In this document: in pieces, positions 1 through 25,618 of the stretch
How positions within the stretch are numbered: the stretch's first letter is position 1
Layout of the letters: every line of letters begins with the position of its first letter
IMG/VR virus record: IMGVR_UViG_3300023116_003049
Coordinates: 1 to 25,618 of that record
Source of the DNA: a virus
Reading direction: 5' to 3' (one strand)
DNA length: 25,618 nt
The notes under the pieces: generated by a model
Seen by the model: the letters and a program-made list of their open reading frames with translations, nothing else
Database searches by the model: none
What the model was told of the DNA's origin: nothing
Translations under genes and position numbers: made by a program

Positions 1-232
1 GTAGTGGAATATGTTCCCAGTATCCTCCCTTGAGAATTAATGTGGCATATCCCCATGGATGATCATGTAGTGTAGGTTCGTCACCTACTAAAACTTTATG
101 CAGTGTAATATTAAATGGAAAGTTCTTTCTATCCTTTAAAAATAGATAATAACGGATAAGGTATGGAACTTTTCCGTCTCGATCGTAAATAATTCTCTTA
201 CGATCTAATTTTTCAAGCAGTTTCAACAGCAT
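1..232 (-). CDS. Cupin-like protein, C-terminus cut by window edge
   Basis: This reading frame starts with ATG at 232 and runs off the left edge of the window, so only about 77 N-terminal residues are visible. It begins MLLKLLEKLDRKRIIYDRDG and later contains HDHPWGYATLILKGGYWE, where the His-x-His pair followed by a Gly-rich strand is typical of a small cupin beta-barrel metal site. An AGAGG Shine-Dalgarno sequence sits 5 bases before the ATG. The start overlaps the end of the DNA glycosylase gene by 20 bases, which suggests translational coupling and the same operon. Cupins cover many activities (dioxygenases, isomerases, sugar epimerases, sensors), so the substrate cannot be named. Family confidence is moderate because the second cupin motif lies outside the window. 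Confidence 0.65.
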   Translation of the reverse strand, partial: MLLKLLEKLDRKRIIYDRDGKVPYLIRYYLFLKDRKNFPFNITLHKVLVGDEPTLHDHPWGYATLILKGGYWEHIPL

Positions 233-647
233 CTAAACCTCTTTCTTTTAGATAGCGTTTCAATTCCTTATCTGTAGGTTGAACGCTATAATTTTGTTTG
301 AAAAATATTTCGTAACTGTCACTACCATATTTTCCAATTCCATACAGTATTGTAGCATCATTTCCGTCCCATGTCAAGTAATCTTTCGACATGTTTCTTA
401 GTGCTTTTTCACGCCTATTGTAGAAACCCAATTCTCTTATAACTTCTATTACTTCTTCCGTGGTGCTTTTGAGAAACTTTCGTGGAGTATTCCATTTTGA
501 AAGAAAATTTGGAAGGACTCTTTTTACCTGAATCCGATCAGTTTGGTTGAGCATGATTACTCCCACCATGTGTTGCCAGGAACCATCAATCTGTTCCTGC
601 ACCATTAGATCCTCAGAGAGGACGGTTCCAGCGATGAATTTTTTCAT
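213..647 (-). CDS. HhH-GPD DNA glycosylase resembling the MBD4 catalytic domain
   Basis: This 144-aa protein closely follows the C-terminal glycosylase domain of MBD4, which removes T or U from G mismatches. Residues 27-50 (starting MVGVIMLNQT) match the MBD4 helix that reads IATIFLNRTSG. Residues 101-115, LYGIGKYGSDSYEIF, match the helix-hairpin-helix LHGIGKYGNDSYRIF. Asp126 in QPTDKELKRYL lines up with the catalytic Asp of HPEDHKLNKY. The protein is just the catalytic domain, with no methyl-CpG-binding domain. ATG at 647 has an AAAGGAA Shine-Dalgarno. It overlaps the 65-aa gene upstream by 35 bases and the cupin downstream by 20, so it is part of the operon that carries folE and dpdA. The exact base removed (T, U, 5-hydroxymethyl-U or a modified base) is unknown; the family assignment is fairly secure. 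Confidence 0.8.
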   Translation of the reverse strand: MKKFIAGTVLSEDLMVQEQIDGSWQHMVGVIMLNQTDRIQVKRVLPNFLSKWNTPRKFLKSTTEEVIEVIRELGFYNRREKALRNMSKDYLTWDGNDATILYGIGKYGSDSYEIFFKQNYSVQPTDKELKRYLKERGLDAVETA

Positions 648-810
648 AAATTTCCTTTACTCTCTTGTTATATTCATCTTCATCAAGAGCAAGATTATTT
701 AGGTGTTGCTTCCAGATTCTTTTCATATCTTCCGAAATGGTTGGATCAGCAATAATGAGTTTGAGTAAATTTCTACGCTTCTGCTGTGTTTCTTCCGAAT
801 AAGGACCCAT
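613..810 (-). CDS. Small charged helical protein of unknown function
   Basis: This 65-aa protein starts MGPYSEETQQKRRNLLKLI and ends KIHRWNRPL. It has no Cys, no membrane segment and no recognisable catalytic motif. It looks wholly helical, rich in Lys, Arg, Glu and Asp, with a LALDEDEYNKRVKEIYEKI helix near the C-terminus. ATG at 810 has an AAAGGAA Shine-Dalgarno 6 bases upstream, which supports it as a real gene despite its size. It overlaps both neighbours by 35-38 bases, as expected in a compact phage operon. I do not recognise the family. It could be a small DNA- or protein-binding accessory, but nothing in the sequence shows that. Confidence 0.6.
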   Translation of the reverse strand: MGPYSEETQQKRRNLLKLIIADPTISEDMKRIWKQHLNNLALDEDEYNKRVKEIYEKIHRWNRPL

Positions 811-1006
811 AGTCTATTCCTTTCATAGGACAAGTCTTCCTTGACAACCTAACCTTATGCGGTGTTAGATTGTGTAACGCCGTCATATCAAGCAATTTGA
901 TACCTCTAAGGTTATACATCAATGCTTCATTGGGTGTAAGAATTTTGATGTCGTCCTGAGTTTTTTGTGGTTGAACTGCATATACTCTTTCTTTATTAAG
1001 ATTCAT
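773..1006 (-). CDS. Small protein of unknown function
   Basis: This 77-aa protein starts MNLNKERVYAVQPQKTQDD and contains KILTPNEALMYNLRGIKLLD in its middle. The C-terminal part has one Cys (TCPMKG) and a Gly/Ser-rich end. No known domain is apparent. Its ATG at 1006 follows GAGGAATT at good spacing, and its start overlaps the stop of the upstream membrane protein by one base (TAATG). That junction is a typical translational-coupling arrangement and argues for a real gene. It overlaps the 65-aa gene by 38 bases in another frame of the same strand. The function is unknown. Confidence 0.55.
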   Translation of the reverse strand: MNLNKERVYAVQPQKTQDDIKILTPNEALMYNLRGIKLLDMTALHNLTPHKVRLSRKTCPMKGIDYGSLFGRNTAEA

Positions 1007-1197
1007 TATACCAATTCCTCTGCAATGCCCAGTATCTCAGCCGCAGCAAGAGCGAGGGCAAGTAATACTATTGAACCTGTATAGACTGCAACCAAACAAC
1101 CTATCAGTCGCAAGCCGCTTTTAATTAAACTTACATAAAAATGTCCCTTGCCTGGATCCTTGGCTGCTGGAACAATTACTCTTTCTGGTATTGGCAT
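1006..1197 (-). CDS. Small membrane protein
   Basis: This 63-aa protein starts MPIPERVIVPAAKDPGKGHF. It is followed by a long hydrophobic stretch, about residues 24-57, that includes LRLIGCLVAVYTGSIVLLA and ALALAAAEILG. It probably forms one long or two short membrane helices, with a basic N-terminal tail likely on the cytoplasmic side. ATG at 1197 has a strong AAGGAG Shine-Dalgarno. It sits 11 bases after the folE stop, and its own stop overlaps the next start (TAATG). No family is recognised. An inner-membrane role during infection is possible, but there is nothing specific enough for a holin call. Confidence 0.6.
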   Translation of the reverse strand: MPIPERVIVPAAKDPGKGHFYVSLIKSGLRLIGCLVAVYTGSIVLLALALAAAEILGIAEELV

Positions 1198-1208
1198 TTT
1201 TGATCTCC

Positions 1209-1895
1209 TTATCTTGGTGCAAACTCTTGTTGCAATTTAATATTGTCCATGAACTCTTTCTTGGTTCCTGCATCTTCTTTGAATGATCCTTCAAGAACGG
1301 TTGTCTGTGTTAAACTAGAGTGTGCCATGATGCCACGGTTTTCACAACATCCGTGTGTTGCCTGAATGTATACACCAATGTTCTTTGAGTTCGTTGCTTT
1401 CTTGATTTCACGTGCAATGTCATTTGCAAGTTCTTCTTGTAGTGTTCCACGTCTAGCACACCATTGTGCAATACGTGTATACTTAGAAAGTCCAATGACC
1501 TTGCCATTAGGAATAATACCAATGTATGCTACTCCTGTTACTGGCTGATGATGATGCGAACAAACTGATTTAAGTTCCGAACGAACTACAAGCATGCCCT
1601 TGTATGCATCTTCACCCTCATTAGGAAATGCAGTTGCGTGTGGAATAGTGTCATAACGCCCTTGCATTAATTCGTTATAATACATTTTAGCAAGGCGTTT
1701 TGCAGTGCCTTGGCTGTTAGGATCACTGTCGCGGTCAATTAAGAGTGCGTCTAAAACGCCCTCAAACTTTTCTGCGGCTTCTTCGATTAGTGTTTCTTTT
1801 TCGCCAGCATATATAAATTCACTAATATTGTCGCCGGCCCAGTAACGCTTGTTTGCGTCCTTTAATCTGCGTGTTACTTCTTCGTATTTTTTCAA
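1209..1895 (-). CDS. folE: GTP cyclohydrolase I
   Basis: FolE converts GTP to 7,8-dihydroneopterin triphosphate, the first step for both folate and 7-deazaguanine (queuosine, archaeosine, preQ0) synthesis. The 228-aa length is normal for the family. The zinc ligands are visible as Cys112 and His115 in VCSHHHQP and as Cys183 in HGCCENRGI. The N-terminal DPNSQGTAKRLAKMYYNEL (about 58-76) and GKVIGLSKYTRIAQW (131-145) are family signatures. The start is a TTG codon at 1895 with GGAGAAG 7 bases upstream; no ATG fits better. The gene lies downstream of a glycosyltransferase, queD-like and dpdA-like genes, so its product most likely feeds a 7-deazaguanine DNA-modification pathway rather than folate. 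Residue pattern and context agree. Confidence 0.93.
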   Translation of the reverse strand: MKKYEEVTRRLKDANKRYWAGDNISEFIYAGEKETLIEEAAEKFEGVLDALLIDRDSDPNSQGTAKRLAKMYYNELMQGRYDTIPHATAFPNEGEDAYKGMLVVRSELKSVCSHHHQPVTGVAYIGIIPNGKVIGLSKYTRIAQWCARRGTLQEELANDIAREIKKATNSKNIGVYIQATHGCCENRGIMAHSSLTQTTVLEGSFKEDAGTKKEFMDNIKLQQEFAPR

Positions 1896-1935
1896 TTTAC
1901 TTCTCCGATGTTAAGGCAGTGGATTGCCATTGTTG

Positions 1936-2976
1936 TTATTTTAAAACATTTAGTAGATTTCCGCAACCGAAATAATCTCCATTTAGTTTTGTTACCTGTT
2001 TATTTAGGCTTACGAGATAGTCTTCGTAATTTTCCATATAATCAACAATCTTGTCCATTACTTGCTTTTTGTGCTTTTTGTATGCTTCCCAAGACTCGGT
2101 CCATTCACTCGGATATAGAAAATCATCTACAGCCATTTCCGAATAACTTAATCTATCAGGAACCATAGGTAATGCTCCTACGAGAGCACCCTCATACCAA
2201 CTAATGCCCAACGTTTCTTGTAAGTTCGCACTAAACACAAGTTTCGCCTCTCCTAGCAGGTTATGGTATTCATTCTTTGTTAGTGGTGTTTCTTGGCACA
2301 CAACAAAGTTATATTGTGGTAATGATTCTTTTAAATCTTGGAATATTGGTAATTGCTTTTCCGGAGCAATTCTGTGCGGAAATAGCACAGTATCCGTTTT
2401 CTTCATTCCCTTATACATGGTTAATGTTTGTTCCATGTATTCAAATGGCCAACCTGTTCTTACTACCTTACTTTTGTCCAGTTCTGGAAATGATTCAAAG
2501 AACATATTGATGTGGAATTCACTTGCAAAGAAATTATGATCAAAGCATTCATACATGCTTCTTTCTGCATTTCTTACCCAAGGTTTATCACCGATGAGGC
2601 GTCCAAGAAAATCAGCAGGATCGTAACTACCAGCATGCCATAACCCACCAATTCGGATTTTAACGCCAAGTAGTTCAGCCATGTATTTAAGTTGGATAAC
2701 AGTCGGGTTCCAAGCATCCGTATATAGGAAATAATCCCCATCACTTACTTCTCCTTTACAGAATGCATCAGCAATCTGCATAAGTTGATTGGACTTATAA
2801 ACATTAGTTCCGCCAAAATTGAGGAAAGCCCCAGGCGTAGTTGCCTGAGGCGTGTCCCCGCCATTTACTACTTTTACTGTATGGCCGTGAGCCTTCAGCA
2901 GTTTAGGAAATTGTGTTTTCCACTGTTTGGTGTAACGTGTTTCTACTGCTTCGAGATCAACTAACCATACATTCAT
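1936..2976 (-). CDS. GT4-type (GT-B fold) glycosyltransferase
   Basis: This 346-aa protein looks like a two-domain GT-B glycosyltransferase. The C-terminal domain carries the nucleotide-sugar-binding features of GT4 enzymes: HRIAPEKQLPIFQDLKESLP (201-220), the K-x-L segment after the inter-domain linker. ETLGISWYEGALVGALPMVP (254-273) follows, where Glu254 and Glu262 form an E-x7-E motif. The N-terminal domain contains FLNFGGTNVY and GGLWHAGSYDP. ATG at 2976 follows AAAAGGAA; the start overlaps the preceding gene's stop by one base (TAATG). It sits inside the folE/queD/dpdA cluster, so glycosylation of a modified base is one possibility. Surface glycan or capsid decoration is another. Donor and acceptor cannot be read from sequence. 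Confidence 0.78.
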   Translation of the reverse strand: MNVWLVDLEAVETRYTKQWKTQFPKLLKAHGHTVKVVNGGDTPQATTPGAFLNFGGTNVYKSNQLMQIADAFCKGEVSDGDYFLYTDAWNPTVIQLKYMAELLGVKIRIGGLWHAGSYDPADFLGRLIGDKPWVRNAERSMYECFDHNFFASEFHINMFFESFPELDKSKVVRTGWPFEYMEQTLTMYKGMKKTDTVLFPHRIAPEKQLPIFQDLKESLPQYNFVVCQETPLTKNEYHNLLGEAKLVFSANLQETLGISWYEGALVGALPMVPDRLSYSEMAVDDFLYPSEWTESWEAYKKHKKQVMDKIVDYMENYEDYLVSLNKQVTKLNGDYFGCGNLLNVLK

Positions 2977-3182
2977 TAGTGTTTCCTTTTAAATTTCTTT
3001 TGGAATTTCCTATTACGATTAGCAAAGGCTCTCCAAACATAACTCTTATTGTTGTAGAGATCCTTTTCATTGAAAGGAAAAAAGTTTCCGCGATTGTCGA
3101 GATTGAATCGACAAAAGTCTTTGAATTGCTCAAGATCGTTAAAGATGCGATCATAAGCCTCGCGGTTGAATTGAATTGCCAT
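2976..3182 (-). CDS. Small conserved-looking phage protein of unknown function
   Basis: This 68-aa protein starts MAIQFNREAYDRIFNDLEQF. Its central part (FCRFNLDNRGNFFPFNEKDL) is rich in Asn, Phe and Asp, and it ends in a very basic tail, RNRKFQKKFKRKH. No catalytic signature is evident. The basic C-terminus suggests nucleic acid contact, which is inference only. From memory, similar DxFCRF...FNExDLY patterns occur in other phage hypothetical proteins. ATG at 3182 has GAGGATT upstream. The gene is coupled by one-base overlap to the glycosyltransferase downstream and lies 12 bases after the queD-like stop. Confidence 0.6.
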   Translation of the reverse strand: MAIQFNREAYDRIFNDLEQFKDFCRFNLDNRGNFFPFNEKDLYNNKSYVWRAFANRNRKFQKKFKRKH

Positions 3183-3194
3183 TTTGTAATCCTC

Positions 3195-3635
3195 TTATCT
3201 AGCATACTCAATGTGGGCACCGTTCTCTCCATCTTCACTTACGTCAATATGGACTTCACGGCCTGGATATTTTTCGTTGATCTTTGTGTAAAGATCATCA
3301 CTCATCATTTCACAACTCTTATAATCTAGTTCAAGGGTCTTCTCCTCATACAGTTTTTCTAACCATCTTTTGAATTGAATAAATTCGATATCTCTGTCGT
3401 TGTGTGTCACAGTGATGCCGACTTTGAAATGAAATATGTGTCTGTGGGGATAACCCAAAAACGAAACATCATATTCATCACCTGTTGCAAGATTGGGATC
3501 ATCCAATGCCGCAGGATACTTGTGGATACCTTCCTTGCGGAACGTAACCCAAATCATTCTCTTTGCTGTTCTCATTGTCTTTTCAAATCTTTCAGTTTCT
3601 GCATATGCCTTTTGCATTTGTTCAGTTATACTCAT
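3195..3635 (-). CDS. queD: 6-carboxytetrahydropterin synthase-like protein (QueD/PTPS family)
   Basis: QueD turns dihydroneopterin triphosphate, the FolE product, into 6-carboxytetrahydropterin on the way to preQ0. This 146-aa protein has the size of the T-fold family. GYPHRHIFHFKVGITV (61-76) matches the family strand with the zinc His-x-His pair (His64, His66), and His38 in KEGIHKYP could be the third ligand. RDIEFIQFKRWLEKLY (81-96) fits the MDFxxLK helix. LELDYKSCEMMSDDLYTKI (101-119) fits the LDH...TxExLAxxI region, and a C-terminal Glu lies in EDGENGAHIEY. The usual catalytic Cys is not obvious at its normal place, so the activity may differ. Its location between folE and dpdA strongly supports the pathway. 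Confidence 0.7.
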   Translation of the reverse strand: MSITEQMQKAYAETERFEKTMRTAKRMIWVTFRKEGIHKYPAALDDPNLATGDEYDVSFLGYPHRHIFHFKVGITVTHNDRDIEFIQFKRWLEKLYEEKTLELDYKSCEMMSDDLYTKINEKYPGREVHIDVSEDGENGAHIEYAR

Positions 3636-3653
3636 AGTATAGCGCCTTTTCTG

Positions 3654-4184
3654 TTAGTTGTCATCCACAATCTTATCGTTTTTGTATTCATTCCATTCCG
3701 TAAATTTGGAGCGGTCCATCAAGTCATGTAGGCTGTGGCACCATACACCTGGATTGGTTGCTTCAAAACCTTTGTCATCAATTTTGAGCATTGTGTTATA
3801 ATTCCAAAGTTTTATGTGAGGTATTGGAACCCTAATCTGTGGAATGAATCTATCATACTCAACCAATGGTCCTTCTAAAAACTCTTCGGCTGCATTAATT
3901 GGAATATCCAAACTGCAAAACAAATCATCTTTGAGAAATGGTTCAATCATTTTTTCCCATTCCTCATAATAGTCCGCACTGTGATTCTGTGAAGCAGGAT
4001 CGAAACTGTGATTGGCACCAAAGAAGATGTGTTTAACATCCTGTGCATAATCTCTAATGATGCTTGGATCATTTAAACCTGTAACGAATAGAGTTCGCAT
4101 TCCGTGTGCAGGAGTTTTTTCAACTTCTACACCTGTAAAAAATCTTACGTTTTCAGCACTACCAGTTTCGTAATCTCGTTTCAT
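3654..4184 (-). CDS. Unnamed protein linked to the deazaguanine cluster
   Basis: This 176-aa protein has no recognised catalytic motif. It starts MKRDYETGSAENVRFFTGVE, which is followed by MRTLFVTGLNDPSIIRDYAQ and KHIFFGANHSFDP, alternating strands and helices like half of an alpha/beta barrel. A second half has FIPQIRVPIPHIKLWNYNT and NPGVWCHSLHDLMD. It lacks the CxxxCxxC of the radical-SAM enzyme QueE and the SGGLDS of QueC, so it is neither in standard form. ATG at 4184 is coupled by ATGA overlap to the YdcH-like gene, with AAGGAAC upstream. It lies between queD-like and dpdA-like genes, so a role in base modification is a reasonable guess by location only. I recall similar unnamed proteins in marine T4-like phages. 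Confidence 0.6.
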   Translation of the reverse strand: MKRDYETGSAENVRFFTGVEVEKTPAHGMRTLFVTGLNDPSIIRDYAQDVKHIFFGANHSFDPASQNHSADYYEEWEKMIEPFLKDDLFCSLDIPINAAEEFLEGPLVEYDRFIPQIRVPIPHIKLWNYNTMLKIDDKGFEATNPGVWCHSLHDLMDRSKFTEWNEYKNDKIVDDN

Positions 4185-4360
4185 TGAACATGTTCCTTTT
4201 CAATTTTTTCGATTTCGTCCTTTAGTTTGAGGCGTTCCTTTTTCATATCATGGATTTGATCATCATCAAATTTTCCTGTCTTTTCCATGGTATCAATTTT
4301 CTTATTTAGGTATTGGTGTGTCTCTTTCAAAAATTTTAATCTTTGTGTATAGTCACCCAT
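4181..4360 (-). CDS. Small coiled-coil protein, YdcH/DUF465-like
   Basis: The likely start is ATG at 4360, giving about 59 aa. A perfect AAGGAGG lies 5 bases upstream, and this start falls just after the dpdA stop at 4362. The longer frame back to 4444 would overlap dpdA and has no such signal. The protein starts MGDYTQRLKFLKETHQYLNK, and DMKKERLKLKDEIEKIEKEH forms the second helix. This is the helix-turn-helix hairpin pattern seen in the small YdcH (DUF465) family, with the hallmark LKKxKLxLKDEI. The biochemical role of that family is unclear. Here it probably acts as a small coiled-coil partner. The stop overlaps the next ATG by four bases. Confidence 0.62.
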   Translation of the reverse strand: MGDYTQRLKFLKETHQYLNKKIDTMEKTGKFDDDQIHDMKKERLKLKDEIEKIEKEHVQ

Positions 4361-4361
4361 A

Positions 4362-5909
4362 TTATCCTCCTTGTAGTTCTTTCTCCAATTTATCCAATTC
4401 TCCATCTTCTCGATCATCGGCCCAAGGTGTTTTCTCTTCACCATCTTCGTCTACCTCCACGAACATTCTATTAAATTCGTTAGTAACACCACCACGCAAT
4501 CTTGCACCTTCAAGATCCTTTAAGAATGCGTCAGCATCCTTGATCATTGCAAATGCATCTTCTTTAGTCTTACACTCAAATAATTCTTCTACAAATTTGT
4601 CAAAGTATAAGATATTACGCGGAACCCATTCAGAGTATTCATCACTCTTATCTGCTTCCTTGACCTTTCTCCAACGTCTCCAGTCTGGACGATCCTTAGC
4701 AAGTTCAATATCCGTTAAGTTGTTTGCACGTTGAACCGCAACAATGTGTTGATAAACATTGTGTGACATCATTAGTGCATAACCAAAACTATCCCACGAT
4801 GTTTTGCCTTCCTTACCAATTTTGTTTAGCATTCCTGGTGCATAGTGGCATATGTCCGCAATGCTAAGGCGTCTTCCAATTTCGCTTTCAAATGGAAAAG
4901 GAATATCATGACGTTTGGCAAGCATCTTATTATCAGGTGCCTTGTCCATAATAACTGACCAACGTTTATTTGTGTGTTGGGAGTTAGTATACACTAATCC
5001 GTGTGCTGTAGCAATAAACGGACTTGCACAGTCAAAACTAATTGTAAAGTTTTCATTAATGTGTTTACGAACTTGTCTTTGTATTGAAGTAAGATAACAT
5101 GACCAATCAAGTTGTGCTGTGCCCAAGAAGTGCATCCAGTCCTTGCCTTCCAGCATACCGTCAAACTTCATTGTCATTAACCTGCGTAGTGTAATAGGCA
5201 TCTTGCACATGTTAGCACCACCCATTGCCCAACCTTCGCAGGCCTTGTCCTTCCATATCTTAGGATCGGAGAATTCTTTAACACCTTCATACCACTTCTC
5301 AGCAGTATCCCAGTCTGAACCCTGTAATACGTTTAGGAATTTAGTAGCACCCAATCTGCGTTCTAACCAATACTTATTGTTAAATCTAGTCTTGTCTAAA
5401 CAGTCCTCAAAACTCTTTAGTCCTGTCTTGGGTGAGTGAATGTGATCACAAGCCCAAGTCGGAACGTCAAGTAGCATTGACCAGTCTGCTGTTAGTTCAA
5501 GCCAATTAAGAATATCATCTCTAACCTTGTTAGCAGCCGCACCTTCAAAGTTTAGCCAATCAAACTTAAGAACACCCTTACCAACCTGATAACCACCTGA
5601 GTCACCAAGTATCATGGTCTTGCCTCTATCTCGAGTCTGCACCATTGCATCCTGATCCATTGTTTTATCAAGATTTAATTGTGCGTGTCCTGCGGAATAC
5701 AATCCATATTTGTATGTAAAGTATCCTTCCTCTTCATTTAAAAAGTTCATACCTTCGATGCCGCGATCAAAACCCTGCGGAATACGTTCTTTAGGAACGA
5801 ACTCTTCCTTACGTTGTTTAGCAATATAAGTGCTGAAGAAAGAACTAATAGCAGGCAAATACACTGCGTAGTCTTTCTGTAATGGTGTTAGATTGACTGG
5901 TTTTTTCAT
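4362..5909 (-). CDS. dpdA: DNA 7-deazaguanine transglycosylase, DpdA-like (TGT superfamily)
   Basis: DpdA enzymes exchange guanine in DNA for a 7-deazaguanine base, protecting phage DNA from restriction. This 515-aa protein has a TGT-type barrel. LGDSGGYQVGKG (101-112) matches the TGT SDSGGFQ with Asp103 as catalytic acid/base. FLNVLQGSDW (191-200) matches the VQGG strand, GWAMGGANM (226-234) the GxAIGG loop, and SFDCASPF (291-298) the FDCVxPTR nucleophile site with Asp293. SHNVYQHIVAVQRAN near the C-terminus matches the TGT IHNLYFY helix. The tRNA-type zinc motif CxCxxC is not seen; only one Cys lies near it (ADICHY). Loss of the tRNA zinc site, the phage context and folE/queD neighbours favour DNA over tRNA as substrate. 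The gene starts 8 bases after the clamp stop with only a weak Shine-Dalgarno. Confidence 0.82.
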   Translation of the reverse strand: MKKPVNLTPLQKDYAVYLPAISSFFSTYIAKQRKEEFVPKERIPQGFDRGIEGMNFLNEEEGYFTYKYGLYSAGHAQLNLDKTMDQDAMVQTRDRGKTMILGDSGGYQVGKGVLKFDWLNFEGAAANKVRDDILNWLELTADWSMLLDVPTWACDHIHSPKTGLKSFEDCLDKTRFNNKYWLERRLGATKFLNVLQGSDWDTAEKWYEGVKEFSDPKIWKDKACEGWAMGGANMCKMPITLRRLMTMKFDGMLEGKDWMHFLGTAQLDWSCYLTSIQRQVRKHINENFTISFDCASPFIATAHGLVYTNSQHTNKRWSVIMDKAPDNKMLAKRHDIPFPFESEIGRRLSIADICHYAPGMLNKIGKEGKTSWDSFGYALMMSHNVYQHIVAVQRANNLTDIELAKDRPDWRRWRKVKEADKSDEYSEWVPRNILYFDKFVEELFECKTKEDAFAMIKDADAFLKDLEGARLRGGVTNEFNRMFVEVDEDGEEKTPWADDREDGELDKLEKELQGG

Positions 5910-5917
5910 AACTTTAT

Positions 5918-6655
5918 TTAGGCCGCCTGTGCTGGAATGATATATTTGTAATTCGCCAAACCAGAGTCTAGTGTAATCTGGATAGCCCCTTCGTTTGAAA
6001 TACTCATCTTAGTATTATTAACATCAGCAATTTTTAGAATTGCAAGGATGCTCGCAACTGGCCAAGTCCAGCCTCTATCCAATTTACCTTCCACATCAGT
6101 AGCAAACACAAACTCACCACCGTGTGTTGATGCATCACCAAAGATAAACTTCAAGTTACCATCTTCAGTTTTAGCAAGGAATGTTGGATGTTCTGGGTTA
6201 GCACCAGCCTGGAAATTAAAACGTTGCACTCCTGCAAGTGTTGGAACTACTTCCACGTCCCAGTTAACACCACGGAACTTAACGGTCTTCATCTTTTCAT
6301 TGATAATTTCCATGTTCATAAAACGATAATCGTTCTTGAAATCACCATCAGCATTTTCAAAATGTATTCCCACAGGAATAGTTTCGCCATTTCTTTCTGC
6401 TGTCGTAATGCTAATCTTTGCTTCTTTTTGATATTCTGAACCATCAATTAGATATTTTAGTTTCTGTAATTGTGGCATACCAAACACACCAATCATGTCT
6501 GGATAAGGATTGTGTGTTTCTGCTTCCATGATAACTGATCTATCATCAGCCATGGAAAACATTGCAGTCTTATCCTCTTCGCCGGTAACCTTCACAGTAG
6601 TTAGGAATCCTAAGTTCTGTGTGTGACCAACGATATCTTGTAAAATGTCTTTCAT
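5918..6655 (-). CDS. 45: DNA polymerase sliding clamp (T4 gp45-like)
   Basis: The clamp encircles DNA and tethers the polymerase; in T4 it also activates late transcription. This 245-aa protein is near the 228 aa of T4 gp45. It shows two repeated clamp-like halves rich in beta strands, with a C-terminal half of the form WTWPVASILAILKIADVNNT followed by a Gly-rich strand SGLANYKYIIPAQ. Family evidence is by overall pattern and by position directly after the gp43-type polymerase, as in T4, where 45 lies in the same replication cluster. ATG at 6655 has AGGAGAATT upstream. A sigma70-type promoter sits at 6677-6705. The clamp-loader genes 44 and 62, usually nearby in T4, are not in this window. 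Confidence 0.85.
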   Translation of the reverse strand: MKDILQDIVGHTQNLGFLTTVKVTGEEDKTAMFSMADDRSVIMEAETHNPYPDMIGVFGMPQLQKLKYLIDGSEYQKEAKISITTAERNGETIPVGIHFENADGDFKNDYRFMNMEIINEKMKTVKFRGVNWDVEVVPTLAGVQRFNFQAGANPEHPTFLAKTEDGNLKFIFGDASTHGGEFVFATDVEGKLDRGWTWPVASILAILKIADVNNTKMSISNEGAIQITLDSGLANYKYIIPAQAA

Positions 6656-6676
6656 TGAATTCTCCTATACACTTAC

Positions 6677-6705
6677 ATTATATTTAGGTTTTGTATAAAA
6701 CACAA
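6677..6705 (-). promoter_or_regulatory. Sigma70-type promoter upstream of the clamp gene
   Basis: Reading the minus strand, TTGTGT (6705-6700) and TATAAT (6682-6677) are separated by exactly 17 bases. The -35 box lies 9 bases after the polymerase stop, and transcription would begin about 15 bases before the clamp ATG. This would drive the clamp and probably the whole dpdA-to-cupin run. A CCTAAATA late-type motif overlaps the spacer and -10, so the site might be used in more than one phase. Confidence 0.65.
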
Positions 6706-6713
6706 GCATTTTT

Positions 6714-9380
6714 TTACTCAAAATCAAATAATTTGTTAAAGTTATTATCATTACGAGTTTGACTGATGTCCCATTCCAAAACTCCAATTAAGTTTCCAAG
6801 TTTTTCATCGATAACTGTATTTTCCATAGTTGCATCATCGAATGGTAATTCCTTGAACCATTCCGGTAATCTTAGTTCGTCTACCGGATATGCAACTGAT
6901 GTGTATCCCATCGGATTGTCTTTTACCTTACAAACAATAACTTTAGCACCGTCTGTAATATTCATTGAATACTTGTCTCCATGCATACGCTTGAGTGTAT
7001 TCCAGTTAATACTTGCTCTTACGTGGCCTGGCATATTTGCCTTGCCTTGTTTCTTTTCTTTTGCTTCGTATTCAGTAATCTTGTTAGCACGTTTAGGCGA
7101 ACCCTTTTCCCAACCTGGTCGTGCCTTAAATTCTGTTCTAAATTCTGTTATGTAATCAAGAACACGTTCACGTTCCTGACCTTCCAGCACCATTTCCAAC
7201 ACTTCCTTTAGGAAGTCCTGAATAACAACAGGAGTATCAGAACGCTTGAGATCAAGACCCATTGCCTTAATCTTTCCGCTCTTGCCTTCAGTGTCCGTTC
7301 TAAAACCTTCAATATCATAATAAAGAACTGCATAACGTTTCTTTGTAATGAACAAACCCTTGCTCGCAACAATTTCACGTGCCGCAGCAATTACTTCTGA
7401 ACGCTTCTTAGGACAATGGAACGCATCTCCCATGAACTTAGGAAACGTTGCATTTGTTGTTTCACCGATGGTGTCATAAAGTTCAATCACACTGTCCTTT
7501 GTCCACGGAATGCTGCCCGCTTCAACATCCTTCTTGAGTGTGCTGTATGCACTAAAGTATGTGGAATCAGTATCACCATACACAATTGCCTTGCCTGTAT
7601 GATCATATTCACCAGTGATAATTTCATTAATCTTACCTGCCATGTGCTTGGTAATGCTACGACCGGTTAGTGTAACTGACTGACCAATTCTATTGTCAAA
7701 GAAACGGCATCCTGGATTTAGGATGGCGCCATATAAACTGTTAAGCAAAATTTTCTTAACCAACTGTCTCTTCGCCCAGTATTCTTCTTCGATCTTGTTG
7801 CCTGCATTCTGGCTTTCCTTTTGCTTGGCCTGCATTTCCTTACGTTCTTTATACCAACGACTCAGCAGTCCAGGAATGACTCCTTCCTTTTCGTATGTAA
7901 AGATTGTGCCATTAGCACTAAGCATCCAAGGTTGATTACTTTCGAATATTAGATCATAAATTTGTGCGGCACTTAGAGTGTCACTTCCACCATCGCCTTC
8001 CCAGTCGATTGTAATTTGTCTGGATACTTCTCGTTCCATAACACTTGAATATTCAACAGACCCAAACATACCTTCCCAAGCAGACGCAAATGATTTACCC
8101 TTTGCCATTTGTCCTTCGATGTGTGCCTTGGTTCCATCCTGTCTTAGTTGACCAACAACAGTTTCTGGACCCATGTTCAATGCACGAATCACCGATGGAT
8201 ACAGTGAGTTCAAGTCAACTGATCCAATCCACTCATGAATACCTTTCTTGGGATATGCAACATAAGCACCCGCCGCAGGTTCACTACCTGGCTCACGTTT
8301 TACTCTGTTCGGAACAATCATGCCACGCCTGTGTGCTTCATTAATAATACCTTGCTCCGTAACAGCAACAGCACCCATTGTTGTTTGAATAAGGACTGTG
8401 TTTTCGTGTGCAATTGTGTTAGCAAGATCAATGAACTTTAGTTTCTTATCCAGTTTATCTAGTAGTGCAGTGTCTTGTCTGTTATATTCGATAAACGTTC
8501 TAAAGTCGTTGTTGTAAAGAGCATCAAGGCTCCCTTCGTAGACTGTTTTAGTTTCACCTACTTCCAGTTCACCAATAGCGTCAAGTCTATATGTGTGTCG
8601 TTCTTCATAGTTGTATTTTCTATACAGTTCCAAACTATCCACATGCACACGACCAATTAGGTCATATGTCTGTGAAGTCTTACCAAACTTTTCATACTCA
8701 CGTTTCTTAGGATACTGATTCCACAAACAAAAACGTCTTGTATCTTCTTTAGATAGAACTTTTGTTACACGGTTAACAGTATACGGAATATCGAAGCCTT
8801 CACTGTTCCAACCACTTAGCACATCTGCATCCTGTATCAAATCAAGAAATGCATCCAGCATATCTGCTTCATTATCATAAAGGATTGTATTAGGAATGCC
8901 TTCGATTGCTTTCTTGGCCTCATCTATTGAAAGGGTCTTTGGAGGAATGGCTAAACAGATTAGTTCTTCCATCCATTGTAGATGAACCGCTATTGAAGTA
9001 ATGGGCATGAATGCATCTTCTGGTGATGCATAACCGCGTTCAGGGTCGAAGTCGACCTCAATATCGAAAAACGCAACATTGAGTTTAGGTGCGTCAATAT
9101 TTAGATAGTTGTCTTCTAAACAACGATAGATAGGATTAATATCGCTTTCGTATAATTTTTTATTGGAATGTATCGCAAGTTCCTTGCGAAGTTCTTTAAT
9201 ATTCTTGGCTGTTACACGCTGTAGTGCTTCACCATGGATTGAAGTATGCTTGCCCTTGGCATCCTTATAATAGAATATGTGTCTTGGTTGATATTCTTTG
9301 AATTCTCTCTTGCCGTTTTTTCTTTCGACAATGCGGATTATATCTTCACCGCGATCATAGAACGCATCTACGTAACTCAT
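6714..9380 (-). CDS. 43: Family B DNA polymerase, T4 gp43-like
   Basis: This is the replicative polymerase with 3'-5' proofreading. Its 888 aa compare with 898 in T4. Exonuclease motif I is FFDIEVDF with Asp106 and Glu108. Exo II is SGWNSEGFDIPY (189-200), and exo III is YNRQDTALL with Asp303. Polymerase motif A is DLNSLYPSVIRA (389-400), motif B is KKILLNSLYGAI (542-553), and motif C is YGDTDS (601-606) with the catalytic Asp pair. The last residues, NKLFDFE, resemble the clamp-binding tail of T4/RB69 polymerase, which ends in MFDF. ATG at 9380 has AAGGAG upstream. A sigma70-type promoter lies at 9456-9484. All active-site residues are present, so the enzyme looks intact; no intein or split is seen. 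Confidence 0.98.
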   Translation of the reverse strand: MSYVDAFYDRGEDIIRIVERKNGKREFKEYQPRHIFYYKDAKGKHTSIHGEALQRVTAKNIKELRKELAIHSNKKLYESDINPIYRCLEDNYLNIDAPKLNVAFFDIEVDFDPERGYASPEDAFMPITSIAVHLQWMEELICLAIPPKTLSIDEAKKAIEGIPNTILYDNEADMLDAFLDLIQDADVLSGWNSEGFDIPYTVNRVTKVLSKEDTRRFCLWNQYPKKREYEKFGKTSQTYDLIGRVHVDSLELYRKYNYEERHTYRLDAIGELEVGETKTVYEGSLDALYNNDFRTFIEYNRQDTALLDKLDKKLKFIDLANTIAHENTVLIQTTMGAVAVTEQGIINEAHRRGMIVPNRVKREPGSEPAAGAYVAYPKKGIHEWIGSVDLNSLYPSVIRALNMGPETVVGQLRQDGTKAHIEGQMAKGKSFASAWEGMFGSVEYSSVMEREVSRQITIDWEGDGGSDTLSAAQIYDLIFESNQPWMLSANGTIFTYEKEGVIPGLLSRWYKERKEMQAKQKESQNAGNKIEEEYWAKRQLVKKILLNSLYGAILNPGCRFFDNRIGQSVTLTGRSITKHMAGKINEIITGEYDHTGKAIVYGDTDSTYFSAYSTLKKDVEAGSIPWTKDSVIELYDTIGETTNATFPKFMGDAFHCPKKRSEVIAAAREIVASKGLFITKKRYAVLYYDIEGFRTDTEGKSGKIKAMGLDLKRSDTPVVIQDFLKEVLEMVLEGQERERVLDYITEFRTEFKARPGWEKGSPKRANKITEYEAKEKKQGKANMPGHVRASINWNTLKRMHGDKYSMNITDGAKVIVCKVKDNPMGYTSVAYPVDELRLPEWFKELPFDDATMENTVIDEKLGNLIGVLEWDISQTRNDNNFNKLFDFE

Positions 9381-9455
9381 CTTTTCTCCTTACATGTCAT
9401 TTTCGGCTGACAAATACCAAACTGTCCTTTAGTGGCGGACAATACCTTCTTCACT

Positions 9456-9484
9456 ATTATATATCCTTACAGAACATCACGCAA
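9456..9484 (-). promoter_or_regulatory. Sigma70-type promoter upstream of DNA polymerase
   Basis: On the minus strand TTGCGT (9484-9479) and TATAAT (9461-9456) are separated by 17 bases. The -35 box overlaps the end of the 76-aa membrane protein gene. The start of transcription would fall near 9449, giving a leader of about 70 bases before the polymerase ATG, which has AAGGAG. The leader between 9380 and 9455 contains no other clear structure that I could find. Confidence 0.65.
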
Positions 9485-9707
9485 GATAAAACAGGGCAAT
9501 TCCACCCAATCCTACCAGAGTTAAAACTCCGTTTGTAACAATTAGAGCAGGTTCCTTCCACATGATAGAAACTATTAACCAAAGGATACCTCCCAGTGCT
9601 AATAATCCTGGTCCTAGTGGATACAGATTAGGAAACGTAGCATTAACGAATGTTCCTATGATTAGGACCACAGTTGCTACCCATTTTAAAATACTATCAA
9701 TCTTCAT
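9477..9707 (-). CDS. Small membrane protein
   Basis: This 76-aa protein is almost entirely hydrophobic. Likely helices are ILKWVATVVLIIGTFVNATF (6-25), LGPGLLALGGILWLIVSIMW (about 31-50) and ALIVTNGVLTLVGLGGIALF (about 54-73). It starts MKIDSILKWV, with few charges, so three membrane passes are likely. The pattern resembles small membrane proteins I recall from marine T4-like phages, without a known function. It overlaps the stop of the upstream 103-aa gene by 11 bases and lacks a strong Shine-Dalgarno, consistent with translational coupling. A holin-like role cannot be excluded, but nothing supports it directly. Confidence 0.6.
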   Translation of the reverse strand: MKIDSILKWVATVVLIIGTFVNATFPNLYPLGPGLLALGGILWLIVSIMWKEPALIVTNGVLTLVGLGGIALFYLA

Positions 9708-10008
9708 TTATTTTTTCTTCAGTTGCCACAGTTGGATCATCTTCTTCTACCAAGTCTTCTGGTGGTAACATTGGGATACCTCCCCTGTCAAACCATCTTC
9801 CATCTTCCGTGACATAACAAAATGATTTAAAATTATTACCATTAGTATCCTGCTTAATTAATTGTTTCTTTATTATCTTTCCCTGATACTTTGTGTAATC
9901 TGCTTGTATTAATCTTAATTTTCCAAAAGGATCGCCGTATAATCTATCTACGGGTTCACCGTTTAGTCCAATGTGATTGGACACAACTATTATGTTACTT
10001 GATTCCAT
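9697..10008 (-). CDS. Protein of unknown function
   Basis: This 103-aa protein starts MESSNIIVVSNHIGLNGEPV. Its middle is strand-rich and basic (KLRLIQADYTKYQGKIIKKQ), followed by FCYVTEDGRWFDRGGIPMLP and an acidic tail (LVEEDDPTVATEEKINED). The acidic tail and compact beta-rich body suggest a small soluble domain, perhaps OB- or SH3-like, but no family match is evident to me. ATG at 10008 has AGAGG unusually close. It overlaps the 76-aa gene upstream by 14 bases and the membrane gene downstream by 11, so the three genes form one small operon behind the promoter at 10233-10261. Confidence 0.55.
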   Translation of the reverse strand: MESSNIIVVSNHIGLNGEPVDRLYGDPFGKLRLIQADYTKYQGKIIKKQLIKQDTNGNNFKSFCYVTEDGRWFDRGGIPMLPPEDLVEEDDPTVATEEKINED

Positions 10009-10225
10009 TCCTCTTATCGATTATTTTTTTAATATGTAATAGATGTTCAGGAACTTCCCATCCAAACACTGAGGCTAAATTTACTCCACTGTTTTCATAC
10101 TTTAGTTCTCTAACACCCTTTTTCATGCCAAACCCATAGCCACCTTTTGTTTTAGTATGTCTTTTCGGGTCGTATTGTGTTTCTTCTTGCATTACTTTTC
10201 TAAATCTCTTTCTTTGTTTTGGCAT
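9995..10225 (-). CDS. Small basic protein of unknown function
   Basis: This 76-aa protein starts MPKQRKRFRKVMQEE and is strongly basic at its N-terminus. A Gly-rich stretch TKGGYGFGMKKGVRELKYEN and a C-terminal EVPEHLLHIKKIIDKRNGIK follow. It is first behind a near-consensus sigma70 promoter whose predicted start point falls within a base of the ATG at 10225. So either the mRNA is leaderless, or the true start is the internal ATG at 10192 (MQEETQYDP), which has only a weak AAAGAGA upstream. Its basic, short, promoter-proximal nature fits an early phage regulatory or host-takeover protein, which is inference. Confidence 0.55.
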   Translation of the reverse strand: MPKQRKRFRKVMQEETQYDPKRHTKTKGGYGFGMKKGVRELKYENSGVNLASVFGWEVPEHLLHIKKIIDKRNGIK

Positions 10226-10232
10226 TGTGTAT

Positions 10233-10261
10233 ATAATAACACAAAGTTAGATGTTTGTCAA
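10233..10261 (-). promoter_or_regulatory. Near-consensus sigma70 promoter
   Basis: On the minus strand a perfect TTGACA (10261-10256) and TATTAT (10238-10233) are separated by 17 bases. The -35 box overlaps the stop codon of the carbamoyltransferase. Predicted transcription begins at about 10226, immediately before the ATG of the 76-aa basic protein, so no ribosome-binding site would be included. It is the strongest -35 box of the promoters seen here and probably a host-polymerase early promoter. Confidence 0.72.
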
Positions 10262-11751
10262 GAGTTTTTTGAAAGAATTTGGTTACCGATAATCACGGCA
10301 TCCAAAAGTGAATTATTGTATAATTCCATTGCATCACTAGGGTTTCCAGCAATTGGTTTGCCTGCCACATTTAAACTGGTGTTCAATAGTATGGGTAGGT
10401 CCGTAAGATTTTTGAATTCTTTTAGTAACAGAGCAAAATGACCATCACCGCTAACCGTTTGCACTCGGCAGGTCCCGTCAATGTGTGTAATTGCATCTAG
10501 GTTCTTGGTTTTTGTTTTTCCTACATAAAGCATATGGGGATTGTCTGGCAAATCCTCAAAATAATCATCTTTAAATTCTTCTAATATGCTGGCTCCAAAC
10601 GGTCTATAGGTTTCTCTGTTTTTTATCTTGTTAATTATTTCTTTTCCGTTTTGAACGGCAGGGTGAAACAGTATAGATCTATTACCCAATGCTCTGGGTC
10701 CAATCTCTCCATTACCTTGATACCAACCTACAGTCTTGCCTCTTGATAAAAGATCAGCAGCCTTTTTAATAGTATCAATGGTTGGTTCTTCTGCAGATTG
10801 ATCCAATTGGCAGTATGGAAAGTTTTTTAATTTAAATTTAGGAAGATTATATTTTCTTCTAAGATATTCTAAGCCACCAATGCTCAATCCTTCGTCGGCA
10901 CAATGTGGAGGAATGATTAAATTTGGAAAGGACTGTTTTAATTTTGTATTCCATATAACATTTTGTGCAACACCGCCCGAATAAAAAATTGTTTCATCGT
11001 GTTTACAATATTTTTCAAAGAATGCAATTAATAAATCGCCAACATAGTCATGAACTGTGTTTATCCAATTCAATCCAGTTAAATTTCCTACGAGCATGTT
11101 TCCTTTGTAATCATTCCATTGTGCAAAATCAAAAATTTTCATGATATCATACATTGAATGCTGTGCAAGATGCTTTTTAAATTCTTGATCAGCAACACCG
11201 TAGGATTGTAATCCCATTAGTTTTCCTGCTATGTCAATGGTATGTTCTGCTTTAATACCAAACATGTCTCCTACGTTTGCCATTTCAGTTCCGATTGATC
11301 CGTGGGATTCGTGAGACCCCTCTTCAACTAATTTGTTATTTTGGAAAACTGTCCATGCCTTATCATAATCACCAAACCCATCAATCACTATGGACGTGGT
11401 AGGTTCAGCATCGGTCATTGGCCAATAACTTAATGCGTGTGCATAGTGATGATTTATTCTTGTGACTTTTGTATCTGCCTTAAATTTATTATAGTTTTCT
11501 ATACAAGGAAAGAAATCTTCTCTTTCTTTTTCATAACCATGGTGCCATGGATCAAACACTACTGCTATTTCATCAAGATCCTTGCTCGTTATACCCCATA
11601 CGGAATGTATTTCGGATTCCCATTCAACCAACTTGATGTCGTGGTGTTTTATTTGATGTTTTCTTTCAGACTTATAATACTCTACGCCATTCCCATTATA
11701 GAATGAGAAATTGGCATCGTGTTCGGATATTCGTAGAGAAAGTAATTTCAT
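10258..11751 (-). CDS. Carbamoyltransferase of the NodU/CmcH (TobZ-like) family
   Basis: These enzymes use carbamoyl phosphate and ATP to put a carbamoyl group on a hydroxyl, usually of a sugar. The 497-aa protein has both parts. A Kae1-like N-terminal domain carries the metal-binding NHHYAHALSYW (100-110), the acidic IVIDGFGDYD (121-130) and SGGVAQNVIWNTKL (258-271). The C-terminal YrdC-like part has GWYQGNGEIGPRALGNRSIL (342-361), the family signature, and RETYRPFGASIL. It starts MKLLSLRISEHDANF, the usual beginning with a His for metal. The Shine-Dalgarno is weak; it may be coupled to the 93-aa membrane gene that ends 6 bases upstream. The substrate is unknown: a surface sugar or a sugar-modified base are both possible. 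Family confidence is high. Confidence 0.9.
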   Translation of the reverse strand: MKLLSLRISEHDANFSFYNGNGVEYYKSERKHQIKHHDIKLVEWESEIHSVWGITSKDLDEIAVVFDPWHHGYEKEREDFFPCIENYNKFKADTKVTRINHHYAHALSYWPMTDAEPTTSIVIDGFGDYDKAWTVFQNNKLVEEGSHESHGSIGTEMANVGDMFGIKAEHTIDIAGKLMGLQSYGVADQEFKKHLAQHSMYDIMKIFDFAQWNDYKGNMLVGNLTGLNWINTVHDYVGDLLIAFFEKYCKHDETIFYSGGVAQNVIWNTKLKQSFPNLIIPPHCADEGLSIGGLEYLRRKYNLPKFKLKNFPYCQLDQSAEEPTIDTIKKAADLLSRGKTVGWYQGNGEIGPRALGNRSILFHPAVQNGKEIINKIKNRETYRPFGASILEEFKDDYFEDLPDNPHMLYVGKTKTKNLDAITHIDGTCRVQTVSGDGHFALLLKEFKNLTDLPILLNTSLNVAGKPIAGNPSDAMELYNNSLLDAVIIGNQILSKNS

Positions 11752-11757
11752 TTTGCA

Positions 11758-12039
11758 TTACCACCAATTTGAAGCAATTCCAAAACCAAATACGTTAACA
11801 CAACTAAAATAAAAAGTTAGCATCATGACCCATGCTGCTCCTCGCCTGTATGCCGCATAACATTGCGTTACACTTCCTACAAAGAATCCAGGATATACAA
11901 TGAGCATGTTTGGATCACGTGCATTGATTGCGAGCGTCAGGCTTGCACCTACCGTAAAAATAAAACTAACTAATTCAAAGAAGAACGCTGTCTTATCACT
12001 TCTGTATGAGTTCAACCAAAAGGTTTTAATGTGTTCCAA
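11758..12039 (-). CDS. Small multi-pass membrane protein
   Basis: This 93-aa protein has about three membrane helices: FFFELVSFIFTVGASLTLAI (19-38), MLIVYPGFFVGSVTQCYAAY (44-63) and VMMLTFYFSCVNVFGFGIA (71-89). It begins with MEHIKTFWLNSYRSDKTA and has YRRGAAW between helices two and three. The start is TTG at 12039, with AAGGTGAG about 8 bases upstream; it lies just behind the dsbA-like stop. I recall similar unnamed proteins in marine T4-like phages. The layout loosely resembles small transporters (for example a half PnuC), but the length is too short to claim that. Function unknown. Confidence 0.6.
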   Translation of the reverse strand: MEHIKTFWLNSYRSDKTAFFFELVSFIFTVGASLTLAINARDPNMLIVYPGFFVGSVTQCYAAYRRGAAWVMMLTFYFSCVNVFGFGIASNWW

Positions 12040-12041
12040 GA

Positions 12042-12323
12042 TTACTCACCTTGAGGTGTGTCATCTGGAAGGTTCTTAGTAATACCAAGAATACCTTCAA
12101 TCTCTTCCCATTCTTCTTCGTGTTTTGCCCAATCACCCTTGTGTGCAATTTTAATTGCCTTGTTAATTGTGCTTGGTTTGATTTGAAGTTCTTCTGCTAC
12201 TGCTTTTACAGTGTCCTTAAGACCTTCATTTAGATCTTCTACTTCTCGTAGAACATTTGAACCTTCTTTAATTAAGCGTTCCAGTTTTGCTTTTTCTTCT
12301 GGACCGTAACTTGATCTTGCCAT
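12042..12323 (-). CDS. dsbA: DsbA-like double-stranded DNA-binding protein (late transcription)
   Basis: T4 DsbA is an 89-aa DNA-binding protein that stimulates late promoter use. This 93-aa protein has a similar size and layout: an N-terminal helix, then LREVEDLNEGLKDTVKAVAE, an ELQIKPSTINKAIKIAHKGD helix-turn-helix-like centre and an acidic WAKHEEEWEEIEGIL. In T4 the same region reads LIKDIRIRAKDELGVDGK, then LLALYHKD. Similarity is by pattern, not close identity. ATG at 12323 has TAGGAG upstream, and a sigma70-type promoter lies directly before it. That supports early or middle expression, as needed for a protein that prepares late transcription. It is followed 3 bases later by a TTG-started membrane gene. 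Confidence 0.75.
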   Translation of the reverse strand: MARSSYGPEEKAKLERLIKEGSNVLREVEDLNEGLKDTVKAVAEELQIKPSTINKAIKIAHKGDWAKHEEEWEEIEGILGITKNLPDDTPQGE

Positions 12324-12347
12324 AGTTTTCTCCTAAATGTTTCCTAT

Positions 12348-12376
12348 ATTATATATTATAGTTACGATTGAGTCAA
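12348..12376 (-). promoter_or_regulatory. Sigma70-type promoter upstream of the dsbA-like gene
   Basis: On the minus strand TTGACT (12376-12371) and TATAAT (12353-12348) are separated by 17 bases. A second TATAAT at 12360-12355 overlaps the spacer but is too close to the -35 box. Predicted transcription starts near 12341, leaving a short leader with TAGGAG before the ATG at 12323. The promoter occupies the 62-base gap after the GT29-like gene, so it makes dsbA and the genes behind it a separate transcription unit. Confidence 0.7.
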
Positions 12377-12385
12377 GATATTTTA

Positions 12386-12937
12386 TTAGTATATCTTCCA
12401 ATTCATTAACTTTGCCATGCCCAATACTATTTCCTTTTCCGCTTCAAAATCATGATCTCCTTTGTTTCTATCTTCGTAAAACGTAGGAGTTGCCTTCCAA
12501 TCAAACCCAAATATGTTAACCTGCCTATGATTAAATTTTTGTAGTAGGTATAGTATCTGTATGCCCGTGGATGGTTCCTTTCCTATTCTTGTTGTAAGCA
12601 TGTAGGAATATTCTAAAGGATATGAATACATTCTAACATTAAAATTTGCCTTTCTTATCTTGATGGAATTTGTATGAGTCTTTGGAGTAAAGATTAATGA
12701 ATGGAATTTTGGTTGTTCTTTGTTATACTTAAGAAAAGTATTGACTTCACTAGATGCCAAAAAATCCCATCTATTACCCTGTCCCATAGGATTTATTATT
12801 TCGGTCCTATTGAATCTTATAGTTGGGTGTTTGTCTATCTGCTCTCCATAATGTGAATCGAGCAAACTTTGTGCATTGCCGACGACATTGATTGTGTTAG
12901 GTAAAACTTCCTGTAGATTGCTTAATAGCATGTTCAT
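12386..12937 (-). CDS. Sialyltransferase-like glycosyltransferase (GT29-type pattern)
   Basis: This 183-aa protein begins with a single nucleotide-sugar-binding domain. INVVGNAQSLLDSHYGEQID (16-35) followed by HPTIRFNRTE resembles the GT29 L-motif (VVGNxxxL...ID xxDxVxRxN). PSTGIQILYLLQKF (122-135) and VNIFGFDWK (140-148) resemble the S-motif, and His162 with Glu167 fits the VS-motif H-x4-E. Length is shorter than cellular enzymes, but phage versions can be minimal. Donor (CMP-sialic acid or another) is unknown. ATG at 12937 lies only 18 bases after a terminator, and no Shine-Dalgarno precedes it. The only promoter-like element is CTTAAATA ending 5 bases before the ATG. Capsid or lipopolysaccharide sugar transfer is a likely role. 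Confidence 0.65.
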   Translation of the reverse strand: MNMLLSNLQEVLPNTINVVGNAQSLLDSHYGEQIDKHPTIRFNRTEIINPMGQGNRWDFLASSEVNTFLKYNKEQPKFHSLIFTPKTHTNSIKIRKANFNVRMYSYPLEYSYMLTTRIGKEPSTGIQILYLLQKFNHRQVNIFGFDWKATPTFYEDRNKGDHDFEAEKEIVLGMAKLMNWKIY

Positions 12938-12942
12938 GTAGA

Positions 12943-12950
12943 TATTTAAG
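12943..12950 (-). promoter_or_regulatory. Late promoter candidate (CTTAAATA)
   Basis: Minus-strand CTTAAATA lies in the 17 bases between the terminator at 12955-12985 and the ATG at 12937. T4-type late promoters need only a TATAAATA-like -10 element, with transcription starting about 6 bases further on. That would put +1 at the ATG itself. The first base differs from the TATAAATA consensus, so this is a candidate only. Confidence 0.4.
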
Positions 12951-12954
12951 TCAT

Positions 12955-12985
12955 AAAAAAAGCCGGCAGTCTAATACCGGCTTTT
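12955..12985 (-). terminator. Rho-independent terminator
   Basis: On the minus strand a 9-base stem AAAAGCCGG / CCGGCTTTT with a 10-base loop is followed by a run of T (the stem's last T residues plus three more). It lies 10 bases after the stop of the 375-aa gene and closes the large 13-20 kb gene block. The plus strand also ends in TTTT, so the hairpin could act weakly in both directions, but no plus-strand gene is nearby. Confidence 0.88.
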
Positions 12986-12994
12986 AATAGTTTA

Positions 12995-14122
12995 TTAAAT
13001 TTCTACTTTAAGTTCGGGTTTCGTAGCCTTTGGTTTTGGTGATTTGCTAGGAGTAACTGTAATCTTTTTTGTATTACCACTAGAATCTTTAGTTGTCTTT
13101 ACGTCTACGCTTTCATTTGTATTACCGCAGTCTGGTCCGCAGTTGCAGTCTGGACCACAGTTGCCCTTGCAGGCACAGTCTGGACCACAGTTGCAGTCCT
13201 TGCCTTCATTTAGGCCTTTTTCAACAACGTCATACATTTCAAAACGTCCGCCGTTTCTTTCGTATAGCATTGCTGCAAAAATTTCTTGTTTGTTTGTTTC
13301 TTCAACTTTTGATACAGCAACTCTGTTTGCCCATGTCCATAATGCATCGTCCATAGGATCAATTGCCTGTTGTCCACCACTTTCACGAACCATTTTCATC
13401 ATCTCTACGAATGACATTTTAGGTTCTACTGATTCCTTAACTGTTTTCTTAGCACCCTTTGCTAGACCTTTGCCTAGTGCCTTTCCAGCATCTTTATTTT
13501 CTGCTTTCACATTAGATTTTTTAAGTGCTGCCTTGGTTGCTTTCTTTACTGTGTTAGACATATCTGCTTCAAACACTTCACCAAAGTCATCTACTAGTTC
13601 TACTGATTCGTTCTTCTTGCCAAAGTATTTCTTCTGCTTGTCTGACATTTCCTTCTTGCCGGACTTCTTGTCGCCGCCTTCTTTCTTGTCCTTGGCTGCT
13701 TTTTTCATTGGCTCTTTCTTGTCACCGTCACCGTCAATGTCTGCAAAGTCTGGTTTCGCTGCTTCCTTGACACTTTCCTTTTTAACGTGTTCTGGCTTGC
13801 CCTTGTGCTTTGTTGACGCAAAGTCTTTTAGATCTGACATACTCATATCTTTAGCAAGTTTTTTAACTTCTTCTGAAGCATCACTTGCTTTAGCATCGCC
13901 TTTCTTAAGTGCATATGCTTGACCCATTAATTTTTGCTGTGCTTTGGAAACTGCTTTTTCTGCTACTACTTCTGCGCTTTCAGTAATAACTTCTTTCGGA
14001 CTATCTTCAGCACCCATTGAAATTCCAGTTGATTCAGCCAGTGTTGTAAGACGCTGTAAATCCTCACCTGGCGTTGTTGGATCTAGTTCGCGCATTTTTG
14101 TAATTATATTTCTAAAGTCCAT
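12995..14122 (-). CDS. Lysine-rich, DUF3008-like protein with metallothionein-like Cys cluster; probable virion protein
   Basis: This 375-aa protein is built from several modules. Residues about 60-115 include KAQQKLMGQAYALKKGD and LKDFASTKHKGKPEHVKK, the pattern of the short DUF3008 family common in marine phages. A low-complexity Lys/Asp-rich linker has DFADIDGDGDKKEP. A folded region has WTWANRVAVSKVEETNKQEI. A cluster of eight Cys follows at 310-332 (CNCGPDCAC, then CGPDCNCGPDC), and a Lys/Pro-rich tail ends in KVEI. ATG at 14122 has AAAGGAA, with a good late promoter candidate at 14145-14152 and a terminator after the stop. It lies at the end of the run of leader-bearing proteins, so a capsid or internal virion role is likely. 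The function of the Cys cluster is discussed separately. Confidence 0.75.
   Translation of the reverse strand: MDFRNIITKMRELDPTTPGEDLQRLTTLAESTGISMGAEDSPKEVITESAEVVAEKAVSKAQQKLMGQAYALKKGDAKASDASEEVKKLAKDMSMSDLKDFASTKHKGKPEHVKKESVKEAAKPDFADIDGDGDKKEPMKKAAKDKKEGGDKKSGKKEMSDKQKKYFGKKNESVELVDDFGEVFEADMSNTVKKATKAALKKSNVKAENKDAGKALGKGLAKGAKKTVKESVEPKMSFVEMMKMVRESGGQQAIDPMDDALWTWANRVAVSKVEETNKQEIFAAMLYERNGGRFEMYDVVEKGLNEGKDCNCGPDCACKGNCGPDCNCGPDCGNTNESVDVKTTKDSSGNTKKITVTPSKSPKPKATKPELKVEI
13127..13198 (-). repeat. Imperfect tandem repeat coding for the CNCGPD cysteine cluster
   Basis: Within the 375-aa gene, an 18-base unit of the type CNCGPD (plus strand gcagtctggaccacagtt) is repeated imperfectly about four times. 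Residues 309-332 have Cys at 310, 312, 316, 318, 322, 326, 328 and 332. The copies differ at third positions and one unit reads ACKGN, so the array has diverged rather than arising from a recent slip. It is a protein-coding repeat, not a CRISPR or origin iteron. Confidence 0.8.
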
Positions 14123-14144
14123 TGTAGTTTCCTTTGTATAAGAG

Positions 14145-14152
14145 TATTTATC
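14145..14152 (-). promoter_or_regulatory. T4-type late promoter candidate (GATAAATA)
   Basis: Minus-strand GATAAATA lies 22 bases before the ATG at 14122, giving a predicted leader of about 17-20 bases that contains the AAAGGAA ribosome-binding site. The spacing is just what T4 late genes show. It overlaps the 3' end of the preceding gene. It differs from TATAAATA only at the first base. Confidence 0.6.
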
Positions 14153-14945
14153 TTCTTACTGGGTTCTCTCCAAATATGCTGTTCTTCATATCCAGTGCGT
14201 TTTTAGCAGTTCCATTTGCTGCTTTTGGTTGTTTTACTTGGGGTTGCGGTGGTGCTTTTGTGCCTGATTTTCCACCCCATGGATTTCCCGTGTAAGACTT
14301 CTTACCACGTGCCTTGCCTGGGCTTAAATGCGGTGCTTCTACACTAGCAATATTACCTGCACTGGTAGCACCTGCTGTGGCACTTTCTTCCATGCCTGCT
14401 AGACGCATAATATCCGCCATTTCATTAGCATCTTTATCTAATGCTGCTTTGCGTTTAATAATTTCTTTTTTAAGTTCTGGATCCTTTGAAGTATTTGGGT
14501 CTGCTTGTAGATCCTGTAGTGCTTTCTGTTTTGCTCGTAGATCTTCTTTGTCACGTGTTTTGGTATATTGAGATTCGTCCTTTTTAGCAAAAGGATCATA
14601 CTTGTTCCAAACTTCGTGTTCTGGATCCAATTTATCAGACATTTGTCTTAGTTTCTTGTGTGCATCTGCACCTCTACGCCAAACGCTATGATCATCTGAA
14701 TAATCATATGTCCAGTCGTGGCTCTTAAGAAGTTTAACGTATTCTTCCATCTCTTCTGGATGTTTTATAGCATACATAGTGGCTGCTTTCTTGGCATCGT
14801 CCTTGGCCTTGTTTTCAGCGTCAATTTTATCCTGTTTTTCTTTTTCATCGCCGCTGTGAACTTTAGACAAAACGTCACGCATCTTGTCGTTCATTTTGCC
14901 CAAATCCATAGGATCTGCTTCTGAAAATAATTCGTTCAATCTCAT
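14148..14945 (-). CDS. Probable internal virion protein with MRLNELF leader
   Basis: The likely start is ATG at 14945, giving 265 aa; the frame extends to 14990, but that would run 37 bases into the 66-aa gene. The protein starts MRLNELFSEADPMDLGKMND. The leader contains LNE followed by LF, like Alt of T4 (MELITELFDED). The body is highly charged and helical, with HDWTYDYSDDHSVWRRGADA (about 75-94), a coiled-coil-like Lys/Glu-rich central part, and a Gly/Pro/Lys-rich tail (PGKARGKKSYTGNPWGGKSG) ending in PVRR. No enzymatic motif is seen. A CTAAATA motif lies 5 bases before the ATG and overlaps the stop of the upstream gene. Its role in the virion is inferred from leader and context only. Confidence 0.65.
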   Translation of the reverse strand: MRLNELFSEADPMDLGKMNDKMRDVLSKVHSGDEKEKQDKIDAENKAKDDAKKAATMYAIKHPEEMEEYVKLLKSHDWTYDYSDDHSVWRRGADAHKKLRQMSDKLDPEHEVWNKYDPFAKKDESQYTKTRDKEDLRAKQKALQDLQADPNTSKDPELKKEIIKRKAALDKDANEMADIMRLAGMEESATAGATSAGNIASVEAPHLSPGKARGKKSYTGNPWGGKSGTKAPPQPQVKQPKAANGTAKNALDMKNSIFGENPVRR

Positions 14946-14953
14946 ACTACTAT

Positions 14954-15154
14954 TTAGCCCTTTTTGCGTCCGCTCTTCATATTTGCACACCAGTGATACA
15001 TTTTAGCCTTTTCACCACTTGCATTTTTAGCACGTTTTCTTAAACTTGTTACACTGCCATTGCAACTAGCACCTGCACGTTTAACACGCCCTGGACGGCT
15101 CTTGCCTTTTTTCTTACCGTCAGCAAAGTTTTCAACTACTTCAAATATTCTCAT
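14954..15154 (-). CDS. Small basic two-Cys protein with short leader
   Basis: This 66-aa protein starts MRIFEVVENFADGKKKGKSR. Next come a basic module RPGRVKRAGASCNGSVTSLR (20-39) and KMYHWCANMKSGRKKG at the end. The ASCxGS...WCANM pattern, with two Cys about 26 residues apart in a Lys/Arg-rich context, recurs in marine T4-like phage proteins as I recall. The leader contains IFE at 3-5, fitting the (L/I)xE cleavage rule of T4 head protease. Its net charge is very positive, so binding of packaged DNA is plausible. The start overlaps the stop of the 717-aa gene by four bases (ATGA). Confidence 0.6.
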   Translation of the reverse strand: MRIFEVVENFADGKKKGKSRPGRVKRAGASCNGSVTSLRKRAKNASGEKAKMYHWCANMKSGRKKG

Positions 15155-17304
15155 AATCCGTGGTATGCCTTCTTTGCCGCTATTGCATATGCACCGCCTT
15201 CCCCTGGCTTGGCTCCTGCTCTCTCTGCCATTCCGGAAAGATATGAATCACTCTGTTTTCCGTTTCTTTTTTCTAATTCTTTAATTAACTTTTTCAGTAT
15301 GGATTGATCTATAGGAACCTTATTAAGAGTATCGATATTTTTAACTGAATAATCTTTTACACCTTGATCAGACATCATATCGTCAACAAATTGTTTTATC
15401 TGTTTTTTATTGGTTCCTGCTTCAAATGGTAGTTTTAATTGAACATCTTTGCCCTTGTAATCTATTGTAACTTTCCAAAAATCCTTTTCTGCCGGTGCTT
15501 GAATTTTTGATAAATCTTTCTTGCCAGCAACATCCTTTTGCACCATCGTTGTGGTTTGCTTGTTTGGCAAAGGACTAGTATCTGCATCCTGCCCCATTGC
15601 CTTGCTGACTGGTGAAAGTCCTATCATTGCCGCTAGTGCGCCAGCACCTATTTTCTTTGCTAGTCCGCCTTCCACTAATGCAGATTGTTCTATTGCTGCT
15701 AACACATCTTCGCCTGTAATTGTGTAACGATTATTGCCTCTTGGCTTGATCGTTCTACCAACGATCATCTTTAACCAGTAGGCTAGTTTTTCCACATCAT
15801 CGGTTTGTTCTATCTTGTCCGAGATTAGATCAATAACTGTTCCACGCAAGGCACCTGGGTATAGTCCAATATCGCCCTCGTTGGTTTTCTTCTTGCGTCC
15901 TGCGCAGTGTGCTTTTTGACTAAATCCCTTTGGGTTAGAGCAGTTGATTGAACGCTTGTATTTTTTGCTCCATCCTTCGCCGAACGTATTTGAACTAGTA
16001 GTCTTATTTCCATCCTGTGTTGCAGAAAGTGTTGATTTGTATTTAGGAGGAACTTTACCAATATCAGCATAGCGTTTTTTGATAAGTTCGTCGATTAATT
16101 TCTGTTGTGTTTCTAAAGGTAATTTATAAAAAGATCCATATCCGTGATCGTTGTCATATATTCTTCTAGCATCGCCCAAAGCACCTTTCATTAGTGTATC
16201 CTGCTCGCGTCCTTCCTCTATGTAATTTCTCATTAAGTGTTGGAAACTTTCTTCTATTTCTGCCTTTAGTTTTTTGGCAGTCCTTTCAAACTTGTGATCC
16301 TTGTGCTTGAACCCTATGCCGCCGGCACTTTCCCACGCTGCTATGTTTACACCATAATCGTCAATGAGGATATTAGGTGTGCCGTCGGGGTTGGTTGCAT
16401 ACTTCGCCTTATCCTTAGTGATGATGACTTCAGTTGGTGGGAAGAAGTCTAGATTCTTTGCTACCCATTCACGCTTGTGAGGTTCTGCTTTCTTGTCTCC
16501 TGCGAGAGGAGCACTCAGAATCTTGTAACTTCCTTTTACCTGTTTAATAATACCAAGTAATTTTTTTGCGTTTGATGTTAGAGGTAAGTCTAACCAAAAA
16601 TCGTCATCATCTCTTATTGCCTGTAGCGCAGGCTGTAAATCATCTCCTTTAATATCTCTCCAATTCTTTCCTGTAATTTTTTGCCAACGGCTGAAAAAGT
16701 CTGCTAGAACACCATCCATATCAACATAGATTTCACTCTTGGGATTCAGTCCTTGGAACATGTCCTCGTATGCTACACTTTCCTTTTTCTTTTTCTTCTT
16801 GGGGAATAGTTTTTTAACGTTCATGTATTCGCCGCCTACGGGAACGTCTGCTGTTGCATTCTGTTTTGTTACAATGCCAACACCTGCGGCTTCTTCCTTG
16901 TGATACTCCTGCTTGTGTTGTTCGCTTTCGTCCGGAACTTCATCAGTAAATGTAACTGATTTACTAGGAACAATTACCGCTTCCATACTATCTACTTTTG
17001 CAATTCTTGCCGCAAAGTATCTGTGATGCCCGTCAAGTATGAGATACTTTCCGTCCTTTGGTGTTACTATGATAGGTTTTATTTCTTCACCTGCCTTGAT
17101 TTTATCTACAAAACGCTTCATGTTGTCCGCAGATTTCTTAGCCTTCATTTTTGACTCAGGCTCAAATGGTTCTAGTTTATCAAAATCTATTTTTTGTGAA
17201 GGTTTTGAATTCCAATACTTGTCATCCAGTGTAGCACCCTGATAGGAAGGATCCGTGTATACGGTTACTTTCTTTTCTTCTGTAAGGAACTGATATGCTC
17301 TCAT
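15151..17304 (-). CDS. Multidomain protein: ParB/Srx-like, HAD-like and basic Cys modules; probable virion protein
   Basis: This 717-aa protein starts MRAYQFLTEEKKVTVYTDPS. The MRAYQFLTE leader is close to the MKTYQEFIAE capsid-targeting leader of T4 IPIII. Next comes a ParB/sulfiredoxin-like domain with LILDGHHRYFAARIA (88-102). A HAD-type phosphatase domain follows, with IYVDMDGVLADFFSRW (192-207; Asp195 and Asp197) and ILIDDYGVNIAAW (312-324), as in 5'(3')-deoxyribonucleotidases. Then come a basic module SINCSNPKGFSQKAHCAGRK (452-471), a hydrophobic signal-like stretch AKKIGAGALAAMIGLSPVSK (549-568) and a C-terminal AERAGAKPGEGGAYAIAAKK (693-712). ATG overlaps the 66-aa gene upstream by four bases. 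Lysine-rich linkers separate the parts, so protease maturation is possible. Catalytic activity is unproven. Confidence 0.78.
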   Translation of the reverse strand: MRAYQFLTEEKKVTVYTDPSYQGATLDDKYWNSKPSQKIDFDKLEPFEPESKMKAKKSADNMKRFVDKIKAGEEIKPIIVTPKDGKYLILDGHHRYFAARIAKVDSMEAVIVPSKSVTFTDEVPDESEQHKQEYHKEEAAGVGIVTKQNATADVPVGGEYMNVKKLFPKKKKKKESVAYEDMFQGLNPKSEIYVDMDGVLADFFSRWQKITGKNWRDIKGDDLQPALQAIRDDDDFWLDLPLTSNAKKLLGIIKQVKGSYKILSAPLAGDKKAEPHKREWVAKNLDFFPPTEVIITKDKAKYATNPDGTPNILIDDYGVNIAAWESAGGIGFKHKDHKFERTAKKLKAEIEESFQHLMRNYIEEGREQDTLMKGALGDARRIYDNDHGYGSFYKLPLETQQKLIDELIKKRYADIGKVPPKYKSTLSATQDGNKTTSSNTFGEGWSKKYKRSINCSNPKGFSQKAHCAGRKKKTNEGDIGLYPGALRGTVIDLISDKIEQTDDVEKLAYWLKMIVGRTIKPRGNNRYTITGEDVLAAIEQSALVEGGLAKKIGAGALAAMIGLSPVSKAMGQDADTSPLPNKQTTTMVQKDVAGKKDLSKIQAPAEKDFWKVTIDYKGKDVQLKLPFEAGTNKKQIKQFVDDMMSDQGVKDYSVKNIDTLNKVPIDQSILKKLIKELEKRNGKQSDSYLSGMAERAGAKPGEGGAYAIAAKKAYHGL

Positions 17305-17501
17305 CCTATGGGTTTCTCACCTGTTAGTTTTGGTAATGAGAACCACAACTTAAACCATTCAGGGGTTCCTGGTTGTATGTCGTGCTTCTTTTCTAGATAC
17401 TGTTTTTCTGTGCCTGTTATGGATAGATTGGGTCCGTCATACTGTTTCCAGCCGTGACGTTCATAGATACCCGCTAGTCTTTTTAACTCTTCGATCTCCA
17501 T
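17301..17501 (-). CDS. Small conserved-looking protein with MEIEELKRLAGI start
   Basis: This 66-aa protein starts MEIEELKRLAGIYERHGWKQ, and its C-terminal half is GTPEWFKLWFSLPKLTGEKP. The WFKLWFSxPxLTGEKP pattern recurs, as I recall, in marine phage hypothetical proteins. The leader has IEE at 3-5, compatible with the (L/I)xE rule. No catalytic residues are seen. It overlaps its upstream neighbour by one base (TAATG) and its downstream neighbour by four (ATGA), the tightest junctions in the block, so the three are surely co-translated. Function is unknown; association with the virion block is by position. Confidence 0.62.
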   Translation of the reverse strand: MEIEELKRLAGIYERHGWKQYDGPNLSITGTEKQYLEKKHDIQPGTPEWFKLWFSLPKLTGEKPIG

Positions 17502-18712
17502 TACATCTTAACACAGTTGTCTACAGTCTTTCCGCCTTTTTTCTTGGTGCCCATACGCTTGTAGCCTTTCCAGCATACTTTGCCATCAACACCTTTTTGC
17601 TTTTCTTCGTTTACACTTTCATATTGCTTTTGCATTTCTTCTGGTAGTGCTGTAAAGCGAGCCTTACCACATTCAGAGCATACTGATTCTTGTGTTGCTC
17701 TAATAGCATTCTGTATTGCAGGTTCTTCGCTCATACCAGGAGCAATCTTTTCAATTGCTTTCAGTGCGCCTGACATATTGCCCTGTTTGTAGCGAGGATC
17801 GTTTAGGATACCGTAGGCCATTTTAATTTGCTTTTCGTCATAGCCTGCGTCCTGTAGGTCCGTCTTTAGTTCCTTTGCATCTTCTTTGTCCAAGTAATCC
17901 TTGGCAGCATTCATATTGAAAGGATCCTTAAATTGAGCTTTTGTTGCACCCCAACCTTTTTTAATGTCTGATTTGATCTTATCTAAGACATCAGCCTCGT
18001 CAACACCTTCCTCTGTTCTATCTCCATCAACATCTGGAACATTGATTTCATTTTCAAGATAGTGTTTTGCCTTGCTAATCATTGAAAGGCTGTTAACAAC
18101 TTTAGCCTGCCACCAGTGGGGGAAATCACTGTCTGCAGGTAAGTCTTCGAGCATTTCAAACATTTCTTTTGCATAGGTAGCCATCTGATAAAGTTCTTTA
18201 CGAATCATATTACGTTCATCATCTGTATGACCAATAGGGGTATTTTCGTTCGCTACAGATTCTTCTTTTTCATCTTCATCATCTTCAGGCTTAGGATCTG
18301 GATCCTTAACTTTTTCTAAACTCTTATCTTCTTGCTGTTGCGCCCATTTTAAAAGTTTCATAATATTTTCTTTTGAAACTCTTACTTTCTTTACTAGGTC
18401 ATTAATGCTAGAAGCACCGCCAGGCTCACCGTAGCGTGTTAGTTCATCTCCTAGTCTGCCTAGCACGTTTGATAGTGCATCGTCCTTCACCGTTACTGAT
18501 TTGTCCATAAGGATTCTTCCCATTCTGGAAAGTTCGCCTCCTTGTGGATTTGTGTAGATTGATTCGTCCATTGTTTTCCCCTTGTGTTTTTCGTAACCTT
18601 GTTTACGTTCTTTTTTCTTATCTCGATGTGCTCCGGCAGCACCGCTCTTGCGTAGTGCTTCCATGTCCTTCCAGTTAGGATCTCTAGCCTTGATCGTCTT
18701 CTGGTTGCTCAT
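17501..18712 (-). CDS. Modular charged protein with C-terminal Cys modules; probable virion-associated protein
   Basis: I place the start at ATG 18712 (MSNQKTIKARDPNWKDMEAL), giving 403 aa; the frame opens 18 codons earlier with a GTG, but that start has weaker support. Residues 1-45 form a basic module with SGAAGAHRDKKKERKQGYEK. A middle region with ALSNVLGRLGDELTRYGEPG and ENIMKLLKWAQQQEDKSLEK is helical. An acidic stretch DPDPKPEDDEDEKEES follows. The end has CSECGKARFTALPEEM and KGVDGKVCWKGYKRM, then a final GGKTVDNCVKM. The C-SEC-type CxxC could bind zinc. Similar tail modules recur in marine T4-like phages as I recall. It overlaps the adenylyltransferase-like gene by 29 bases. No enzyme function is recognised. 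Confidence 0.65.
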   Translation of the reverse strand: MSNQKTIKARDPNWKDMEALRKSGAAGAHRDKKKERKQGYEKHKGKTMDESIYTNPQGGELSRMGRILMDKSVTVKDDALSNVLGRLGDELTRYGEPGGASSINDLVKKVRVSKENIMKLLKWAQQQEDKSLEKVKDPDPKPEDDEDEKEESVANENTPIGHTDDERNMIRKELYQMATYAKEMFEMLEDLPADSDFPHWWQAKVVNSLSMISKAKHYLENEINVPDVDGDRTEEGVDEADVLDKIKSDIKKGWGATKAQFKDPFNMNAAKDYLDKEDAKELKTDLQDAGYDEKQIKMAYGILNDPRYKQGNMSGALKAIEKIAPGMSEEPAIQNAIRATQESVCSECGKARFTALPEEMQKQYESVNEEKQKGVDGKVCWKGYKRMGTKKKGGKTVDNCVKM

Positions 18713-19310
18713 CTGATAATCCCATTCCTTTTCGAACTGCCTTAAACAGTTCTTCGGCATATTCACCTGCGCCAGTGTGTTTTGTAAATGCTTTTAAATC
18801 ATTATTCGCAGCATCGCCTCTTGCCATTGTTCCGCTTATGCCTTCAACACCTTCGGCACCCTCTTCTCTTGCGCCGGCACTAACAAATTCTAATGTTTCA
18901 AATTTGTATTTGTTTTCCAAAGGACCTTTCTTGCCCTCTTCCTTGCCGTTGTATGCCACTAATTGATCATACAAATTTTTTCTATCATCTCCACCCACAA
19001 ACGTTGCATGATTATAACCTTGATCATTTAGGTATTCTGCAACCTTTGTGATCGTGTTTAGATTTGTATCTTCAACAACATGCTCTGCGTAATCTGGATG
19101 AATTTTTCTAATAAAATCTATTTTGGTTGCATAGTCTAATGGATTCTTTTTTGAATCCTTGCTCATGGTGGTAAAAATTTTAATGTCGCCGCCCTGTGCT
19201 GACATTGTCTTAAAAACTTCCTTGTGTCCGAGCGTAGGCGGATTAAATCTGCCAAAGCAGAAAGTAACGTGCTTATCTCTATCGTCTTCGAATAGTTCTC
19301 TAATCTTCAT
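18684..19310 (-). CDS. Nucleotidyltransferase of the NMN adenylyltransferase-like fold with leader peptide
   Basis: The fold is set by FCFGRFNPPTLGHKEVF (17-33), the nucleotide-binding (H/T)xGH motif here read as TLGH with His29, and by GISGTMARG near residue 158, matching the ISxTxxR motif of the same superfamily. A strand HATFVGGDDRKNLYDQL lies between, as in NMN or pantetheine-phosphate adenylyltransferases. Its 208 aa is normal for the fold. It starts MKIRELFEDDRDKHVTFCFG, closely resembling the Alt leader (MELITELFDED), which T4 protease cuts after an ITE. The corresponding IRE occurs here. Substrate (NMN, nicotinate, pantetheine phosphate or other) is not clear. The gene lies inside the leader-bearing block and overlaps its upstream neighbour by 11 bases, so virion packaging is a real possibility. 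Confidence 0.78.
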   Translation of the reverse strand: MKIRELFEDDRDKHVTFCFGRFNPPTLGHKEVFKTMSAQGGDIKIFTTMSKDSKKNPLDYATKIDFIRKIHPDYAEHVVEDTNLNTITKVAEYLNDQGYNHATFVGGDDRKNLYDQLVAYNGKEEGKKGPLENKYKFETLEFVSAGAREEGAEGVEGISGTMARGDAANNDLKAFTKHTGAGEYAEELFKAVRKGMGLSDEQPEDDQG

Positions 19311-19635
19311 AGTCGCCGCGCTCTATATATTTTTCCTGCTCACCGGCAATCTTTCTTGCCATGTTAATAAGTGTGTCCTTGGAAAATTTTTCACTAGGAT
19401 CATCTATATTATATTTTGTGCAATATGCTTCTTTGCATTTTTGTATGGGTTTTATATAAATCTTGTAAGCGTCGGGGTGTCCTGCATACTGTTTGTGTTT
19501 CTTGATGGCAGGAAACATGTAGTTTGATAAAACTTCATTATCATTATCGATAAAAAATTTAAAATCTTCAAGCCAGTTTATATCATCGTTATCAGATGGT
19601 GCGCCTATGGGTGAGAATAATTCGTTTAACTTCAT
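19300..19635 (-). CDS. Probable internal virion protein with MKLNELF leader
   Basis: This 111-aa protein starts MKLNELFSPIGAPSDNDDIN. The leader is nearly the same as that of the 14148-14945 gene (MRLNELF). The body is helical and mixed in charge: LEDFKFFIDNDNEVLSNYMF, then YKIYIKPIQKCKEAYCTKYN with two Cys, and DTLINMARKIAGEQEKYIER. No catalytic motif is seen. A T4-type head protease would be expected to cut after LNE at residue 5. ATG at 19635 has GGAAGTGG upstream. It lies 3 bases after the stop of the 219-aa gene and overlaps the adenylyltransferase-like gene by 11 bases. Confidence 0.62.
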   Translation of the reverse strand: MKLNELFSPIGAPSDNDDINWLEDFKFFIDNDNEVLSNYMFPAIKKHKQYAGHPDAYKIYIKPIQKCKEAYCTKYNIDDPSEKFSKDTLINMARKIAGEQEKYIERGDYED

Positions 19636-19638
19636 TTG

Positions 19639-20298
19639 TTACCACTTCCTGCATGACCAGTATCTTGCTTTAGTGCGTGGACCTGGATTTGAACAATTGT
19701 GTCTTGCACGGAATGATTTTCTTCGTGCTGGATTGGATTTCTTGATGCGCATGTTAGGATCACCGAAGTTAACTTTCTTTACGTTACCTGTCTTTGGATC
19801 ACGCACATATACTTTAAACTTCTTAACATCACCACGCATTGGTTTGCCTAGTGGAACTTTGCGTCCTCTGTATTCTGCTTCGTCTACTGGTAAATCTTCG
19901 TGCCAAGGTAGGTATCCATAATACTCATAGAACTCCTCACCTTCAAATGTTTGTTCATCAGAATCATCAATGCTTTCGCCGTGTGCGTATTTGTTATCTC
20001 TATTAGCCCACTGCTCTTCAGCATCTTCTTGAGCCATTTGCATGATTTCATCAATATCTTGCATTTCAAGATCTGTTTCATCATCGTAGCCTAGTTTGCT
20101 GTTACCATCCATAGGACAACTTAAATGTAACGATTCTTTATCAACAACTGGCTTACCATCTACAACTTTTGCTGTGTATGAAAGAGTGCAATCTGTGGTT
20201 TCGCCATCATCACCTACTGCTTCATAATCAAACTCGCCTTCAAACTCTTCCGGATCGAAGCCTTCTAATAATTTTAATTTTTCCAATAGATCACGCAT
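19639..20298 (-). CDS. Acidic protein with basic two-Cys C-terminal module; probable virion protein
   Basis: This 219-aa protein has a very acidic N-terminal region beginning MRDLLEKLKLLEGFDPEEFE, where LLE sits at 4-6, as expected for a cleavable leader. A strand-rich domain follows with TDCTLSYTAKVVDGKPVVDK. A second acidic part has DIDEIMQMAQEDAEEQW. The C-terminus is strongly basic: GKPMRGDVKKFKVYVRDPKT, then ARRKSFRARHNCSNPGPRTK and ARYWSCRKW. That module is one I recall as recurrent in marine T4-like phages. It is the first gene behind a late promoter candidate, with AAAGGAA before the ATG, and probably heads the late operon running down to the terminator at 12955. Confidence 0.68.
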   Translation of the reverse strand: MRDLLEKLKLLEGFDPEEFEGEFDYEAVGDDGETTDCTLSYTAKVVDGKPVVDKESLHLSCPMDGNSKLGYDDETDLEMQDIDEIMQMAQEDAEEQWANRDNKYAHGESIDDSDEQTFEGEEFYEYYGYLPWHEDLPVDEAEYRGRKVPLGKPMRGDVKKFKVYVRDPKTGNVKKVNFGDPNMRIKKSNPARRKSFRARHNCSNPGPRTKARYWSCRKW

Positions 20299-20316
20299 TG
20301 TATAATTCCTTTAATA

Positions 20317-20335
20317 GATTTATACTGTATTTAGC
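20317..20335 (-). promoter_or_regulatory. Late promoter candidate (GCTAAATA / TATAAATC)
   Basis: Two overlapping minus-strand elements stand before the 219-aa gene: GCTAAATA (20335-20328) and TATAAATC (20324-20317). Each differs from TATAAATA at one or two bases. Either would start a transcript whose leader contains AAAGGAA before the ATG at 20298. The 50-base gap holds nothing else of note. This is the likely head of the virion-protein operon. Confidence 0.55.
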
Positions 20336-20348
20336 GTAAAAGTAAAGT

Positions 20349-20720
20349 TTAATAGTTATAGCGAATTTCGCGAATAGTGCCGTTTTCTAGTTCGTATTTG
20401 GCTCTAATCCATATAAATTTGCCAGTAAACGTGTCAGAAAGGTCATAATCAATGCTATCATCGTTGTTGGGCTGGTTGTATAGTGTGCTGTCACCGGCAA
20501 AGGTTAATACATCCACCCAGTCATCGTCATTATCGCTAGGATACTGTGATAGTGTTCCTTGTATGGTAATATCGCCCAAAAATGCATTTACGATCATAGA
20601 AACAGTGTGAACTCCATCATTATTCAGATGATATCCAGCACCCTTTTTCTTATCGCTATATTGTGCAGTTGTTGTTACCGCACTAATGTTTTCTAGTAGT
20701 GTTCTGTTTTCTATGAGCAT
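20349..20720 (-). CDS. Small beta-rich protein, possibly a virion structural component
   Basis: I place the start at ATG 20720 (MLIENRTLLENISAVTTTAQ), giving 123 aa, because it lies 7 bases after the stop of the upstream gene. The frame also opens at TTG 20762, but no Shine-Dalgarno supports it. The protein is rich in beta strands, Asn, Asp and Thr: GYHLNNDGVHTVSMIVNAFL, GDITIQGTLSQYPSDNDDDW, and FTGKFIWIRAKYELENGTIR. This composition resembles tail-fibre or capsid-decoration domains. The strand pattern fits a small jelly-roll-like module, but no specific family is recognised. A GATAAATA late promoter candidate ends 4 bases before the ATG. Confidence 0.6.
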   Translation of the reverse strand: MLIENRTLLENISAVTTTAQYSDKKKGAGYHLNNDGVHTVSMIVNAFLGDITIQGTLSQYPSDNDDDWVDVLTFAGDSTLYNQPNNDDSIDYDLSDTFTGKFIWIRAKYELENGTIREIRYNY

Positions 20721-20724
20721 ACTG

Positions 20725-20732
20725 TATTTATC
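20725..20732 (-). promoter_or_regulatory. T4-type late promoter candidate (GATAAATA)
   Basis: Minus-strand GATAAATA overlaps the TAA stop of the 231-aa gene and ends 4 bases before the ATG at 20720. If used, transcription would begin at or next to the ATG, with no ribosome-binding site. It may instead be just the stop codon in an A/T-rich junction. Confidence 0.4.
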
Positions 20733-21423
20733 GTATAATCTCGTATTTGAAAATTTGACCAACTAGGTGTGGACTTCGCAGTTTGATCATGAGTAGGGTT
20801 TTTTCATCCTGAATATAGATGTATCTCCTATCCCAATTTTCCGAAGTATTAATTAACCAGTTTCTAATAGAATCAGTAAACGTTATCGATGGAATTTGTT
20901 TATCCATCCAGGCTGCTAATTTTAACTTATCATCGGCAGAAACCTTGTGAGGTTGTAGATATGCCTTGTATTGATACTTATCGTGTGGTAGTTTTTTTGC
21001 AAATATAACCTTATCTGCTTCGAGCATTTCCTGTTCTTTGCCCTTGGGAGGTTCAAATCTTAACCTTACAAAATCAGAAAAATTACTGCACAGACCGTCA
21101 TATAGTTTCTTATCATTAGTATAGAAATCTACATTATTACCTTCCAACCTCTTGGAAAATGATTTACTATCAAAACTATTGATAAAGGGTATCAGTTGTG
21201 CCCAGACGTGCTTATTTCTAATCATGTCATTCATGATCTTTTCTCGCCAGGTTAAATCAAGATCGCTTACTAGTTTTTCTTTTTGACAGATGTCCAAAAA
21301 TTCGTTAAGTGTAAAATATCTTAACCCTCCTATACCAGGCATGGTCATGGATACTTTATATACGAATTTGTTGTAAAACTTTTTCTTAGTTTTCTTCGGA
21401 TTCGGTAGTTTGTTTTTCTGCAT
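20728..21423 (-). CDS. Protein of unknown function
   Basis: This 231-aa protein starts MQKNKLPNPKKTKKKFYNKF with a very basic N-terminus. A body with VYKVSMTMPGIGGLRYFTLN and LTWREKIMNDMIRNKHVWAQ follows. The middle has YTNDKKLYDGLCSNFSDFVR and FEPPKGKEQEML. The end is a strand-rich WDRRYIYIQDEKTLLMIKLR, finishing VGQIFKYEIIR. I recall similar hypothetical proteins in marine phages, with the TLLMIKLR-type C-terminal strand, but no function. ATG at 21423 lies within the 3' end of the clpA-like gene (38-base overlap) with weak AAGAG upstream. The basic head suggests nucleic-acid contact, which is inference. Confidence 0.6.
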   Translation of the reverse strand: MQKNKLPNPKKTKKKFYNKFVYKVSMTMPGIGGLRYFTLNEFLDICQKEKLVSDLDLTWREKIMNDMIRNKHVWAQLIPFINSFDSKSFSKRLEGNNVDFYTNDKKLYDGLCSNFSDFVRLRFEPPKGKEQEMLEADKVIFAKKLPHDKYQYKAYLQPHKVSADDKLKLAAWMDKQIPSITFTDSIRNWLINTSENWDRRYIYIQDEKTLLMIKLRSPHLVGQIFKYEIIR

Positions 21424-23737
21424 TCTGTTTCTCTTCTGCTGCTTGAGCCTTGAGTGCTTTTCGCTCTGCCTTGGTTAAGGGTTTAGGCATAGGAGTTACA
21501 GTAAATGTAGGTTCATCGTTTTCAATAGAAATAGAAACTTTACCACCATCAACAAGATCGCCAAATAGAACTCTCTTACTAAGAGGAGTTTTAATTTTAG
21601 AATCTATTACTCTGCCCAAAGGTCTTGCACCCATCTTAGGACTATACCCTTTATCGGATAACCACGAAACAGTATCATTGTCTGCATTGATTATGATGTT
21701 CTTATCTTTAAGTTGAGAATTTAATTCGTCAATGAATTTCTTAACAATCGATTCAACAACAGTATTTGATAGTTTTGCAAATTTAATTGTTGCATCTAAT
21801 CTATTACGGAATTCAGGAGCAAAAAAGTTTTTAACCGCTTTATCATCCTCATCATTCTTTTCCAGTTCGCCAAAGCCAATGGTATTGTTTTCATTGTCAG
21901 CCGCACCTAAATTTGATGTCATGATAAGAATCGTATTTCTTCCGTCCGCTTGTTTTCCGTTGCTTCCGGTAACAAATCCATTGTCCATAAATTGAAGTAA
22001 GATGTTTGATACATCACGATGCGCCTTTTCAATTTCATCTAACAATAATATTGAATTAGGATTTTCCTGTAGTTTAGTAATTAGTTGCCCTGCATTTTCC
22101 TCGTATCCAACATAACCCGGAGGCGCACCAATCAGTCTTGCAACGGAATGTTTCTCTTGATATTCACTCATATCAAATCTAATTAAGTTCATTCCCATCT
22201 TTTCGCTTAACTGTTTTGCTGTTTCTGTCTTACCACAACCAGTTGGCCCTAGGAACAAGAAACTACCTATCGGTTTGTTCGGAGTTTTTAATCCTGCCTG
22301 TGCAACAAAGATCTTATCTAACAGTGTTTCCACTGCTTCGTCCTGCCCAAACACTGCTGACTTCATGGAATCTTCCAAGCCTGAAAGATTTTTGCTTTCC
22401 TTCTGTGCAACAGTTTCTAAAGGCATTCCGATCATTTTAGATAGTTCATATGTTACCTGTTCAACATCAACAATCTGTTGAATGCCTTTCTCAACAGGAT
22501 CATCGTTAAGTTTGTATCTTGCTGATGCACAATCAATAATGTCAATGGCTTTATCAGGCAGTTTCTTATCAGCCATGTATTTGACTGAAAGTTTTACTGC
22601 CTGTTCGATTGCTTCTTCGGTAATAGCAACGTTATGGAATTTTTCGTAGTATTTTCTAATGCCCTTAATAATTTTAACAGTTAGTTCTTCTGACGGTTCA
22701 TCTAGCGTAACACGCTGGAATCTACGCATCAACGCACGATCCTTTTCAAAGTATTTGCGATATTCTTCCCAGGTAGTGGAAGCAATAACCTTTAGGTTTC
22801 CTTTTGCAAGTGCTGGCTTTAGCATGTTTGCTAGATCATTGGAACTTTGACTTGCTGTGCCTGCACCACTCATCATGTGTGCTTCGTCAATGAATAGGAT
22901 AACCTTGCCTTTTCTTTGTAACGCTGTTAGAACAGCCTTAATTCTTTCTTCAAAATCGCCACGATACTTTGAACCAGCAACCAATGATCCGATATCTAAA
23001 CTATAAACAGTATGATCTTGAATAAACTTAGGAACTTTCTTTTCAAAAATCTTGCGTGCAAGTCCTTCGGCAATAGCAGTTTTACCCACACCAGGATCAC
23101 CTACCATCAAAACATTTGATTTTTGCCTACGTGCTAAAACAAGAGTAATATCTTCAAGTTCGTTTTCTCGTCCTATGACAGGATCAATAACTTTTTGCTT
23201 GGCTTTTAAACTTAAATTTTCTGAAAATTGATTAATGATCTTATCAACTTGATCTTCGTTAAGTGCTATATCTCTTTCCTCATCAAAGAAGTCATCCTCT
23301 TCCACATAATGTTTTTGGAAATGCTGGACAAATTTATCCTTGGCAATACCTCCCTTTGTTAGGAAATAAAAGCCAAATGAATTCTTTTCAGACAACACAC
23401 TAATGATAACATCAGCAGTTTCCATCTGTTGTCTACCACTGAATAAAACCTGTGTGAAGCATCTATTTAAAACACGCTCTACTGAATTAGTTTTCTTAGG
23501 AACAACGTTACCTTCAGTGGCTACAATGTCCTGTAGATTAGTTTTAAGATAGTGTTCTAAATTGCTTCGAATGTAATCAACATCAGCACCATACGCAGCA
23601 AGACCCTTGGCTGCTTCTTCGTCTGATACTATTGCAAGAACCAAATGTTCTATTGTGATAAGTCTGTGGTTATATTTTTGTGCTATTTGAACAGACGAAT
23701 CAAATATCTGCTGTAGTTGTTTACTAGGCTCTATCAT
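21386..23737 (-). CDS. clpA: ClpA-type AAA+ unfoldase (Clp protease ATPase subunit)
   Basis: ClpA threads proteins into the ClpP peptidase. This 783-aa protein has an N-domain (1-150) typical of ClpA (SSVQIAQKYNHRLITIEHLV) and two AAA+ modules. The first has Walker A GDPGVGKT (213-220), Walker B ILFIDE (280-285) and pore loop KYRG (257-260). The second has Walker A GPTGCGKT (497-504), pore loop GYVG (541-544) and Walker B LLLDEIE (564-570). No middle coiled coil is present, so it is ClpA-like rather than ClpB. IGF (620-622) lies where E. coli ClpA has its IGL ClpP-docking loop. The tail is a charged low-complexity stretch. E. coli ClpA is 758 aa. It overlaps the deformylase stop by 14 bases. 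Confidence 0.93.
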   Translation of the reverse strand: MIEPSKQLQQIFDSSVQIAQKYNHRLITIEHLVLAIVSDEEAAKGLAAYGADVDYIRSNLEHYLKTNLQDIVATEGNVVPKKTNSVERVLNRCFTQVLFSGRQQMETADVIISVLSEKNSFGFYFLTKGGIAKDKFVQHFQKHYVEEDDFFDEERDIALNEDQVDKIINQFSENLSLKAKQKVIDPVIGRENELEDITLVLARRQKSNVLMVGDPGVGKTAIAEGLARKIFEKKVPKFIQDHTVYSLDIGSLVAGSKYRGDFEERIKAVLTALQRKGKVILFIDEAHMMSGAGTASQSSNDLANMLKPALAKGNLKVIASTTWEEYRKYFEKDRALMRRFQRVTLDEPSEELTVKIIKGIRKYYEKFHNVAITEEAIEQAVKLSVKYMADKKLPDKAIDIIDCASARYKLNDDPVEKGIQQIVDVEQVTYELSKMIGMPLETVAQKESKNLSGLEDSMKSAVFGQDEAVETLLDKIFVAQAGLKTPNKPIGSFLFLGPTGCGKTETAKQLSEKMGMNLIRFDMSEYQEKHSVARLIGAPPGYVGYEENAGQLITKLQENPNSILLLDEIEKAHRDVSNILLQFMDNGFVTGSNGKQADGRNTILIMTSNLGAADNENNTIGFGELEKNDEDDKAVKNFFAPEFRNRLDATIKFAKLSNTVVESIVKKFIDELNSQLKDKNIIINADNDTVSWLSDKGYSPKMGARPLGRVIDSKIKTPLSKRVLFGDLVDGGKVSISIENDEPTFTVTPMPKPLTKAERKALKAQAAEEKQNAEKQTTESEEN

Positions 23738-24263
23738 TTTTTATTTTTTTCCTCAACTTGTCTAATTTCTTAAGTGCTAATTGTAACTTCAGTTTACCCA
23801 CTCTGTCAACAAAACATACACCATTTAGGTGATCAAATTCATGTTGAAAACATTTTGCAAGATAACCTTGAATCTTTCCTTCTTTTGTTTCGCCCTTGGC
23901 GTTTTGCCATTGCCCTACTATCCAGGATGGTCTTGAAACTTTTAATAGTAAACCTGGAAAACTTAAACAGCCTTCTGTGTCAAGAACTCTCTCTTTACTA
24001 ACTTCTAGAATTGTAGGATTGAAAAGTGCAAAGGGTTTAGGAAAATTCGGTAGGTCCGTGCTGCCCATAACAAAAACTCTTTTCTTAAGATCGATTTGAT
24101 TTGCAGCCAATCCAATGCCCTTGTTTTGAATCATAAAATTACACATATCCCATTCTAATTTTTCAGGATCATATTTTTCTTTGCCGAAATCCCACACTTC
24201 ACTGGATTGGTTAAGTGCTTCGTGTAATCCTAATTTATAGTCTATGTCTAGTTTATATTCCAT
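23724..24263 (-). CDS. def: Peptide deformylase
   Basis: The enzyme removes the formyl group from new N-terminal Met. All three family motifs are present in this 179-aa protein: GIGLAANQ (49-56), EGCLSFPG (97-104, Cys99 as metal ligand) and HEFDHLNG (141-148; His141, Glu142, His145). The tail KKLDKLRKKIKNDRA is basic. ATG at 24263 has a weak AAAG Shine-Dalgarno and overlaps the dnaJ stop by 11 bases, so it depends on the upstream gene's translation. Phage deformylases are known in marine cyanophages, where they act on photosystem proteins; here the partner genes are chaperones, so a broader role in phage protein maturation is likely. The active site looks complete. Confidence 0.95.
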   Translation of the reverse strand: MEYKLDIDYKLGLHEALNQSSEVWDFGKEKYDPEKLEWDMCNFMIQNKGIGLAANQIDLKKRVFVMGSTDLPNFPKPFALFNPTILEVSKERVLDTEGCLSFPGLLLKVSRPSWIVGQWQNAKGETKEGKIQGYLAKCFQHEFDHLNGVCFVDRVGKLKLQLALKKLDKLRKKIKNDRA

Positions 24264-25095
24264 CTTTAATATCTTTAATTCTATTTAACTGTTCTGTGTT
24301 GAGCGTAGGAATTTTTCCCTTGATTCTAATTTGCAAATTTCCTCTTTGCTTTGTTCTCATATTGGGTAGTCCTTCTCCTCTGCAACTTAGAACAGTATCT
24401 GGTTGTGTGCCTTTTGGTATGTTTATTTCAATGCTCTTTCTATCAAGTGTTTGAATTTTAGTTTTTGTGCCTGTTATTAATTCTAACACATTTATAGGAA
24501 TTTCGCAAACAATATTATCTCCATAACGATCAAATATTGAATGTTTTCTTACTCTGGTTGTAATAATTAAATCACCCGGAGGCAAATTAGGATTGTTTTG
24601 CTCTCCCATTCCTCTATATCTAATCTGTTGTCCGTGTTCCACTCCGACAGGAATATCAACTGTAACTACTTTGGTTCTGCCCGTAGGAAGTTGTATTTCC
24701 ATGCCCATTGTTTTTCCGTTTAGAACATCTTCTAATGTTACGTCAACGGCAACCTGTATTGGACGATTTGCTCTCTGGCGTTGACCAAAACCACCGCCAA
24801 AAAACTGTTCAAACATTTCGTCCATGCCTCCGCTAAAAGGAGACCCGTTAAAGTTAAAATGAAAATCTCCTGAGCGGAATTGGTGTTGTCTAGGATCAGT
24901 AGAACCATACTGATCATACATTTGTTTCTTTTGGGGATCGTTAAGGGTCTGGTAGGCTTCGTTTATTTCCTTAAACTTTGAATCATCTCCGCCCGTTCTA
25001 TCAGGATGATGCTGCATAGACATTTTTTTGTATGCCTTTTTGATTTCTTCCTGGCTAGCATTTCGGTTTATACCTAGTGTAGAATAGTAGTCCAT
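24253..25095 (-). CDS. dnaJ: DnaJ/CbpA-like Hsp40 co-chaperone
   Basis: The J-domain (1-70) begins MDYYSTLGINRNASQEEIKK and has the HPD triad (30-32) that triggers DnaK ATPase. A Gly/Phe-rich region FHFNFNGSPFSGGMDEMFEQ follows at about 77-96, ending in FGGGFGQ. The C-terminal substrate-binding domains run through TVDIPVGVEHGQQIRYRGMG (145-164) and INIPKGTQPDTVLSCRGEGL. No CxxCxGxG zinc repeats exist, so this is a class B type like CbpA. The 280 aa is short because the dimerisation tail is abridged. ATG at 25095 has an unusually strong AAGGAGG within a small hairpin. No DnaK or GrpE is seen, so it would work with the host DnaK. Confidence 0.93.
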   Translation of the reverse strand: MDYYSTLGINRNASQEEIKKAYKKMSMQHHPDRTGGDDSKFKEINEAYQTLNDPQKKQMYDQYGSTDPRQHQFRSGDFHFNFNGSPFSGGMDEMFEQFFGGGFGQRQRANRPIQVAVDVTLEDVLNGKTMGMEIQLPTGRTKVVTVDIPVGVEHGQQIRYRGMGEQNNPNLPPGDLIITTRVRKHSIFDRYGDNIVCEIPINVLELITGTKTKIQTLDRKSIEINIPKGTQPDTVLSCRGEGLPNMRTKQRGNLQIRIKGKIPTLNTEQLNRIKDIKDGI

Positions 25096-25101
25096 AATAG
25101 T

Positions 25102-25127
25102 AAAGGATCCTCCTTAAGCAATCCTTT
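25102..25127 (-). promoter_or_regulatory. Hairpin presenting the dnaJ ribosome-binding site
   Basis: On the minus strand AAAGGAT and ATCCTTT can pair to a 7-base stem. Its 12-base loop, TGCTTAAGGAGG, contains the AAGGAGG Shine-Dalgarno. The stem is A/T-rich and weak. The site lies about 7 bases before the ATG if the hairpin forms and about 13 if it is unfolded. It could therefore tune translation of the co-chaperone with temperature or ribosome load. Confidence 0.4.
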
Positions 25128-25165
25128 ATTATTTAACATAGATCTTGTTGGTTAAAAAATTTTTT

Positions 25166-25480
25166 TTATTTGTCTAGTTTCTTGCTAGATCCAGTATATA
25201 AACCAAACCAAGCAGCACCAGCACCAACTACAATACTAATTAAACCGGATTGTTCCATTGTTGGATTGGGCAAATTCATATACCAAATTACACATTTGTA
25301 TAATAGAATGATGTAAGTGGTAATAAACACACGTGGAAAAATTCTCCAACTATCAACGGCTCTTGCTAGGTGTATTAATTTAGCATATGGATTAGGACCA
25401 AGATCCTTTACAGAAGTATCAACTTCTAGTTCAACATTAACCTTTTTGGTTAAATCTGCTGGCTTCTTTTCTTCTGGCAT
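25166..25480 (-). CDS. Small membrane protein, possibly holin-like
   Basis: This 104-aa protein begins MPEEKKPADLTKKVNVELEV with a charged soluble region. A first membrane helix VFITTYIILLYKCVIWYM (about 50-67) and a second GLISIVVGAGAAWFGLYTG (about 79-97) follow. It ends with a short basic tail SSKKLDK. The two-helix layout with a Gly/Ala-rich second helix resembles some phage holins and unnamed phage membrane proteins, but no lysis gene is adjacent, so a holin call is weak. ATG at 25480 has AAAAGGAG, and a good late promoter candidate lies at 25505-25512, so late expression is likely. Confidence 0.62.
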   Translation of the reverse strand: MPEEKKPADLTKKVNVELEVDTSVKDLGPNPYAKLIHLARAVDSWRIFPRVFITTYIILLYKCVIWYMNLPNPTMEQSGLISIVVGAGAAWFGLYTGSSKKLDK

Positions 25481-25504
25481 AATTCGCTCCTTTTAATATG
25501 CTAG

Positions 25505-25512
25505 TATTTATT
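25505..25512 (-). promoter_or_regulatory. T4-type late promoter candidate (AATAAATA)
   Basis: Minus-strand AATAAATA lies 24 bases before the ATG at 25480. The predicted leader would be about 20 bases and includes AAAAGGAG. It overlaps the stop codon of the gene to the right. With 7 of 8 bases matching TATAAATA and ideal spacing, this is one of the two best late promoter candidates here. Confidence 0.6.
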
Positions 25513-25618
25513 CTGATTTAAGTTCCTCAACTGGTTCATAGTATTCCTTATACTTGTCTATTATCAGTTGTTGTTTAATCATATATGCACGTATCTGTGC
25601 AAAATTCTTAGCAAGTGT
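25508..25618 (-). CDS. C-terminal end of a gene that starts outside the window
   Basis: The last 36 codons of an open frame run from the right edge to a TAA at 25508-25510. The visible protein includes LAKNFAQIRAYMIKQQLIID and ends in KYKEYYEPVEELKSE. It is helical and mixed in charge, and gives no family clue. The frame lies on the same strand as its neighbours with 27 bases between its stop and the next ATG. The continuous open frame and late promoter overlap are consistent with a real gene, but the identity needs the missing part. Confidence 0.5.
   Translation of the reverse strand, partial: TLAKNFAQIRAYMIKQQLIIDKYKEYYEPVEELKSE

Follow-up and report, generated by a model that had tools for sequence, protein, structure and literature searches.

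The window analysed here is the whole 25,618-nucleotide stretch of viral DNA (IMG/VR record IMGVR_UViG_3300023116_003049). Its minus strand carries a row of genes transcribed in the order DNA polymerase, clamp-like protein, DpdA-like protein, DUF465-like protein, the 176-residue protein under study (hereafter referred to as q176), f2, a small protein, a glycosyltransferase and FolE:

2–232, minus strand: partial open reading frame of family f11, at the window edge
1,209–1,895, minus strand: FolE, GTP cyclohydrolase I, 228 residues
1,936–2,976, minus strand: GT4-like glycosyltransferase, 346 residues
2,976–3,182, minus strand: small protein of family f12, 68 residues, whose relatives likewise lie between the f2 and glycosyltransferase genes
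3,195–3,635, minus strand: f2, previously labelled queD-like, matching PHROG 17812 (1e-34); candidate enzyme for processing 7-carboxy-7-deazaguanine (CDG)
3,654–4,184, minus strand: q176, 176 residues, ATG start; small, barrel-like α/β protein, predicted tailoring enzyme
4,181–4,360 (4,444 with a longer start), minus strand: DUF465-like small protein, 59 residues (Pfam, 2.8e-12), between dpdA and q176
4,362–5,909, minus strand: DpdA-like DNA-guanine transglycosylase, 515 residues, with invariant GDSGG (D103) and FDCASP (D293) motifs
5,918–6,655, minus strand: clamp-like gene, conserved directly upstream of dpdA
6,714–9,380, minus strand: DNA polymerase, 888 residues, matching the protein annotated as such in phage ACP17; lies upstream of the module

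The gene at 5,918–6,655 is called sliding-clamp-like by analogy, from the annotation of the genes in the same place in phages PAC2 and Phosso. At the opposite end, a phosphoribosyltransferase (f7) and QueE (f9) come after the f11 frame in relatives such as locus L014, which makes it probable that the module extends past the window. Elsewhere in the window lie a Nol-like carbamoyltransferase (10,258–11,751; PHROG 1601, 6.9e-145) and a match to the sialyltransferase family GT29 (12,386–12,937; over the Pfam cut-off, 1e-6).

The start of q176 is overlapped by 4 nt (ATGA) by the DUF465-like gene, which itself starts 1 nt after the dpdA stop codon, with a GGAGG site inside the end of dpdA, and f2 starts 18 nt past the q176 stop codon. 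A preliminary description of this DNA had set q176 between a dpdA-like and a queD-like gene with coupled junctions; the position and the junctions stand, but the DUF465-like gene, unmentioned there, separates dpdA from q176. The similarity family of this small gene (f18) is present in 43 of 172 neighbourhoods.

The q176 reading frame is a genuine gene under purifying selection. Compared with close homologues, it gave dN/dS values of 0.046–0.143 in seven of eight pairs, the eighth being saturated; these values are rough, as dS exceeded 1 in five of the seven usable pairs. In IMG/VR, the window protein has 567 relatives (80 kept), the PAC2 protein 127 (80 kept) and the ACP17 protein nine, and the low dN/dS together with the 567 relatives argues against a chance open reading frame. 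The family is acidic, with a median pI of 4.9 across 172 homologues, and q176 has two cysteines only (C90 and C149). Among 89 dereplicated sequences, 24 positions are at least 95% conserved; the residues invariant in all 89 include E20, E22, K134, D137, N144, W148, W164, Y167 and D170, and D136 is kept in 98%. Several of the conserved residues lie, in our reading, at the C-terminal ends of predicted strands, which would fit a ligand-binding or catalytic pocket. Searches against Pfam, PHROGs, NCBIfam and the PDB sequences returned chance-level matches only, and thus no named family and no solved structure. QueC is characterized by SGGxDS and C(x)8CxxCxxC motifs, as given in the relevant passage of PMC13329287, and both are absent from q176. 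The CxxxCxxC motif of QueE is likewise absent, bearing out the earlier remark that the protein has neither a QueE nor a QueC motif.

A tblastn search found q176 in 13 of 50,697 phage records, comprising 11 records of PA5oct-like Pseudomonas phages and ACP17 twice; among the phages concerned are Acidovorax phage ACP17, PA5oct, PAC2 and Paride (P. aeruginosa PAO1). Three kinds of phage carry the module with q176: the PA5oct-like jumbo phages, ACP17 and T4-like phages that have not been cultured. A search of 84,980 species genomes of bacteria and archaea found q176 in four stretches, two of them (L200 and L202) within the same module, one (L199) in a module fragment and one (L201) with q176 only. 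Because these stretches are so few, and mostly hold the module or a fragment of it, q176 looks like a phage gene. In L201, q176 is fused (1,886–2,887) behind a sequence that resembles, by eye, glutamyl-tRNA reductase; this 3-kb contig of a metagenome-assembled genome is probably a chimera, and we set it aside.

Phage 7-deazaguanine DNA modification, as outlined by Hutinet et al. (2019, PMC6884629), relies on DpdA together with FolE, QueD, QueE and QueC, and the modified bases shield phage DNA from restriction. The module described here shares with that outline FolE, QueE, a TGT-like DpdA and, elsewhere in some genomes, a canonical QueD. It differs in that searches of the complete genomes of ACP17 and PAC2 for QueC (PF06508) gave no match, and in the additional f2, q176 and GT4-like glycosyltransferase. 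A survey of jumbo phages (PMC7824862) ascribes a deazaguanine synthesis and incorporation system to PA5oct, which is itself among the 13 phage records with q176; the survey's passages on PA5oct give the existence of the system only, and q176, f2 and the glycosyltransferase go unmentioned there. Among the matches listed from the open-licence PMC literature, none deals with q176 or describes phage DNA that bears a glycosylated deazaguanine.

To place q176, we examined 170 loci seeded with it. The 96 that were flanked by 3.5 kb or more on each side were used, and the other 74 were left out for their short flanks. All 96 contain f2, the glycosyltransferase and DpdA (of the window type in 95 and DpdA2 in one), and FolE is present in 86, whilst QueE and a phosphoribosyltransferase are present in 70 each. 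The order DpdA–q176–f2 on one strand is kept in all 95 loci that have a window-type DpdA and f2. Two glycosyltransferase seeds yielded further sets, one of 72 loci and one of the best 80 of at least 599. Among the 79 glycosyltransferase-seeded loci of at least 16 kb, DpdA was found in 78, f2 in 77 and q176 in 68; one of the 11 loci without q176 has it elsewhere in the contig. A total of 100 glycosyltransferase-seeded loci have q176 and adequate flanks, and each contains both DpdA and f2, with the order kept in 97. These counts are not independent: most of the loci belong to T4-like phages that are related to one another, and the two seed sets share at least four contigs. No q176 homologue lacking DpdA or f2 appeared in the 96 and 100 loci with adequate flanks. 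Membership of q176 in a deazaguanine DNA-modification module is therefore strongly supported by gene co-occurrence in three kinds of phage, and an assignment first made by location alone no longer depends on it. The phosphoribosyltransferase family f7 is present in 89 of 172 loci (for example, L158, 10,384–10,956), mostly between the glycosyltransferase and QueE in the loci read. A family of UDP-glucose dehydrogenase type, one member of which was tested, lies within or beside the module in 37 of 172 loci (for example, L081, 11,642–12,451).

The gene set varies in arrangement among the cultivated phages. In ACP17, the same genes are nearly contiguous, and the DpdA is a DpdA2, yet q176, f2 and the glycosyltransferase are kept. 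In PAC2, they are spread over the genome, with dpdA at 208 kb and q176 at 238 kb, a separation of 28 kb. As judged from these sequences, q176 accompanies f2 and the glycosyltransferase and is not tied to one DpdA subfamily, two having been seen; searches of nt-1 and 2.275.O, which carry a DpdA, did not detect it. Conversely, nine of 11 f2-bearing records (Phosso, RHph_I1_18, Xanthomonas phage X1, Ahp1, Bakedbeans, D479, BUCT-ZZ01, MA9V-3 and phiST) show no significant match to q176, the match in RHph_I1_18 being at chance level (E = 0.013) with an internal stop. A related glycosyltransferase is likewise found without q176 in four of six cases (Phosso, X1, BUCT-ZZ01 and PhiXhv-12). Phosso, X1 and BUCT-ZZ01 combine f2 with a related glycosyltransferase, so q176 is dispensable for the module. 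Two further candidates for q176 were rejected: a 143-residue protein upstream of the X1 glycosyltransferase looks q176-like by eye, but its profile comparison gave a probability of 0.5% and the phage collection contains no further relative of it, and a 177-residue 'glycosylase' of Phosso, encoded between the clamp and f2 genes, gave no match to the q176 profile.

The DpdA-like protein of the window is divergent. Its GDSGG and FDCASP motifs, with D103 and D293 invariant in 12 DpdA-like homologues, are what we take to be the catalytic aspartate motifs of tRNA-guanine transglycosylase. The protein has no Pfam match, including TGT, and no PDB sequence match worth naming, and the DpdA2 of nt-1 also lacks a Pfam TGT match. 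It is collinear with the ACP17 enzyme (hhalign probability 26%, E = 0.0007 for that comparison), which is a clear DpdA2, 37% identical to that of nt-1 (1e-50). In direct comparison, by contrast, no similarity is detectable between the window protein and the known DpdA2 of nt-1. On this chain of comparisons we accept 4,362–5,909 as a putative distant DpdA. DpdA of the window type occurs in the same 11 PA5oct-like records as q176 and in two other phages.

The label 'queD-like' for the gene at 3,195–3,635 does not hold: f2 has no PTPS/QueD match (PF01242), and hhalign of f2 with the ACP17 QueD gives 11.8% over 41 columns. Three histidines are invariant in f2 (H38, H64 and H66), presumably as in the zinc site of QueD. 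The catalytic cysteine of QueD, which we take to lie near the zinc-binding histidine pair, has no counterpart at that place in f2, where no cysteine shortly precedes H64 and the conserved cysteine is C108. From its sequence, then, f2 is not a canonical QueD; a canonical PTPS/QueD is encoded elsewhere in eight of 16 related records, ACP17 and PAC2 among the eight, and some of the 16 records are themselves fragments. A sub-threshold Pfam match of f2 to Tad6, a family of Thoeris inhibitors, is weak (E = 0.025), and a scan with the f2 protein of an Aeromonas phage returned no matches.

The QueE of the module is a radical SAM protein with three invariant cysteines, and the distribution of QueC is patchy. 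A QueC-like match at E ≤ 0.001 was found in five of 16 related records, four of them over the cut-off, and the matches in L173 and L176, examined in full, are QueC-like PP-loop proteins; part of the q176 group may therefore have a QueC-like enzyme. Among the 11 f2-bearing named phage records, QueC exceeds the cut-off in one (Vibrio phage D479, partial) and is weak in one (X1). In nt-1, 2.275.O and PhiXhv-12, f2 was not found by tblastn or in the fetched stretches, and all three have a strong QueC. The tendency of f2 to occur where QueC is absent fits an enzyme that processes CDG. Accessory genes of DpdA clusters that alter the 7-substituent, named DpdL, DpdM and DpdN, were reportedly described by Cui et al. 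in NAR in 2023, and DpdL is said to be a CDG decarboxylase. Of the two genes, we regard f2 as the likelier DpdL-like candidate; Cellulophaga phage phiST carries an f2 relative, and q176 was not found there. Nor is q176 simply a replacement for QueC, because Phosso, RHph_I1_18 and phiST show neither a QueC match nor a significant q176 match.

Pfam lends the glycosyltransferase weak support as a GT1/GT4-type enzyme. The window protein matches no Pfam glycosyltransferase profile over the curated cut-off, and the PF00534 matches of the ACP17 (0.00025) and PAC2 (0.00057) proteins also fall under it. The relative in BUCT-ZZ01 passes narrowly for PF00534 (26.5 bits, cut-off 26.4) and also for PF13692 (28.3 bits, cut-off 27). 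The related glycosyltransferase of PhiXhv-12 (L198) lies in a row of genes (4,816–8,902) consisting of a QueC-domain open reading frame, a deacetylase, the glycosyltransferase and a GFO/IDH/MocA oxidoreductase; the QueC-domain frame has 521 residues and is annotated as a glutamine aminotransferase, and the deacetylase is annotated as an N-acetylglucosaminyl-malate deacetylase.

AlphaFold predicts seven strands, mostly alternating with helices, for the window q176 (pLDDT 84, pTM 0.80), and ten strands, again mostly alternating with helices, for a 51%-identical homologue (pLDDT 86, pTM 0.82). Both models suggest a barrel-like α/β fold. The models display the alternating strand–helix layout recognized in the preliminary description, and the half barrel proposed there is roughly what they depict. 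Foldseek found no match at E ≤ 0.001 to either model in the PDB, and among viral models the ACP17 homologue was the only match at that level (E = 1.6e-5).

Taken together, these observations lead us to propose, tentatively and at somewhat below an even chance, that q176 is a small α/β enzyme, or a subunit of one, that is specific to phages and carries out one tailoring step of a 7-deazaguanine DNA-modification pathway poor in QueC. In such a pathway, CDG would be made by FolE, QueE and a canonical QueD, the last often encoded at another place, and f2 and q176 would turn the CDG base, or the sugar that decorates it, into the form needed for the following step. DpdA would then put the processed base into DNA, and the GT4-like glycosyltransferase would add the sugar. 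We infer that q176 is a catalyst whose substrate is either the base or the sugar linked to it, and that the product of the pathway is present in the DNA. The steady presence of the glycosyltransferase gene in the module suggests that this product may be a glycosylated deazaguanine.

Another reading, which we consider possible but unlikely, is that q176 descends from QueE, has lost the iron–sulphur cluster and binds CDG or its product, as either a pseudoenzyme that regulates QueE or a new enzyme. Its main attraction is structural. VIA-align superposes the window model on QueE 5th5 with Z = 5.9 over 125 residues, and the homologue model on 5th5 (Z = 6.1, 134 residues, 16% identity), 5tgs (Z = 5.9, 126 residues, 18%) and 6nhl (Z = 5.9, 127 residues, 10%). 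These alignments begin at the N-terminal hairpin (model residues 11–13) and cover nearly the whole of the q176 model, and in the list for the homologue model the non-QueE entries down to rank 30 cover fewer than 100 residues. However, Z values under 8 may, by the program's own warning, reflect a common arrangement only, and in both lists QueE is tied with STAS and Mre11/SbcD; STAS domains score as high as QueE over fewer residues, and in the list for the window model glycosidases, with scores nearly as high, and SbcD cover as many residues as QueE (5ccu 128, 8ghx 138, 6s85 123). Foldseek points both ways: three phage radical-SAM/NrdG proteins are among the weak viral matches (E = 0.5–0.83), but QueE is absent from the 50 PDB matches listed for either model. 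By eye, 'G.KTLFV' and 'HIFFGANHS' of q176 resemble 'GQKTMFV' and 'HVTISGGNPA' of B. subtilis QueE. With the widest alignments, the QueE profile ranks best of 27, although not significantly (E = 0.021, next 0.041) and in a register that differs from the likeness seen by eye. Across alignments, hhalign gave q176 and QueE probabilities of 1.2%, 0.19% and 2.25%. The q176 HMM scored at most 1.9 bits on QueE sequences (17 entries, of which 15 are valid and two are wrongly extracted frames of 45 and 28 residues), and block HMMs gave no signal; 10 of the 12 ranked valid QueE entries rank above the midpoint of the 3,865 HMM targets, yet at no more than those 1.9 bits. In sum, the q176 models suggest a weak overall fold likeness to QueE (Z about 6), whereas q176 lacks the iron–sulphur cysteines, has no significant profile similarity and is shorter (176 versus about 240 residues), and a separate QueE with all three cysteines coexists with it in the module.

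About as doubtful, or slightly more so, is the reading that q176 has as its substrate not the base but the sugar, or the sugar nucleotide, that the glycosyltransferase uses; it might, for instance, be a keto-sugar isomerase or epimerase. It draws on a pair of oxidoreductase genes, MocA-like and ADH-like, found in 23 loci, in which the ADH forms 12 clusters at 90% identity. The pair precedes q176 in 18 uncultured contigs and in PAC2, where q176 sits directly behind it; examples of the arrangement are L001 (10,215–12,492) and L087 (6,215–8,498), and in most of the pair loci read the end of the ADH gene overlaps the start of q176. In four uncultured pair loci tested, ADH_N exceeds the Pfam cut-off in four and GFO_IDH_MocA in three; in PAC2, the ADH partner alone has a Pfam match, and the other is tied by sequence (3e-29) to a MocA-type homologue. 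The UDP-glucose dehydrogenase-type family (37 of 172 neighbourhoods, one member tested) and glycosidase barrels among the weak Foldseek matches point the same way. Against a sugar role, the ADH of the pair occurs in just two of 17 records searched whole and not in ACP17, and q176 has no sequence match to a sugar enzyme. The rarity of the ADH marks the pair as accessory, and, together with four loci that have the pair without q176, it indicates that the pair does not define the role of q176.

Rather improbable, in our estimate, is a combined version in which glycosylated 7-deazaguanine is made from CDG without a classical QueC and q176, as a cluster-less offshoot of QueE, converts the base or hands it over for glycosylation. 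Of the two roles offered for q176 in the preliminary description, the missing pathway step fits better than a DpdA partner that chooses the DNA target or the density of sites; the latter, the least probable of the readings considered here, gains from the closeness of q176 to dpdA in T4-like loci, but q176 accompanies two DpdA subfamilies, is acidic, is absent from the searched sequences of nt-1 and 2.275.O and lies 28 kb from dpdA in PAC2, all of which favour tailoring, and the basic f12 protein (median pI 9.56) is a better candidate for nucleic-acid contact.

Collectively, our findings identify q176 as a real, conserved and unnamed component of a variant deazaguanine system, with a tailoring step as the chemical role that we infer for it. 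Phages in culture, namely ACP17 and PA5oct-like phages such as Paride, carry the module, so that its product is directly measurable. If the proposal is true, this widespread variant of the phage deazaguanine pathway, which has its own glycosyltransferase and two conserved proteins that lack a name, would represent a new DNA hypermodification chemistry.

Follow-up and report, generated by a model that had tools for sequence, protein, structure and literature searches.

The window analysed here, a 25.6-kb fragment (25,618 nucleotides) of a marine T4-like phage, found no match among phage records by megablast and carries eight minus-strand genes between positions 14148 and 20298. The initial annotation had listed seven N-termini with leaders in this interval, and the minus strand does encode all seven; it did not list an eighth gene, 17501–18712, which has no leader. 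The 14148–14945 gene (265 aa), whose start is likely the ATG at 14945 rather than the GTG at 14990, has the predicted capsid-targeting leader MRLNELFSE/A (residues 1–9, 14919–14945; slashes mark predicted cuts), a variable linker, the gp23-like peptide ATAGATSAGNIA (14346–14381), and a basic tail. The 14954–15154 gene (66 aa) joins the predicted leader MRIFEVVE/N (residues 1–8, 15131–15154) to a basic Cys module, CNGS...YHWCANMKSGRKK, and the 15151–17304 gene encodes a 717-aa mosaic with the predicted leader MRAYQFLTE/E (residues 1–9, 17278–17304). These are accompanied by the 17301–17501 gene (66 aa), with a predicted LAG-class leader, MEIEELKRLAGIYE/R (residues 1–14, 17460–17501), and the leaderless 17501–18712 gene (403 aa), with a C-terminal CWKGYKRMGTKKKGGK module. 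The 18684–19310 gene encodes a 208-aa HIGH-superfamily nucleotidylyltransferase with the N-terminus MKIRELFEDD and the predicted leader MKIRELFE/D (19287–19310). The remaining two are the 19300–19635 gene (111 aa; leader MKLNELFSPIG) and the 19639–20298 gene (219 aa), with the N-terminus MRDLLEKLKLLEG, the leader MRDLLEKLKLLE/G, and a basic C-terminal domain.

A T4-type late promoter, GATAAATA (20725–20732, minus strand), marks the start of the cassette operon and nearly abuts the called start of the operon's first gene (20349–20720, minus strand; 123 aa), which weakly matches a head/virion structural family and whose true start could lie further downstream. A second T4-type late promoter (14145–14152, minus strand) is located at the 3′ end of the cassette and serves the next gene, a DUF3008 gene (12995–14122, minus strand; 375 aa) with a SKAQQ-type module that, by eye, is shared with ORF93 of the virion-detected cassette of cyanophage S-SCSM1. 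In relatives, NATAAATA is strongly enriched 5′ of genes, structural genes among them. We infer from sequence alone that the cassette is expressed late, as are the T4 proteins with a capsid targeting sequence (CTS). Known defence families were not matched by PADLOC.

The leaders are real and occur far above chance. The main leader class is matched by 5 of the 28 window genes, where internal windows predict 0.07 (binomial P = 1e-8); four related contigs each have 4–6 matching genes, with 0.2–0.6 expected. Because this pattern was designed after these leaders had been seen, a comparison of families is the stronger test: [LIV]xE falls within residues 3–14 in 190 of 249 distinct N-termini (76%) from homologues of the eight cassette genes, compared with 25 of 245 (10%) from 16 flanking control families, with no overlap between the lowest cassette family (0.58) and the highest control family (0.35). 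P values for this contrast are optimistic, as the sequences are related and some families have modules in common. In the 14148 gene family, 36 of 38 homologue N-termini carry such a leader. Beneath the fixed leader peptide the codons vary synonymously, which shows that the leaders are kept as peptide. Clustering of the leadered genes within the window alone is weak (P = 0.06), because the window is short.

Where the leader would be cut differs from what had been proposed. The initial annotation took an (L/I)xE tripeptide at residues 3–5 as the cut site, and this was rejected since the nucleotidylyltransferase family has E, Q, H, or N at residue 5, whereas R4 and E8 are both invariant across 22 aligned sequences. 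Glutamate occupies position 8 or 9 in 77% of 29 leadered body families, positions that were not used in their selection, and the conserved predicted site is thus E8/E9, with cleavage itself inferred. Three leader classes occur in cassette proteins: the main form, M-[KR]-hydrophobic-x-x-hydrophobic-hydrophobic-(x)-E, and the variants MDIxxLKxLAG(I/V)xE and M(T)KTFKxYLxE. The 17301 protein belongs to the second of these, its family having LAG and the following glutamate invariant in 31 aligned sequences (LAG[IV]xE, glutamate at about 12–14); an LKRLAG-type peptide is also found at the end of the scaffold protein gp22. The 19300–19635 protein has LFSP but no E8/E9 site, and it is possible that it is targeted yet uncut. 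No leader was recognised in this phage at the N-terminus of the 17501–18712 protein (MSNQKTIKAR); many relatives with its CWKGYKRMGTKKKGGK module begin MREKDLKE.

Leaders of 8–14 residues precede unrelated bodies, and in one family the leader itself is exchanged. The 219-aa family (19639–20298) has a conserved basic C-terminal domain ending CSNPGPRTKARYWSCRKW, and on this one body family T4-type, MRDLL-type, and MEHF-type leaders are all found, relatives having MTKTFKDYLKEA or MEHFVRIVMEKQ. The first of these is close to MKTYQEFIAEA of T4 IPIII. N-termini with a similar predicted cut also occur in Methylophilales phage Melnitz, which has MKKFSEIIE/A and MQGFKTFLSE/A. The structure model of the 219-aa protein was of low confidence (pLDDT 60) and its fold matches were not meaningful. 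A PDB sequence search with this family and the nucleotidylyltransferase family gave nothing significant, the matches to GFP being at chance level.

The 18684–19310 protein is a homologue of the virion-detected cyanophage T4-GC190 cytidyltransferase/NMNAT. Its motifs GRFNPPTLGH ... ISGTMAR satisfy the (T/H)xGH and ISxxxxR signature of the HIGH-superfamily fold, and a fold search ranked phosphopantetheine adenylyltransferase and NadM about equally. In its model the fold begins near residue 13, and residues 1–6 (pLDDT <50) are among the least confident parts. The 717-aa protein comprises a ParB_N-like domain (residues 57–112), an NT5C-type deoxynucleotidase (residues 187–350), a Cys/basic module (residues 441–477), and then a C-terminal region. 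The NT5C domain lacks a leader in the jumbo phages Atu_ph07 and Phosso, which have the closest polymerases and in which no such cassette was recognised from annotation near the deoxynucleotidase; nearly all full-length cassette copies have the leader added. Cassette content is highly variable among relatives, and some families have modules in common; in relative G001 the C-terminus of the nucleotidylyltransferase is fused to the Cys module of the 14954 gene.

The machinery that would cut such leaders is found in long relatives. In three of them (G001, G002, and G004) a gp21-type S77 protease adjoins gp22/gp23, and their gp23 has a predicted cut after LxE (LNE/LAE). Both gp21 and gp23 are missing from the window, and PF03420 was not found in it, as expected of a fragment. 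The peptide ATAGATSAGNIA recurs only in gp23, directly after the predicted LxE cut, and in the 14148–14945 protein and its cassette homologues. The protein in the gp67 position of relatives begins MILRELF.

Among known systems, these features come closest to those of T4 IPI–IPIII and Alt, which likewise have a short N-terminal leader running to (L/I)xE, unrelated bodies, late genes, variable content, and a gp21-type protease within the same phage group. The T4 propeptide is about 10–19 residues, as compared to 8–14 in the cassette, and its ending in the gp21 site (L/I)xE has a counterpart in the E8/E9 of 77% of leadered body families, though not in the proteins of 19300–19635 and 17501–18712. 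Spacing up to the glutamate is alike in the cassette, T4 IPIII, gp23, and gp24: hydrophobic residues lie at 4, 7, and 8 in T4 (4 and 7 in IPIII) and at 3, 6, and 7 in most cassette leaders, so that the main-class order hydrophobic-x-x-hydrophobic-hydrophobic-x-E is kept but shifted by one residue, with E8 leaders shorter by one more. Unlike the T4 internal proteins, those described here are encoded together by seven to eight genes in a single late cassette, a LAG class is present among the leaders, and the bodies include a nucleotidylyltransferase and a deoxynucleotidase, not, as far as known, type IV restriction inhibitors.

Support for virion presence comes by analogy, through published proteomes of homologues and not from this phage or close relatives. 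The T4-GC190 nucleotidylyltransferase has been detected in particles of S-SM1, S-SCSM1, and S-CREM2, where its leaders are MKKFSAFLNEA, MKSFLQFLKEA, and MKNFSSFLTEA, respectively. These cyanophages encode the homologous enzyme within a corresponding cassette. Its leader there (MK-x-F-x-x-FL-x-E) differs in class from that of the window phage, which also has more leadered genes. In S-CREM2 all five ORFs with a strict T4-type leader were virion-detected (P = 6.5e-4), as were 5 of 9 with a looser pattern (P = 0.04) and only 4 of 7 cassette ORFs (P = 0.06). In S-SCSM1, 7 of the 9 cassette ORFs (ORFs 89–97) are annotated virion proteins (P = 5e-5); a strict T4 leader is found on only two proteins, one of which (ORF30) was not reported in virions, and six virion-detected cassette proteins lack it. 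A one-to-one correspondence between strict leader and virion presence is therefore not supported in S-SCSM1. The authors of the S-CREM2 and S-SCSM1 studies also noted that non-structural proteins might be carry-over in CsCl preparations, and the cyanophage proteome papers report virion presence but are not known to link it to a targeting leader.

We consider it likely that this interval encodes internal head proteins, as one cassette that is expressed late. The leader, acting like the T4 CTS, would dock each protein onto the prohead core; cleavage after [LIV]xE by a gp21-type protease would release the body within the head; and this body would be ejected into the host together with the DNA. 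Behind the leaders stands a shuffled set of bodies, made up of small basic modules with Cys, a mosaic of ParB-like and deoxynucleotidase parts, and a nucleotidylyltransferase. For this phage, the steps of docking, cleavage, and injection are inferences, and that the proteins act early on the host's nucleotide metabolism or defence is no more than a guess. The capsid-targeting reading of the initial annotation, with the corrections given above, explains the data best, and the battery of virion proteins delivered with DNA that it envisaged is supported, its cleavage and injection remaining inferences.

Three other explanations deserve consideration. These proteins might be scaffold-like components of the prohead core, akin to T4 gp67/gp68: docked and gp21-processed, they would function in building the head and for the most part be degraded or expelled rather than acting as effectors. 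The MILRELF start of the gp67-position protein, the LAG peptide ending gp22, and an ATAGATSAGN peptide that also occurs in gp23 favor this; against it, homologues are found in mature virions, some bodies are enzymes whose active-site motifs are conserved, and content varies greatly across relatives, and we regard it as unlikely. Still harder to sustain is a location on the neck, tail, or outer capsid with the N-terminus as an attachment peptide: the operon's first gene has its weak structural match, and a neighbour in the S-SCSM1 cassette region carries a tail-fibre annotation, but what the leaders resemble is head-protease sites and core proteins of the head, not tail proteins.

Equally improbable is that the N-termini are alike through common ancestry or a translation-initiation effect unrelated to packaging. 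Some families do share modules, and part of the cassette therefore arose by duplication. However, the leader peptide is kept while its codons vary, leader classes are swapped on one body, the leaders end abruptly at E8/E9, and leaders mark virion proteins in S-CREM2.

If the internal-protein reading is true, its value lies partly in the cyanophage proteomes, which repeatedly find enzymes in particles that their authors were unable to separate into cargo and contamination: a shared leader would be a sequence rule marking likely cargo and explaining its loading. The T4 internal-protein strategy would also extend from coliphages to abundant ocean phages, and many injected proteins of unknown function would be indicated, which might for example be early metabolic or anti-defence factors. 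A bolder reading, which we hold to be slightly less likely than not, is that marine T4-like phages including cyanophages share a head-loading code of several interchangeable leaders (CTS-like, LAG-class, and possibly C-terminal) delivering shuffled enzymes and basic modules, such that leader and gp23-like peptide would predict cargo group-wide. In myoviruses, polyvalent effectors and NAD-network enzymes carried in the head have been proposed to be packaged and injected as multidomain mosaics (PMC9503650), an architecture that the 717-aa cassette protein shares. The myovirus proposals rested on gene context and fused domains, and the domains concerned differ, whereas the evidence for the cassette is a common, presumably cleavable leader.

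We read the minus-strand genes at 14148-20298 as a late cassette of internal head proteins directed by leaders resembling the T4 capsid targeting sequence (CTS), a variation on the T4 internal-protein system in which leader classes and cargo are both new; that the leaders dock the proteins, which would then be cleaved and injected, is inferred. All seven N-termini listed in the initial annotation as (L/I)xE leaders were found in the sequence. Our comparison set comprised 80 related marine contigs, including G001 (268 kb), G002 and G004 (146 kb each) and a close relative, G007 (80 kb). Among cassette families, 190 of 249 distinct N-termini carried [LIV]xE in residues 3-14, as compared to 25 of 245 for sixteen flanking families from the same contigs, and the per-family ranges did not overlap. 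A main-class leader pattern matched five genes in the window (0.07 expected), six in G001 (0.59), six in G002 (0.32), four in G004 (0.33) and five in G007 (0.17), matches in the relatives lying in the same cassette or the structural region. This pattern was drawn after the leaders were known, which makes the comparison between families the fairer of the two tests. Codons vary synonymously beneath a fixed leader; thus, the peptide itself is conserved.

The initial annotation was right in substance about capsid targeting, but its cut position, mostly at residues 3-5, did not hold. Selection was on positions 1-7 and left positions 8 and 9 free, yet one of these two was E in 77% of the 29 body families, with nothing conspicuous beyond 9; among nucleotidylyltransferases, R4 and E8 are invariant, and residue 5 varies among E, Q, H and N. 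We therefore predict, from sequence alone, a cut after E8 or E9 (LFE/D, VVE/N, LTE/E, FSE/A; slashes mark predicted cuts). In the T4 leader, residues 4 and 7 serve targeting and 8 and 10 processing (PMC9026906). The controls taken from the T4 record (ipIII MKTYQEFIAEA, gp23 FGSFLTEA at its cut, gp24 MAKINELLRES), cyanophage leaders and many window-type leaders share a hydrophobic-x-x-hydrophobic-hydrophobic-x-E spacing. Homologues of 17301-17501 (66 aa) have a separate leader, MDIxxLKxLAG(I/V)xE, with LAG and E invariant (n = 31 sequences), and the same kind of LAG peptide (e.g., VVELKRLAGLK) ends the gp22 scaffold protein of G001, G002 and G004. The family of 19639-20298 (219 aa) places one conserved C-terminal domain behind three different leaders, MRDLLDKLKLLE, MEHFVRIVMEKQ and MTKTFKDYLKEA.

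In G001, G002 and G004, an S77 (gp21-type) protease gene adjoins gp22 and gp23, and gp23 has WLNE or YLAE at the equivalent of the T4 cut (aligned by eye), directly followed by xATAG[AS][TS]SAGNVA. Outside gp23, this peptide occurred in the records searched only in cassette protein 14148-14945 and its homologues; the short G001 homologue consists of leader, gp23-like peptide and basic tail (MLIRELFQKDLEE/TATAGGTSAGAIA vs. gp23 WLNE/TATAGSTSAGNVA). A gp67-position protein starts MILRELF. The T4-type late promoter NATAAATA lies within 60 nt upstream of 36 genes in G001, 15 in G002 and 18 in G004 (0.7-1.5 expected), structural genes included. The window has only three sites, each upstream of a gene: 20725-20732, which heads the cassette operon, 25505-25512, and 14145-14152 before the adjacent DUF3008 gene (12995-14122), whose product has a CNCGPDC repeat and several xESV linkers. 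Outside the cassette, G001 40337-40903 starts MKTFADYLTES, has a late promoter and is likely another leadered protein.

The T4-GC190 nucleotidylyltransferase, homologous to 18684-19310, was detected in virions of S-SM1 (MKKFSAFLNEA; Sullivan et al., PMC3037559) and reported from those of S-SCSM1 (MKSFLQFLKEA; PMC9602691) and, with neighbours ORF155, 156 and 160, S-CREM2 (MKNFSSFLTEA; PMC10665884). In the corresponding S-SCSM1 cassette, 7 of 9 ORFs are annotated virion proteins (P 5e-5). A strict pattern, built on T4, P-SSM2, S-SM2 and Melnitz leaders and written after the S-CREM2 N-termini were known, matched five of all 219 S-CREM2 proteins (SAM hydrolase, APH-like kinase, ORF13, ORF136 and the nucleotidylyltransferase), all virion-detected (P 6.5e-4); for the looser pattern first tried, the figure was 5 of 9 (P 0.04). 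The link from leader to virion is imperfect: of the two S-SCSM1 proteins that match the strict pattern, one is unreported in virions, and six virion-detected cassette proteins of this phage lack a strict N-terminal leader. In the literature searched, "capsid targeting" and "cyanophage" appeared together only in a T4 review. CTS-like KTFKEFL/TFRDFL peptides at the C-termini of S-SCSM1 ORF93, S-SM2 SSM2_163 and S-CREM2 ORF12, all cassette-region or virion-detected proteins, hint at possible C-terminal targeting. ORF12, a virion-detected Cas9-like nuclease, also has RFASFMAEA ∼18 residues from its annotated start, and thus a leader-like peptide inside the annotated N-terminus.

As to cargo, 18684-19310 is modelled as a HIGH-superfamily nucleotidylyltransferase (pLDDT 85; residues 1-6 below 50); phosphopantetheine adenylyltransferase and NadM are its closest matches among solved folds, which leaves its substrate open. 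Protein 15151-17304 is a composite with a domain like ParB_N, a deoxynucleotidase of the NT5C type and Cys/basic modules. NT5C lacks a leader in Atu_ph07 and Phosso (MNTLFCDLDGV, MPQIFCDFDGV), but almost every full-length copy in a cassette has a leader and a linker in front of the domain. In cassette NT5C proteins from the loci compared, a conserved SE or TE immediately before the domain (e.g., NPKSE/IYVDMDGV) may be an internal processing site. The 66-aa module 14954-15154 is free-standing with its own leader in the window and fused behind a leadered nucleotidylyltransferase in G001. Short basic paired-Cys modules (CSNPGPRTKARYWSCRKW, CSNPKGFSQKAHCAGRKK, CWKGYKRMGTKKKGGK, YHWCANMKSGRKK) occur in 14954-15154, in 15151-17304 (residues 441-477) and at the C-termini of 17501-18712 and 19639-20298; the first is present too in Pelagibacter and Roseobacter phages. 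They could bind DNA or metal; their function itself is unknown.

The window record (25,618 bases, main genes all on the minus strand) encodes a T4 gp43-like DNA polymerase (51% identity to Sinorhizobium phage Phosso, 47% to Atu_ph07), a DsbA-like late regulator, an HhH-GPD protein and GTP cyclohydrolase I (1209-1895); the phage collection searched held no near-identical isolate. A 515-aa protein at 4362-5909 contains LGDSGGYQ, by eye reminiscent of transglycosylase-type enzymes, and had no match in Pfam or PHROGs. With the cyclohydrolase, it makes a modified base in the phage DNA conceivable.
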